Assembly: GCA_030065755.1 (NCBI GenBank)
Contig: JASJDA010000003.1
Location: 27,541-91,540 of the forward strand
Direction: 5' to 3'
Origin: Prochloraceae cyanobacterium
Lineage (GTDB): Bacteria > Cyanobacteriota > Cyanobacteriia > Cyanobacteriales > JASJDA01
DNA length: 64,000 nt
Each line of letters begins with the position of its first letter. Positions within the stretch are counted from its first letter, which is position 1. Below, piece after piece: positions 1 to 64,000 of the stretch. A model generated the notes under the pieces. The model was not told the DNA's origin, searched no databases, and saw only the letters and a program-made list of their open reading frames with translations. Position numbers and translations under genes: made by a program.

Positions 1-294
1 AAACCCCATCCCTTTGTTTTGTATAAAGCAATTTATCCCGATAAAAGCGCAGACCAATTATCTAGCGATCGATTTCAACTCGCAAATGGTCAGCAAATAG
101 CTTATATAGGAGATGCTGGTAGCGATGTCGTCGCTGCTAAAAAAGCAGGATGTATGTCGATCGGAGTTTTGACGGGTTTTGCAGAAGGGAAAGCTAGGGA
201 AAACAAAAAAAAGATGTTAGCAGATCTCGGTTGTGATGTTATTTTAGACAGCGTAGTTGAGTTACCGCAATTACTGGGAGTAAAAATCAATTGA
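1..294 (+). CDS. HAD-family hydrolase, C-terminal part (5' end outside the window)
   Basis: Frame open from base 1; YIGDAGSDVVAAKKAGCMSIGVLTGF is the HAD motif III/IV region; TTGA overlap with the next gene. Confidence 0.75.
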   Translation, partial: KPHPFVLYKAIYPDKSADQLSSDRFQLANGQQIAYIGDAGSDVVAAKKAGCMSIGVLTGFAEGKARENKKKMLADLGCDVILDSVVELPQLLGVKIN

Positions 295-1364
295 AAGAGA
301 AAATAGATAGTTTAATTAACGAAAATATCAAAGCTTTAAACCCCAAGCAAGCATTACCTAAAGCAGAAAATGCTATTTACTTGAATAAAGGGGAATTACC
401 CTATCCTCCCTCTCCTGAAGTAGTAAAGGCGATCGTCGATGCTGCTACCACTGTCAACAGATATCCAGATGTATTAGGAGGTAATTTAAGAAAAGCATTA
501 GCTGAATATACTGGCAAAAAAGTCGAACAAATTATTATCGGTAATGGTTCGGACGATTTGATTGAATTAATCATTAAAGTGTTTGTCAAACCAGGAGAAG
601 AAGTATTACTTCCAATTCCCACTTTTTTCGTGTACGGTTTGGCAACTCAAATTATTGGAGGGGTACCAGTTTTTGTCAACAGAAACGAAAATTTCGATCT
701 AGATATTGAAGCAATTATAGAGAAAGTTACACCTAAAACTAAGATTTTATTTATTGCCAATCCTAACAATCCTACTGCTAAAATTACTGCTAAAGATACT
801 ATTGTAGAAATACTCGATCGAGTCAATTGTTTGGTAGTTGTCGATGAATGTTACTATGAATTTTCTCGAAAAACTGTAGCAGATTTACTAGAAAAATATC
901 CAAATTTGATTATTTTAAGAAGCTTGTCTAAGAATTTTGGATTAGCAGGACTTAGAGTCGGCTATGGAATAGCAAGTGAAACTATTATTGACTATTGTTA
1001 TCGAGCAGCTCAACTATTTCCAGTTAATAAATTAGCATTAATTGCTGGAGAAATAGCTTTACAAAATCTAGAATATGTTCGAGAAAAAATTGCAGAAATC
1101 GATCGGGAAAAAAGCAATTTAACTAAAGAACTAGAAAAACTCGGCTTTATTGTCTGTCCGTCTGCTGCTAACTTTCTATTTGTCAGAACCAAACCTTTAG
1201 GAATAACTTCTAAAGATTTAGTAGAAGTATTGGCAAATAAAAATATCTTTGTAGCTGATTTTGGCTTAAAACAAGGATTAGATGCCTATTATTTTAGAAC
1301 AAGCGTAGGCACCCCACAAGAAAATCAAGCCTTACTGAAAGCTTTGAACCGGAGTTTAGACTAG
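291..1364 (+). CDS. hisC: Histidinol-phosphate aminotransferase (PLP aminotransferase class I/II)
   Basis: NPNNPTAK, SLSKNFGLAGLRVGY PLP-lysine motif, full length 357 aa; TTG start. Confidence 0.85.
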   Translation: MKEKIDSLINENIKALNPKQALPKAENAIYLNKGELPYPPSPEVVKAIVDAATTVNRYPDVLGGNLRKALAEYTGKKVEQIIIGNGSDDLIELIIKVFVKPGEEVLLPIPTFFVYGLATQIIGGVPVFVNRNENFDLDIEAIIEKVTPKTKILFIANPNNPTAKITAKDTIVEILDRVNCLVVVDECYYEFSRKTVADLLEKYPNLIILRSLSKNFGLAGLRVGYGIASETIIDYCYRAAQLFPVNKLALIAGEIALQNLEYVREKIAEIDREKSNLTKELEKLGFIVCPSAANFLFVRTKPLGITSKDLVEVLANKNIFVADFGLKQGLDAYYFRTSVGTPQENQALLKALNRSLD

Positions 1365-1388
1365 TACTCGGTGCAAAACTCAAACCTT
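1354..1388 (+). repeat. Direct repeat copy 1, overlapping the hisC 3' end
   Basis: gtttagactagtactcggtgcaaaactcaaacctt; partner at 2510-2547. Confidence 0.7.
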
Positions 1389-1420
1389 TCCCACATAAGC
1401 TTTAGGTTGCACTAGTCCAA

Positions 1421-2422
1421 TCATAGCAGCATCATGGAAATAAAATTTTCTTGAAAAAATTTATTGTTATCCTCAAACCATTTCCTAGCAGCAGTAGACT
1501 TTTTATTTTTTTCTTGTTGAGTATCTTCAATAACTTGAAAAACCTTTTTCTTTAGATCTAAAGGATCGAAATAAAACGTATCATGCAAATTTCGCTCTTT
1601 TCGCTGAATTTTAGAACACTCTACTAAATATCCTCTATCCGATTGAACTAGCTCATTCATAGGTTTACCGTTAGTTGTTACGATCGATGCACCGCAACTT
1701 AAACCTTCTACAATAAAGTGACCAAAACCTTCAGCTTCGGATAAACAAAGATGTACTCCACATCTATTCTGTAAATCTAGAACCACTTCATCGGTTACGT
1801 ATTCATCTAGTATCTCAATATTGTGACAATTTTTATAATCGCTCTTATTGACTTGACGTGCTATTACAGTAAGTTTTGGAAATTCAAAATTATTTTTCCA
1901 TAAATCTAATATCTGATTAGTTCCTCTTCGATAAGAACTCTTTCCAGCAAGATGAAGAAAATGATTATAATTTTTTCTTATTTTAGTATTTAAATTATCT
2001 TTTGATGAAAAACTTATAAACTTAGAATTACAGCCAAGATTACTAAATATTTTCTGAGCGTATTTGGTCTTGCATAAAACACAATCAATAAACTCAAGTA
2101 AATGAACATTGTTAGTTGAAAACATCTCATGATTTGGAATTAAAATATTTTTTTCTGCATACCCTAAAAATTCGGGTCTAATTTTTTCTAGAAATATATT
2201 GATTCCAAATTTACTGCCTCTAGTTTTTAGATATGTTTTGATTTTAGATGTTAGGCTTTGAGGTATACCTAATTTCTTAAAAATACGGCGTTCCGTTATT
2301 TTATAATGATTGACTTTATAAGCAGATGATTGTAACAATTGCTGTATAATTTCAGCATCTTGTTCTAAACCAGTGGTTCTATTCAGAGCAGCTTTGTAAA
2401 TCAGATTAACTGTTTTTTTCAT
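1421..2422 (-). CDS. Glycosyltransferase family 1-like protein
   Basis: HLCLSEAEGFGHFIVEGLSCGASIVTTNGKPMNELV is typical of GT4 C-terminal domains; the ORF extends to 2557 but MKKTVNLIYKAALN at 2422 is the more plausible start. Confidence 0.75.
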   Translation of the reverse strand: MKKTVNLIYKAALNRTTGLEQDAEIIQQLLQSSAYKVNHYKITERRIFKKLGIPQSLTSKIKTYLKTRGSKFGINIFLEKIRPEFLGYAEKNILIPNHEMFSTNNVHLLEFIDCVLCKTKYAQKIFSNLGCNSKFISFSSKDNLNTKIRKNYNHFLHLAGKSSYRRGTNQILDLWKNNFEFPKLTVIARQVNKSDYKNCHNIEILDEYVTDEVVLDLQNRCGVHLCLSEAEGFGHFIVEGLSCGASIVTTNGKPMNELVQSDRGYLVECSKIQRKERNLHDTFYFDPLDLKKKVFQVIEDTQQEKNKKSTAARKWFEDNNKFFQENFISMMLL

Positions 2423-2509
2423 ATTAGGTTGAACAATTTGTTTATTTTCTTTATTATATAGATTAAACGATCGAGCAAAAACAGCAAAAAAAAGTTGGAT
2501 AATACTTTG

Positions 2510-2547
2510 GTTTAGATTAGTACTCGGTGCGAAATCCAAAACCTTTA
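2510..2547 (+). repeat. Direct repeat copy 2 of the hisC 3' end
   Basis: gtttagattagtactcggtgcgaaatccaaaacctt, imperfect copy of 1354-1388 including the Leu-Asp-stop codons. Confidence 0.7.
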
Positions 2548-2549
2548 CA

Positions 2550-2615
2550 GTCAGCACCCCGCACTAAAGTGACGGGGTTTCATGCCTCAAAACTTTAATT
2601 AGGTGAGACACCTTA
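2550..2615 (+). ncRNA. Solitary omega-RNA-like hairpin (5' part of an IscB-type RNA, no adjacent iscB)
   Basis: gtcagcaccccgcactaaagtgacgggg is a 28-nt exact match to 62294-62321 upstream of IscB; weaker similarity continues downstream. Confidence 0.55.
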
Positions 2616-2654
2616 CTGCAAATGATTTGAAGAGGTTATGGGGTGTTGTGACCT

Positions 2655-3710
2655 CTAACGATCCCAATTTTCGAGATAGTTCATAGCTAATTCAGCAGGT
2701 GTATCATTTTTGAGTGTAATCTTTTTATTAAAAGTCGCATAAAGATTATTTAATATCGATACATCTTCAAAAATGAACCGATCGCGGAATTTGTTTGCCT
2801 TTTCGGGAATGTTGAGAAGTTTTTGCCACCAGGCAAATTCAAAATCCAAATAACTATTTAGAGAAACATTAGTTTTTTCTGGCGATTCTGGATACATAGA
2901 AACAACTCCTACAACAAGTTGTCCTTTGAAATCTAAAGTAGCAACTGTCAAACTTGGTAAAAATGAATTTAAACATTGAACCATTACGTCTTCAAGTAAT
3001 AGATTATTTTGATTTCTTTTGGCATCTCGATCGTTCCTTTTATACTGAGTAAGTTGCCAAGAAATTTTATTCTCATTCTGAACTAGATTATCAATTTTGA
3101 TTTCTTTTGTAAGAAAGGTATCTCGATGAGTCCCAGCAAAATGTTCCCCATCGTGTAGATTCCATATAGGTTGGAGAATATTACAGTTAACTGATTCAGA
3201 ATGAAAATAAATATGGTTGAGTTTGTTCAGATGCAATTGGGAATGAGATTGAGTTAAAAAAGGAACATTACTATAATCTGGAATAGGTAGTAATGGTTCA
3301 ATTGGTTCGGAAACTAATTTTCCTTCACTTTCTTTCCAATGAAGGCCATAAGTCCAAACTAAACCGTCAATAACTTGTAAAGGTAAAACTTGTTGTATTG
3401 CTTGACTGGAAAGATTTCCTTCTACAATTACTTTCCCATCGCCTAAAAATTGGACTTTATTACCGTGATAAGGACAAGCCAAACAACTTTTTCCTTTAAA
3501 CTCTAAAATGTAACCGCCTTCAGCTAGATTGGCTCCAGCATGAGGACAGATATTATCTAAAGCATTTAAATTACCTTCTTCATCTTTCCAAATTACATAA
3601 TCGTGACCCAGAAGAGTAATTAATTTGGGTTTATTAATTTCAAAACTGTCATATCTACCCAAACACCAAGGCGCGCCTTCATACATTTGTGTTTTAGTTT
3701 CAACTTTCAT
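2655..3710 (-). CDS. Rieske [2Fe-2S] oxygenase-like protein
   Basis: CPHAGANL...CLACPYHG Rieske ligand motifs near the N-terminus. Confidence 0.8.
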   Translation of the reverse strand: MKVETKTQMYEGAPWCLGRYDSFEINKPKLITLLGHDYVIWKDEEGNLNALDNICPHAGANLAEGGYILEFKGKSCLACPYHGNKVQFLGDGKVIVEGNLSSQAIQQVLPLQVIDGLVWTYGLHWKESEGKLVSEPIEPLLPIPDYSNVPFLTQSHSQLHLNKLNHIYFHSESVNCNILQPIWNLHDGEHFAGTHRDTFLTKEIKIDNLVQNENKISWQLTQYKRNDRDAKRNQNNLLLEDVMVQCLNSFLPSLTVATLDFKGQLVVGVVSMYPESPEKTNVSLNSYLDFEFAWWQKLLNIPEKANKFRDRFIFEDVSILNNLYATFNKKITLKNDTPAELAMNYLENWDR

Positions 3711-3806
3711 TGTGGCTGTTACTCTCTTTGTATTTTTCTAATGACCAGTATGAAAAGTTTGCCGAGTAACTAGCTTGTACATTTTTGCTATTTTTGGATA
3801 TTCTTG

Positions 3807-4739
3807 CTATTTATTAAACTGTTTTGAAAAAGTTTTAGGCGTAATACCCACTAGACGCTTGAAATAACGATGAAGATGACTTCGATCTACAAAACCCACT
3901 TCCATTGCTATATCATCTATGGATAATTTTCCCTGTTTTAATAAATCCTTAGCTCGATCGATACGACAGCGAATCACATATTGATGGGGGGTAATACCTG
4001 TAGTTTCCTTAAAAAGCCGAGAAAAATAATGGGGGCTCATTTGCACGACATTAGCTAATTCCTTTAAGCTTAAGTCGCGATCGAGATGAACGTAAATATA
4101 ATCTATTACATGTCGTAATTTATATTGAGGCAGTTTTCCTGCTACACATTCAGAGGAATTGCCAGGAACAGAATAATGTTCTATTAAATGGACGATGAGT
4201 GTATTAACTAAAGTCTCTGCATAAAGACGACTGGTAGAACCACCTTTCGATAAAGCAGATTTAAGTGCGACTCCGATTTGGTAAACGAGTGGATCGGGAG
4301 TCGCAAACTGCGGTAAAAGTTCAATGCGATCGGGATCGACTACTTCGTGAATAGTTTGAGCAAAAGATGTAGGTTCGATCGCGATCGTGACTGCGCTACC
4401 TTCGCGATCCCATACTGCTTGATGAGTTGTGTTAGCAGGGACAATAATAATATCTCCTCGAACATTTTGTTCTTGCACCAAACGTCCGTCGATTTTTCTT
4501 TCTGTTTGCGCGAGTGATGAAGGTATATCGGTCAAAATTGCTATGCAATGTTGTTTTGCCGAAGTCTTAGGCATTTCAAATGGAGGCTGTCGATCGTAAG
4601 CAATACCGAGATCTTCCCAGCCAACAGATATGCTAGAAACAAGAGGAGATCGCCTATAAATACGTTTATAACCTTCTTCTTTCTCTTTAGTAAAATCTAT
4701 TTGTTTTAAAGTTTTTAATTCTTCCATTACTGTTTTCAC
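3807..4739 (-). CDS. AraC-family transcriptional regulator
   Basis: C-terminal double HTH: LSLKELANVVQMSPHYFSRLFKETTGITPHQYVIRCRIDRAKDLL...GFVDRSHLHRYFKRLVGITPKTF. Confidence 0.9.
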   Translation of the reverse strand: MKTVMEELKTLKQIDFTKEKEEGYKRIYRRSPLVSSISVGWEDLGIAYDRQPPFEMPKTSAKQHCIAILTDIPSSLAQTERKIDGRLVQEQNVRGDIIIVPANTTHQAVWDREGSAVTIAIEPTSFAQTIHEVVDPDRIELLPQFATPDPLVYQIGVALKSALSKGGSTSRLYAETLVNTLIVHLIEHYSVPGNSSECVAGKLPQYKLRHVIDYIYVHLDRDLSLKELANVVQMSPHYFSRLFKETTGITPHQYVIRCRIDRAKDLLKQGKLSIDDIAMEVGFVDRSHLHRYFKRLVGITPKTFSKQFNK

Positions 4740-4746
4740 AAATAAT

Positions 4747-4860
4747 AAAGGATGACAAATGAAGGATGAATTTTTTGGGTTTAAGCTCCTTGCTAATGTT
4801 TTAGATATTAACGAGGTCTAAATCCTTATCCGTCATCCTTTTACTTTCATCCTTACCTTT
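4747..4860. repeat. Dispersed element with inverted aaggatga-type arrays (copy 1)
   Basis: aaaggatgacaaatgaaggatgaatt ... cttatccgtcatccttttactttcatccttacc; related copy at 21638-21764. Confidence 0.65.
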
Positions 4861-4888
4861 TTTTAAAGCTAGCTAACTTTCTCCAGTT

Positions 4889-5959
4889 CTATTGTGGTTT
4901 GGCGATATCTCCCACTTGGAATGTAGAATTTGAAGATACGATCGTGCCTTCGCTAGATTTGCTGTCTACGTCGGTCAACTTAATCTCGCCAATTTTTTCA
5001 GTTACTTCCCTAATTACTTCACCTGTCTCGGGATCTTTTACTTGGCGAACAACTCTCTCAATTGATACTTTCATTCCGACTCGGAAACCATCTGAGGAGC
5101 CTTTATTGATAATAACTTGAGTGCCAGCAATGTCTGCAACTAATGCTTTGACGTTACTCGATATTGTGCGAGGACTATTTCTTAAACCTCTAGGGGAAGC
5201 AGCAGTATTTTGATAGCGAGAGTTTAGCTGAGTCACGACCTGGTCGATCGCTTTTTCGGTTGCTGTAGCAAGTAATTTATCCGCATCGATACTGTCAGAA
5301 CTTCCACTAAATCCGTAAACGCTTATGCTACCTCGATCCGAGTCTTTAGCTTCTCCTTTTCCTTCAGCCACCATCAGAATCTCTCCAGTGGTTGTATCAA
5401 CTACCCTGACGTTTAATCTAACGTTAGCTTGCGTGCTGTTAGACGAACCTCCATATCCCCAAACGCTAAATCCTTCTCGTTTGGTATCGGCATCAAATTC
5501 AGTAACAGAGCCGATTATTATCATTTTTACACCCAACAGCTTGCCAATCTGAGCTGCTGTACTCGCATCGACTCTTCCAGAAGCGCCTAAATTTTGCTCA
5601 GTGAGAACGGCTTCAATTTTACTGCGTTCAATTACTCTATACAGACCGCTTTGCACTAACTTGTTGGTGAGGATATCGCTGACTCCCCTCGATCCTCGCC
5701 TAATTGAGCCAGGACTGCTAATACTGCTAAAGTCAAAGTCTAATACAGCAATTCTCGGTCTTCCTTGTTTGCTTTGAATTTTGCTATTGTCTGGCGAATT
5801 CTTGTGCAAAGCACCAGCTAAATTAAGATCGGAATCTAGCTCTTTGGCTTTGACTGGTTCGTTATAGGCGATCGGTAAGGTAAATAGTACAGCTGTAGCG
5901 CTAAAACAAATTCTATATAGCAGTGACGAGTTTTTATTTCGATCGCTTCTATAGTTCAT
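4889..5959 (-). CDS. CsgG/HfaB-type lipoprotein-like secretion/assembly protein
   Basis: RPRIAVLDFDFSS...SDILTNKLVQSGLYRVIERSKIEAVLTEQNL...AAQIGKLLGVKMIIIGSVTEF. Confidence 0.75.
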   Translation of the reverse strand: MNYRSDRNKNSSLLYRICFSATAVLFTLPIAYNEPVKAKELDSDLNLAGALHKNSPDNSKIQSKQGRPRIAVLDFDFSSISSPGSIRRGSRGVSDILTNKLVQSGLYRVIERSKIEAVLTEQNLGASGRVDASTAAQIGKLLGVKMIIIGSVTEFDADTKREGFSVWGYGGSSNSTQANVRLNVRVVDTTTGEILMVAEGKGEAKDSDRGSISVYGFSGSSDSIDADKLLATATEKAIDQVVTQLNSRYQNTAASPRGLRNSPRTISSNVKALVADIAGTQVIINKGSSDGFRVGMKVSIERVVRQVKDPETGEVIREVTEKIGEIKLTDVDSKSSEGTIVSSNSTFQVGDIAKPQ

Positions 5960-6086
5960 TATTTCTAGTATCTCCTCTGCGAATCTTCGATTTATAATTA
6001 CAAAAGTACTACTAAGATTTTACTTTTTTTTAACATATCTAATAATTTTACTAATTTTTTTCAGGGAAAAGTCAAGTTTTATTTTA

Positions 6087-7586
6087 TTATTTTGATTTTA
6101 AAGTTAAATAATTATTAGAAACCGAAGAAGAGGTCAGGGGAAAAGTCACGGTGAAAGTGCTTCCAACTCCCTGCTGAGAACGTAGAGAAATACTGCCCCC
6201 CATTCCTTCAACTAGGGTTTTAACAATTGAAAGACCCAAACCAGTACCCCCAGTAGCGCGAGAGCGATCGTCGTCAACGCGATAAAAACGCTCGAAAATA
6301 CGAGCTTGTTGTGCTAAGGGAATGCCAATACCGCGATCGCTAACTTGAATGGCAACTTTTGCTCCTTGCCGAGCTAATTTGACCGTAACTGGCTCTCGAT
6401 CGTCGGAGTATTTAACAGCATTGTCAATTAAATTGAGCAGTACTTGTTTGAGGCGATTTATATCTGCTTTGACAATCATCGTCTTAGAACTAGATTTCAC
6501 GTTGACAGTACGATTGCAATATTCTCTCGCCATCCCTACTATTTCTTCGATGAAATCGTTGAGTACGATAGCCTCTATCTGAAAGTGCATCCTACCACTA
6601 TCTACTCTTGCTAAATCTAATAAATCTTGCATTAATTGGATAGTGCGATTGGCTTCTGAAGATGCTATTTCCAGTGCTTCCCGTTGAGGTTGTGTCAAGT
6701 TATGACCTCGGCGCAAAGTACTTTGTAAATAGCCAGAAACAATAGTTAGGGGAGTGCGTAATTCGTGGGAAACATTGCTGAGTAATTGCTGTTGGTGTTC
6801 CCAAGCATCCGAGAGACGAACTAACATTTTCTCGAAGGTTTGTGCCAATTCCTTAACCTCGCTAGGAGGATTTTCTAAGTCTATGTGCGCTTCTTTGAGA
6901 TCTTCAGCGGAAATTTTTTCTGTTAGTTTAGAAATCCTCTGCAAAGGTTGAAGAGATCTCCCCACGTAAATGGCGAGCGCCACTGTTATTCCTGCAATTG
7001 ACAGCAAGCTGGCTATACTCAAATTGCGTATCAGGCGCAAAAACATGGTTTGATCGCCAGTGATATCCTGAGCGATATAAAATTTCCCCAGCCTATTTCC
7101 TTTGACCTCTAGAGGAGTAGCGCAGAGCAACCAGTAGCGTCCTTCAACTTGCTTTATTTCGGGAATTGGGGGGACTTGTGTCAGGCTTAATAGATCCCTA
7201 CCTTTAATCCCCATTTCAATGGGATCCGATTGAGCGAGAACAATACCATCTTGATTTTTTATCCACAGTAAAATGTTAGCGGTAGTCCGGCGATCGATGG
7301 CTTTTTGCATCGCATTTGGAAGCAAAACCATATCGCTGTAGATTTCTACATCGTGGGGGAAGCGATCGGCAATGTATTGAATATTTTGCTTGTGAGTAAC
7401 AACTAGAATATTTTGCATCCTCAAACTCGTCCAGATGGCAACACCTCCTAGTCCGAGTGCTGAAAGGGTAACAACACCAACCGTTAACCTCATTCGTAAA
7501 GAAGACGGATCGATCTGCTTTTTAAATTCACTTATTTTTTTACGCAGATGCGTGAAGAATTTCATAATATTTTTGTTAGATGCCAT
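6087..7586 (-). CDS. Sensor histidine kinase (HAMP, HisKA, HATPase)
   Basis: VSHELRTPLTIVSGYLQ H-box; NLIDNAVKYSDD N-box; GGTGLGLSIVKTLVEGMGG G-box. Confidence 0.93.
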   Translation of the reverse strand: MASNKNIMKFFTHLRKKISEFKKQIDPSSLRMRLTVGVVTLSALGLGGVAIWTSLRMQNILVVTHKQNIQYIADRFPHDVEIYSDMVLLPNAMQKAIDRRTTANILLWIKNQDGIVLAQSDPIEMGIKGRDLLSLTQVPPIPEIKQVEGRYWLLCATPLEVKGNRLGKFYIAQDITGDQTMFLRLIRNLSIASLLSIAGITVALAIYVGRSLQPLQRISKLTEKISAEDLKEAHIDLENPPSEVKELAQTFEKMLVRLSDAWEHQQQLLSNVSHELRTPLTIVSGYLQSTLRRGHNLTQPQREALEIASSEANRTIQLMQDLLDLARVDSGRMHFQIEAIVLNDFIEEIVGMAREYCNRTVNVKSSSKTMIVKADINRLKQVLLNLIDNAVKYSDDREPVTVKLARQGAKVAIQVSDRGIGIPLAQQARIFERFYRVDDDRSRATGGTGLGLSIVKTLVEGMGGSISLRSQQGVGSTFTVTFPLTSSSVSNNYLTLKSK

Positions 7587-8198
7587 TTAAAAATTTTTGG
7601 CGCTATGATTTTGTATATCGAATTCAAATCGTTGTTGGTAATTTGTTTCGCCGTAAAGATTAAAACTAATAGTCGGTTCTTCTGATATTGCTTCTACACT
7701 GTGAATAGCATCGGCAGTAAAGCTAATAATATCTCCTGGCAGGAGAATTTTTTCTCCAACTTTTTCAATGCGATCTCGATTTTCACGATCGCCACTGCGC
7801 TGCCAAAAAGTATTTTTTTCTTCGCCACTAATTAATGCTACTACTCCCCAGGTAGCGTGATTGTGTATGGGAGAGACTTTTTTTGGTTCCCAGACTACAG
7901 TTTGTACGGTTAAAGGAAAATCGATCTCGTCATATAGCATTAAAACCGACCAACCTGTTTCGGGATTGGGTTCTCGATATTCACCTTGCAGCCAGTAGGA
8001 ACTGGTAAGTAAGCGACGCACTAGGGGACGAATTGCTTCGAGACGCTGGCGATCGTCTTCAACTGTCTCGATAATATCTTCTAAGTCAGTGAGGAAGCGA
8101 TAGAGTCGATATGGTTTTTCTGACCATTCCCAGTTATTTGGTATCTCACAAGCAATACAGCTACCGTCATCTTGCACTAACCAATCCGTATTCTCCAT
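7587..8198 (-). CDS. Cupin protein, cysteine dioxygenase-like
   Basis: SPIHNHATWGVVALISGEEKNTFW cupin motif 1; GDIISFTADAIHSVEA cupin motif 2; abuts the kinase ORF. Confidence 0.75.
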   Translation of the reverse strand: MENTDWLVQDDGSCIACEIPNNWEWSEKPYRLYRFLTDLEDIIETVEDDRQRLEAIRPLVRRLLTSSYWLQGEYREPNPETGWSVLMLYDEIDFPLTVQTVVWEPKKVSPIHNHATWGVVALISGEEKNTFWQRSGDRENRDRIEKVGEKILLPGDIISFTADAIHSVEAISEEPTISFNLYGETNYQQRFEFDIQNHSAKNF

Positions 8199-8430
8199 TA
8201 TCGATCGCCCCTAGCTCAATTTTTGTTGCCTCAATCTTAATTTAGTAGAAAAACATCTGTTTGAGATGATTTTTACCCTAGCTGCACCTAAATTTTTCCT
8301 GAGAAAATAAAGTTTTTAGCCGCGATCGCCTTTTTTAGTCTTAAATATTTTTTAGTCGGTTCTCAGTGAAAACTCAGTTTAATCTCGTTAAATTAAATAT
8401 TAGATATCAATTTCTATTTGAGAGATAAAT

Positions 8431-8652
8431 ATGAAAATCAAATCTGTTACTATGCTCGCGATCGCTCCTATTTTATCTTTGGCACTTGTAACTGCGTGTA
8501 CTAACCCCTGTGCTGCTAAAGAAAAACCTGCTGGCGATCGGACAGAAAACCCCTGCGCTGCTAAAGAAAACCCCTGCGCTGCTAAAGAAAATCCTTGCGC
8601 TGCTAAAGAAAACCCTTGCGCTGCTAAAGAAAACCCCTGCGCTGCTAAGTAG
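8431..8652 (+). CDS. Small Cys-rich putative lipoprotein with NPCAAKE tandem repeats
   Basis: Signal peptide with lipobox-like LVTAC; six NPCAAK units, five in a perfect 7-codon register. Confidence 0.65.
   Translation: MKIKSVTMLAIAPILSLALVTACTNPCAAKEKPAGDRTENPCAAKENPCAAKENPCAAKENPCAAKENPCAAK
8550..8649 (+). repeat. 21-bp tandem repeat (about 5 units) encoding NPCAAKE
   Basis: aacccctgcgctgctaaagaa repeated with a few silent changes. Confidence 0.9.
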
Positions 8653-8896
8653 TGGTTTAGGTATTGGTAAAAATCTGATTTCTTCTAGTTTGAACTTTGT
8701 CTGGGTGCGCGATCGAAGTCTTGTCACAACAGACAAAGTTTACTGTTTTAATATCTTAAGTTTACTGTGTTATTTGTGAATTGACTGCGATCGCCTCAAC
8801 TTTGCTTGCATAATCTATTTCTTTATATCTACTCCATATATACTTTGAGAGAAAGTAATAAAATATTAATTACTCAGTAAGACAAAAGTAGAAAAT

Positions 8897-9241
8897 ATGA
8901 ACTTTGAGGAGCTGAAATTAGAACAATGCAACTTTATTCCTAAAACTAAAACTAATGTAATGGAATTACTTGTTGCACAAGAAATAAAAAAGCAAATAGA
9001 GCACTATCCCGCACAAATTAAAGAGTATATCAACGAAGTAGAAGTAGCAGCTTATGCTTTGAATCGTTTACCTCCTCTGTACGCTTCTAGTGAAGAAGGT
9101 GTTTACAGACAAAAACAAATCGCACTAAGAGAGTACAGACATCAAATTAGTAATGTCGTACGTCAATCTTTGGAAACTGTACAAGCACAACCCCTTAGAT
9201 TTTCCACGCCTTTAGAAGAAACACGCGAATCAATTGAATAA
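8897..9241 (+). CDS. Late competence development ComFB-family protein
   Basis: NVMELLVAQEIKKQ...NEVEVAAYALNRLPPLYASSEEGVYRQ. Confidence 0.7.
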   Translation: MNFEELKLEQCNFIPKTKTNVMELLVAQEIKKQIEHYPAQIKEYINEVEVAAYALNRLPPLYASSEEGVYRQKQIALREYRHQISNVVRQSLETVQAQPLRFSTPLEETRESIE

Positions 9242-9377
9242 CCCTGGATTAGATGAAGATTTTTGGATTTTCCTAGTAGTTTTTGCGATTAATTATCAAT
9301 TAACTTAATTTGTTGCAGATAAACAGTAATGAGAATTATGATTGTCAATAGATTTAGTTTACTGACAGTAGGATAAT

Positions 9378-9911
9378 ATGTCGCCCTTGTCTTCTTATAC
9401 AGCCGCTTCACTCAAAGCAGAGTTGAACGCACGGGGCTGGCGCATGACACCCCAAAGAGAAAAAATTCTGCACGTTTTTCAAAATCTTCCTAAAGGTAAT
9501 CACCTGAGTGCAGAGGAACTCCACAATCTCCTAGAACGCCGAGGAGAATCGATTAGCTTGTCTACTATTTACCGAAGCGTTAAATTAATGGCGCGCATGG
9601 GTATTTTGCGAGAATTGGAGTTAGCCGAAGGACACAAGCATTATGAAGTCAATCAACCCTATCCCCACCATCACCATCATTTAGTCTGCATTCAGTGCAA
9701 CAAGACCCTCGAATTCAACAACGACTCTATATTGAAACACAGTCTCAAACAGTGCGAAAAAGAAGGATTTCAGCTTATTGACTGCCAACTTACCGTTATG
9801 GCTATTTGTCCGGAAGCTTTGCGCATGGGATGGCCTTCTGGTCTCCCCAGTAATTGGTCTTGCAGTCGTTCTATTTCACAAAGCGAACCTTTAGAACAAG
9901 AAGAAGAATAA
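9378..9911 (+). CDS. Fur-family transcriptional regulator
   Basis: MTPQREKILHVFQNL...SLSTIYRSVKLMARMGILREL; HHHHHLVCIQCNKTLEF metal-binding motif. Confidence 0.9.
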   Translation: MSPLSSYTAASLKAELNARGWRMTPQREKILHVFQNLPKGNHLSAEELHNLLERRGESISLSTIYRSVKLMARMGILRELELAEGHKHYEVNQPYPHHHHHLVCIQCNKTLEFNNDSILKHSLKQCEKEGFQLIDCQLTVMAICPEALRMGWPSGLPSNWSCSRSISQSEPLEQEEE

Positions 9912-10014
9912 ATTTTATTTGCAATCTGCTTGTCTTACGGTCTGTCAAAATTCTTCAAAATTCTAAAGATTTCTCTTTAATTTACAAAAGTCAATAACAA
10001 AGAAATAAAGGATT

Positions 10015-10455
10015 TCAAGAAGAAGTAGCAATTTTAAAACCTAGTGCTTTTTTCTTCATAGTTTGAAAAATATTGTAAAATCCATTAGCACGGGAAGGTG
10101 TGAGACTTACCTTAAGACCAGTTTCTTCAATAAAATCGGGGGTTACTTGCAAGATTTCTTCTGGGGTTAAACCATTAAGTCCTTCTATTAATAAAGCGAC
10201 TAAACCTTTAACCAACTGAGCGTCGGAGTCTCCTTTGTACAATATTTTTCCATCTTCGAGATCGGCAGTAATATAAACCTGAGAAACGCAGCCATTAACT
10301 TTATTTTCTGGTGTTTTGAATTCTTGCGGCATTTCTTGAAGTTTTTTGGCATACCACAGTAGTTGTTCGTAACGTTGCTTGGGATTTGAGCGACGTTTGA
10401 AACGTTGGACAATGCGATCGAGGTTTGGAGGTAGAGGTGTTGCAGCAGATGACAT
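10015..10455 (-). CDS. sufE: SufE family protein
   Basis: NKVNGCVSQVYITADLEDGKILYKGDSDAQLVKGLVALL. Confidence 0.85.
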   Translation of the reverse strand: MSSAATPLPPNLDRIVQRFKRRSNPKQRYEQLLWYAKKLQEMPQEFKTPENKVNGCVSQVYITADLEDGKILYKGDSDAQLVKGLVALLIEGLNGLTPEEILQVTPDFIEETGLKVSLTPSRANGFYNIFQTMKKKALGFKIATSS

Positions 10456-10675
10456 AATCTAGGTTTAATCTGGAAAATGTTTGTCAGTAATTGCTTTTCT
10501 TAATAGTGAAAAACCTGGGAACAATGTTCTGGTATTTTCAACGGCGAGGGTTGTTCGCAAACTAAAATTCTGACATACATATATTACCATAAAAAACTGC
10601 TATTTTAGTAGTCCAGTGGCTTATTTTTCTTGTCTTATAAATTTCGAGCATAAAGCAAATAGAAAAATTTAAAAA

Positions 10676-11137
10676 TCAAATTAGTTTAAATTCTTTAAGG
10701 GCTGGTAAAAAATTAAGATTTTCATGTTTAGAGCGACTGAGTTTAATTAAAGCAAAACGCTGAAGGTCATTCAACTTAAACCATTGTTCTGATGTAATTT
10801 GACAATTAAATTCAAGAGCTTTTTCTCGTACTTCGTTAGGAATAATTAGATGGTTTTTCCAAGGTGGTAAAGGGTTGATTTCAATATTTTTAGCTATTTC
10901 TCCGGTATATTTTTGGACTAAGTTTTGCAGTAATTCGCGATAATTATTTATTTCTAAATTACTTTGACAAGGTTGTTTGACAAGAATAAGGCGTTCTTGT
11001 TGGCTAAATTTATTCCAGTGCGTTAATTTTAATTTAATCCCACAAGTATCTAATTTTAAACGAACAATCATAGGAATACAATGTAGAGAATCGACAAAAT
11101 CAGACTCGAATTTAAAAAAATCGCTATTTTGATTCAT
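10676..11137 (-). CDS. narM: Nitrate reductase associated protein (NarM-like)
   Basis: FKFESDFVDSLHCIPMIVRLKLDTCGIKLKLTHWNKFSQQERLILV; adjacent to mobA. Confidence 0.7.
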   Translation of the reverse strand: MNQNSDFFKFESDFVDSLHCIPMIVRLKLDTCGIKLKLTHWNKFSQQERLILVKQPCQSNLEINNYRELLQNLVQKYTGEIAKNIEINPLPPWKNHLIIPNEVREKALEFNCQITSEQWFKLNDLQRFALIKLSRSKHENLNFLPALKEFKLI

Positions 11138-11162
11138 AATCTTAAAATTGACAACTTAAAAT

Positions 11163-11771
11163 TTAATCTATTGTTTCTTGCTTTAAGTCAGAAGAAGTAT
11201 TACAATTCCACAGCATTAAATTTTCTTCAGAAGACATAAATATTGGTTTGACGGATACAGATGACAACCAAACTTGAAAAGAATTACCCCCTCGATCGAT
11301 AAATTTTTCTAAGTCGGATAAAATTTTTGGGCGGTAAAAAGCGCATAAAGGTTCCCATTGACGATCTTTATTTTGAGGTACTAAAGCCACGATATTAGCT
11401 GGAAGCCCGTCTAAGTATTGTATCCAACTTTGCAGAATTTCTACTTGCAATTTAGGTAAATCGCAAGCAAGAAGTAAAATCCAATCGAAATAGGAAACGC
11501 GATTTATTTGAGATAGTCCCTCAGCAAAAGCGATTATTGGTCCTCGACCCTGGCTAGACTCTTCGAGAAAAAAATAATCCTGTTTTAAGATAGTTTGATA
11601 TTGAGTAACTCTAGGAGTAATAATATAAACGCGATCGCAACAAATATTCGCGGTAGAACAAACGCGATCGAGCATGGGAATACCTTTCCAGGGAATTAAG
11701 GCTTTATCTCGACCCATGCGCGAACTTTTCCCTCCGGCTAAAACCAGTGCTGCTATTTTTGTTTCCATCAT
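11163..11771 (-). CDS. mobA: Molybdenum cofactor guanylyltransferase
   Basis: ALVLAGGKSSRMGRDKALIPW nucleotidyltransferase motif. Confidence 0.88.
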   Translation of the reverse strand: MMETKIAALVLAGGKSSRMGRDKALIPWKGIPMLDRVCSTANICCDRVYIITPRVTQYQTILKQDYFFLEESSQGRGPIIAFAEGLSQINRVSYFDWILLLACDLPKLQVEILQSWIQYLDGLPANIVALVPQNKDRQWEPLCAFYRPKILSDLEKFIDRGGNSFQVWLSSVSVKPIFMSSEENLMLWNCNTSSDLKQETID

Positions 11772-11853
11772 TGCTTTTTATGGAACAAAGAAGAAGCCGA
11801 GCGGATTGACTGAGAAAAGTCCACTGTGCTGGAATTAAAAAAGATCGCCAAAG

Positions 11854-12174
11854 TCACCAAATATCGCCAAAGTCAGCGAATGGTAACGAATCACCAAAAT
11901 CGCCAAATCCAGGACCGATTAGATCGCCAAAGTCACTAAATGGTAACGAATCGCCAAAATCTCCCCAAAATGCTAGTAAATATTCTTCTAACTCTGCTTG
12001 AGAATTAAGTGATGCTTGTTGGTGTTTTTCGCGAAGTTTTTCATGAATGGTTACCAGACGCTCTGAAATAGTTTTCTTCGGCGATGAAATTTTAGCCTCA
12101 GCAACAGCAGGATTAACTGTTGCTAGAGCCATTAATATTCCTAAATAGCCAAGCTTGGTGTTGACTTTTATCAT
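11854..12174 (-). CDS. grrA: GrrA/OscA-type cyclophane RiPP precursor with Phe/Trp-X-Asp repeats
   Basis: N-terminal leader/signal then WGDFGDSLPFSDFGDLIGPGFGDFGDSLPFADFGDIW; directly downstream of a radical SAM/SPASM maturase. Confidence 0.75.
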   Translation of the reverse strand: MIKVNTKLGYLGILMALATVNPAVAEAKISSPKKTISERLVTIHEKLREKHQQASLNSQAELEEYLLAFWGDFGDSLPFSDFGDLIGPGFGDFGDSLPFADFGDIW

Positions 12175-12207
12175 TAAATATCCTCAACTAAGACAAATTG
12201 GTTAAAA

Positions 12208-12384
12208 CAGTTATCAGTTATCAGTTATCAGTTATCAGGTCTCCGTAACCCATTGTTTGGGAGAGAAAACGGAACAGCCTTACTTACTTGTTATTTTCCC
12301 CAAAAAACCTACTCTTGCCTGTTCCCTGTTGCCTTTTCCCTCTCCCTTCGGGAGATAACTGTTCAATGTTCGCTGATAACTGTT
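12208..12384. repeat. Heptamer repeat block (cagttat)x4 with inverted gataactg copies between grrM and grrA
   Basis: cagttatcagttatcagttatcagttatc at 12208-12236; gataactgtt at 12354 and 12375; tgttccct units between. Confidence 0.8.
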
Positions 12385-13559
12385 AATCCTAAGCGGCTTT
12401 CTAAGTTTTGTAAAATTATATCAGCAATTATCTGTTTGTTATATTGACAAGCCATTGTTTGCGAACAGCTAAAAGTGTTATTTTCCCAATATTTATTACT
12501 GGGCGCACCTCCACCACAGAGACAGAAATACTCGCAGGTTTCCTGACATTCCCTTACTCCCTTATTAATATCATGATAGAGTCTTTGAAATTTATGACTT
12601 TGACAAACTGACTCTAAAGAATCTACTCTAAGGTTGCCCAGCACAAAATCACCATATTGTTCGCTTTTCATTGCCAGTAATTCTGGGGAAAATGTCGAAA
12701 AATTACCTTGGCTGTCGATACTAACAATAGAGAAAGGATGACACAACTCATTTTTTATTCTTTGTTTACCCGAGAGAATCAAAGAACTGATTTGCTCGAA
12801 CTCTCGAACTTGAAATTCACCTTTAGTTGCTACTGTTAACTCCCAAAACCTCTGAAAAAATGCTCTAATCCGCTCTGCTTGATGAGATGAATTTAAGGAA
12901 GAATTACGATGAATTCCTTCAATTTCTTCGATATTAAATGCTACTTTATTAATGCCATTATCTCGGAAAAAATTAAAAATTTCATCGGGATAATCGAGAG
13001 AATTTGCCGTCAAGACAGCAATGATTTGAAAATCTACTTCATTTTTTTTCAGTAACTCAATTCCTCTCATCGTTCCGGCATGAGTTCCTAACCCCGTTCG
13101 AGTCTTGCGATGGGCATCATGAATAAAATCAGGTCCATCTAAGCTAACCCCAACTTTAAAAGGATATTGTTGGAAAAAATCACACCACGCTTGGTTAATT
13201 AATAGTCCATTAGTTTGCACAGAATAAACTATTTTAGTATTGTCAGAACAGATTTGAAGCTGTAAGTTATCAATAATCTGTAAAGCTTTTTGGTAAAAGC
13301 TCAGAGGAACAGTAAGAGGCTCGCCAGCGTGCCAACAAACGGTAAATTTTTTCCTCATCCAAGAACTAGTTAGTATTCTTTGGAAAATTGGACTAATTAG
13401 CTCCAAAGATAGTTGGTGTTTTGATTGGCGGTCTGGTAAATAACAGTAATCGCAATCTAAGTTACAGTAAGATGATGCCTGAATAATGACCAAGCGAATC
13501 GAGCCAAATGACGAGATTTCTTTCTCATTTAATAACTCTTCAGTAGACTGTACGCTCAT
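12363..13559 (-). CDS. grrM: Radical SAM/SPASM peptide maturase, GrrM/OscB-type
   Basis: CNLDCDYCYL radical SAM motif; Cys-rich C-terminus CQETCEYFCLCGGGAPSNKYWENNTFSCSQTMAC. Confidence 0.85.
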   Translation of the reverse strand: MSVQSTEELLNEKEISSFGSIRLVIIQASSYCNLDCDYCYLPDRQSKHQLSLELISPIFQRILTSSWMRKKFTVCWHAGEPLTVPLSFYQKALQIIDNLQLQICSDNTKIVYSVQTNGLLINQAWCDFFQQYPFKVGVSLDGPDFIHDAHRKTRTGLGTHAGTMRGIELLKKNEVDFQIIAVLTANSLDYPDEIFNFFRDNGINKVAFNIEEIEGIHRNSSLNSSHQAERIRAFFQRFWELTVATKGEFQVREFEQISSLILSGKQRIKNELCHPFSIVSIDSQGNFSTFSPELLAMKSEQYGDFVLGNLRVDSLESVCQSHKFQRLYHDINKGVRECQETCEYFCLCGGGAPSNKYWENNTFSCSQTMACQYNKQIIADIILQNLESRLGLTVISEH

Positions 13560-13561
13560 TA

Positions 13562-14632
13562 TTAAAATGCTGTCTTAGGTATTCTTTCCACTGAATCAAC
13601 AATGCCTTGGAAATGATTGGTAAGGACTTCTTGAGAATAAGGAACAACGCCAGATTCTCCAAACCATCCATCAAACATTTGCTTAAATTCAGGGTCTTCA
13701 ATAAGATATCCTTGAATCGCCCTTAAAATACTATAATTAACAAAATCTCGCCAGTTAGAATCATTTTCTCGTAGCAAGCAGGCGTAGGATTCGCGACTAA
13801 TTAGATCGTCTGGCGGGACAATTTCCCAAGTATCTGGTTTAGTGGCTCTTTGTTTGAGTGCCTCCAGAAGAATTCCATCACCAGCATAGACATCAATTTT
13901 TCCCTGTTGTAGTTGAGAGAAACCATCCTTACCATTTGCCACAGTAACCAAATTTAGTCGAGTGTCAAGAACTTTGAGAACATTTTCAGTGGTTGTATTT
14001 CGCTCAACCCCAATGCGCAGAGAACGCAAATCTTTTAGAGAATCCAACTTGGTTCCTTTTTTTACCAATAATTGAGTTCCAGTGACAAAATAACTGAGGG
14101 AAAAATCCACATATTTTTCTCGATTCCAAGTAAAGGTAGTCGGACCGCAGGAAATATCAACTTTGCCATCCATAACCAAATCAAAACGATTTTGCGTATT
14201 GACTTCTATTAATTCCAGCTTGAGGGGCTTTTTTAAGGCTTTTTCTAGTTGGCTTTTTACAACTGTCATCATGTCAATTCCGTAGCCTACCCATTTCCCC
14301 TTTTCATTGACATAACCAAAGGGTTCGGCATCCTTCCAAGCACCTGCTCTTATAACTCCCGTGCGCTTAATACGCTCTATAGTAGTTTCTGCGAGACTGG
14401 AGGATTGTAGAAAAATACTGAAGACAAATGCTAAAAAGCCAATATAGAAAAATTTGTGGTTAAAGATTCTGTTCAATATTTTAACTCCTGAAACACTATT
14501 ATTTTTCGTTTTTGACAGAGTATCTATTTCTCTAGAAATCCTTCTAGCTGTAAGATAACGATTGCGAAACAGAAGGGCATTAATTGTTTTTGAAGCTAGT
14601 AAAAAATTTCCTTTGCTTGACATAAAATGCAA
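13562..14632 (-). CDS. grrP: Orphan extracellular solute-binding-like protein, GrrP-type
   Basis: ABC-type amino-acid SBP fold motifs (VDISCGPTTFTWNREKYVDFSLSYFVTGTQLLV); 2-bp gap to grrM; no permease or ATPase nearby. Confidence 0.75.
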   Translation of the reverse strand: MHFMSSKGNFLLASKTINALLFRNRYLTARRISREIDTLSKTKNNSVSGVKILNRIFNHKFFYIGFLAFVFSIFLQSSSLAETTIERIKRTGVIRAGAWKDAEPFGYVNEKGKWVGYGIDMMTVVKSQLEKALKKPLKLELIEVNTQNRFDLVMDGKVDISCGPTTFTWNREKYVDFSLSYFVTGTQLLVKKGTKLDSLKDLRSLRIGVERNTTTENVLKVLDTRLNLVTVANGKDGFSQLQQGKIDVYAGDGILLEALKQRATKPDTWEIVPPDDLISRESYACLLRENDSNWRDFVNYSILRAIQGYLIEDPEFKQMFDGWFGESGVVPYSQEVLTNHFQGIVDSVERIPKTAF

Positions 14633-14784
14633 TTAACAACCCTTACTCCATCCGCGCTCCAAACTATTATCAGAAGGGAAATGAATATTCATCTTCATTA
14701 CTATACCATCCGTCTTCATCTTTCTCCCTCTAATTATGTTGTTATGCCAATTCTCGAAAATAATGAGAGACTTAGGAGAAGGTT

Positions 14785-14804
14785 AGGGAACAGGGAACAG
14801 GGAA
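14785..14804. repeat. agggaac heptamer short tandem repeat
   Basis: agggaacagggaacagggaa. Confidence 0.8.
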
Positions 14805-15010
14805 GACAGGAATTTGAGCAGACAAGATGCGATCGAGTGTAATTTAAGTTTATAGTTTTATAATTCAATTTATGGATCGAGCGATAAAAATAGAACAAGA
14901 AATTAAAGAATTTCGATTATGAATTTATTTCGTATCTGTTATTTTACATCCTATTCTCAAAAGTAACTGGAAAAATAAGAAATACTTTTTATTAATAAAA
15001 AAAGCTCAAA

Positions 15011-15047
15011 TCCCTCTGTTCCCTATTCCCTGTTCCCTGTTCCCTTT
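15011..15047. repeat. gttccct heptamer short tandem repeat (inverse of 14785-14804)
   Basis: tccctctgttccctattccctgttccctgttcccttt. Confidence 0.8.
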
Positions 15048-15095
15048 CTGAAAAACCACTTTTAACTCACTTTACTCAGACTATATGTTTTAGTT

Positions 15096-17888
15096 CTATT
15101 GTTTCTTCTGTGTTTGTTGATTCAATTGTTTTAATATGTTTTCTAGTTGGAGCTGATATTGACCGTAGCTGACCCAGTCTCCTCTACGCAGCGCCTCAAT
15201 TCCTTTTTGGTAGGTCAAGAGCGCTTCTTTGCCGAGCCGGAGTACTTCAGACGGTACGGCTGTGTCTCCTAGCTGTACTTCAGGCATTTGCTGTTGTTGG
15301 CTGCCAAAAATGGCCGCAATAGCCTCATCGAGAGATTTTTCCATCACTATCTGATTCTGATAAGCGACGATAACTCGTTTCAACTCAGGCAACTCGCTTT
15401 GTTCGGCTCGCAGGTAAACTGGCTCGACATAGAGCAAAGAATTGAGTATGGGAATCACTAACAAATCGCCGCGAATCACCCTAGAACCTTGCTGACTCCA
15501 CAAAGTCAACTGTTGGGAAATTTTGGGATTTTGATCGATGCGAGCTTCAATTTGCCTCGGACCATAAACTAATTCTTGTTTGGGAAACTGGTAGAGCAGC
15601 AACTTACCATAATTCTCACCATCCGATCGCGCCGTCATCCAGGCGATCGTGTTGTCTTTATTAGCGGGAGTGAAGGGCAAAATCAGCAGAAATTCTGCTG
15701 TTTTTTCTCGCGGCAAGCGCATAATCGCATAGTAGGGCTGCATCAGTTGGGAGTTCCCTTCATAAATCTGTTTGGGGAAGCGCCACAAGTCCTCTCGATT
15801 GTAAAATACTTCGGGATTGCTCATGTGGTAAGTTAGATACATTTGACCCTGGATTTTAAATAAATCGCGAGGGTAGCGAAAATGAACTTTCACTGCCGTG
15901 GGAATTGACTGGCTCGATTCAAATAGGTTCGGGAAGATTTTGCGATAAGTAGCTAGAACAGGATCCTTTTCGTCAACGACAAAAAACTTCATGCTGCCGT
16001 CATAGGCATCCAGCACAACTTTAACCGAGTTGCGAATGTAGTTAACTCCACCCTCGATAATTTGCTGAGCATTTGACTCTCGTAAAATAGATTGAGCATC
16101 ATTAGTGCGCCCAACTGGCTCGGAATAGGGATAGCGATCGCTCACCGTATAAGCATCAATCAACCACTGCAGTCGCCCGTCAATCAGAGCCACATAAGGA
16201 TCGTTGTCAAATCGTAGAAACGGCGCTACTTTTTGCACTCTTTCTTCAATCTGCCGGTAATAATGGATGCGGGACTGGTTAGTAAAGTAGTTGGAAATTA
16301 AAATCTTGATACTGCCAAAATCGAGAGCATAAGCCAGGCGATGCCACACAGAGGACAGGGGAACTCCACCAGTACCGTCGTATTGGGTGAATACGTTTTC
16401 ACTTCCTTGAGGATAGTCGAATTCGTCAGTTGTAGTGCCAGTAAAGATATAGGATTTTGTTTTTTCCCCGTAGTAAATTGCTGATGACTTAATTGTCAGG
16501 TTGACATTGGATACGGGCGGTATATCTTTAATATAGAGTTTGGGTAAACCATCAGGAGTGACTGTGTTGACAGGACTCATGACTAATCCATAGCCGTGAG
16601 TATACTTAAGTCGCTGATTGACCCACGTTCGCGCCTTTTGTGGTAATTGTTCGTAGTCCAGTTCCCGCGCCGCCAGCATCACTTGTCGGTAATTATCGCC
16701 GTTTAAGTTGTAGCGATCTACATCTACGTCTTTAAATCGGTAGTAGAGACGAATTTCCTGAAGCTGGCGATAGGTATTCAGTAAAGGTCTGTAGTCCCAC
16801 AACCGAATATTATCAATTGTTGGCTGGTTTTCTAATAATACCTGGCGATTTAATTGGTCTTTAACCTGATAGTTAAACTGTGCTACCTCAGAGAGCCCGT
16901 AGGCTTTCTGGGTCAATTCAATATTATGAGCTATGTATGGCAATTCTTTTTCTAATTGGTTGGGAGCAACGATAAATTGTTCGACAAACCAGGGGTAAAT
17001 GCCCCAAAGCAGCACCCACGCACAAGCGCTCAAACCAATTCCGATTGCTGGGGTGGTTAAATTGCCGCCAAGGGCCGAGAAGACAAATAGCGCTGCTACT
17101 ACTAGGGCTGCTATGCTCAAAACGTAATAAGCTAAAATCCTAGCTTTAACGTCAGTGTAGCCTGCTCCGAAAACGACTCCTTGAGGAGAATAAAGTAACT
17201 GGTAGCGTTGTAACCAGAAGCCACAGGCGGCTAAGAAAGCGATCGCTGAGCTAAGCCAGTTCAGATGAGCCCTCGCTTTCTGACCGTAGATAATCCTACT
17301 CCAGCCATTGACAAAAGAAATTTTTCCTTTCAATCCGTAAACCGATACCGACAGCAGCAATCCCCAAACCACCAACACTAAGAGCCAATTGAGAATTCCT
17401 TCGTAAAAGGGTAATTGAAAAAGGTAAAAGCCAATATCGCGAGCGTAGATGGGATCGCGATCGTTAAAATAACTGGAATTGAGATACTTTAAGACTATTT
17501 CCCAGGCTGAGCTGCTCACTGTTGCTGTGCTGCTAGCGATCAGAAAAATCAGACCCAAAGCGATATAGTTAATGGTTTTTTTGACTACATTTTCTAAACC
17601 GTTCTCGGAGAGAAACTTCAGGGTGCGATTTGGTTTGAGTAAACGCACTGGCTCACTCGAGCTTATTATCAGAGCCAGTTGATAGTTTCCCCAAAGAAAA
17701 AGAAAGTAGAAAATGAAGCTAACCAGCCAAAGTCCAATTTGCCAGCCCACTCTGAGCCAGAAAACTTCAGAAAAACCGACTCCTTCAAACCACCAGGCTT
17801 CGGTAAGCAGGTGTATGAGAGTTTTAGATATAAAGATACCTACAAATAGGAGGAGAACGATCGGAATGCTCGCGGTGCGCCAGTTCAT
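15096..17888 (-). CDS. UPF0182 family large membrane protein
   Basis: 930 aa, multiple N-terminal TM segments, RYPRDLFKIQGQMYLTYHMSNPEVFYNREDLW and YVEPVYLRAEQ motifs. Confidence 0.85.
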   Translation of the reverse strand: MNWRTASIPIVLLLFVGIFISKTLIHLLTEAWWFEGVGFSEVFWLRVGWQIGLWLVSFIFYFLFLWGNYQLALIISSSEPVRLLKPNRTLKFLSENGLENVVKKTINYIALGLIFLIASSTATVSSSAWEIVLKYLNSSYFNDRDPIYARDIGFYLFQLPFYEGILNWLLVLVVWGLLLSVSVYGLKGKISFVNGWSRIIYGQKARAHLNWLSSAIAFLAACGFWLQRYQLLYSPQGVVFGAGYTDVKARILAYYVLSIAALVVAALFVFSALGGNLTTPAIGIGLSACAWVLLWGIYPWFVEQFIVAPNQLEKELPYIAHNIELTQKAYGLSEVAQFNYQVKDQLNRQVLLENQPTIDNIRLWDYRPLLNTYRQLQEIRLYYRFKDVDVDRYNLNGDNYRQVMLAARELDYEQLPQKARTWVNQRLKYTHGYGLVMSPVNTVTPDGLPKLYIKDIPPVSNVNLTIKSSAIYYGEKTKSYIFTGTTTDEFDYPQGSENVFTQYDGTGGVPLSSVWHRLAYALDFGSIKILISNYFTNQSRIHYYRQIEERVQKVAPFLRFDNDPYVALIDGRLQWLIDAYTVSDRYPYSEPVGRTNDAQSILRESNAQQIIEGGVNYIRNSVKVVLDAYDGSMKFFVVDEKDPVLATYRKIFPNLFESSQSIPTAVKVHFRYPRDLFKIQGQMYLTYHMSNPEVFYNREDLWRFPKQIYEGNSQLMQPYYAIMRLPREKTAEFLLILPFTPANKDNTIAWMTARSDGENYGKLLLYQFPKQELVYGPRQIEARIDQNPKISQQLTLWSQQGSRVIRGDLLVIPILNSLLYVEPVYLRAEQSELPELKRVIVAYQNQIVMEKSLDEAIAAIFGSQQQQMPEVQLGDTAVPSEVLRLGKEALLTYQKGIEALRRGDWVSYGQYQLQLENILKQLNQQTQKKQ

Positions 17889-17952
17889 GTTTAGGGATCG
17901 ATAGCTGTCATTCTTTTAATTTACTAGTAAATTCGATCTCATTAACATCAAG

Positions 17953-18315
17953 TTATTTTTCTTGTAAAAGGGCTTGACAATAACCGATAAGTTTCTGCGT
18001 GCGATCGCTCACTGTTTTCAATCTGGCTTCGGTAGTTGCAGCTTGACGGGAGGAGCGCAAAAACAAAATATCAGTACCCAGAAGCCTTATAGCTCGGTAA
18101 ATCTCGGTTTGAATAGATTGCCATCGAGATGCGATCGCGGGATCTACCTCATCACTCGTCAAAATTGCAACTTGCTTTTGGAAAATTTGCTGTACATTTT
18201 GAAAATTTTGTTGTAACGAAGCTGCATCGGTGTTGGAAGCAGTAGAAAGATTTTGTAAATCTAGGAGCGTTCTTAAAAATTCCTGATAAGCTTGACGGTG
18301 TGATTTAGGTAACAT
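17953..18315 (-). CDS. PatD-like small protein (heterocyst frequency control family)
   Basis: MLPKSHRQAYQEFLRTLLDLQ...FLRSSRQAATTEARLKTVSDRTQKLIGYCQALL. Confidence 0.5.
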   Translation of the reverse strand: MLPKSHRQAYQEFLRTLLDLQNLSTASNTDAASLQQNFQNVQQIFQKQVAILTSDEVDPAIASRWQSIQTEIYRAIRLLGTDILFLRSSRQAATTEARLKTVSDRTQKLIGYCQALLQEK

Positions 18316-18596
18316 CTATAACCAGAATAAGTTAGAATTTTGGTAAATAATACTATCTTTAATGCACAAATTGAGCTAGGGAAGATCCTCTCCCAAGTCT
18401 AGACGTTTAAAAATAATTATCTTAAAACAAATAATAAGACCCTGCCCTAGTACTTAACTCTGCTGGTAGAGAACGACATAGATCCCGAAACACCAGAGTA
18501 AGTTACTACTTTCAGTATTATCCAAGCAATTTTTAAAAACCCAGATTTACAAGCTATTTTCCTCACTCCTACTTCTATTTCCTCAAACATCTTAGT

Positions 18597-20843
18597 ATGA
18601 ACTCAACCACATTGACCGCTCCTGAGCAATTTCAATTTCAGGTTCCCCACTGGCTTCAAGAATGCTTGCTAGCTGAGGAAAAAGGCAATAATGAAGACAA
18701 TCATCTAGTTTGTAGTGCTTTTCAATTTGCCTATCAATTGCACGAAGGACAGTATCGTAAATCTGGGGAACCCTATATAGGTCACCCAGTGGCTGTTGCT
18801 GGTTTACTTCGGGATCTCGGCGGTGACAGTGCTATGATAGCTGCTGGTTTCCTACACGACGTAGTCGAAGATACCGAAACGACGATCGAAGAAATTGAAG
18901 AACGCTTTGGTGCTGAGGTAAGACAGTTAGTAGAGGGTGTCACTAAACTATCTAAATTTAACTTCTCCAGTAAAACCGAACGTCAAGCAGAGAACTTTCG
19001 CCGCATGTTCCTGGCGATGGCGAAAGACATTAGAGTGATTGTAGTTAAATTAGCCGATCGCCTCCATAATATGCGCACGCTCCAACCTCTGAGACCGGAG
19101 AAACAGAAGCGCATTGCACTAGAAACGCGAGAAATCTTTGCTCCTTTAGCTAATCGCTTGGGGATTGGATGTTTTAAGTGGGAATTAGAAGATTTATCTT
19201 TTAAATACTTAGAACCAGAAGCTTATCGGAAAATACAAGGATTGGTAGCCGAAAAGCGGGTCGATCGCGAAGCCAGACTGGAAAAAGTTATTGAACTTCT
19301 ACGGGAACGTTTGAGGAAAATCGGCATCAATGTCTTTGAAGTCAAAGGTCGTCCCAAGCACCTTTACGGCATTTACCATAAAATGTATAGGCTGCAAAAA
19401 GAATTTACGGAAATTTACGATCTCGCTGGGGTGCGTATCATCGTCAATACAAATGAAGAATGTTATCGTACCTTAGCGGTGGCTCACGACGCTTTTAAAC
19501 CAATTCCAGGTCGTTTTAAAGATTATATCGGCTTGCCTAAACCTAACCGCTACCAATCCCTTCACACTACAGTAGTGGGTTTACACGGTCGTCCTTTGGA
19601 AATACAGATCCGCACCCTGGAAATGCATCAAGTTGCTGAATACGGGATCGCTGCTCACTGGAAATATAAAGAAACTGGCGGATCTAACTTCACCAAGTCA
19701 ACCTCAGAAGACGAAAAATTTACTTGGTTGCGACAACTGCTAGAGTGGCAAAAGGAATTAAAAGACTCTCAGGAGTATATAGATAGTCTCAAAGATAATT
19801 TATTTGAGGACGACGTATACGTATTTACTCCTAAGGGGGACGTAATCGCGCTGGCTCAAGGAGCCACAGCAGTAGATTTTGCCTATCGAATTCACACAGA
19901 AGTAGGCAATCACATGAAAGGAGCTAGAATTAACGGACGGTGGTCGGTTTTGGATACTCCACTGAAAAATGGGGATATTGTGGAAATTGTTACCAGTAAA
20001 AACAGCCATCCCAGTTTAGATTGGCTTAACTTTGCTGTTACACCCAGTGCGAGGAATCGCATCAGACAGTGGTATAAGCGATCGCACCGAGACGAAAATG
20101 TGGCTCGCGCTCAAAAATTGCTAGAAAAAGAATTGGGTAAAAGTAGTTTAGAAGCACTGCTCAAATCCGATCCCATGCAAACTGTAGCTGGTAGGTGCAA
20201 TTATCAAAATGTTGAAGACTTACTAGCTGCTCTCGGTTACGGAGAAATAACTTTAAACCAAGTAGTTAACAAACTGCGAGAAGAGATTAAAGCGCAACAA
20301 CCCCCAGAAGAAGAAACAGAATTTCAACCAGAATTACCTCCTCAAACCCAAGCAAAGGATATCAAAAGCGATCGAGGAGATCGATCTCCTATTATTGGTA
20401 TAGAAGGAATGGTCTATTATGTTGCTGGCTGTTGCAACCCCGTTCCTGGGGAACCGATTATCGGTATTGTTACTCGCTCTGCTAAAGGAATTTCCATTCA
20501 TCGCCAAGGATGTCCTAATGTAGAAGGGGTCCCAGGGGAGCGCCTAATTCCAGTGAGTTGGAACCGAAGCAATGCTAACGGAAGACCTCAGACTTATCCA
20601 GTTGACATTCAAATTGAAGCGATCGATCGCGTTGGGGTACTCAGGGATATTTTGGCGCGCTTGAGTGATGAAAATATTAACGTGCGTAATGCTGGTGTGA
20701 AAACTAGTTTTGGCAAACCTGCTTTGATTTTCTTGAGCGTTGACGTGACCGATCGTCAACAATTAGAGTGCAGCATCAAAAAAATCAGAAATATGTGCGA
20801 TATCCTCAATATTCGTCGGATAACTGAGGCTGATAACCTGTAG
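18597..20843 (+). CDS. Bifunctional (p)ppGpp synthetase/hydrolase RelA/SpoT
   Basis: HD, RelA synthetase, TGS and ACT domains; HDVVEDTETTIEEIEERFG; RYQSLHTTVVGLHGRPLEIQIRT. Confidence 0.95.
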   Translation: MNSTTLTAPEQFQFQVPHWLQECLLAEEKGNNEDNHLVCSAFQFAYQLHEGQYRKSGEPYIGHPVAVAGLLRDLGGDSAMIAAGFLHDVVEDTETTIEEIEERFGAEVRQLVEGVTKLSKFNFSSKTERQAENFRRMFLAMAKDIRVIVVKLADRLHNMRTLQPLRPEKQKRIALETREIFAPLANRLGIGCFKWELEDLSFKYLEPEAYRKIQGLVAEKRVDREARLEKVIELLRERLRKIGINVFEVKGRPKHLYGIYHKMYRLQKEFTEIYDLAGVRIIVNTNEECYRTLAVAHDAFKPIPGRFKDYIGLPKPNRYQSLHTTVVGLHGRPLEIQIRTLEMHQVAEYGIAAHWKYKETGGSNFTKSTSEDEKFTWLRQLLEWQKELKDSQEYIDSLKDNLFEDDVYVFTPKGDVIALAQGATAVDFAYRIHTEVGNHMKGARINGRWSVLDTPLKNGDIVEIVTSKNSHPSLDWLNFAVTPSARNRIRQWYKRSHRDENVARAQKLLEKELGKSSLEALLKSDPMQTVAGRCNYQNVEDLLAALGYGEITLNQVVNKLREEIKAQQPPEEETEFQPELPPQTQAKDIKSDRGDRSPIIGIEGMVYYVAGCCNPVPGEPIIGIVTRSAKGISIHRQGCPNVEGVPGERLIPVSWNRSNANGRPQTYPVDIQIEAIDRVGVLRDILARLSDENINVRNAGVKTSFGKPALIFLSVDVTDRQQLECSIKKIRNMCDILNIRRITEADNL

Positions 20844-20867
20844 AGACGTTTCATGAAACGTCTCTAC
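20840..20867. repeat. REP-like 28-bp perfect palindrome, core TCATGA
   Basis: gtagagacgtttcatgaaacgtctctac; includes the relA stop codon. Confidence 0.9.
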
Positions 20868-20885
20868 TACAGAATGGCGATCGCT

Positions 20886-21158
20886 CTAAACCGCTGTTTC
20901 TACTGGTACGGGATAAACGCTTACTTTCTTGCGTTTTCTATCTCTATGTTCGAAGGTAACAACTCCATCAATTAGAGCAAACAAAGTATCGTCATTTCCA
21001 CGACCTACGTTATTTCCAGGATAGACTTTAGTGCCGCGCTGACGAACTAAAATATTCCCAGCTCTAACTACTTGACCTCCATAGCGCTTAACTCCTAAGC
21101 GCTTGGAATTAGAGTCACGACCGTTACGAGTACTACCAGTTCCTTTCTTATGTGCCAT
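20886..21158 (-). CDS. rpmA: 50S ribosomal protein L27
   Basis: [52 protein letters not shown]. Confidence 0.98.
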
Positions 21159-21185
21159 AATTTTCTCCTATATCGCTCTTTTATT

Positions 21186-21593
21186 CTATTCTGAAGCAGT
21201 TTCAGCAGGTGTTTCAGTTTCAGCAGGTGCTTCAGTAGTTTTTTCCATCTCTACGGTTGCAGAAGCTAGTACCGAACCATTCATACTGATAGAATTAATC
21301 ATCAGTCGGGTTATCTCTTGACGGTGACCCCGTTTTTTACGGGTTTTCTTTTTCGGTTGCATCTTGTAGACGATTATTTTACGTCCCCGTCGATGTTCCA
21401 TTACCGTCCCTTCTACGGTCGCACCTTCTACGTAAGGTTGACCGACACTGATTTCGTTTTCTTGACGTACCAACAAGACTTTATCAATGGTGTAGTTCTC
21501 GTTTGCTTCTACGTGAAGTAATTCTATATCGTAAAATCTACCAGGTTCGACGCGCAGTTGTTTGCCGCCAGTTTCAATTATTGCGTAAGTCAC
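21186..21593 (-). CDS. rplU: 50S ribosomal protein L21
   Basis: [18 protein letters not shown]...[21 protein letters not shown]; acidic PAETET C-terminal extension. Confidence 0.97.
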
Positions 21594-21637
21594 GATCGAC
21601 TCTCCTTAAATTGCCGTACAGGTAGCCGTGAATTAAT

Positions 21638-21764
21638 AAGGATGAATTATGAAGGATGAATTATGAATTGTTGGATTTAAGTCCCCTACTAAAAATTTAG
21701 TAGTCTTCATATAGGTTAGGGTAAGAAGCCTTATCCTTTATCTTTCATCCTTTATCCTTTCCTT
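21638..21764. repeat. Dispersed element with inverted aaggatga-type arrays (copy 2)
   Basis: aaggatgaattatgaaggatgaattatgaa ... cttatcctttatctttcatcctttatcctttcc. Confidence 0.65.
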
Positions 21765-21920
21765 AACTTCGGCTTTTGCTATGTCTCAACCCGATCCGAG
21801 CATTAATTAGACACACAATCTATAATTATACCTCGATTATTTAAAGTAAGGTTGACAGATATTTGTTTGGTGCTAAAAATCTATCGTCTATACTATTCAA
21901 GAGCAATATGCCAATAACCC

Positions 21921-22667
21921 ATGAGTGAAAATCAATCATTGAACTCAAACGATCGAGCCTTTGAAAAACTTAACAATGTTAGTGTTTCTGATGGGGAAGC
22001 AACTTTTAAAGTAATTGAAGAAGCAGTACTCAGACTTTGGGAAGTAGTCAACGGTTTAACAACCATCAGACCGCCAAAACGAGAAAATTATCGCGTTACC
22101 ATATTTGGTTCGGCAAGAATTGGTAAAGACACTCCCATTTATAACGACGTCAAACTGTTAGCGACCGAACTTACTGCGATGGGATGCGATATAGTTACTG
22201 GAGGCGGGCCAGGATTAATGGAAGCTGCAAATGAAGGTAGCGTCATAGCTGACCCTGAAGATAAACTTAAATCCATTGGCATCCGCGTGGCCCTAGAATT
22301 TGAACAAAATCCCAATCCTTTCGTAGAGCAAATATATCAGCATCGAACATTCTTTTCTCGCTTACATCACTTCATTCTCGTCTCCGATGCCTTTGTCGTA
22401 GTACCAGGAGGAATTGGGACTACTTTAGAAGCATTAATGATTTGGCAATTGCTACAAGTTCGTCAACTCAATCATACACCTTTAATCATGTTGGGCGAGA
22501 TGTGGTCCGATTTGCGGAATTGGGCTACTAAGTACATGGTTAATAGCGAACCGAAATTAGCCAAAGAAAATGACATGAATATTCCTCAATGCGTGGATAC
22601 GGTTGAAGAAGCGATCGCAATTTTGCGTCAATCTCAGGGACAATGGAAGAGTAAAACTGACGTATAA
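21921..22667 (+). CDS. LOG family protein (lysine decarboxylase-like Rossmann fold)
   Basis: VTGGGPGLMEAANEG and VVPGGIGTTLEALMIWQ (PGGxGTxxE). Confidence 0.88.
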   Translation: MSENQSLNSNDRAFEKLNNVSVSDGEATFKVIEEAVLRLWEVVNGLTTIRPPKRENYRVTIFGSARIGKDTPIYNDVKLLATELTAMGCDIVTGGGPGLMEAANEGSVIADPEDKLKSIGIRVALEFEQNPNPFVEQIYQHRTFFSRLHHFILVSDAFVVVPGGIGTTLEALMIWQLLQVRQLNHTPLIMLGEMWSDLRNWATKYMVNSEPKLAKENDMNIPQCVDTVEEAIAILRQSQGQWKSKTDV

Positions 22668-22723
22668 TTTAGAGAGTTATACTACATATTTAAAACTCGA
22701 CATAAATAAATTCCTATAAATTT

Positions 22724-23083
22724 ATGCCAAAGTTAGTCAGAAGCTTGCCATTTATTGCTCTAGGAAAAAATAAAATTCAAGGACTCATAAGGGTTGATGA
22801 ATTAGATTTTATATTTGAGTTTGAGGTTGGTTTTTTCAAAAAAAAGGTAAAAGAAATTAGAGTTTTAATAGATGATATTGAGTGCGTAGAGTTTAAGAAA
22901 AATATCTTTAAAAAACTCTTAATTATTACAACTCATAGTTTAAAAATATTGAGAGATATTCCAGGTAATAATTGTGGAAAAATAGAAGTTTATATACTCA
23001 AAGAAAATGTCAAAATTGCTGAAGATTTAGTTAGATTTTGGCAATTAAAATCCTCAGAAAATAGCCTAGACGAAATCCTATAA
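22724..23083 (+). CDS. Hypothetical protein
   Basis: 119 aa ORF following the LOG gene; no recognised family. Confidence 0.5.
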   Translation: MPKLVRSLPFIALGKNKIQGLIRVDELDFIFEFEVGFFKKKVKEIRVLIDDIECVEFKKNIFKKLLIITTHSLKILRDIPGNNCGKIEVYILKENVKIAEDLVRFWQLKSSENSLDEIL

Positions 23084-23124
23084 TTTGATGTCTATAAGAA
23101 AGCTAGAAATAGATTGCGAGCGGG

Positions 23125-24318
23125 CTAAAAACTACTAATATTTCCTGCTTCCACAGAGAGAATTTGAGAATTTTGCAGCCATTGAGCGTCGAAAGAACCT
23201 ATATGTGTAGTAGTAATTAAGGTCTGAAAGTGGTCTTGAATGGCATCGAGAAGCTGATTTTGACGATTGAGATCTAATTCGGCTAAAACATCGTCTAGAA
23301 GTAACAGTGGTGGTTCTCCTATAACTTCTTCAATTAGTTTTAACTCTGCTAATTTTAGTGCTAAAACAAGAGTGCGTTGCTGTCCTTGAGAACCATAAGA
23401 CTTGGCCGGTGTATTGTTAATAGATAACTCTATTTCGTCTCGATGGGGGCCGACAACAGTAGTACCTAAATTTTTTTCGGCTATACGGCGCTGTTCTATT
23501 TTCTCTAAAAAGGCTTGCTGTACTTTTTCTGGCTCGTCTTCTAACCAATTTACATTGGGAGCATATTTTACTTCTAATACCTCAGTTTTACTGCTAATAC
23601 TGGCGTGCCACGATCGAGCTATTGGTGCAAGTCTTTCTATGACTCTAGCTCTTCTGCGGGTTACTCTAGAACCTGTTTCGGCTAATTTTTCGTCCCAGAG
23701 TTTGAGTTGTAATATCTGAGGAGAAATTGTTTCTATCTTTGAGGAATAAGAATGTTCAGAAGTTAAATTATAATTGCGATTGCCCTCTGCACAGCGTTTT
23801 TCTAAACCGTCGCGCATTGTTTTTAACAAAGCATTACGCTGTCGCAAAACTTGGTAATACTGATGCAAAATATGAGCATAAATCGGCTCTAACTGAACCA
23901 AAAGAGCATCTACCCAACTGCGACGACACTCAGGGGCACCTCTAACTAATTCTAAATCTAAGCTAGAAAATTGTACTGAATTGAGAATACCTAAAAAATC
24001 CAGATGACGGCGGAGATTTTCTTTATTGAGGCTGACAGTGCGTCTTCCTTGGCTGCGTAAAGTGACGGCTAATTCTGCTTCGCCATAAATACGTTTTATG
24101 TTAGCTTCTATTTGAGCCGCAGTTTGTCCTTCTTTAACCAAATCGCGATCGCGTCTGGCACGGTGAGTTTTGAGTGTAGACAGCAATTCTACTGCTTCGA
24201 GTAGATTGGACTTACCTTGAGCGTTGTTTCCTACTAATATGGTCTTTTGAGCGTCAAACTCCACCTGCTGATTCATGTAGTTACGGAACGATCGCAGGTG
24301 AAGAGTTTTTAAGTACAT
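23125..24318 (-). CDS. recF: DNA replication/repair protein RecF
   Basis: MYLKTLHLRSFRNYMNQQVEFDAQKTILVGNNAQGKSNLLEAVELLST; GSQGQQRTLVLALKLAEL; PLLLLDDVLAELD. Confidence 0.95.
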   Translation of the reverse strand: MYLKTLHLRSFRNYMNQQVEFDAQKTILVGNNAQGKSNLLEAVELLSTLKTHRARRDRDLVKEGQTAAQIEANIKRIYGEAELAVTLRSQGRRTVSLNKENLRRHLDFLGILNSVQFSSLDLELVRGAPECRRSWVDALLVQLEPIYAHILHQYYQVLRQRNALLKTMRDGLEKRCAEGNRNYNLTSEHSYSSKIETISPQILQLKLWDEKLAETGSRVTRRRARVIERLAPIARSWHASISSKTEVLEVKYAPNVNWLEDEPEKVQQAFLEKIEQRRIAEKNLGTTVVGPHRDEIELSINNTPAKSYGSQGQQRTLVLALKLAELKLIEEVIGEPPLLLLDDVLAELDLNRQNQLLDAIQDHFQTLITTTHIGSFDAQWLQNSQILSVEAGNISSF

Positions 24319-24360
24319 ATATTATCCGGTTTCTATTCCATTGGTAATTTTATCTCTCGC

Positions 24361-24440
24361 AGAGGGGGAGAGGGGGAGAGGGGGGAGAGGGGGAAGCAAG
24401 GGGAGAAATTAATAACTAACAGCCAACAGCTAACAGCTTT
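24361..24440. repeat. Composite repeat: G-rich gaggggga tract plus taacagccaacagctaacagc
   Basis: G-runs of 5,5,6,5 at 24364-24393; related composite repeat in opposite orientation at 38541-38630. Confidence 0.8.
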
Positions 24441-25527
24441 AACTTAGGCGCTGGCGCAACCATAAGGCCAATAGGGGTAAAGCAATTTTGTAACCTAGTT
24501 CTGCACCGTAAATTAAGCCTTTGTTTTGCAACCCCGCGATCGCTCCTTGGAGGCTTCCTCCTCTGGAAAGATGGTGTCTGTTGATATATTCTTTACTTTG
24601 AGGTTTTTCTGTGGGATCTATTGCCAAGCATTCTAATAAATGGGCTTGATTGGCAGGAAGTAGGGTCAATAAAGATTCAAAGGTGGTCGAAAGGCTGGAT
24701 AATATTTCTTGTCTGGTTTGCTCTACGTCTTCAGAGTTAATTAAGCCTTTTTCTACCCGCAAAGTGGTTAATCGCTTTAATAAACTGGAAGCGTCTCCTA
24801 TATGCCCCTGTACCGCATCTAAGAAGAGTTTTAAAGAGTTCGATCGTGGGTTAAAGGTTAATCCTTCTTTTCTCAAAATGTCCTGCGCCCAAGCTGCAAC
24901 TACTTCATCTGCTAAGGGGGTTAATTGCACTGTTTCTAAGTAAAAGTCTTCCTGGTTGCTAATTTCCCCTATAGTTGCCACTAGCACGTAACTCACTGCT
25001 GTATGATGCTTTATCTCTTTGCGTAAGAATCCCTCCCAAGTTCCCTGGCGATCCCAGTTACGGATGTGAGGAAAGCCGTGCAGAATAATTACCATCTGTC
25101 TGCCAATAGTCTTTGCTACGAGTTGGGGCAGTTGGAGCAATAGCTTGTATGTCAGCCATCGTTGTTCCTGAAGGGCTGCGAGTTTTGGTTTGAATTTACC
25201 TTTTTCTATCCTCTCAAATAACTCTGCCCCCTCTTCAGATAGCCATTGCTCTACTACTTCGTGGGAGGCTGCACTTTTAAAGGTTTTGTTCATTCCCTCG
25301 CACAAAAGTTGCAAAAAGCGCTGGTTATTGGTTGCTCGGACGCAGTCTATATCTAGGGTTTTTGCCCCGACTTCTTTGGCTGCACGGCGTACTAATGTTC
25401 GCCGTCCGCTTCCAGGTACCCCAGCAATAAGTAAGTCTCCATCGCGAGCAAGTGCTTGGGTAATTTGCTGAAATTGAGCTTGTCGCCCAAAGATTTCCAA
25501 GGAACTAGAAGTTTCTAAAACATTCAT
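24439..25527 (-). CDS. AAA ATPase (ATP-binding protein with Walker A)
   Basis: EIFGRQAQFQQITQALARDGDLLIAGVPGSGRRTLVRRAAKEVG. Confidence 0.75.
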   Translation of the reverse strand: MNVLETSSSLEIFGRQAQFQQITQALARDGDLLIAGVPGSGRRTLVRRAAKEVGAKTLDIDCVRATNNQRFLQLLCEGMNKTFKSAASHEVVEQWLSEEGAELFERIEKGKFKPKLAALQEQRWLTYKLLLQLPQLVAKTIGRQMVIILHGFPHIRNWDRQGTWEGFLRKEIKHHTAVSYVLVATIGEISNQEDFYLETVQLTPLADEVVAAWAQDILRKEGLTFNPRSNSLKLFLDAVQGHIGDASSLLKRLTTLRVEKGLINSEDVEQTRQEILSSLSTTFESLLTLLPANQAHLLECLAIDPTEKPQSKEYINRHHLSRGGSLQGAIAGLQNKGLIYGAELGYKIALPLLALWLRQRLS

Positions 25528-25650
25528 GCAATATCTCTAGAGTTATTTATTACCCTTGGATATAACTTACACCTATAGTTCTCCCATATTGAGTATATTT
25601 CTTTACAGATTTATTAGTATTTTCTTTTTTAAAAAACTATTTTTCTTCAA

Positions 25651-25905
25651 TTAAGGATGAAGCTCGATCGTGCAATAGATCTTTGTTGGCTTTGATATAT
25701 TTCCAAGATAAGGGGAAAATCTTCTGCCAGCGATTATTTTTTTGCCAGTTGATAAAAGTAAAATTAATCTCTGTAAGTAGGTTATCTGAGGATTGCTTTT
25801 AGGAGAAACAGGAGTTTTTATTTCTTTATTGTTACTATTTGAAATGCTGAAAATAATAGCTGTTGACAAAGCGGCTGATACCAACATTTTATAAAAAACT
25901 TTCAC
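25651..25905 (-). CDS. Small hypothetical protein with N-terminal signal/TM
   Basis: 84 aa ORF, KMLVSAALSTAIIFSISNSN. Confidence 0.35.
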   Translation of the reverse strand: MKVFYKMLVSAALSTAIIFSISNSNNKEIKTPVSPKSNPQITYLQRLILLLSTGKKIIAGRRFSPYLGNISKPTKIYCTIELHP

Positions 25906-25992
25906 AAAAAAAACTCCTTTGGAACTAAACTTTAATGGATCGATTCGTCACTAAAGTCATGTTCACTTCTAGGAACATTGTCAAAGGAATCG

Positions 25993-26028
25993 ACTACCGC
26001 GAGTTCTACCTCGGTAACTCGCGGTAGT
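25993..26028. other. 13-bp perfect inverted repeat (stem-loop)
   Basis: actaccgcgagtt-ctacctcggt-aactcgcggtagt. Confidence 0.8.
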
Positions 26029-26132
26029 TCGTGAGGTTTTTAGTTGATTTTTTGCTTGTTAGATTAGCATCTCGTAGGAGAATTAGGAGCGATCTCGAAG
26101 AGTCCGCGCAGCGGTGCGCGGGGCTAAATTTT

Positions 26133-27173
26133 CTAGACGATCGCTATGGCTTCAGAGAGCAACTCTTCAGCGCCAAAACGCACTACGTCAGTGCAAGGTA
26201 AACCTGTCTCTTGCTTGACTTTATCAATTTCTTTTTGGGCGTTTTCTGCATTCAAATGGGCAGTATTAAGGGCGATCGCCTTAACTTTCACGTCTCCAAA
26301 AATCCCTCCACCAGATGCTAGATTTTCGTATAATTTTATTACCTCTGTTAGCGGTGGAATAGCTATCTGTGGTAAATCTAAAAGGTGTTTTTGTCCGGCG
26401 CGATGCACCAAGACTAGATCGGTTGGTTGAGAGCCGCGAATAAGTGGGAGAGTAGCCGAGGAACCTGGATGAAGTATAGATCCTTGTCCTTCAATTATTA
26501 GTAAAAAGTATTCGTCAGCAAAATCGAGTACCATCTTTTCTACCGCACCAGCAGCAAAATCTACTCGCACCGCATCAAGAGGTACCCCATCACCAGCGAT
26601 CGCCAATCCCCCTTGTCCAGTTGCTAGAAACTTAGATTCTATTCCTTTCTTTTGCGCTGCTCTATATAACTCTACAGCTGTGGACATCTTACCTATTCCC
26701 ATATCCGTACCCACAGTAACGAGACGTTTTCCTGGGAGCGATCGCGCCTTACCCGTTCCAATGCTTAAATTTTTCGGTTCTTGGCGAATATCCCAAATCC
26801 ACTGTCCTGGTTGCAAATTCCCAAATATTAATGCCATGGGGACGTGCAACCCATTCACTACCGACAACCCCATTTCTACTGCTTGTTTTATTTCTAGCCA
26901 CCAACTTTCGGGTAATGACCCCCCTGAAGGAGCAATACCTATTAGGAGAACGTTTGGATTGTGTTGCAACGCTTCTGATACGCTAGCTACGATCGGTACT
27001 TTTTTCTCTATCCCTGTTAATCTTGACAAAGATTCCCCAGCACATTGTTCGTCAATTAAGGCAACTACTGAGGCTTGGCCATAGCGCAGATATGATAGCC
27101 CTGTTTTTCCTTGGTGGCTGCGAATTCCTTCGTGTAGTAAAATAGCAACCCGATGTTCAGCTAAAAGACGCAC
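26133..27173 (-). CDS. DUF1611 / DgcN-like protein
   Basis: VTVGTDMGIGKMSTAVELYRAAQKKGIESKFLATGQGGLAIAGDGVPLDAVRVDFAAGAVE; overlaps the upstream epimerase. Confidence 0.8.
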   Translation of the reverse strand: MRLLAEHRVAILLHEGIRSHQGKTGLSYLRYGQASVVALIDEQCAGESLSRLTGIEKKVPIVASVSEALQHNPNVLLIGIAPSGGSLPESWWLEIKQAVEMGLSVVNGLHVPMALIFGNLQPGQWIWDIRQEPKNLSIGTGKARSLPGKRLVTVGTDMGIGKMSTAVELYRAAQKKGIESKFLATGQGGLAIAGDGVPLDAVRVDFAAGAVEKMVLDFADEYFLLIIEGQGSILHPGSSATLPLIRGSQPTDLVLVHRAGQKHLLDLPQIAIPPLTEVIKLYENLASGGGIFGDVKVKAIALNTAHLNAENAQKEIDKVKQETGLPCTDVVRFGAEELLSEAIAIV

Positions 27174-28212
27174 GGTATTCTACCCCTATTCCTGGTAAGT
27201 TATTTGGCAGCAAACGTCCTTGTTGTAAGATTGCTCCCGTAAATGGATCGTCCCTCAAATTTAGATGGCTGTCTAGATCCAAATAATCAGCCAGAGGTGC
27301 GAGGTGAGACATAGCCGTGTTTGCTAAAGTACTGTCAGAATAGCAACCAAACATTACTTTCAAACCGCAAGCTTTGGCAATTTGGATCGATCTCATCACC
27401 TCGGTTAACCCTCCAGCTTTCATTATTTTGATATTAACGCCACAGACGCAGTTAGCTAACTTAGGAATATCTCTGCTGCTAAAACAACTCTCGTCTGCAA
27501 AAATTGGCAGTGGGGATTTTTGATGCAACGCGAACAAGTTTTTCTCCTCTCCCACTGCTAGGGGTTGTTCGACAAATTCTACATTTCCCAATTCTGCCAG
27601 CCAATTACACATCGAGTAAGCTTCATCTAAATTCCATCCTCCATTGGCATCTATGCTTAAGGTAGCATTTGGCGCTTCTTCTTTAACTGCTAACAACATT
27701 TGGCGATCGGCTTCAATTCCTTGAGGATTGCCCAATTTCACTTTTAATATTTTGACATCCATCAATTGCTGCCAGTCGCGCACTCTTTGTTTTACCGCCT
27801 CTTGGGAGTTTATCCCTACTGTTACTGAGGTTGGTACGATGCGATCGCGATCTAACCCCCACAAACGCCACAGAGGTAAACCTACTCGTTTTCCCAGCCA
27901 ATCGTGTAATGCCATGTCGATGGCGCTTCGCACTGATGATGACACTTGTAATTCTTTCAATATCTCTTCAATTGACTGTCTTTGGTAGGGGCTGAATTTT
28001 TCTAGTTTAGGGATAATTTGTTGCAATTCGGTGACAAGTCGATCGCTACTGTATTTTTCACCAACTATAGAAAATGCCGAAGCCTCTCCCCAGCCTTCAA
28101 TTCCTTCCTCTTTTACCCGCACCCAGATATTCGTTGTTTGGGAGGTGGTGCCGCGACTAATAGTTAAAGGAAATCGCTTGGAAATAGTGAAAGTCTCAAC
28201 TGCAAAATCCAT
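27157..28212 (-). CDS. L-Ala-D/L-Glu (dipeptide) epimerase, enolase superfamily
   Basis: KVKLGNPQGIEADRQMLLAVKEEAPNATLSIDANGGW; VEQPLAVGEEKNLFALHQKSPLPIFADESC; NIKIMKAGGLTE. Confidence 0.88.
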   Translation of the reverse strand: MDFAVETFTISKRFPLTISRGTTSQTTNIWVRVKEEGIEGWGEASAFSIVGEKYSSDRLVTELQQIIPKLEKFSPYQRQSIEEILKELQVSSSVRSAIDMALHDWLGKRVGLPLWRLWGLDRDRIVPTSVTVGINSQEAVKQRVRDWQQLMDVKILKVKLGNPQGIEADRQMLLAVKEEAPNATLSIDANGGWNLDEAYSMCNWLAELGNVEFVEQPLAVGEEKNLFALHQKSPLPIFADESCFSSRDIPKLANCVCGVNIKIMKAGGLTEVMRSIQIAKACGLKVMFGCYSDSTLANTAMSHLAPLADYLDLDSHLNLRDDPFTGAILQQGRLLPNNLPGIGVEYRASFS

Positions 28213-28256
28213 TTTTTCAACTTAATTTTAAACTATAGTTTTTGTTAAATTAGGTA

Positions 28257-28868
28257 ATGGTGCTTTACGAGCAAGTCATCTACAAAGTTCTTAATTTTAT
28301 GACTACTTTAAACAAATGGAAAACCCTTAATTCTCAATTGGTTTTGAACAATAAATGGTGTCGAGTCAAGCAAGATACTGTCAAATTATCTAATGGGACA
28401 ATAATTGACGATTATTTTATTAATATTAGACCTGACATTGCTTTAGTTTTCCCAGTAACTAAAAACAAAGAAGTTATTTTTGTGCGTCAATATCGTCACG
28501 GGGTAGAAGAGATATTATTAGAACTTCCTGCTGGCAGTTTTGATGCCGATCGAGAGGATAGCCTGAGCGCAGCACGTCGAGAATTAGAGGAGGAAACGGG
28601 ATATATTAGTGAAAAATTGATTCAATTACCGGCATTATACGACAATCCTGTTAAAGACACCAACAAAATTTATCTTTTCCTTGCCCTAGATGCCACTCCG
28701 ATTGGAAAACAAAATTTTGATATAACCGAAGATATTGAAATAGAATTAATTCCGCTAATAGAAATAAAAGAAAGGATATTTACCGGAGAAATTTGCGTTT
28801 CTGGTAGTGTTTCTGCCCTTTTTTTGGGACTAGATTATCTTTCTCAATTAGATTATAACCAAAAGTAA
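28257..28868 (+). CDS. NUDIX hydrolase (ADP-ribose pyrophosphatase-like)
   Basis: ELPAGSFDADREDSLSAARRELEEETGY Nudix box; internal Met (MTTLNKWK) may be the true start. Confidence 0.88.
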   Translation: MVLYEQVIYKVLNFMTTLNKWKTLNSQLVLNNKWCRVKQDTVKLSNGTIIDDYFINIRPDIALVFPVTKNKEVIFVRQYRHGVEEILLELPAGSFDADREDSLSAARRELEEETGYISEKLIQLPALYDNPVKDTNKIYLFLALDATPIGKQNFDITEDIEIELIPLIEIKERIFTGEICVSGSVSALFLGLDYLSQLDYNQK

Positions 28869-28897
28869 TAAGCTTTAAGAAATAACCCAAAAATCAC

Positions 28898-29212
28898 CTA
28901 ATGTTTTGATTCGTAATGAGGACAATCATCACAAGGGCCAGAGGGATTAACAGCACAGCGAATATAAGGAGAGCGAGCATTATAGCGACAACTCAGGTTG
29001 CCAATAAAATAACTGTGGACTTCTTCTACTTGCTCCCATTCATCATCATCAGGCGGGCACGTGCTTCCCCTTCTTCGTCTCTCAAAAGTCATAGGGCGAA
29101 TATATCTGGGTCTTCTCGGCCATCGCCGCTTAAATTTGGGCAGTAACACCAAATAAAGTAGTGAAGGAATGAGACTAATGAGCAAAATAATGAGGATAAT
29201 CTCGATCGCCAT
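28898..29212 (-). CDS. DUF6464-like small membrane-anchored Cys-containing protein
   Basis: N-terminal TM then YFIGNLSCRYNARSPYIRCAVNPSGPCDDCPHYE. Confidence 0.6.
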   Translation of the reverse strand: MAIEIILIILLISLIPSLLYLVLLPKFKRRWPRRPRYIRPMTFERRRRGSTCPPDDDEWEQVEEVHSYFIGNLSCRYNARSPYIRCAVNPSGPCDDCPHYESKH

Positions 29213-29459
29213 ACTTTCCGATTTAGGTATTTTAAGTTAGTTACTACAGCCTGGACTTAATAAATAGTGGGCTAAGGGTTTTGTATTTTATACGCTGTAG
29301 CCTTTTTGATATGCTGCTAGCGCGACATTTATAATCTCATTATCTCAAAAGCTCAAAGACCTAAATCTAAAGAGTTTTCAAATTTTTTACCCCGTATCTG
29401 AAGATACGGGGCTATCAATTGCAATTGTTTAGTTTATACTATTATTTTCTTGTTGCTCG

Positions 29460-29897
29460 TTAATAAACGTAAGTTTTCATCTTTTCTGGGTGATTTGCTT
29501 GTAAGGAAAATCCCCGATCGATTTCTTTGACAGTAATTTTTTTAGCTTGAAGTGCTGTTGTAAGAAAGTCTACTGCTTCTTCCGGCTTCCCTTGACCGCA
29601 AAAAAATAGATCGGCTGCAAAATAGCCGTATTCTGGCCAAGTGTGAATGGCAATGTGAGATTCTGCTAAAGTTGCTGTTGCGGTTACTCCATGGGGACTA
29701 AACTGGTGTACGCATAAATCAATCAGAGTTGCTTCTCCGGCACAAACAGCGTCTGTAATAGCGCTGCGAATGCGATCGGGGTCGTTTAGCAGGTCTGTTG
29801 GTGCTTCCCATGCATCTACTACCAAGTGAGTTCCCACTTTTACCATTCTTTTCAATCTACTCCATCGTAAAAATCCCAAGCTATTTAGGTATAACAC
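29460..29897 (-). CDS. speD: S-adenosylmethionine decarboxylase proenzyme (SpeD/SpeH)
   Basis: LAESHIAIHTWPEYGYFAADLFFCG cleavage/active-site region. Confidence 0.93.
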   Translation of the reverse strand: MLYLNSLGFLRWSRLKRMVKVGTHLVVDAWEAPTDLLNDPDRIRSAITDAVCAGEATLIDLCVHQFSPHGVTATATLAESHIAIHTWPEYGYFAADLFFCGQGKPEEAVDFLTTALQAKKITVKEIDRGFSLQANHPEKMKTYVY

Positions 29898-29954
29898 ATG
29901 ATTATCTATTCCTCAATAGAACTACCTTAGAGGTTTGGGAGGTCTGAGAGAATA

Positions 29955-31025
29955 TTATATTGCTATTTGCGTACCATTAGGCATAATTGTTTTTTCTAAA
30001 GATGCAGCTAGAAAATTAGTTTTGCTGAGGTTGGCTCCAATAAGATTAGCTTCATTGAGGTTAGTTCCACTCAAATTAGCACCCTTTAAATCGCTCAGTA
30101 ATAAACCAGCTTGGAATAAGTTGGCTCCAGAGAGATTAGCATTACATAGTTTAGCATTAAGCAAGCTACTTCCTGTTAGGTTAGCTTGAGTTAATTGAGT
30201 TTGTTTGAGGTTGGCTGACTTGAGTTTTGCTTCTTGTAGATTCGCTTTATTTAAGTTAGCACCAGTTAAATTAGCTCCTTCTAGATTAGTTCCTTCTAGA
30301 TTAGCTCCTTCTAGATTAGCTCCTTTTAAATTAGCTCCCCGCAGATCGGCTAAACTTAGATCGGCTTGCTTTAAATTTGCTTTTTGCAGATTGGCTCGAT
30401 TTAATGAAGCTCTAATTAATATTGTTTGGGTGAGATTGGCTCTACTTAAATTAGCTTCTGAGAGTATCGCTTTTGTGAAAATGGCACGCTCTAAATTAGC
30501 ATCACAAAGAATTGCTCTGGTTAGAGTAGCTGCGGTGAGATTGGCCGATCTTAGTTGAGTTTCGCTCAGTTGGGCTTGAATTAAACTACTGCTAACTAAA
30601 CAGGCATTGCTGAGATCCGCTTTGTAGATATTAGCATGACAAAGAATTGCACCACTTAAGTCTGCTTCTACTAAAATCGCTTCCGTTAGTATTGCATTAG
30701 ATAAGGTAGTCTCAACTAGTTTGGCTTTAGATAAGTTTCCTTGACTCAAATCTATACTATTTAAGTTAGAAGCAATTAATTTAACTTCACTTAAATTTGC
30801 TCCTCTCAGCTTTGCTTGGCGAAGATTGATACGATTGAGATTAGCTTTAACTAACTTTGCTTTAATCAATTTGATTCCAGTAAAATTACGCTCTCCTTTT
30901 CTATATCTTGTCAAAATTACATTGCCACTGTCTAGATTGCTGGTATTCATAAAAAAGGTAAAAACAGTATGTTTTTTACTGATAAAGTTCTGTATTTTTC
31001 TCTGATATCTCAAAAATAGAGCCAA
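29955..31025 (-). CDS. Pentapeptide repeat protein
   Basis: About 50 A(N/D)Lxx repeats, e.g. ANLKGANLEGANLEGTNLEGANLTGANL. Confidence 0.95.
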   Translation of the reverse strand: MALFLRYQRKIQNFISKKHTVFTFFMNTSNLDSGNVILTRYRKGERNFTGIKLIKAKLVKANLNRINLRQAKLRGANLSEVKLIASNLNSIDLSQGNLSKAKLVETTLSNAILTEAILVEADLSGAILCHANIYKADLSNACLVSSSLIQAQLSETQLRSANLTAATLTRAILCDANLERAIFTKAILSEANLSRANLTQTILIRASLNRANLQKANLKQADLSLADLRGANLKGANLEGANLEGTNLEGANLTGANLNKANLQEAKLKSANLKQTQLTQANLTGSSLLNAKLCNANLSGANLFQAGLLLSDLKGANLSGTNLNEANLIGANLSKTNFLAASLEKTIMPNGTQIAI

Positions 31026-31287
31026 TATCTTCTACTATTTGGATAGAAACTAATAGATCGATAGCTCAGTTTTTTAGTAGTAATAAAAAGTAGATTTTGA
31101 AACTATTTAGATATTAGATTTCGTTCCCTCTATTGGAATTTTCTACCTCATTACCTAAAAATTTTATTCGTAGAGTTATTTATGATGAGGGCTGGTTGCG
31201 AATAGTTTTAATGTTATTTTTTAGTAGAACACTCTACTCCCTTTGAAGACATCGAACCAAAAGTACTATCGCTATAGATAGTCTGTC

Positions 31288-31322
31288 CCCAGACCTATAC
31301 ATTCTCTCCAACCAGGTCTGGG
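31288..31322. other. 9-bp stem-loop in the long intergenic region upstream of leuB
   Basis: cccagacct ... aggtctggg perfect inverted repeat. Confidence 0.6.
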
Positions 31323-31827
31323 CATTAAACTAGAAAAGTCTTTTGACTTAGTTATTCTACTCGAATCTGTTTTTTCTTCTAAATCTCTGCTCAGTATCAT
31401 AAAGTTATGAGCATGTCTATTTTAAGCTTATACTAGCTAAGTTTTAGTTTTTGTAATTGCACACTTTAGACTTGACACCTAGATCTTTATAGGCATAAAT
31501 ATCTATCGATGCCAACATTTACTCCAAGGCTAAATTTCCTAGAATTGGTGCATTATAAATTACACCTCAAGGATAGTAGATTAAATGAGTATTTTACAAG
31601 ATAACTCTAACAAATATTCATTATAGCCCAACAACAAAAATGGTAAGATTGTTTTTTACGCGCACGGTCTGGGATAAAACCCTAGCAGGCGCCATCTTGA
31701 GGGGATTGCGATCGCAATCTCGAAGAGGTTCGATCCAAAAACAAACAACAAATAACGAATAGCCAATAACCAATAACAATCCAGATATTATAGTTAAGCT
31801 CTTTTTACAAACAACAACTAACTAACC

Positions 31828-32916
31828 ATGACCGGACAATACCGCATTACCCTTCTACCTGGCGATGGCATTGGCCCTGAAATTATGTCGGTAACGGTAG
31901 AATTACTGAAAGTTATTGGCGAGAAATTTAATATCCAGTTTGATTTTACTGAAGCAGTTATTGGGGGTGCGGCGATCGACGCTACAGGAGAACCCCTACC
32001 CGCCAAAACTCTAGAAATTTGTCGCAATAGCGATGCGGTGTTACTAGCGGCTATTGGCGGTTATAAATGGGATAATTTACCTCGTCACCAACGCCCAGAA
32101 ACGGGATTGTTAGGATTGAGGGCAGGATTGGGTTTATTTGCTAATTTGCGACCAGCTACTATTTTCCCTCAATTGGTCGATGCTTCTACCCTCAAACGGG
32201 AAGTCGTTGAAGGGGTAGATGTTATGGTGGTGCGAGAACTAACTGGCGGTATTTATTTCGGTCAACCTAAAGGTATTTTTGCCACGGAGACGGGGCAAAA
32301 ACGGGGGGTAAATACCATGGGTTATACCGAAGCTGAAATCGATCGCATTGCTAAAGTGGGGTTTGAAACGGCACAAAAACGCTCTGGCAAACTTTGCTCG
32401 GTGGATAAGGCAAATGTCTTGGACGTGTCTCAATTGTGGCGCGATCGCGTTACTAACATGGCTCAGGAATATCCGGATGTGGAACTATCTCACCTCTACG
32501 TAGATAATGCTGCCATGCAGCTAGTTCGCGCCCCCAAACAATTCGATACTATTGTTACGGGCAATCTCTTTGGGGATATCCTCTCCGATATTTCTGCTAT
32601 GCTTACTGGCAGTATAGGGATGTTACCCTCTGCTAGTTTAGGTGCTGACGGCCCTGGCCTGTTTGAACCCGTCCACGGTTCTGCTCCCGATATAGCAGGT
32701 CAAAATAAAGCTAATCCTTTGGCTATGGTTTTGAGTGCGGCTATGATGCTGCGCTACGAACTAAATCAACCTCAGGCAGCTAACAGCATAGAAAAGGCAG
32801 TAAGTCAAGTCTTAGAAAGAGGCGATCGAACGGGAGATATTATGTCAGAAGGAATGAATCTCTTGGGCTGTACTGCTATGGGAGAAGCTTTAATAGAAGT
32901 TATAAAAATACAATAA
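31828..32916 (+). CDS. leuB: 3-isopropylmalate dehydrogenase
   Basis: [59 protein letters not shown]. Confidence 0.95.
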
Positions 32917-32981
32917 AATTTATCTTTACCTCTTGCCAACAAAAACAAGGTATTATATTTGGCTAGATCCTACTGGGATCG

Positions 32982-33260
32982 ATGAGACAGAGACAGGTGA
33001 CTAAAATAATGTCGAGAACCTCAGAGATGGAAATGGATCGAGCTAAAATTCCCATATCCCTAGATCCAATATTACTAAGAGCAGCGCGAAAAACCTATCA
33101 AACTTACTCTCAGTTACACTCTAAATTACCTAAAATTCCTCTAGGCGTAGTCATAAATCGGTATAATTACCGAGGTCATTTGATTTTTCGCAAAAAACCC
33201 ATTCTATTGCCAGGGGAATCTTTCATACCCTTAAATCAGCTAGAAGAGCAATTTTATTAA
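32982..33260 (+). CDS. Hypothetical protein
   Basis: 92 aa ORF, internal start MSRTSEM possible; no recognised family. Confidence 0.4.
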   Translation: MRQRQVTKIMSRTSEMEMDRAKIPISLDPILLRAARKTYQTYSQLHSKLPKIPLGVVINRYNYRGHLIFRKKPILLPGESFIPLNQLEEQFY

Positions 33261-33369
33261 TCCCGATCGACAGTCCGATAGATTGGGGTATAATCACTAG
33301 ATTAACTTTAAAACCGATAGAGATACCACTGTAAATTTACTGAACTTGTAAGAGATTCTCAATCTCGAC

Positions 33370-34850
33370 AATGAATTGACTGCTCCCCTGCTTAAAAGAG
33401 AGGGGATTCTAATAAGGAGGTTTGAGAACGGGTTAAAACCGCATTCTCAAACGCTGTTTTCTTATTAGCTGACCAAAGTTTAATTCTCTGGGGACGAGTC
33501 AAAGCGCCCCTAGACACTCGCTCAAGGCTTACATTGCTAAGAATGCTTGAGGTTGTGCTTACTTGTGTTAGTTTGCAAATGATATTTGCTGCTCCATTAC
33601 AGTCAGCATTGATATACCAGTTGTTAGCGGTTCGATACAAACCGCGCTTAGTTCTTGTACCTGATGGTTTCCAATCTTTGGGTTTTTCACCTATGGTTGG
33701 CAGATAGTCACCATCTAAAAAACTAGCAATACTTGTATAAGATTCTTCAGTTTCAACGAACTGAATTCCGTATTGAGAACATAGTTGTTCAATTCTTTCT
33801 TTGAGTCTGGCTGTAGGAATAGGGACAAACTCAGAGTTATTCTTTTTGCCGATATTGATACTGTCTTTGTTTCGTTTGTTCCAACCAAAAATAACAGTAC
33901 CTATATTGTTTTTTAGGCAATGATTAATTACTATTCTTGCTGCTTTATTGATTCCATCTTTGACTTGTCTATTGCGTTTTTCGGTTATGGCAGCTAACTT
34001 ATTATTCCAAAAATCTTGAGACTTATTCTCTTTAATAGTTGAGACTTTCTTGTTATACCAGCGATTCATTGATTTCAGATGCTTACCATCAACAATAAAG
34101 CTGGTGTCAACGTTAGACACACAGGTTAACCAGTTATCAACTCCTGGGTCTATTCCTAGTACATTATCTGGGTTAACCTGAAATGTTTCTATTTGTTTTT
34201 CATAGACAAACTCAAAGTAGAAACATTTATTTCTAGGAAGTATTCTCAACTCTTTAATGTCAGCAAAGTTAAGGTTAGCAGGTATTGAAATCAAAAAACT
34301 ATCTATTGCAAACCATCTTTTACAGGTCGTGCCTAGTGGTACTCTAATCTGACCCTCTTTTAGCTTTAATGCCTGCTTGGGGTAACTTACTGTGGCTAAT
34401 CCACCTTTTTTTCTATAATTAGGGATTTGTGGTCTTTCAGTTATTTTGCCCTTTTTATATGCCTTGATTAGTCCATAATAAGACTTGAAAGATTCCGCGA
34501 CAGTTCTCAATATTTGTTGTGCCGCTTGAGAGTATAAAACCTTGTAGTGGTTGTTGCTTTTGTAGACTTTCTCTAAGTCATATTTACCTATACCTTTTTG
34601 AGCTTTAAAGTATAGTTGTCTGGCATAATAAATCCCCATGTTAGTGAGTTTATGAGACTCTTCACATAAGAATGTTAGTATGTTGAGTAGGTCTGGGTTT
34701 TGACTTACTAAAACTTGCTGACAACCGTACATATTTTGGGATTTACACTAATAAAATTGTACCATGTTTCGAGACACTTAAAAGTGTCTGACCTAAACGG
34801 TTCGCTCGTTTTCATCCCCTACTTGAAAGACAGGGGCTTTCAACATCGCT
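33370..34850 (-). mobile_element. IS200/IS605-superfamily element carrying only tnpB
   Basis: tnpB ORF bracketed by subterminal hairpins cccctgcttaaaagagagggg (about 33385) and cccctacttgaaagacagggg (about 34820); boundaries approximate. Confidence 0.6.
33392..34732 (-). CDS. tnpB: TnpB-family RNA-guided nuclease/transposase-associated protein
   Basis: LGIDPGVDNWLTCVS RuvC-I; ETEESYTSIASFLDGD; NADCNGAANIICK RuvC-III; no CxxC zinc ribbon visible. Confidence 0.88.
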   Translation of the reverse strand: MYGCQQVLVSQNPDLLNILTFLCEESHKLTNMGIYYARQLYFKAQKGIGKYDLEKVYKSNNHYKVLYSQAAQQILRTVAESFKSYYGLIKAYKKGKITERPQIPNYRKKGGLATVSYPKQALKLKEGQIRVPLGTTCKRWFAIDSFLISIPANLNFADIKELRILPRNKCFYFEFVYEKQIETFQVNPDNVLGIDPGVDNWLTCVSNVDTSFIVDGKHLKSMNRWYNKKVSTIKENKSQDFWNNKLAAITEKRNRQVKDGINKAARIVINHCLKNNIGTVIFGWNKRNKDSINIGKKNNSEFVPIPTARLKERIEQLCSQYGIQFVETEESYTSIASFLDGDYLPTIGEKPKDWKPSGTRTKRGLYRTANNWYINADCNGAANIICKLTQVSTTSSILSNVSLERVSRGALTRPQRIKLWSANKKTAFENAVLTRSQTSLLESPLF

Positions 34851-34869
34851 ATTCCGGTAAAAACACTCC

Positions 34870-37800
34870 TTACCATATATGGCGCCCCGTAGCCGGTTCC
34901 TGCGGGACAGATGCTTTTGCAAGAGGTCTGTGACAAAGTTGGCGATCGTCTTGCGATCGACCCTTAGTAACGCTCTTTTCCGTCGAAAGATTGTTCTGCA
35001 AGTAATCTCGTACCCAATTGCAAGCTTTTTGTGTCAGCGCCTCCAAACTCCGATCGATATCTAAATTCCAAATAATTACCTTTCCTAAAGAATCTGAAGA
35101 GGCAAGTATTTTACCGTCAGGAGAAAAACTAACACTTCTAACAGCCCCATTATGACCCTGCAAAATTTGAATTTGCTTTCCTTTGGGGTTCCACAGGTTA
35201 ATAGTGCCCTTATAGGAACCAGAGGCGATCGTCTTTCCGTCAGGAGAGAAACTAGCACTCCCAATAGAGTCTTGAGGGCTTTTGAGGGTAAGATACTCTT
35301 TTCCCTCTAGAGTCCATATTTTAATGGTTCCATCTCTTCCTGCCGAAGCGATCGTCTTTCCGTCAGGACTAAAACTAACCTCGATCGCCCAATCTTTATG
35401 ACCTTTGAAGGTACGAATTAATGTACCGTCTAGGTGCCACAATTTTATTGTTTTGTCCTCACTCCCAGAAACGATCGTTTTTCCGTCGGGACTAAAATCG
35501 ATACTAAAAACAGCACCTTCATGACCGATCGAAGTTCCGATCTCTGTTCCCTCTGCGTCCCACAATTTTATTGTTTTGTCCTCGCTAGCAGAAGCAACAA
35601 TTTGGCTGTCTGGGCTAAATTTTACACTCCAAACGGCTCCAGTATGACCCTTGAGAATTTTATTGAGTTGAAATTTACCTTCTGGGTTTTGGTGCCAAAG
35701 GGCGATGGTTTGTCCCCAACTGGCGATCGCCATACTACTACTGTCGGGACTAAATGCAACATCCCTAACTGCGGAGTGAAAACCTTCTAATGTTTGCAAT
35801 AGTTGTCCTGACAGACTCCATAGTTTGACATTAAAATCCAGCCCCGCAGTAGCAAGAATATTACCGTCAGGACTAAAAGTAACGTCTCTAACTGCTGCGT
35901 TATCTGCTTGAATAATTTTGAGGGTATTGTTGTTGAGCTGCCATAGTTTAATGGTTCTGTCTTCGCTAGCGCTAGCAATGGTTTGACCGTCGGGAGAAAA
36001 ACTAACACCCCAAACAGAATCTTGATGTCTTTTAAGGGTTTCTAATTCTTTTCCGTGTAAACTCCAGAGTTTAACTGTAGTATCCCAACTAGCACTAGCA
36101 AGGGTTTGACCGTCAGGAGAGAAATTGATGCGAAATACGGCTGCATTGTGAGCGGGAAAAGATACCCTTTCCTTCCCGTCTTTGCTCCACAGTTTAATTG
36201 TTCCGTCTCGACTGCTGCTAGCAAGGGTTTGACCGTAGGGACTAAATTTGACACTAAAGACCCAGTCAGTATGTCCCTCAATAGTTTTTAATTTTTTGCC
36301 CTTTTTACTCCACAGTTCGATCGAACCGTCTGCAGCTGCAGAGGCAAACATTTGTTCGTCAGGACTCACGTCGAGATCGAATATTCCACCTCGATCGCTC
36401 TGAAAACTGTGGATCTCTTTTCCTTGTAAATTCCAAACTTTAATTTTCCCATCCCAACTAGCGCTTACAATGACGCGATTTTTGGGACAAAAAATCGCAC
36501 TTACTACCCAACTTTTATGACCTCGCAAAGTTTGCTGAAGTTGAAATTTTCCACTTCGATCTCGCTGCCAAATTTTAATTGTTTTATCTTCGCTACCAGT
36601 CACTAAAGTTTTGCTATCGGGACTGAAATTAAGGCTCCAAACGGCATCTTCATGAGCTTGCCAACTTTGCAATTCTTTTCCTTGAGGATTCCAGATTTTT
36701 ATTTTTCCCTCTCGATCGCTACTGACTATTAACTGACCGTCAGGACTAAAAGTTACATTCATCACTGAATCTCTATGTCCTTGAAGTCTGTTGCGCTCTT
36801 TAATCCAGTACATAACTTCTTGCAGAGAGCTTTCTAGTTTATTTTGTACTTCTGGATCTTTTTTCATTACAGACTGTAGCTTTTTAGCGGCTCTGAGACT
36901 TTCTAACAGTGCGTCAAATTCTTCTTTATTTGCCAATAAAGCTTTTGAAGAAGTTATTAGAGCTTGAATTTCACTGAGGGTAGCTTGTTGTTTTTGTTTA
37001 GCAGCTTGCATCGATAGGTTTGCTGCTAATCCTAACAAGAAAATAGCCAAAACAGAAATACTAGACAGTCCAATTAATCCCAAGCGAATAGTTCGCTTAG
37101 CTTTTTGTTGAGCTTCTGATAAGATTCGATTGGCTATTTCAGCGGCTTCTAAGGCAGTTTGTACTTCTTTTTTATCTAATTCTTGACTGGCAGCCAGAAA
37201 ATGATAATCCCAATCGCTCAAACTTTTATCTACCGACCAAGCTTGTGCATCTTCTAATGCTTTCCCCCGCAAAAGTCGAGATTCGTCGGTACATTCAGAA
37301 ATAATCCACGCTCGTAAATTTTCCGAATAAGGTCGCCTTTTTGACAGTTCTTTTTCTACCCATTCTCGATTGAAAACTGCTTCGTAAATGCGGTTATAAA
37401 CTTTTAATTCCCCTTGTTTCTTGACGACTAATCCCGATAAAAGTAGATCTATTTGTTCTGCACTATTGTCGGTAATAATGTGTCCTTGCTGCAGAATTTT
37501 TTGATATATTCCTAGTAAACGTCCAGTACGCTGTTCGTTTTTGAGCAGGCGATCGCGTATAGTTCTTAAATGTTCTGGTTCGTCTTGAAATTCCCAGTTA
37601 TTAATAATCTGGGATTCTACTATATAGGCTATCTTAGCTTGCCTCATAATCTGGGCAATTGACTTATTATTATCTTCAGAATCTAAATTAGGAAAAGAGG
37701 GAGTATATTTGGGCTGAGTTACTTTTTTTAGATCGCCAACTTGGAGATTATCCCACTGTCGATCGCTTCCATATTCCCACACTAACTGACACAATTTTTG

Positions 37801-38541
37801 GGTGAGAAATGGCTGTCCTCCTGTCCAAAATAAAATTTCTTTAAGTACTGCTTGCGGATTGCCAACTTTTCCTGCTAATCCTTTGGCTAGAGGTTTAACT
37901 TCTTCTAATTGAAATCCTTGTAATTGAATTGCTTTACCAATATTAAAAGGAGTGCGATCGCGATCTTGTATTAAATCTGAGGGGGTCGCTACTCCAAAAA
38001 TAGCAAAAGTCAGGCGATTATATTCTGAATTTTCTGCTCTTTTGTTGTAGCAAAAACGAATAAAAGCAAAAAAATCGTCGCTGGAAAAATTCAAACTGAG
38101 AATACTATCTATTTCATCAATAAAAATAAAAATTTTTTCGCTGCTTATTTCAGTTAATAAAACATCTTCAATAAATCTCTGTAAAATTTTAACCGGAGAC
38201 AATCCTTCTTGTTCTTTCCACCAAGATTTTAAATTAATTTTCCCAGAGTAATTTAACCCCCGCCACAACTCATATATTAATCCTTTATACCACTGTTGTG
38301 GAGTAATATTTTGACTGCCAATACTAGTAAGATCTACTGAAACACAGCTATATCCTTCTTGTTTCAATCGATGTTTAATGCGTACTCGCAAACTAGATTT
38401 ACCCATTTGTCGGGAATTAAGTATGTAACAAAATTCCCCTTTTCTCAAAGCTTCATATAATTCTCTATCTGCTTGTCGATCGACATAACTGGGTGAATTG
38501 AATTTCAGACTTCCACCAACTTGATATTGATAATTTGTCAT
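34870..38541 (-). CDS. AAA-like (AAA_35) ATPase with C-terminal WD40 repeats
   Basis: P-loop NSRQMGKSSL, FIDEIDS Walker B, TM segment, then 14 WD40 repeats (FSPDGxxxASxSxDxTIKLW). Confidence 0.93.
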   Translation of the reverse strand: MTNYQYQVGGSLKFNSPSYVDRQADRELYEALRKGEFCYILNSRQMGKSSLRVRIKHRLKQEGYSCVSVDLTSIGSQNITPQQWYKGLIYELWRGLNYSGKINLKSWWKEQEGLSPVKILQRFIEDVLLTEISSEKIFIFIDEIDSILSLNFSSDDFFAFIRFCYNKRAENSEYNRLTFAIFGVATPSDLIQDRDRTPFNIGKAIQLQGFQLEEVKPLAKGLAGKVGNPQAVLKEILFWTGGQPFLTQKLCQLVWEYGSDRQWDNLQVGDLKKVTQPKYTPSFPNLDSEDNNKSIAQIMRQAKIAYIVESQIINNWEFQDEPEHLRTIRDRLLKNEQRTGRLLGIYQKILQQGHIITDNSAEQIDLLLSGLVVKKQGELKVYNRIYEAVFNREWVEKELSKRRPYSENLRAWIISECTDESRLLRGKALEDAQAWSVDKSLSDWDYHFLAASQELDKKEVQTALEAAEIANRILSEAQQKAKRTIRLGLIGLSSISVLAIFLLGLAANLSMQAAKQKQQATLSEIQALITSSKALLANKEEFDALLESLRAAKKLQSVMKKDPEVQNKLESSLQEVMYWIKERNRLQGHRDSVMNVTFSPDGQLIVSSDREGKIKIWNPQGKELQSWQAHEDAVWSLNFSPDSKTLVTGSEDKTIKIWQRDRSGKFQLQQTLRGHKSWVVSAIFCPKNRVIVSASWDGKIKVWNLQGKEIHSFQSDRGGIFDLDVSPDEQMFASAAADGSIELWSKKGKKLKTIEGHTDWVFSVKFSPYGQTLASSSRDGTIKLWSKDGKERVSFPAHNAAVFRINFSPDGQTLASASWDTTVKLWSLHGKELETLKRHQDSVWGVSFSPDGQTIASASEDRTIKLWQLNNNTLKIIQADNAAVRDVTFSPDGNILATAGLDFNVKLWSLSGQLLQTLEGFHSAVRDVAFSPDSSSMAIASWGQTIALWHQNPEGKFQLNKILKGHTGAVWSVKFSPDSQIVASASEDKTIKLWDAEGTEIGTSIGHEGAVFSIDFSPDGKTIVSGSEDKTIKLWHLDGTLIRTFKGHKDWAIEVSFSPDGKTIASAGRDGTIKIWTLEGKEYLTLKSPQDSIGSASFSPDGKTIASGSYKGTINLWNPKGKQIQILQGHNGAVRSVSFSPDGKILASSDSLGKVIIWNLDIDRSLEALTQKACNWVRDYLQNNLSTEKSVTKGRSQDDRQLCHRPLAKASVPQEPATGRHIW

Positions 38542-38630
38542 TTGCTATTTGCTGTTAGCTGTTGGTTGTTTGTATATAATTTTCTCCCCCATCTCCCCCT
38601 CTCCCCCTCTCCCCCTCTCCCTCTCTTTTT
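38541..38630. repeat. Composite repeat: C-rich tract (G-rich on minus strand) plus gctgttagctgttgg
   Basis: C5 runs at 38586, 38595, 38603, 38611; related to 24361-24440 in inverse orientation. Confidence 0.8.
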
Positions 38631-38632
38631 CT

Positions 38633-39994
38633 TTAAACTAATTCAGAGCGAAAATAAAGAGCATATAACTGACAGCTTGGAGTTACTTTATTTTGATGTA
38701 ATTTAACTAATCCCATACTATCTAACTTATAGGCTATTATTGATTCTAATTCGACGATCGTGTCTGCCATTACTACTTTTTTCATCCCTGCTGCTAATTC
38801 TGGATTAGTTTCAATATTGGCTAAATGTCTCCTTAAATGGTGATTATAAATACCCGAACGAGTAGGTGCTTCTTGCAGGAGTTTTTCTAAAGTAATATTT
38901 TGAGATGCTAAATGATAGAAAGCTAATTGCAAAAGATAAGGATGTCCGCCGATAGAAGCCAATAAAGAATTAGCTTTTTTTATTCCTACTTCATCTGTCC
39001 AATCCGAGTCATAAAGTTTTGCTAATTGCTGTACTTGTTTAATAGTTAATTCAGGTAATTTAATCGGCAAACCAACATTAAAAGGGGATTGATTTATATT
39101 AAGAGGAATATAAACTTCCGTAGAGTGAACGACAATTAACCTCAGTTTTTGCCAAACTTCTATATTGTTAGCTTCTTCGTGCCAAAAACGCAATAGAGGG
39201 AGAAATTCAGCCGCAGTTTCTGGAAACTCAAAAATGCGATCGAGTTCGTCTAATGCTAAAACTAAGGGACAATTTAAATGTTGTAGCAAATAACCTTGTA
39301 CGTAAGCAGTACAGCTAACTTTACTACCTAGATCTTCATCCCAATAGTCGTTTATTTTTGATTCGAGCATTAATTGGCGACTGACATTGGCACAAAACCA
39401 ACGCAAAAACTTATCTAGATTCCCTAAAATTGGTAGCTCTGCTTGGCTGAGATTGAGACGCGCTGTGTGATAGCCTAAAGAGGCAGCACGAGCCATAATT
39501 CTGAGAGTCAGGGAGGTTTTTCCCATCTGTTTGGGTGCTTTGATTCTGATTAATGCGCCAGTAGATGCGATCGCAGCGTAACACTGTTCTTCAATAGGAG
39601 GGCGATCGATATACAAAGGAGAGTCTATACTAACTGGACCTTCAGGAAAAGAAGGATTTATCTTTTTTGCAAGAGGTTGAGATATTAGGAGATCGTCTCC
39701 CTCTCCTGTAGAATTCAAGTGTTGTAAATATTGGCTGAGGATTGAATGGATATTACTTTTAGTAACTTTTTCTCCTAAAACTTTTGACAGTAATTTCCAT
39801 AATTTGTAACCAACATCGCGAATATGTTGGATGCTGTAACCAGAAGATTCAGCTATTTCTTCATAGGTTTGTCCTAAGTATGAGTGACGCAAAACTAAAT
39901 CTTGTACGTCGTTTAGACGCTTGGGTTGAATTAGCTTATTGATTATTTGTACTGCTTGTTCGACGGAAATTGTTGTTACTAGTTGTCTCGACAT
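38633..39994 (-). CDS. vWA-MoxR-associated-type N-terminal HTH plus AAA-like domain ATPase
   Basis: VLRHSYLGQTYEEIAESSGYSIQHIRDVGYKLWKLLSKVLG HTH; SPLYIDRPPIEEQCYAAI...IKAPKQMGKTSL P-loop; LVLALDELDRIFE. Confidence 0.85.
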   Translation of the reverse strand: MSRQLVTTISVEQAVQIINKLIQPKRLNDVQDLVLRHSYLGQTYEEIAESSGYSIQHIRDVGYKLWKLLSKVLGEKVTKSNIHSILSQYLQHLNSTGEGDDLLISQPLAKKINPSFPEGPVSIDSPLYIDRPPIEEQCYAAIASTGALIRIKAPKQMGKTSLTLRIMARAASLGYHTARLNLSQAELPILGNLDKFLRWFCANVSRQLMLESKINDYWDEDLGSKVSCTAYVQGYLLQHLNCPLVLALDELDRIFEFPETAAEFLPLLRFWHEEANNIEVWQKLRLIVVHSTEVYIPLNINQSPFNVGLPIKLPELTIKQVQQLAKLYDSDWTDEVGIKKANSLLASIGGHPYLLQLAFYHLASQNITLEKLLQEAPTRSGIYNHHLRRHLANIETNPELAAGMKKVVMADTIVELESIIAYKLDSMGLVKLHQNKVTPSCQLYALYFRSELV

Positions 39995-40211
39995 TCATTT
40001 ATAGTTGCCACTAGATAATAGATAATCCTACCAATACATAGATTATCTAGATTTGTCAGCTATTTTGCATCTGACAGGTCCCTCGATGCTGCAAATTTTT
40101 TTTATGACTATTGTCTTGCAAAAGGAATGTATCCTACTAAAATAGAAAGCTCTGTGTCTCCTCCCCCTTGTCACTGGGAACAAAAATGATTATAATTATA
40201 GGTAGACACAT

Positions 40212-40597
40212 GGGGCCGCAACGGTTTCGACAGGTTGGCGAAAACTATCCCGTGATGCAGGTCGAGAGTGAGTCTCCTCTCGTAAATCAAAGACTCAAAC
40301 AATCTGTAAATGCGAACAACATTGTAAGATTCGAGCGTAAGGCAGTAGCTATTGCCTAGGTCATAACTCTTAAGACTTGCTCACTTTTAGCTTGACTCCG
40401 TTAAGGGCTAAAAGTTAACCCCCAACGGATGCTCTAGTTAGGTTCCTCTGGTGAGCTAACTAGTTAAGAATTTACCAGAGCATCCCACCGTCAGGGATAA
40501 TCGACGGTTCCCGCCTGAGGATTAGAAAGGCTAAGCCTGTGAAAGATCGGAAAGTCAATACCCAATTTGGACAGCAGTTCGACTCTGCTCGGCTCCA
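40212..40597 (+). ncRNA. ssrA: tmRNA (ssrA); tag reading ...ANNIVRFERKAVAIA*
   Basis: ggggccgcaacggtttcgacagg 5' end; 3' TPsiC-like ggacagcagttcgactctgctcggctcca pairing with 5' ggggccg; tag ORF gcgaacaacattgtaagattcgagcgtaaggcagtagctattgcctag. Confidence 0.95.
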
Positions 40598-40786
40598 TTT
40601 TTCACTTCTTCCAACTGCCTAAACCTCTAGGGATATTTTGACTTGGGGAATTCCTCCTTCTTCACAGGTTTCCCCAATTTGTTTAAAATTCCAAAGCAAA
40701 ATAGTTCGCGGGGACTGGTCGCGAACTATTAAAAAGACTATTCTATACTAAGCAACTATTGTTTCAGGTGCGGAAAGTTGAAAAAC

Positions 40787-41503
40787 CTACTCTTGGATAG
40801 GTAATTCTACGCTAGGATCTGCTTCGCCACCAGCAGCTACTGATACGCCAGCTTTGAAACTAGAGAGAACTTCATCCCACTGTCTCGCATTTGCAGGAGA
40901 AAGAGTAAAGATAACGGTTTGATCCGCATCAGTAGGTTCTTCCACTACAGTGTGCATAGTGCGTAGAGGAATGTAAGCACCAGTGATATTTTGGTCAGAA
41001 GCGAGAATTACTCTTTCACTGATGTATTCGCCAAAAAGGTTTCTGCCGTAAACACCTGTAGCTCGGCTGATGTCGGATACTTCTTCCAGAGCGCTGATGA
41101 AGCTTTCTCCCATTCTCATCGAAGGATTCATGTTGCGTTTAGCAGCTGCAACACCACTAACTAAATCGGTCAAACGCTCGCTAACAGTATAGCAACGTGA
41201 CTCAGGAACAAAACGACCATTATCTAAAGATTTTGTCCAGCTAATTAATGGTTCGTCGGATTGAAAGCGGATATCTTCAGTTACTACTGTGTTGGGATAT
41301 CTTACATATGTTACTTGCTCTACATATTGAGGTACTGTAACCCAATTACCAGAAACATCTTGTGAACACTTAAAAACTATTTTTTCTTCGCTAATTGTTT
41401 CCATCGTGCTCAACATAATCTGTGCGTTAGCTTTTGGAGCTAATCCGAATAGACTTGTAGCCAGTAAAGTAGCAGTTCCTAGTACACCAAAGTATTTTTG
41501 CAT
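40787..41503 (-). CDS. COP23-domain protein (circadian oscillating polypeptide-like), secreted
   Basis: Signal peptide ATLLATSLFGLAPKANA; FKCSQDVSGNWVTV...LISWTKSLDNGRFVPESRCYTVSERL. Confidence 0.75.
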   Translation of the reverse strand: MQKYFGVLGTATLLATSLFGLAPKANAQIMLSTMETISEEKIVFKCSQDVSGNWVTVPQYVEQVTYVRYPNTVVTEDIRFQSDEPLISWTKSLDNGRFVPESRCYTVSERLTDLVSGVAAAKRNMNPSMRMGESFISALEEVSDISRATGVYGRNLFGEYISERVILASDQNITGAYIPLRTMHTVVEEPTDADQTVIFTLSPANARQWDEVLSSFKAGVSVAAGGEADPSVELPIQE

Positions 41504-42092
41504 TTTGGCAATCCTTCTTTATAAATTTTCGATGAACTTAATGTTCTTACATCTCCAAGTTAGCTCCTTGTTTCGCAGAGTGTAAATCAGAAATAATAAC
41601 TAACAAAATTTAAAATTAATGTAAAGATTGCTTGCTTATAAGTAAAAACACTGAAGTGTTTTTACTTATGGTAACTTAAAGTAAACAAAGCTAGAGAAAA
41701 TCACTGCCGCGACAGGAGATTATACTCAAGGGGATCGGAGCTTGTGAAGTCAAGCAAACAAGTAAATACTCGGAGAAAAATTAAGTCAATTTAAAAACAC
41801 GTGAATACCCTGAGAAATAATTTAAGTGAAAACACGGATTTATCCTGAAAGATAAATAACTACAAATCGAGTTATTTTGTAAAAGCAAATAATAATGTTT
41901 TAAGAAATGCAAAGGTAGATAGTAAAAACTTGGGTGGTGGAAGTTAAAGTTGAAAAGAAATAGTCCTCCACACTTCCCACACCTCCCGCACACCCCACAC
42001 TTGGGACACCTCTTGCTCGATCCATTTAGGTGAGTTTGAAGGAGGAGCGTAAAATAAGCAGTGTGAATGTACTATATTTTTTTTTGTGAAGC

Positions 42093-45000
42093 ATGATTCC
42101 ACTGCAGTTAACTCTGAAAAACTTCCTCAGCTATCGCCAAGCCAATCTAGATTTTCGCGAACTTCATACAGCCTGTATTTGCGGTGCTAACGGTGCGGGA
42201 AAGTCTTCTTTGCTAGAAGCAATTACTTGGGTAATTTGGGGAGAATGTCGTGCAGCCACAGAAGATGATGTCATTCACGCGGGAGAGAAAAATGTCAGGG
42301 TAGATTTTGAATTTATTTGTAACGAGCAAATCTATCGCATTATTCGCTCTCGTCCCAGAGGTAAAAGTACTTCGGTAGAATTTCAAATACAAACAGAGTC
42401 CGATCGATTTCTTTCTCTGACAGCAAAAGGCTTGCGCGCTACCCAACAAAAGATTATCTGCGATTTGAAATTAGATTACGATACTTTTATTAATTCTGCT
42501 TATTTGCGTCAGGGAAGAGCAGATGAATTTATGCTGCGTCGTCCTAACGAAAGAAAACAAGTCTTAGCTAACCTGCTCAAACTCGATCGCTACGAAGAGT
42601 TAGCAACTAAAGCTAAAGATGTCTCGAAACAATATAAGGGAAAAGCAGACCAGTTAGAATTGAGTTTGCAACCGCTAAAAGAACAACTGGCAAAAAAAAC
42701 AGCGATCGCCACCGAAAAAACTAACCTGGAAACAGAATTAACTAATACCACTCGACAACAAGAAAGCGATCGCCAACAACTCCAGAGTTTACAAGAAATA
42801 GAACATCAGCGAAAAACCTGGCAACAACAGCTAAGCTGGCAACAGACACAATATCAAAATCTCACTCAAGAGTGCGATCGCATCGTTCGAGAACAATCTT
42901 CAGCCAACACCAAACTTACAAACTTACAAAAGAGACTCGATCGAGAATCAGAAATTACTGCTGGATATGAAAACCTACTGCGCTTACAACAAGAAGAACA
43001 AACCCTCGCAGAAAAATTTCAAGCTTTTCAGGACGCACAACAGCAAAAACAACAACTAACTCAGCAACTCGATCGACAAGTCAATGAAATAAATCTGCAA
43101 ATTCGCCAAACCCAAACTCGTTTAGAAACAGTCCAACAAGAAGACAGACAAATGCAAGAAGTCGTCAAAGGGGACGGGGAAGTACGATCGGCTCTAGAAA
43201 AACTATACCAATGTCGCCAGCGGATCGCCGAGTTCGATCGACTGCAACATCAAGTTTCCCCTCTATTAAAAAGACGCAGCGAATTGCAAACACAAATAGA
43301 AACAGCAAAAGCGCGACTGACAGCGAAATTAGAACAATTAAAGGACTCACAAGCCAAATTATCCAAAGCATTGGAACAAATTCCCCAGATGCGACAAGCA
43401 GCGCTTGCGGTTGATGCAGAAATTGGGGAGTTAGATAAAAAACAGGTTCGTCAAAAGTACGTTGAGGAAAAAGAGTTAGAAAATAGCAATTTAAAAGAGA
43501 GATTACAGGCAAATCAGAGAATTTATCAAGAGCAATGCCAACAATTGCAGAAGAAACTGGAAATGTTAGCTAAACCAGAAGCAGTTTGTCCTTTGTGCCA
43601 ACAGGGACTTGACGAACACTATCGCCACCAAGTTGTTGAGAAAACCGAAAAACAACTCGAAGAAATTCAAGAGTATATTTGGGAAATTCGCGAGAGACTG
43701 GCGAGTTGCGAGCGCGAACTTCAGACTTTACGAAATGAATACTCTCAAATATCCGAGCAATTAGGAGAATATAAAAATTTACAGCAACAATTAGGACAAT
43801 TAGAAGCAAAATTAGAAGCAACAGGGGAGATATATACTCAACTGCAACAAATTAACACAGAAACAGAACAAATAGAGCGATCGCTTGGGGGAGAAAATTA
43901 TGCGCGAGATTTACATTTAGAGTTAAAAAAACTCGACGAGCAACTGGCGCACCTCAATTATGACGAAAAAACTCACGCTCTAGTTCGGGGACAAGAGAAA
44001 CGCTGGCGCTGGGCGGAAATTAAACAAGCTAAAATTGAAGAAGCTAAACGCCGTCTATTGTCAATAAACGCTCAAAAACCAGAATTAGAAGCAAAAATTA
44101 GCAATTTAAAAGCTTCTATTACTCAGTTACGGGACAATTCCCCCATTCAGCAACAAATAGAGAGGCTCGATCGCTACATTGCTGAATTAGGTTACGATCG
44201 CGCCAACCACAACCAAATTATCGCCTTAACTCGTCAAGCACAACAGTGGCAATTATCCCATCAAGAATTGGTACGAGCAAAGCAAGAATATCCCGAGGTA
44301 CTAGGATTACATCAGCAGCTAGAAGTTAGATTACAACAGCGCCTTAAAGATAAAGAAGAAATAAAAGAACAACTCGATCGCGCTGCTGCACAAATGGAAG
44401 CGATCGCAGACAGTCGAGAAAAAATCGATCGTCTAGAAGAGCAAATTTATTCTAGACGCAAGAAACTAGACGAATTAATTGCCAGACAAGGAAGACTCGA
44501 CGAGCAACTGAAGCAATTAGAAATCCTACAAATTCAATATGAAGATAGCGAACATCAGTTAAAAGATGTACGCAAAAAGTATCGAGTTTACCAGGAATTA
44601 GCTCAAGCTTTTGGTAAAAATGGCATCCAAGCTTTGACGATCGAGAATGTGTTACCTCAATTAGAAGCCGAAGCAAATCAAATATTAGCACGACTAACAG
44701 GAAATCAATTTCACATACAATTTGTGACCCAAAAAGCAGGGCGATCGAGTCGTTCTAAAAAACAAGTGACTAAATTAATTGATACCCTCGATATTGTAAT
44801 TGCAGATGCGAGGGGAACTCGTCCCTATGAAACTTATTCTGGAGGAGAAGCATTTAGAATTAATTTTTCTATTCGTTTAGCATTAGCAAGGTTATTAGTG
44901 CAGCGTGCGGGGACATCTTTACAAATGCTGATTATTGATGAAGGTTTTGGTACTCAAGATGTAGAAGGATGCGAGCGGTTAATTGCAGCAATTAATGCTA

Positions 45001-45122
45001 TTGCTGCTGATTTTAGCTGTATTTTAACTGTTACTCACATGCGTCAATTTAAAGAAGCTTTTCAAACTCGTATAGAAGTTAGTAAAACCGAGCAGGGTTC
45101 GCAGTTAAAATTATCGAATTGA
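42093..45122 (+). CDS. sbcC: Exonuclease subunit SbcC (Rad50-like SMC ATPase)
   Basis: MIPLQLTLKNFLSYRQANLDF...CGANGAGKSSLLEAITW; zinc-hook CPLCQQGL; TYSGGEAFRINFSIRLALARLL. Confidence 0.93.
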   Translation: MIPLQLTLKNFLSYRQANLDFRELHTACICGANGAGKSSLLEAITWVIWGECRAATEDDVIHAGEKNVRVDFEFICNEQIYRIIRSRPRGKSTSVEFQIQTESDRFLSLTAKGLRATQQKIICDLKLDYDTFINSAYLRQGRADEFMLRRPNERKQVLANLLKLDRYEELATKAKDVSKQYKGKADQLELSLQPLKEQLAKKTAIATEKTNLETELTNTTRQQESDRQQLQSLQEIEHQRKTWQQQLSWQQTQYQNLTQECDRIVREQSSANTKLTNLQKRLDRESEITAGYENLLRLQQEEQTLAEKFQAFQDAQQQKQQLTQQLDRQVNEINLQIRQTQTRLETVQQEDRQMQEVVKGDGEVRSALEKLYQCRQRIAEFDRLQHQVSPLLKRRSELQTQIETAKARLTAKLEQLKDSQAKLSKALEQIPQMRQAALAVDAEIGELDKKQVRQKYVEEKELENSNLKERLQANQRIYQEQCQQLQKKLEMLAKPEAVCPLCQQGLDEHYRHQVVEKTEKQLEEIQEYIWEIRERLASCERELQTLRNEYSQISEQLGEYKNLQQQLGQLEAKLEATGEIYTQLQQINTETEQIERSLGGENYARDLHLELKKLDEQLAHLNYDEKTHALVRGQEKRWRWAEIKQAKIEEAKRRLLSINAQKPELEAKISNLKASITQLRDNSPIQQQIERLDRYIAELGYDRANHNQIIALTRQAQQWQLSHQELVRAKQEYPEVLGLHQQLEVRLQQRLKDKEEIKEQLDRAAAQMEAIADSREKIDRLEEQIYSRRKKLDELIARQGRLDEQLKQLEILQIQYEDSEHQLKDVRKKYRVYQELAQAFGKNGIQALTIENVLPQLEAEANQILARLTGNQFHIQFVTQKAGRSSRSKKQVTKLIDTLDIVIADARGTRPYETYSGGEAFRINFSIRLALARLLVQRAGTSLQMLIIDEGFGTQDVEGCERLIAAINAIAADFSCILTVTHMRQFKEAFQTRIEVSKTEQGSQLKLSN

Positions 45123-45339
45123 TGTTTTATATTTGCTATCGATCGCGATTGCGGAGAAAGGAGCGAAATATAGTTATCAATAAATCGAGGAGACGGGGAG
45201 ACTTTGGGAAGAGTTTTCTGAAGGATAAATTATTTTTGCTGCATCCAACTCTCTCCCTGTCTCCCTGTCCCCTAATCCCCCAGTATCCTCGATCGAGAAT
45301 TAATTAAACGGACTTACTATTAGGAATTCTCTACTGTTA

Positions 45340-45747
45340 TTAAATTTTTTCTATTGCATCCATAATTTTTTTATAAGCAACTGTATTTCCTTGTTGTTGA
45401 GAAATTTGTGCTGCTGTTTGTAAATCATTAATGGCTTTTTGCTTATCTCCCAACTCTATCCAAATCATTCCTCTACTAAAGTAAGCATCAGCATAATTAG
45501 GATTAATTTCTATGGCTTTGTTGTAATCAGTTAGAGCTGATTCCCATTTTTTCTGATTGTAGTAAGCATTGCCGAGACTGTAATAAGTTTCGGCATCGTT
45601 AAGATGAATATTGAGTAATTGTTTTTCTCGTGTTATATCCTGAGAAAAATCTTTTTGGGCAACAGCTTTAGTAGGGATAAAAGTATTTGCTATCACAGGC
45701 ATTGAAATACCTATGGTTGCCATTATGACTAGCCTTTTCAACTTCAT
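45340..45747 (-). CDS. TPR-repeat protein, secreted
   Basis: YYSLGNAYYNQKKWESALTDYNKAIEINPNYADAYFSRGMIWIELGDKQKAINDLQTAAQ. Confidence 0.85.
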   Translation of the reverse strand: MKLKRLVIMATIGISMPVIANTFIPTKAVAQKDFSQDITREKQLLNIHLNDAETYYSLGNAYYNQKKWESALTDYNKAIEINPNYADAYFSRGMIWIELGDKQKAINDLQTAAQISQQQGNTVAYKKIMDAIEKI

Positions 45748-45972
45748 ATTTTCTCTCGGTTTTATTTTTTTAATTTTGGATACTTCGACAAAATTTTAAA
45801 ATTCGCTATCTTGTCAATACTTTATCTCTCCTTTAAAAATAGGTAAGCGATCGCTTTAAAAGTATCTTGGTGAGTTTTGTCACACACTTTGATGGATTTT
45901 GATACCTATTAAAATAATTTAATTAATATTTAAAAAAATTGGGAGAGAATAGATGGCGATCGCGGTGGTTCT

Positions 45973-46050
45973 CCCCGTGCAAGAGTCCCAGCAGTCCTAA
46001 AAACCTTTGGAAAACAGCACGGGAGTGCTGGAGGAACTCGTGCGCACCTA
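45973..46050. other. Structured intergenic region (several nested inverted repeats), possible ncRNA
   Basis: cccgtgc/gcacggg; gagtcccagca/tgctggaggaactc; cagcac/gtgctg. Confidence 0.3.
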
Positions 46051-46438
46051 CTGCACAAGTCAAGAAACCGATTGGGGATTTTGTGGTTCTATCAAAAAAA
46101 CTCATGTTGATTACGGAACTATTAAACCCTGTAACCCTTGTTTAATAAGAGTTTTAGCGCTTCGACCGCCACTTGTTATGATAAATGCCGTAGTAAAAGA
46201 CTCAAAACTTTTTTATCCGATCGGGCTTTTAGAGTATGATTTCTAACAGTTTTACATGACAGGTTTGGTATAACCTATTTTGTATTTACAAATAAGAGGG
46301 ACAGAAATTGCGTTTTTGTGCAATTGACCTAACTTAAAATTGCAATTAAATAGGCACAAACAGTGAAGACGTTGTGTTCAAACAACAGTTATTCTATAGA
46401 CAAATAACAAAGTTAGTGTCAGCTAAAAAAACAATCAA

Positions 46439-46684
46439 ATGTCCACTAATTCTTCTAAAATAAAGTTAAAACTATTAAGATTATTCGTTTTTTGTAAATT
46501 AAATTATATCAGTATATTATATCAAACATTTGCCTTAGCTGCTTGGTCAACAGCTATTATTTTCATCATTTCAGATAGTATCAATAACTCACTTTTACCA
46601 CATAACCATTGGCTGAGGTATAGACTATTTGATGTTAATCATCAACAGCACCTTCAGATAAATGACTCAATTAGCCAATATTGA
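46439..46684 (+). CDS. Small hypothetical protein with one TM segment
   Basis: 81 aa ORF; YQTFALAAWSTAIIFIISDSI. Confidence 0.3.
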   Translation: MSTNSSKIKLKLLRLFVFCKLNYISILYQTFALAAWSTAIIFIISDSINNSLLPHNHWLRYRLFDVNHQQHLQINDSISQY

Positions 46685-46765
46685 AGTCCAAAATCTTAAT
46701 CATTTAGGAATAGTAGAAATAATAAATAAACAATAAAAATTACTTCAATTGTAAATTTGCTTAAT

Positions 46766-46905
46766 TTATTTATTTAATAAGGAAAGAAAATGAAGGGCAA
46801 AAAGTGCTGCTTGAGTGCGATCGCGCAGACCCAATCTACTGAAAATATTTGTAACGTGGCTTGAGCTGTGATAGGTATTCCCAAAAGCCTTTGCTGATGG
46901 GGTAA
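46766..46905 (-). pseudogene. Remnant of a LuxR-type response-regulator C-terminal HTH
   Basis: Minus-strand translation ...AKAFGNTYHSSSHVTNIFSRLGLRDRTQAALFALHFLSLLNK*; no upstream receiver domain or start. Confidence 0.65.
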
Positions 46906-47056
46906 AGAGCTGCTTAGTTCAGCCGAGGTCGGTCAAAGAACATTTTGAGATCTGAAAAGAGGTGACCTTCTCCCCAACCTGCGCACTTCGCTTGGACGGG
47001 GCTTCATCCCTTGCGATATGAGCTGTCCACAGCAAGAAATTACTCGATATAAGTCT

Positions 47057-47875
47057 TTAAGCAAGAGCAAAATAACTTTTTTGGTAGGGATCGATTTCTA
47101 GAAAATTTTTGGCTTTGATAATTTTATAAAGACTGATATCTCTTTCTAGCAGACAAGTGTGACCGCTAGATGGAAGTACTACCATTTGACCTTGAGGAAG
47201 AATATTGACCAGACGTTTGGCTTCTCGGACAGAAGGTAATATTCCATCTCTGGCACTAGCTAATATTAATACTGGAAGTTTCAGTGCATTTAACAAGCGC
47301 TCTTCGAGGATAAAATCTGCCAGTAAAGACAGTCGCCAAGAAGCGGTTTGTGAGGGTATTGACTTCATCGCCTCTAATAAAGCTCGTTGCTCGCTCTTTT
47401 TTAATCGTTCTAGAGCTGCTATGAAAGGCAACAACCCTAAAGTAACTCCTTGATATAGAGAATCTGGCATCCAGCTAACTAAATGCTCTCCCCAACCTAG
47501 TAAGGGCTGTTGTTTGAAGCAAGATGCTGGGTTAATCAAAATAATTCGGTTAAATATTTGGGGCGATCTCCTAGCTATTTCGATAGCCAAACAGCCTCCA
47601 AAAGATTCTCCACACAGATATACAAAACGCTGAGATTTCTTTTCTAGTTCGGCTTTAATCAGCTCTAAAACTCTTTCTGCAAGCGCGTTCCAATCGCTTA
47701 AGTTTTTTCGCCCGATCGCTAAACAGCGAATGTCGAAGCATTTCTCCAAACTATGAGCTTGAGTATATAGCAGTTTACCAGTGCCGTCCATCCCTGGCAA
47801 AAATACAAACAAGGGGAGATCGGGCTGAATTGGTTTTGGAGTTAAAAAACAAAGATCGCTTTGAATTGCTGGCAT
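47057..47875 (-). CDS. Alpha/beta hydrolase
   Basis: LPGMDGTGKL; YLCGESFGGCLAIEIARRSP (GxSxGG nucleophile elbow); SSGHTCLLER. Confidence 0.85.
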   Translation of the reverse strand: MPAIQSDLCFLTPKPIQPDLPLFVFLPGMDGTGKLLYTQAHSLEKCFDIRCLAIGRKNLSDWNALAERVLELIKAELEKKSQRFVYLCGESFGGCLAIEIARRSPQIFNRIILINPASCFKQQPLLGWGEHLVSWMPDSLYQGVTLGLLPFIAALERLKKSEQRALLEAMKSIPSQTASWRLSLLADFILEERLLNALKLPVLILASARDGILPSVREAKRLVNILPQGQMVVLPSSGHTCLLERDISLYKIIKAKNFLEIDPYQKSYFALA

Positions 47876-47983
47876 TTGGATATTCAGTAATTATTTCGCG
47901 CTGGTTTGGGACAATCGGACGCGGGAGAGAGTAAAACAAGGTTATTTACAGCCTACACGATGGAGTAAACCGACTCCTGTGAG

Positions 47984-48718
47984 TTAGGTCAAATAACGAT
48001 TGCATCCCCAAGTAACTAAGGTAGAAATTTCCTGCTGACAATATGCGGTTATCTCTTCAATCGTTTTTTTCGCTTGTTTTCCTCGATACTGCTGTTTGTC
48101 TTTTTCTGTAATCCAATAGGGACGACCGATCGCCACATTGACGCGATTGTAAAAGACCATCGGATGCAATCCCGAACGATCGAATAGGGGTTCTTTGGGG
48201 TCAAATAACCGCAAAAATCTAATTGGCAATCCTTGTTCTATTGTTTCTTCTACTGAGGCGATCGCCACGGGTAATATAGCTAGATTGGGTAGAGGTGTCC
48301 TCAAAGCTAAATGAGCAAATCCGCGCTCGAACTTGCCTACTTCTGTTGGCTTGGTTAAATTTAGCATTGGTTCCCCTCCTTCGGGAAATATGCCTACCCA
48401 CTGTTGGACTTTGAGTAGGTTAGTTGCTTGCTTAAAAAAATGCTGCTTTCGTTGTTGTGGTTTTTCCAGTGGAAAACACCCCAGCAAATCCACAATTTCT
48501 CGCATTATTGGCACTTGACCCATATAGTGATGGCAAGCAAAACGAACCTTACCCTCTAAAACAGCGATCGTAATAAAAGCATCCATAGCACTGCGATGAT
48601 TGGTTATGACGATCGCAGGGGTTTCTTGGGGAATTCGATCTCGGTGGTAAACGAATACCTTGGTTCCCATTATTTCTAACAGGGATTGAGACATTAACAA
48701 TGAAGTTTTAGGAAACAT
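47984..48718 (-). CDS. Lysophospholipid acyltransferase (PlsC-like)
   Basis: ITNHRSAMDAF (NHxxxxD) and FPEGGEP motifs. Confidence 0.85.
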   Translation of the reverse strand: MFPKTSLLMSQSLLEIMGTKVFVYHRDRIPQETPAIVITNHRSAMDAFITIAVLEGKVRFACHHYMGQVPIMREIVDLLGCFPLEKPQQRKQHFFKQATNLLKVQQWVGIFPEGGEPMLNLTKPTEVGKFERGFAHLALRTPLPNLAILPVAIASVEETIEQGLPIRFLRLFDPKEPLFDRSGLHPMVFYNRVNVAIGRPYWITEKDKQQYRGKQAKKTIEEITAYCQQEISTLVTWGCNRYLT

Positions 48719-48908
48719 GGATCGAAATTGAAATCAGTCAATATAATATTTTTTAGTTTTTCTTAAAAAAAATTAAACTATTTTAATCTAATTTAAAAAT
48801 CGAGAAAAAGAATAATTATGCATGGGTAGCAACTAAAATAGTAATCCAAAGCAATAATTTTTCGAGCGAGCAATAATCTAGATAGATTTGAGTCGTTCCA
48901 TTTGTTAG

Positions 48909-50525
48909 ATGAGCAATAATCCAACCAAACAAAAATTTGCCTTAACCACCCCTCTGTACTATGTTAACGCTTTACCCCATATTGGTAGCGCTTATCCTAC
49001 AATGGCTGCAGATGCCCTCGCTCGCTTTAAGAGACTCCAAGGACATTCAGTATTATTTATCACTGGTACAGACGAACACGGACAAAAAATCCAGCGATCG
49101 GCAGAAGCTAATGGATTGGATCCTCAAGAACATTGCGATCGAATAGTTGCCAATTTTGACGCTCTCTGGCACAAACTTAACATACAATACGATCGCTTCA
49201 GTCGTACCACATCAGAACGTCACCACGCGATCGTCCGAGAATTTTTCGAGCGAGTTAAGGCTAGTGGAGATATTTACCTCGATCGTCAACAAGGTTGGTA
49301 TTGTGTTGCTTGCGAAGAATTTAAAGAAAAACGAGAATTAGTTGAAGGCGGTTATTGTGGGATCCACACCAACAAAAAAGCCGAGTGGAGAGATGAAGAA
49401 AATTACTTTTTCAAGCTGTCGAAATACCAACAAAAATTAGAAGACCTCTACGCCAAACAACCCGATTTTATTCAACCAGAAACTCGTCGAAACGAAGTAC
49501 TTAGTTTCGTCAGTCAGGGACTCAAAGACTTCTCCATCTCTCGCGTTAATTTAGAGTGGGGATTTCCCATACCTAGCGATCCCCAACACACAATATATGT
49601 ATGGTTTGACGCTCTTTTAGGTTACGTTACTGCCTTAGTTCCTCCAGAACAAGAACCAACTTTAGAAAATGCTTTATCTCAATGGTGGCCCATAAATTTA
49701 CACTTGATCGGTAAAGATATTTTGCGCTTTCACGCAGTGTATTGGCCGGCTATGTTATTGTCAGCAGAAATACCATTGCCAGAACGGGTATTTGCTCACG
49801 GATACCTCACCAAAGACGGTCAGAAAATGGGTAAAAGTTTAGGCAATACCATCGATCCTTTTGCTTTAGTCGATCGTTATGGTGCTGATGCAATTCGTTA
49901 CTATTTTCTCAAAGAAATAGAGTTGGGAAGGGATGGAGATTTTAACGAAACTAGATTTGTTAATGTTCTTAATGCCGATATAGCTAACGACTTAGGTAAT
50001 TTGCTCAATCGCACCGTCAATATGGTCATAAAATATTGCAAAGGTTCTTTGCCAAAGTTAACGGCAGAAGATATTCCCAATGAAAATCCCTTAAAAATTA
50101 TTGGTTTGGAATTGGGAAAACGGGCAAGCAAAGCTTACGAATCATTACGTTTAGATCTTTCTTGTGAAGAGATATTGACCCTGGTTCGTGCTAGCAATAA
50201 ATATATAGACGAAACCGCACCTTGGAGTTTAAACAAACAAGGTAAGAAAACCGAAGTCGAACGAGTGTTGTATGCTGTTCTAGAATCCATCAGACTTTCA
50301 GCTTATTTACTATCTCCAATTATTCCCAATCTCAGCACCGATATTTACCAACAACTCGGCTTTTCTATAGATTTTAACGATCGCAACTCTAAGGACTATT
50401 CAAGTGTATTCGAGCAGCATTCTCAATGGGGTAATCTACCTGCTAATCAAAATTTAAATAAGCCCAGACCAATTTTTGCTAAATTGGAACAACCCGAAAA
50501 GGAGGATAAGTCAGTCCCATTGTAA
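48909..50525 (+). CDS. metG: Methionyl-tRNA synthetase
   Basis: ALTTPLYYVNALPHIGSAY HIGH motif; KMGKSLGN KMSKS motif. Confidence 0.97.
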   Translation: MSNNPTKQKFALTTPLYYVNALPHIGSAYPTMAADALARFKRLQGHSVLFITGTDEHGQKIQRSAEANGLDPQEHCDRIVANFDALWHKLNIQYDRFSRTTSERHHAIVREFFERVKASGDIYLDRQQGWYCVACEEFKEKRELVEGGYCGIHTNKKAEWRDEENYFFKLSKYQQKLEDLYAKQPDFIQPETRRNEVLSFVSQGLKDFSISRVNLEWGFPIPSDPQHTIYVWFDALLGYVTALVPPEQEPTLENALSQWWPINLHLIGKDILRFHAVYWPAMLLSAEIPLPERVFAHGYLTKDGQKMGKSLGNTIDPFALVDRYGADAIRYYFLKEIELGRDGDFNETRFVNVLNADIANDLGNLLNRTVNMVIKYCKGSLPKLTAEDIPNENPLKIIGLELGKRASKAYESLRLDLSCEEILTLVRASNKYIDETAPWSLNKQGKKTEVERVLYAVLESIRLSAYLLSPIIPNLSTDIYQQLGFSIDFNDRNSKDYSSVFEQHSQWGNLPANQNLNKPRPIFAKLEQPEKEDKSVPL

Positions 50526-50626
50526 ATTAAGCAAAAGAAAATAAGTAATTAAAGGTAGATTGAATTCAATTGGAGGTAAAAAGAGAGGTAGAAGATTTTA
50601 ATTATAATAAATGAGGCATAAGAAAA

Positions 50627-51238
50627 ATGTTCGATCATTACGATACCGACTCGGTATTTACACCCGAACAAGTGCTAGAAAATCGCGGTCGGGTAGCAAT
50701 CTTCATTGACGGCTCAAATTTGTTTTACGCGGCGCTACAGTTAGGAGTAGAAATAGACTATACTAAACTGCTTTATCGCTTGACAGGAGGCTCGAAATTG
50801 CTGCGAGCTTTCTTTTACACTGGAGTTGACCCTACTAATGAAAAGCAGCAAGGGTTTCTTCTCTGGATGCGTCGTAACGGGTACAGAGTGATTTCTAAAG
50901 ATCTGGTGCAATTACCCGATGGTTCCAAAAAAGCTAATTTGGATGTAGAAATTGCCGTAGATTTGATGGCGCTAGTTAGCTCATACGATACAGCAGTTTT
51001 AGTTAGTGGGGATGGAGATTTAGCCTATGCTGTGAATGCTGTCAGTTATCGCGGCGCTAGAGTAGAAGTAGTGAGCTTGCGATCGATGACTAGCGACAGT
51101 TTGATTAACGTTGCCGATCGCTATATCGATCTCGACCAAATCAAAGAAGATATCCAAAAATCTTCTAAATCCCACCATCCTTGTCCTAGTTTTCCAGGTT
51201 TTCACCTGTTAGATGAAGAAAGAAGGTCAGAAACCTAA
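50627..51238 (+). CDS. NYN domain (LabA-like/DUF88) protein
   Basis: VAIFIDGSNLFYAALQLGVEIDYTKLL...VDLMALVSSYDTAVLVSGDGDLAYAVNAVSYRGARVEVVSL. Confidence 0.9.
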   Translation: MFDHYDTDSVFTPEQVLENRGRVAIFIDGSNLFYAALQLGVEIDYTKLLYRLTGGSKLLRAFFYTGVDPTNEKQQGFLLWMRRNGYRVISKDLVQLPDGSKKANLDVEIAVDLMALVSSYDTAVLVSGDGDLAYAVNAVSYRGARVEVVSLRSMTSDSLINVADRYIDLDQIKEDIQKSSKSHHPCPSFPGFHLLDEERRSET

Positions 51239-52469
51239 GTCAATTGATGGAGCAATGATGCTGCCAATTATTCCAAACTGGTGGAAAAGCTTAGCATATA
51301 GCAAAAAAGTATCAATCTGGGTAGTAAAAGGATTATTATTCTCCTTGCTTCTATCTATTTCAGCTTGTTCAAAAGTCAATAAACCACAAGAGGGAACAGC
51401 CCGAGAGCCTATTTCGGCTTCAACCAACGAGAATCGCTTAACCCTTAACAATGCTGTTTTAGAACAATCTAATCCAGAAGGAGGAATTTCCTGGAAAGTT
51501 AAGGCAGCTAATACTACTTATAGCCCCGATCGAGAAGCTGCTCTTCTAGAGGATATTGTAGCAAATATCCTCCAAGACGGGGAAATAATTTTGCGCGCCA
51601 GTGCTAAAATAGGTCAGATCGAAAAAAATGGCGAAGAAATTATTCTCAAAGAGGATATTATAGCTACCTATCCTCGAAATCAAGTAGTTATTCGAGCAAA
51701 TGAGGCGCGATGGTATCCAAAACAAAATTTATTAATCGTTCGCGATAATTTGAGAGGCAATCACCCTAAATTAGATATATGGGCAAATGAAGGACGTTTT
51801 TATCTAGGAAAACAACGCCTAGAATTGAGGGGAAAAATTGTTGCGGTAGCAAAAGAGGAACCAATACGAATGAAAGCCGAATATTTGTATTGGGATATAT
51901 CCGCACAAAAAGCGATCGGCGAACCTCCTCTAACAGAGGATAGCAAAAATTATCGTCCGCCTCAGATGTGGCGTTATAAAGGCGATGAAATTAGCGAGGT
52001 AGTTTATGCCGATCGCTTTGAAGTGGATCTCAATACAGATACTGTCACCCTCAAAGATAACGTCCGCGTCAAATCTGCAGATCCCCCCGTACAAATTGCG
52101 ACAAATTCATTAATCTGGAAATACAAACAGGATCTAATTACCTCAGATAAGCCTGTAAAAATAGTACATTCCCAAGCTAAAATTACCGTTACTGGCAATC
52201 AAGGAACAATGGATTTAGAAAAGGAAATAGCTCATTTAAAAGGTGGAGTGAGGGGAATTAACACGTCCGATCGAGCTACTTTATATTCTAATGAATTGAT
52301 CTGGAGCATACCAAATCGAACGATCGAAGCCATAGGAAATGTAGTTTACGAACAAACTGACCCAGCATTTAACGTAACAGGAGTTAAAGCAGTGGGTCAA
52401 TTAGCTAAAAATAAAGTAATTGTCACTGGAGATCGAGGAAAGAGAGTGGTAACGAAAATCTTTCCTTAA
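51213..52469 (+). CDS. lptC: LPS export periplasmic protein LptC-like
   Basis: N-terminal TM/lipobox, repetitive OstA/LptC-type beta-strand sequence; overlaps labA-like gene; start may be MMLPIIPNWW. Confidence 0.75.
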   Translation: MKKEGQKPKSIDGAMMLPIIPNWWKSLAYSKKVSIWVVKGLLFSLLLSISACSKVNKPQEGTAREPISASTNENRLTLNNAVLEQSNPEGGISWKVKAANTTYSPDREAALLEDIVANILQDGEIILRASAKIGQIEKNGEEIILKEDIIATYPRNQVVIRANEARWYPKQNLLIVRDNLRGNHPKLDIWANEGRFYLGKQRLELRGKIVAVAKEEPIRMKAEYLYWDISAQKAIGEPPLTEDSKNYRPPQMWRYKGDEISEVVYADRFEVDLNTDTVTLKDNVRVKSADPPVQIATNSLIWKYKQDLITSDKPVKIVHSQAKITVTGNQGTMDLEKEIAHLKGGVRGINTSDRATLYSNELIWSIPNRTIEAIGNVVYEQTDPAFNVTGVKAVGQLAKNKVIVTGDRGKRVVTKIFP

Positions 52470-53797
52470 CAGTTAGAATTAACTAGTTTCACTTTTAATC
52501 CCGATCGCGGATGCAGACTTGGAATGCGATCGGGAGTTAGGTTTTGATTGGGAAGTATTTCCCAAGCACAATTACGCAATACTAGAGAAGCAAAAATCTT
52601 CATTTCTATTTGAGCAAAAGCGTATCCCAAACAAAAACGCGGACCGCCACCAAAACCTACCAAACTATATTCTGTTTTTTTATGTTCTGCCCTTTCGTCA
52701 CTGAAGCGATCGGGATCGAATTGTTTGGGATTAGTGAAAACGTTACTATCTTGATGGGAAGAATTAATTCGGTAACTAACGATCCAACCTTCGGGAACGT
52801 AATATCCTTTAAAAACAAAAGGTTTGATTACACCGCGAAAACCACCGCCAATTGGTGGATACAAGCGTTCTACTTCTTTGAGAACTCGATCCAAATAAGT
52901 CATTTGTTTTAGTTTTTCTAAACTCAAATCCCCTTCGAGCGCCAATTCTTGCTGTTCTGCTTTTGCCTTAGCCAATACCTCTGGATGCTGTGCCAAAGCC
53001 ATACATAAAAAAGTCAACATAGATGTAGTGGTTTCGTGACCTGCGAATAGCAATAGCAACGCTTGTAATTTTATTTCTTCTCTGCTGAGGCGATCGCCAT
53101 CTTCATCTGTGGTTTGTAACATTAATCCTAATGCGTCTTTTCCTGGATTAGACAGTCTTTTTTCTATTTGTTCGTCAATATATTTTAAGAGGCGATCGCG
53201 TGCGGCTAATGCTTTGCCGTATTTAGTCCAACTTGCACGTATGGGAAAAATAGCAAACAAACCGTTTGTTAACTCAGTAAACCATTGTGATAAAAGCTTA
53301 GTTTTATCTTCTGGAGGACTACCCAAAAGCAAGACGCTGGCTATTTCAAAAGTCATTTGCTTTATTTCGGGAAACCAAGTCAATTTTTTTTTAACGACCC
53401 ATTTTTGCAAATATTTAGAAATTATTTCTTCCATCGTTGTGACATAGTTAGCTAATGCTTGTCCGTGAAAAGCAGGCATTAGTAACTTACGATTGCGTTT
53501 GTGTTCTTCTCCGTCTTGGAGAAACAAAGATCTTCCCAAGATTTCTTTGAAATTATCTGGCCAACCTTTACCCCAAGAAAAATAGTCCATATGGCTGGAC
53601 AATATAAATTTATTTGCTTCTGCACCACTCATAAAGACTGTTTTTCGACCTAAAATATTAGTTTTAGAGATCGAACCATATTGCTTTTCTCGTTTATCTA
53701 CATATTCGGAATCGAACAAAAATTGGATTGTTTCCCCTACGATCGGCAAACCGAAACTGCCTGGAGGCAAGGATTGGGATGTATCTTTCATGTCCAA
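52466..53797 (-). CDS. Cytochrome P450, CYP120-like
   Basis: AGHETTTSML I-helix; FGGGPRFCLGYAFAQIEMK heme-thiolate motif. Confidence 0.93.
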   Translation of the reverse strand: MDMKDTSQSLPPGSFGLPIVGETIQFLFDSEYVDKREKQYGSISKTNILGRKTVFMSGAEANKFILSSHMDYFSWGKGWPDNFKEILGRSLFLQDGEEHKRNRKLLMPAFHGQALANYVTTMEEIISKYLQKWVVKKKLTWFPEIKQMTFEIASVLLLGSPPEDKTKLLSQWFTELTNGLFAIFPIRASWTKYGKALAARDRLLKYIDEQIEKRLSNPGKDALGLMLQTTDEDGDRLSREEIKLQALLLLFAGHETTTSMLTFLCMALAQHPEVLAKAKAEQQELALEGDLSLEKLKQMTYLDRVLKEVERLYPPIGGGFRGVIKPFVFKGYYVPEGWIVSYRINSSHQDSNVFTNPKQFDPDRFSDERAEHKKTEYSLVGFGGGPRFCLGYAFAQIEMKIFASLVLRNCAWEILPNQNLTPDRIPSLHPRSGLKVKLVNSNC

Positions 53798-53907
53798 ATA
53801 AGCTAAATATTACTTTAGTTTACCTTTTCTTATCTTTCTAAAAAAGTAGCTTAGGTACTCTTAGAGGAATAGATTCAATACAATATTTTTTTGGCGATCG
53901 AAGAAAA

Positions 53908-53966
53908 ATGGATTTAGAAAGGGAAATAGCTCATTTAAAAGAGCGATCGGAAATGTAGTTCGTCGA
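53908..53966 (+). pseudogene. lptC fragment scar
   Basis: atggatttagaaagggaaatagctcatttaaaag is 33/34 identical to 52209-52242 in lptC; followed by ggaaatgtagtt as in lptC near 52344. Confidence 0.75.
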
Positions 53967-54023
53967 TCGATAACTTATTTTCAATTGAGAATTCTAGGAT
54001 AAGCATCACAATAGAGAGAAATC

Positions 54024-54725
54024 ATGGACAGCAAACAAAGTAAAACAGCATTAGTTACTGGTGGTAATCGAGGAATTGGATTTGCGATCGCCAATGGTTT
54101 ATTACAAAAAGGCTACGAGGTAATTATTACTTCTCGTTCCCTCGACAAAGCTACTGAAGCGGCCAAGAAACTGCAAGGAATTGTAATTCCTGTCAAATTA
54201 GACGTGAGTGACGATCGCTCTATAGATCGAGCCAAAGAAACATTAAATCAAAAAATCGATCGCTTAGATGTTTTGATTAACAATGCAGGTATTTATCCCG
54301 ACGAAGGCGTAAATATTCTCACCATCGATCGCCAACTTTTAGAATTAACGCTCAATACCAATACTTTTGGTGCAATTCGGATGGTACAGGTATTTTTACC
54401 ACTTCTAGAAAAATCTCAAGATGCAAGAGTAATTAATGTTTCTAGTGGTTATGGGGAAATCGACGGACTGTCTGCGAATGTTCCCAGTTACTGTTTGTCC
54501 AAACTAGCATTGAACGGCGCAACAATTATGCTTGCTGATGCTTTGCACTCAAAAGGTATTGTCGTAAATGCCATGTGTCCTGGTTGGGTGAGAACCGATA
54601 TGGGAGGTAAATCGGCAACGCGATCGCCAGAAGAAGGTGCAGATACGGCAATTTGGTTGGCTACAGAAGCTTCCCGCAATGAGACAGGTAAATTTTGGCG
54701 CGACAGACGAGTCATTTCTTATTAA
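54024..54725 (+). CDS. Short-chain dehydrogenase/reductase
   Basis: ALVTGGNRGIGFAIANGL; NNAG; S..Y..SK active site. Confidence 0.93.
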   Translation: MDSKQSKTALVTGGNRGIGFAIANGLLQKGYEVIITSRSLDKATEAAKKLQGIVIPVKLDVSDDRSIDRAKETLNQKIDRLDVLINNAGIYPDEGVNILTIDRQLLELTLNTNTFGAIRMVQVFLPLLEKSQDARVINVSSGYGEIDGLSANVPSYCLSKLALNGATIMLADALHSKGIVVNAMCPGWVRTDMGGKSATRSPEEGADTAIWLATEASRNETGKFWRDRRVISY

Positions 54726-54754
54726 TTGGAAAAAAAATAATTTGGAGATCGATC

Positions 54755-55153
54755 GTGAATAGAAATTCTGTATCAGTTAACACAAAATTTGCTATCGGTG
54801 ATGATTTGCTAGTTAATCGTATTGGTTACGGTGCAATGAGACTCACTGGACAACCTGGTAATTTTGGGCCTTATCGAGACTGGGAAGCAGGAGAAAAGCT
54901 TTTACGTCGTGCCTTTGAATTGGGTGTAAATTTCATCGATACTGCCGAAGCTTATGGCCCAGGTTTCAATGAAGAAATTATCGCCTATGCTTTGCATCCA
55001 TACTCAGAAGATTTAGTTATTGCTACTAAAGGCGGAATTAATAAACCCGCACCCGATAATATTCAAGCCGATGGGAGACCAGAAAGTCTCAGACGCAGCG
55101 TTGAAGCTAGTTTAAAACGGCTTAAATTAGAACAAATCGATACAATAAATTAA
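54755..55153 (+). pseudogene. Aldo/keto reductase, truncated after about 130 aa
   Basis: RIGYGAMRLTG...FIDTAEAYGPGFNEEIIAYAL...VIATKGG then ends at LKRLKLEQIDTIN*; lacks the following YQLH catalytic-His region and the C-terminal half. Confidence 0.8.
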
Positions 55154-55217
55154 AAATTAATCAATCCCTTCAATTTAATCTTCAACTTTTCGATATAAAT
55201 CTCGCAAACGATCGAGA
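55152..55217 (-). pseudogene. Degenerate copy of the chlH 3' end
   Basis: 59/66 identical to 55931-55996; reads DRLRDLYRKVED*IEGID* with an in-frame stop. Confidence 0.85.
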
Positions 55218-55271
55218 GAGTTTAGATTAGCTAGCAAGTCCTTCGATCGCCACTTCTGGATCTATAGTTAT

Positions 55272-55850
55272 TTACATCCACAAAGAAGCGGAATTATTTC
55301 GATCTTTTTCCCATTTGGCAGGATTATTAATTATATATTGTCTAATTCTGTCTAAAGAACCATCCTTACGGATAACGCGATCGTAAAATCTCGATTGCCA
55401 GGCAAAATTTTGGCGATTATTTGTTCGACACCAACGGGTTACAGATGATTTGTATGACCTGATAATTACACCCAAAGAATTTGATTTTGGGGACATTTGC
55501 GACATTGCCCTAGATAGATCGTATTTATCATTTGACCGTGTAGAGACGTTGCATGCAACGTCTCTACAATATCGATCGGGTTTGTCAATAACAATAATGC
55601 CATGAACGTGATTCGGCATAATTACGTATTCATCTATATATGTATATTTAGAATGATTAGGAATTTCTAACCAAAATTGTCGGGCAATTTTTCCAATAGC
55701 AGAGAGTTGCATTTGTCCGTTGATAATATTTCCAAAATATGGAAGGCGATCGCCCGTACAAATTGTCACAAAATACCAACCATTAGCCCCATAATCCCTG
55801 TTAGGCAATCGGATAGATTCAATACGATATTTTTTTTTATACAATGTCAT
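55272..55850 (-). CDS. REP-associated tyrosine transposase (RAYT, HUH/Y1 superfamily)
   Basis: NGWYFVTICTGDRLPYFG; MPNHVHGIIVI HUH motif; SLDRIRQYIINNPAKWEKD catalytic-Tyr helix. Confidence 0.88.
   Translation of the reverse strand: MTLYKKKYRIESIRLPNRDYGANGWYFVTICTGDRLPYFGNIINGQMQLSAIGKIARQFWLEIPNHSKYTYIDEYVIMPNHVHGIIVIDKPDRYCRDVACNVSTRSNDKYDLSRAMSQMSPKSNSLGVIIRSYKSSVTRWCRTNNRQNFAWQSRFYDRVIRKDGSLDRIRQYIINNPAKWEKDRNNSASLWM
55540..55567. repeat. REP-like 28-bp perfect palindrome, core GCATGC, inside the RAYT ORF
   Basis: gtagagacgttgcatgcaacgtctctac. Confidence 0.92.
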
Positions 55851-55869
55851 GGCAATATCCTAAAACCAT

Positions 55870-55897
55870 GTAGAGACGTTCCATGGAACGTCTCTAC
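55870..55897. repeat. REP-like 28-bp perfect palindrome, core CCATGG, just upstream of the RAYT start
   Basis: gtagagacgttccatggaacgtctctac. Confidence 0.92.
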
Positions 55898-55935
55898 AAT
55901 ATTTTGTTATAGGATTAAATTACCCAAATTAAAAA

Positions 55936-58900
55936 TTAATCGATCCCTTCAATTCGATCTTCAACTTCTTGATACAAATCGCGCAAACGATCGAGATTTT
56001 CTTCACTAGTTTCCCAATAACCGCGACCATTTACTTCCAATAAAGTACCGACTAATTTGCGGAAAGAATTGGGATTTAAATTCATTAACCGCCGACACAT
56101 TTCTTCATCTTTAATGAAGGTATCGTTTGCGTCTTCATATACCCAATTATCTACCGCGCCAGCAGTTGCAGACCAACCCATTGTATTCACCAGACGCTTG
56201 GAAAGTTCCCTGACGCCTTCGTAACCGTGGTTTAACATCCCTTCGTACCATTTGGGATTTAATAGCTTAGTACGGGCATCTAAACGCACGGTTTCTGATA
56301 AGGTACGTACTTGGGCGTTAGCAGTGGTGGTATCGGCGATATAAGCAGTGGGTTTTTTCCCGTCTTTACGCAGAGTAGCCACTACTTTAGTCGGATCTGA
56401 GTCAAAATAGTGAGAAACATCGGTCAAACTAATCTCAGAAGAATCTAGATTTTGGAAAGTAACTTCAGCAGTTTTTAAGGCTGCTTCAAACACTTTTCGA
56501 TCGTCTTTCATAACTCCAGGATTGTCAGAATCAAAGGCAAAAGATTTGCGTTTGAGATACATTTCCTGTAATTCTGCTTCTTCTTCCCAACTGCTATTTT
56601 CTACTGCTAAATTGACGTTGGAAGAATAAGAACCAGAAGCATTAGAGAAGACTCGAGTAGCTGCTTGACGGAGATTAATTCCCATCTCCTCTGCTTGTTC
56701 TAAAGCGTGTTTGCGGACGTAATTCATCTCAATTGGTTCGTCTGCTTCTGCTGCCATTTTCACAGCTTGGTCGAGTAAATTCATTTGGTTAATGAATAAA
56801 TCGCGGAAGACACCAGAACAATTAACTACCACGTCAACGCGGGGACGACCTAATTCTTCGAGGGGAATCAATTCTAATTTATTCACCCTTCCTAACGCAT
56901 CGGGTACGGGTTTAACTCCCACCATCCACATAATTTGTGCGAGGGATTCTCCGTAGGTTTTAATGTTATCGGTTCCCCAGAGTACGCAAGCAATAGTTTC
57001 GGGATATTTGCCGCCATTTTCTGCCATTTGCCGCGATAACAAGCGATCGACTACTACTTTAGCCGACTGAACTGCTGCCATCGTCGGTATAGACTGAGGA
57101 TCGAGGGCGTGTATGTTCTTTCCTGTAGGTAATACGTCGGGGTTGCGGATGGGATCTCCTCCTGGTCCTGGAAGTACGTATTCCCCTTCTAATGCTTTGA
57201 GTAACCCACCTAGTTCGTTATCCGCACATACTTGTTCTAAACAGAATTCTAGATATTCAAACAAGGGTTTTAGTGCGTCGGTGTCTACTTTTGCGTAACC
57301 GAGTTCGTGTAATTTTTGCACCCAAGGCGCTTTTTTACCGAGGTTGAAGATGTTTAGTCTTGCGATCGCCGATACCCTTCCGTCCGCATCTACTTGCGCT
57401 TGGACTAGCGCGCCAACAGCTTCGCGAGTTGCTTCGGTTATTTGTTGCAACAGTTCTACATCTTCTAGAACACCTTTATCGCTGTTAGTGTAGATTTCGT
57501 CGATATCGCGATCGAGACTATTAGCAATAATGCGAGGTAAAGAGATTATTTCTTCTTCTTCGCGATCGAGAGAAGCGATATTTACTAGGGTTGCGACTGC
57601 TTCTTCTGCTGTGGGTGGTTTCCCAATAACGTGGAGTCCGCAGGGTAATAAGCGAGATTCGATTTCTATCAACTTCTTATAAACCGAACCGACGATCGCG
57701 TCTCTTTCTTCTGCAGTCAAATCTTTGGCGTCTGTTTCTGGTAAGTCGATATCCTTATCTAAATTCACCAAGCGACATTTATCGACGATCGTATTCACAA
57801 TAGGAATACCCCGTCCTGTATCTTTTAGTGTTTGATAGGAACCAATTAACTCGCTTAACTCTTTCAACCCTTTATATAAACCTGCATTTTCCGCAGGAGG
57901 AGTCAGGTAAGAAATAGTTTCCGCATAACTGCGACGTTTGGCGATCGTTGCTTCGGAGGGATTATTTGCAGCGTAATAGTACAAATTGGGAATACTTCCG
58001 ATCAGGTTATCTGGGTAGCAGTCCCCAGACATTCCCATCTGTTTACCTGGCATAAATTCTAAGCTTCCGTGAGTTCCAAAGTGCAAAACTGCGTCAGCTT
58101 TCCAGACCTGATTCAAATAGGTGTAATATGCTGCAAAACCGTGGTGAGGACTTGCCGATCGAGAGAATAACAACCGCATGGGATCCCCTTCATAACCGAA
58201 GGTGGGTTGCACCCCTATAAATACATTACCGAAGTGTTTGCCATAGATTAGCAAATTTTGTCCGTCGCTGTTAAGATGTCCTGGAGGTGGACCCCAATTC
58301 TCTTCTAAACGTACCGAATAAGGGGTCAGTCTTTCGTATTGTTCCACTGACATCCGATGAGCTATATTGAGTTCTGGACTTTGATACTGGGCTTGTAAGT
58401 CGTGAATGACATCCTGCATTAATTGTTCTGCAGACTCTGGCAAATCTTGAATGTCGTAGCCGTTATTTTTCAAAGCCTTCATCACTTCGTAAATAGACCC
58501 GAACACGTCTAAATAAGCAGCAGTACCGATGTTTCCTTTATCTGGGGGAAAACTAAAAACAGTGATGGCAACTTTCTTGTTTAATTTGGGCTTTTTACGT
58601 AAATTAGCCCATTTCATTGCTCTTTGGGCGACAGCTTCGATGCGATCTTGTAGGGCGATCGCCTTTCCTGTTACCCCATCTCTTCCAGACATGATAATCG
58701 GTTCGATCGCGCCGTCTAGTTCTGGTATGGCGATTTGTAAAGCTACTTGAATCGGATGCAAGCCCAGATCGCTTTTTTCCCACTCTTCAGTAGTTTGGAA
58801 AACTAGAGGCAACGCTACCATATAAGGGCGATTTAATCTCTTAAGAGATTCTATTGCTTTGGGGTGATCTTGTCTAGCTGGGCCCCCCACTAAAGCAAAT

Positions 58901-59928
58901 CCTGTCAAGGATACAACTGTATCCACTATGGCCATGGGTGCCATTCCTTTTACTGCGCTATCCCAGAAATATGTATCTACAGGTTTAGAAAAGTCCAAAC
59001 CTCCAGCAAATACAGCAATTACTCTAGCACCCATTGCTTCGAGTTCCTGTACCATTGCTACATAATGGGCATCATCTCCAGTAACTAGGTGAGTCCGTTG
59101 CAATACCAATCCTATACAGGGAGCAAGAGGATCTTTAAGTTCTTCTGCAATATCAGAGCGGCTACTATACCATTTAAAATATTCTTTGACATCCTCAAAC
59201 ATTTTTGGCGCTAGTGGATGCCAAATTCCCATATCGGGATAAACTACTGGTTCTTGATATTGAACTTTTTTATCTTTCTTTAAGTCCTTAAATACGTATT
59301 TATCAGCTAACATCAGCATGAAGTTTTCTAGGTTTTGAGGAGAACCTCCCAACCAATATTGGAAACTTAGCATGAAGTTGCGAGCATCCTGCGCCTTGTC
59401 CATTGGCATATATTTTAAGACTTTAGGCAAGGTGCGCAGTAGTTTCAGCATCCCGTCTTGGAAGGAAGCGCCAGAGTTTTCCTTGCGTTTGCGCATGAAT
59501 TTTGCTATTGCGCTTTTTGACTGACCTAGTTGCGCCATGGAGAAGCTACCCAACTTATTGAGGCGCATTACTTGAGGCATGGAGGGAAAGACTACAATAG
59601 CATCGAGTTTATCTCGGTGAGGTTTAACTACAGAAACTACTTTTTCTGCTAGATCTTCAATGAAAATCAGAGAAGCGATAAAAATATTTGCCTCAGCAAC
59701 ATCTTGCTTGAAGTCTTCGTAATTTTCTGGCGATCGCAATTCTTCGAGTAAATAACCGTTAATTTCTATGGCTATATCGGGATTATTTTCGTTTATAGTT
59801 CTTACGGCTGCCGATAGAGAACTTTGATACTGAGGCTCTAACACGACATAGACCACCTTAAGCAAAGAACGATCTTTCACATTTTCTGGGGAAATGTGCC
59901 GAATGGTGGACTTGACGTGAGTGAACAT
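55936..59928 (-). CDS. chlH: Magnesium chelatase subunit H
   Basis: 1330 aa CobN/Mg-chelatase; [55 protein letters not shown]. Confidence 0.97.
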
Positions 59929-60301
59929 ATATGTATTCTCCTTTAATTTGCACGTAGCAGATACAGACCAGGTAAAGAGGTGCCAAACAATTTTTGTGCC
60001 TACTATGTGTTTGTATCAAAAAATGCTCCCAAAATAAGCATTAAAGCTTTGATTTGACACAATTCGATAACAAAAATGAAATATTTATTCATAAATATTG
60101 ACAAACTATATAGCAATCGCTCTCATAAAAATTAATTAAAAAATAATTAACTTGACAAATAAACACAAAAAATATAATTTTCAAAACACTCAGGTGTCTT
60201 AGAAAAACAAAAAGATTCATCGAAGGCAAGTCAAGTTATGATGGTTGACTTGAGTCCCATCCAGTTACCGATCGAATTGACTTAGTTACCAAATCGTAAA
60301 T

Positions 60302-62278
60302 ATGCGCTTTAAAACTCTGTTTTTTTGTGGTCTGATCTGTTTTGCTTGCGCTGCAAATAGCCAAAAAAGCATCGCTTCTCCAGAACCCAAGACCGATCCT
60401 GTAGTAACTACAACTAATAGTAACCCTCTTCAATCCCCCTCAACCCTGAAGATTGAATTGTCAGGGGTGCTTTTACCTTTAATCTTTGACAAACAGTCAG
60501 AAGAAGGAACTTTTGCCCCAGCATCGCTACAGTGGTACGAAATAGCACAAAATTCTCAATTAGGATTTAATAACCAAACCAGATACGGACCCCTCACCAA
60601 TAAGCTTTTCCAACAGCCAACTGCACAGCATTTGCGTCGAGGAGAAGTTGTTTTCAATATTATCAATCGTTCCTTTTTTACCTCAGATTCGGTCGAAGAA
60701 GACGGAACAGCAGCCTATCTAAACTTTGGCGCTACTTGGGGTATTCTAGATAACCTAGAATTTACTATAGAATCTCAAAGAGTGGATACTGCCTTTCCAA
60801 CAAGACAAGGGCAATTTCGCGCTAATAGAAATCCGAGAGGAGAGAATAACTTTTTATCCGAACAAGAATTAAGCTTTCAACTCAAACAAAGATTTTGGCA
60901 CAACGAATCGGAAACACTGGCTTTAAGCGGTGTTGCTGCTGTTTCTATAGGCGATCGCGGTTTTTCTTTTCGCGATCGAAATGGGAGAATAGTTCAAGAC
61001 GGTTCGCGATCGGGGGCAGTTCCAGCCTTTGCCATTCCTTTTACTGCTTCTGTTAACGATCGCGCCTATTTCACTTTTTCGCCTACTATAGCCTTCTTTG
61101 ACGAAGAAAATGCCCTTCACATCCATCGACCACCTGTTGCCAATCCTGGATCTTTTGGCACTACTTTTGGTTTAACAGGTGGGATTTCCTTTATTGTTTC
61201 CCCGCGTTTAGTTCTTTGGGGAGATGGTTTCGTTCCTCTTACTGGTAATAATAGTATCGATCGAGATTCCGGTCTTCCAGATAAAACAGTAGCTTTGAAT
61301 GCTGGGGTGCGCTATTTGGTCAACCCTCGTTTGGGATTAGACATATATGCTTCCAATACCCAAGGTAGTAAAATTCCTCTTGCCTTAACAGCCGATCGAG
61401 ACTGGGCGGCTTTAGGAGTAGGATTGTTATTTATGCCAGAGTTCGTACCTGCTAATCGTCGTTACTCAGATAGTTTCGCATCATCTGACGATCGCGCTGA
61501 AGAACCTTTCACTACTGACGGGTTGGGCTTTTTTGATGGGGGTACCGTACCCAGTGGAATGTTTAAGTTTCACTTACAAGGAGGAAGTCAAGGGGTTCTC
61601 ACTGCTTTACGCTATGGGGTACTCAAGGATTTCGAGTTAGGGGCTTATCTAGATTACATTTCGGGAGACGTAGACGAATCAGAACAAGGGTTTAGTGCCA
61701 AGATCCGACTGGTGAACCAAGCAGAAAACTATCCCTTAACCGTAAGCTTAGGCGCAACTCTCGGTATAACTGACGAAGTTTTTACCAATTTTAGTAACAA
61801 CGACAAAAGGGAGTTCGATCGACGCAATATAGATGCAGGGGTTCCCTTTTTCTTCCAACGAGATAATGAAGAGGGACGAAGGTTTGTTGCTACCGTCTCC
61901 TTACCAATAAATTACGATTTTGAGAATGGTGCAGGCATCTGGTTAACTCCTATAGTGGGTTTCGCACAACGGTTAGGAACGGAAATTGCTGGTTTTAATG
62001 TTGGCGGTTCGGCACCACTGCCTCTAAATTTTAGTCTCATAGGAGAAGTAGGGGCTAATTTTGCCGGTCGGGGTAATGCCTTTATCGGCAATAGACTAGA
62101 AGACCGCATTCCTTGGAATGTCGGTTTTCAATGGAACCCCGAACCTTCTTTAAATAGTGTTAATCCTGCTGTGGGTATATACGTAACTAACCGCGTGGGT
62201 TCTTCTACTTGGCATCAACTGCGAGTTAGAGAACAAGATGAGATCGCAGTGGGAGGTAATTTTTCATTATCTTTCTAA
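60302..62278 (+). CDS. Secreted/outer-membrane beta-barrel-like protein
   Basis: Signal peptide MRFKTLFFCGLICFACAANSQKSIA; 658 aa beta-rich sequence ending in aromatic Phe (NFSLSF). Confidence 0.6.
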   Translation: MRFKTLFFCGLICFACAANSQKSIASPEPKTDPVVTTTNSNPLQSPSTLKIELSGVLLPLIFDKQSEEGTFAPASLQWYEIAQNSQLGFNNQTRYGPLTNKLFQQPTAQHLRRGEVVFNIINRSFFTSDSVEEDGTAAYLNFGATWGILDNLEFTIESQRVDTAFPTRQGQFRANRNPRGENNFLSEQELSFQLKQRFWHNESETLALSGVAAVSIGDRGFSFRDRNGRIVQDGSRSGAVPAFAIPFTASVNDRAYFTFSPTIAFFDEENALHIHRPPVANPGSFGTTFGLTGGISFIVSPRLVLWGDGFVPLTGNNSIDRDSGLPDKTVALNAGVRYLVNPRLGLDIYASNTQGSKIPLALTADRDWAALGVGLLFMPEFVPANRRYSDSFASSDDRAEEPFTTDGLGFFDGGTVPSGMFKFHLQGGSQGVLTALRYGVLKDFELGAYLDYISGDVDESEQGFSAKIRLVNQAENYPLTVSLGATLGITDEVFTNFSNNDKREFDRRNIDAGVPFFFQRDNEEGRRFVATVSLPINYDFENGAGIWLTPIVGFAQRLGTEIAGFNVGGSAPLPLNFSLIGEVGANFAGRGNAFIGNRLEDRIPWNVGFQWNPEPSLNSVNPAVGIYVTNRVGSSTWHQLRVREQDEIAVGGNFSLSF

Positions 62279-62293
62279 CAAAACAAAAATGCT

Positions 62294-62545
62294 GTCAGCA
62301 CCCCGCACTAAAGTGACGGGGCTTCGTGCCCTCCTTTAGTTAGTTGACCAGCTTGAGTTCTTTTTGAGAACTACGTTATTGGCAAGAGTTGAAGACCTAC
62401 CTTGAAATGCGTGCCAGTTTCAAGCTCTAGAACTTAAAAGTTAAACAGTTTTACGAGGGGTAAAACAGTGCTTTTGAGATAGTACCGACCAATAACTTTA
62501 GCGAGGCAAACATTATCCAATATTTGGAGAAATAGAGACGCAAAA
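62294..62545 (+). ncRNA. IscB omega-RNA scaffold region
   Basis: gtcagcaccccgcactaaagtgacggggcttcgtgccc hairpin followed by a 5' structured leader up to iscB. Confidence 0.7.
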
Positions 62546-63871
62546 ATGTCTAATAAAGTATTTGTAATAGATACCAACAAGCACCCATTAGAACCATGCT
62601 CGCCAACAGTAGCTAAAAAGCTACTAAAAGCACAGAAAGCTGCAATATTTAGACAATATCCATTCACAATTATTTTAAAGAAAGCAATTGGGAAACAGGA
62701 GCTAAAAAAATGTCAATTAAAACTTGACCCTGGATCTAAAACCACTGGAATAGCAATAATTCAAGAAAATCAACTTATTTGGGCAGCAGAATTAACGCAC
62801 CGAGGACAACAGATAAAAGACGATCTAGAATCTCGCTCCTCTCTACGACGTGGACGTAGAGTCAGAAAAACTAGATACAGAAAACCAAGATTTCTCAATA
62901 GAACTAGAGAAAAAGGGTGGTTAGCTCCTAGTTTAGAACATCGGGTTCTAACGACATTAACTTGGGTTAATAAGTTAATTAAATTCTGTCCTATTGATTC
63001 AATAGCAACAGAACTAGTTAGGTTTGATACTCAGAAAATAAACAATCCTGAAATATCAGGTAAACAATACCAACAAGGAACACTTTATCAGTACGAGGTT
63101 AGAGAATACTTGTTAGAAAAGTTTAATCGAACCTGTGCTTATTGTGGTGTTAAAAATGTTCCTTTAGAGGTTGAGCATATAGTACCCAAGTCCAAAGGGG
63201 GAAGTAATCGAATATCTAATTTGACTATTGCCTGTGTACCCTGCAATCAAAGTAAATCTAATCGAGATATCAAAGATTTTTTAGCTAAAAAACCATCTTT
63301 GCTCAAAAAGATATTAACTCAAGCTAAAGCGCCTTTAAAAGATGCAGCAGCAGTTAATTCTACGCGGTGGAAACTGTTTAAATCACTCAAAGAAACTGGC
63401 GTACCTGTAACAACTGGTACGGGAGGACAAACCAAGTTTAATCGTACTCAACAACAACTAGAAAAACGTCATTATTTGGATGCTGCTTGTGTTGGGGATA
63501 CTCCTGATTTAAAGATACTGACCCGAGAACCATTACTAATTAAATGCGGTGGTCATGGTCAACGACAAGTTATTCATGTCGATAAACATGGTTTTCCTAG
63601 ACTAAACAAGACAGGAAACCAGGTGAGAAAATCAGCTCATATTAAACAAGTTAAAGGTTTTCAGACTGGAGATATTGTTAAAGCTGTTGTCGCTCGCGGA
63701 AAAAAAGTTGGTCTTTATTTGGGTAAAGTAGCTGTTAGAAGTAGTGGTTCTTTTAACATCAAAACTCTAAAAGAAACAGTACAAGGAATTAGCTATAGGT
63801 ACTGTACTTCTATACACCGAAAAGATGGATATATTTATGGATTCGTTCCCAAGAATTTTCACGGCGGTTAA
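62546..63871 (+). CDS. iscB: IscB RNA-guided nuclease (RuvC + HNH)
   Basis: PLMP-like N-term (VIDTNKHPLEPCSPTVAKKLLKAQKAAIF); RuvC-I LKLDPGSKTTGIAI; Arg-rich bridge helix; HNH CAYCGVKNVPLEVEHIVPKSKGGSNRISNLTIACVPCNQSK; RuvC-III HYLDAACVG. Confidence 0.9.
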   Translation: MSNKVFVIDTNKHPLEPCSPTVAKKLLKAQKAAIFRQYPFTIILKKAIGKQELKKCQLKLDPGSKTTGIAIIQENQLIWAAELTHRGQQIKDDLESRSSLRRGRRVRKTRYRKPRFLNRTREKGWLAPSLEHRVLTTLTWVNKLIKFCPIDSIATELVRFDTQKINNPEISGKQYQQGTLYQYEVREYLLEKFNRTCAYCGVKNVPLEVEHIVPKSKGGSNRISNLTIACVPCNQSKSNRDIKDFLAKKPSLLKKILTQAKAPLKDAAAVNSTRWKLFKSLKETGVPVTTGTGGQTKFNRTQQQLEKRHYLDAACVGDTPDLKILTREPLLIKCGGHGQRQVIHVDKHGFPRLNKTGNQVRKSAHIKQVKGFQTGDIVKAVVARGKKVGLYLGKVAVRSSGSFNIKTLKETVQGISYRYCTSIHRKDGYIYGFVPKNFHGG

Positions 63872-63905
63872 AACCGCTCGTGTCGTTTTTCCGAGAGATG
63901 TTTTT

Positions 63906-63989
63906 ATTTTTATTAGGGAAGTCTTTTAACGATAACTTTATTGCTTCGTATATAACTGAACTGCTGATGAAGACTTCCCTAATAAAAAT
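63906..63989. repeat. Inverted repeat pair (20 bp arms, about 44-bp spacer), MITE-like or terminator-like
   Basis: atttttattagggaagtctt (63906-63925) and aagacttccctaataaaaat (63970-63989) are exact reverse complements. Confidence 0.8.
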
Positions 63990-64000
63990 GAACTTTTTGT

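What the first reader, a model, noticed from the sequence alone, without database searches (positions are those of the whole stretch)
62294..63871. Intact IscB with omega-RNA leader; predicted guide from the adjacent gene end
Seen: the full IscB domain set (PLMP-like, RuvC-I/II/III, bridge helix, HNH) and a 250-nt 5' leader starting with a gtcagcacccc hairpin. Established: in IscB loci the omega-RNA scaffold lies upstream of iscB and the guide is the sequence just 5' of it. Inference: the guide would be about tctaacaaaacaaaaatgct (62274-62293), overlapping the stop of the upstream OMP-like gene.
Basis: partly seen in the sequence, partly recalled or inferred. Interest (0 to 1): 0.65.

Follow-up and report, generated by a model that had tools for sequence, protein, structure and literature searches.

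The report
Mobile IscB nuclease inserted before start codon
This is a mobile DNA element of a cyanobacterium that carries an RNA-guided DNA-cutting enzyme (IscB, a relative of the ancestor of Cas9) and its guide RNA; its family tends to insert immediately in front of the start codons of host genes, apparently keeping them translatable with a ribosome-binding site at its own end.

Summary
Window 62294-62516 is a full-length HEARO/omega-RNA (RF02033, 149 bits), followed by an intact 441-aa IscB (NF040563, 470 bits).

The contig stops inside it, in a nested MITE-like palindrome. A 126-bp exact overlap and conserved gene order place contig C123 next. There the element ends at ...GTGAGGTTTAC|ATGACAGCC, exactly at the start codon of the next gene, so the predicted target is the left-flank guide plus an ATGA TAM.

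RTGA follows 46 of 52 right ends anchored without using that motif. It matches the NTG(A) TAMs published for IsrBs. A natural empty site in a relative shows clean insertion between flank and ATGA with no duplication.

At 42 of 63 right ends this RTGA opens an ORF of at least 80 aa (40 with a nearby upstream stop), against 6-12% of background RTGA sites. Most such ends carry a Shine-Dalgarno-like motif.

The IscB system is known. The start-codon docking is the interesting part. The transposase was not found, and nuclease activity is inferred.

The parts
60302..62278 (+). Host gene upstream, 658-aa OMP-like protein; its stop lies inside the predicted guide
   Evidence: ORF; no Pfam or NCBIfam hit; homologues in relatives, four of them followed directly by the gene found on C123
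62274..62293 (+). Predicted guide (left flank, host DNA). The exact 5' end is not known; 16-20 nt is taken from published IscB guides
   Evidence: Directly 5' of the sharp left end; differs in every copy. Own genome holds no perfect guide+RTGA match; best non-self match has 2 mismatches
62294..62516 (+). omega-RNA scaffold (HEARO, RF02033) and left end of the element (GTCAGCACCCC...)
   Evidence: 149 bits, full length
62546..63871 (+). iscB, 441 aa; C-terminus about 7 residues longer than the sister copies C64, C182 and C51, which stop after ...YGF
63863..63878 (+). Terminator-like hairpin at the 3' end of iscB (GGCGGTTAAAACCGCT, then T-rich)
   Evidence: consensus match only
63906..63989 (.). 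Nested MITE-like palindrome inserted in the right end; related copies sit in the omega-RNA of copies C66, C449 and C346
   Evidence: Arms 63906-63923 and 63972-63989, DNA fold z = -7.2, other copies
63990..64000 (+). First bases of the right-end remainder (gaactttttgt); cut by the contig end. Continuation on C123 (L112) to base 175, then ATGACAGCC, start of a 421-aa gene
   Evidence: 126-bp exact overlap with C123 and conserved gene order

Best explanation
An IscB/omega-RNA (OMEGA, HEARO) mobile element of about 1756 bp. Its transcript carries host sequence from the left flank as the guide, followed by the HEARO scaffold, and IscB uses it as guide RNA. The element inserts between an arbitrary left flank and a 4-nt RTGA on the right, without duplication. 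Any copy of the locus that lacks the element therefore reads guide + RTGA, a perfect target with TAM, while the occupied locus reads guide + GTCA and has no TAM. IscB would cut the empty allele and the break would be repaired from the occupied copy, which keeps or spreads the element. Because ATGA/GTGA is also a start codon plus one base, and the right end usually carries a Shine-Dalgarno-like GAGG/GGAG a few bases before the junction, insertions directly before start codons are tolerated or favoured: the element becomes the 5' leader of the gene and supplies its ribosome-binding site. Shown: anatomy, left end, RTGA, empty site, enrichment at start codons. Inferred: transcription, RNP assembly, cleavage, use of the element's ribosome-binding site, and selection as the cause of the enrichment.
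For: omega-RNA model hit, full length; IscB equivalog; 21 HEARO copies in the own genome, seven with an iscB homologue at 59% identity or more. Shared left end with different 5' flanks in the own genome and eight other genomes. RTGA at 46 of 52 right ends anchored on the element sequence alone, conservation falling to background at the fifth base. Natural empty site in G013 for the copy in front of an apparent gatC gene in G040: collinear alignment through the junction, ATGA retained, no duplication. Window contig C135 continues into C123: exact 126-bp overlap, and four relatives have the same two genes adjacent without an insert. 42 of 63 right ends abut an ORF of at least 80 aa starting at the RTGA, 40 with an in-frame stop close upstream; null 5.7% under the stricter criterion, 12% of intergenic sites for ORF length alone. 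Shine-Dalgarno-like motif in 31 of 42 such ends against 16% background. 7 of 61 insertions scored as interrupting a long ORF, null 64%. Published TAMs of IsrBs, including two cyanobacterial ones, are NTG(A) (PMC9581776).
Against: No expression or cleavage data. No TnpA with matching ends was found in the own genome among 16 Y1 loci. 21 of 63 right ends are not followed by an ORF of 80 aa or more. Shine-Dalgarno-like motifs are also present in 13 of 22 non-start right ends, so the motif may belong to the transposition site. Joining C135 to C123 is inferred; three other contigs begin in the same repeat.
Confidence: 0.85

Rival explanations
1. Start-codon docking is purely a by-product of selection: insertion at RTGA is random, insertions inside genes are lost, and those before a start codon survive because the right end happens to look like a ribosome-binding site. 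No targeting of start codons exists.
For: Insertions that interrupt long ORFs are depleted (7 of 61, null 64%). The left flank shows no motif and no excess of native Shine-Dalgarno sequence (8 of 42 against 16%). The Shine-Dalgarno-like motif is also present at non-start right ends.
Against: Start codons are still enriched about five-fold among intergenic RTGA sites, although a place between promoter and start codon should be among the less tolerated ones unless the element really serves the gene.
Confidence: 0.5
2. The elements are domesticated 5' leaders: the omega-RNA or IscB now regulates the downstream gene, for example by guided binding near the start codon, rather than acting as a selfish homing element.
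For: Many copies lack iscB but keep a full-length omega-RNA and sit before apparent housekeeping genes.
Against: The left-flank guide matches the empty site, and the occupied locus lacks the TAM, so the host's own copy is not a target. Catalytic residues are intact here. Sites differ between genomes, with no shared regulon seen.
Confidence: 0.12
3. The omega-RNA and iscB are an inactive relic.
For: The right end is interrupted by a MITE, iscB has lost its ancestral stop codon, and no cognate transposase was found.
Against: Full-length scaffold with a high score, intact ORF, several sister copies with long iscB frames, two of them carrying the same MITE.
Confidence: 0.15

Closest known systems
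IscB/omega-RNA (OMEGA) systems; HEARO RNA and ORF (RF02033; PMC9755519)
   Same: Same protein family, same RNA family, same order omega-RNA then iscB, guide at the 5' end, 3' TAM
   Different: TAM predicted as RTGA from insertion sites, unlike NTAAA (OrufIscB) or NWRGNA (optimal for engineered OgeuIscB; both PMC13180657); frequent location exactly before start codons
IsrB (for example DtIsrB and the cyanobacterial CwIsrB and DsIsrB; PMC9581776)
   Same: NTGA or NTG TAM 3' of the target, related omega-RNA, RuvC core
   Different: IsrB lacks the HNH domain and nicks; this protein has HNH
IS200/IS605 transposons with TnpB (PMC8612924, PMC11870625)
   Same: No target duplication, short flanking motif doubling as TAM, guide taken from the flank, nuclease thought to prevent loss or drive spread
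   Different: Guide from the left flank, TAM on the right; no tnpA in the element and none with matching ends found

Membership tests
IscB (OMEGA) | PLMP domain, bridge helix, RuvC split by HNH, catalytic residues | tested here: met
   residues read from the sequence against the aligned solved IscBs
IscB (OMEGA) | Structured omega-RNA directly upstream of iscB | tested here: met
   HEARO covariance model, 149 bits, full length
IscB (OMEGA) | Guide is the host sequence 5' of the scaffold and differs between insertions | tested here: met
   DNA level only: shared left end, different flanks
IscB (OMEGA) | Target-adjacent motif 3' of the target, present at the right junction | tested here: met
   DNA level: RTGA in 46 of 52, retained in a natural empty site
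IscB (OMEGA) | RNA-guided DNA cleavage | not testable with these tools
IS200/IS605 transposon | Insertion without target-site duplication next to a short motif | tested here: met
IS200/IS605 transposon | Subterminal hairpins at the ends | tested here: inconclusive
   Hairpin seen near the right end (CCCTATTT/AAATAGGG), but the fold of the 64-nt end is not better than shuffles (z -0.97)
IS200/IS605 transposon | Y1 TnpA in the element, or in trans with the same ends | tested here: not met
   None in the window's element; none of the 16 Y1 loci of the genome carries these ends. A diverged transposase acting in trans is not excluded, so the element is not filed as IS200/IS605

The most novel reading that the evidence does not exclude
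A lineage of IscB elements whose TAM doubles as a start codon (RTGA) and whose right end carries a ribosome-binding site, so that they dock as translatable 5' leaders in front of essential genes, with the guide homing on the empty allele of that same start codon.
Probability: 0.45. Interest if true: 0.7.

Novelty: new member of a known kind. Interest (0 to 1): 0.48.

Why it matters
The natural role of IscB is still largely inferred. Here the guide, the TAM and the empty target can all be read from natural insertions, which makes the homing model directly testable. The start-codon docking suggests how such elements can reach tens of copies in one genome, including in front of apparent housekeeping genes. 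If the element's own end really serves as ribosome-binding site, this is a simple safe-harbour strategy: the nuclease's recognition motif is at the same time the signal that makes the insertion harmless.

Tried and rejected
TnpA with the same ends: none found by pattern in 20 loci, 16 of them TnpA loci. Perfect target of the window guide in the own genome: none; two mismatches at best, apart from the locus itself. Contigs C299, C204 and C291 as continuation of the window: they begin in the same repeat, but their overlaps are shorter; the C299 gene has no match next to the OMP homologues, and C204/C291 show only short frames at the junction. The gene downstream on C123 has no Pfam or NCBIfam hit, so it is not named. 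First automatic choice of right ends picked false RTGA sites inside iscB or the omega-RNA in some copies; a filter on the sequence upstream of the junction was therefore used and the motif re-tested with anchors that do not include it. The original papers of 2009 (HEARO) and 2021 (IscB omega-RNA) are not held; I recall, unverified, that the 2009 paper already noted ATGA/GTGA at HEARO insertion sites. Library searches for HEARO or IscB with ATGA or start codon gave no paper describing start-codon docking. Sigma-70-type promoter scan: nothing upstream of the omega-RNA, and fewer matches than chance over the region.

Full report
What is there. Rfam's HEARO model matches 62294-62516 over its full length with 149 bits, and the ORF 62546-63871 encodes a 441-aa protein that reaches the NCBIfam equivalog for RNA-guided IscB with 470 bits, with RRXRR and HNH domains in Pfam and alignments to solved IscB and IsrB structures. 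HEARO RNA and omega-RNA are the same thing (PMC9755519). Hits to related loci are mostly cyanobacterial, the best in Xenococcaceae MAGs.

A multi-copy mobile element. The own genome (8.46 Mb, 455 contigs) holds 21 HEARO matches, 14 above the gathering score, and seven iscB homologues of at least 59% identity, counting the window's own, plus one fragment near a contig end. Several copies have an omega-RNA without iscB. Most copies begin with GTCAGCACCCC or a close variant, and the sequence before it is different every time. The same holds for 80 further loci from eight other genomes of the order; 31 of 60 genomes searched have HEARO, up to 31 copies each.

The right end. The window ends where contig C135 ends, inside the right end of the element. 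A MITE-like palindrome (arms 63906-63923 and 63972-63989) sits there, and the same palindrome family occurs in other copies, even inside their omega-RNA. Four other contigs start within this repeat. C123 overlaps the window's end by 126 bases without mismatch, the longest of the four. Its first gene, 421 aa, is the gene that directly follows the OMP-like gene in four relatives (58-62% identity). I conclude, as inference, that C123 continues the window. The element is then 1756 bp and ends ...CTCCCGTGAGGTTTAC, followed by ATGACAGCC, the start of that gene.

RTGA is the insertion motif and the predicted TAM. Anchoring only on the element's last bases, 46 of 52 right ends are followed by ATGA or GTGA, and conservation drops to background at the fifth base. 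In G013, of the same genus as G040, the site of copy G040_L193 is empty: the two flanks align through the junction with a single 1-nt gap, ATGA is kept, and nothing is duplicated. A second comparison (G044 against G017) is collinear but too diverged to show the junction exactly. IsrBs, including those of Crocosphaera and Dolichospermum, recognise NTG or NTGA (PMC9581776). The occupied locus has GTCA instead of RTGA after the guide, so it should be protected; the empty allele should be cut. That is the homing logic reported for TnpB (PMC11870625); for this element it is inference.

Docking at start codons. Of 63 clean right ends, 42 abut an ORF of at least 80 aa that starts exactly at the RTGA, 40 of them with an in-frame stop within 120 nt in the left flank. 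Among background RTGA sites in the same loci 5.7% meet that criterion; among sites outside long ORFs 12% are followed by an ORF of 80 aa. The proteins look like true N-termini; by reading, not by a family search, they include petA, gatC, ftsH, map, sufD, purK, gpsA, tatA and fur homologues. Seven of 61 insertions score as interrupting a long ORF, against 64% of background sites; six of the seven are on the strand of, and begin with, the docked gene itself, so they may be upstream extensions of it. The right end carries a Shine-Dalgarno-like motif in 31 of 42 docked and 13 of 22 other ends, against 16% background; left flanks are near background. The simplest reading is random insertion at RTGA with selection for insertions in which the element's end replaces the ribosome-binding site. 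Active preference for start codons is not excluded.

Limits. The insertions were chosen mostly from the best HEARO hits of eight genomes, plus the own genome; the null uses mechanical ORFs, not curated genes. The clean-end filter used only sequence upstream of the junction. No Y1 transposase with matching ends was found, so the element is not filed as IS200/IS605. Nothing here shows transcription or cleavage.

Verdict. The added value is the predicted TAM, the natural empty site and the start-codon docking, which I did not find described in the papers searchable here, though I recall without being able to check that ATGA/GTGA was noted in 2009.

Noticed in passing
63906-63989: MITE-like palindrome of about 84 bp (ATTTTTATTAGGGAAGTC...GACTTCCCTAATAAAAAT), present in the right ends of copies C64 and C51 and inside the omega-RNA of C66, C449 and C346; it probably broke the assembly.
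   Followed up: partly
L113 (C387), L114 (C10), L119 (C423): Right ends of the element family directly before start codons, without a recognisable left end upstream: solo right ends or elements with another left end.
   Followed up: partly
L036 (C289) from 3001: An omega-RNA cut after about 85 nt (...GACTACGTT) and continued directly by ATGAAAACTACAC, start of a 333-aa ORF; C435, C363 and C415 are cut in similar ways.
   Followed up: partly
L238 (C440), L239 (C409), L240 (C84), L241 (C334): ORFs of about 390-410 aa that match only the first 165 residues of IscB at 30-33% identity; possibly IsrB (no HNH match).
   Followed up: no
40212-40600: tmRNA gene (RF00023, 137 bits).
   Followed up: no
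13562-14632 and 29955-31025: Two ORFs of the same length (356 aa, TTG start, minus strand); possibly copies of one mobile gene.
   Followed up: no
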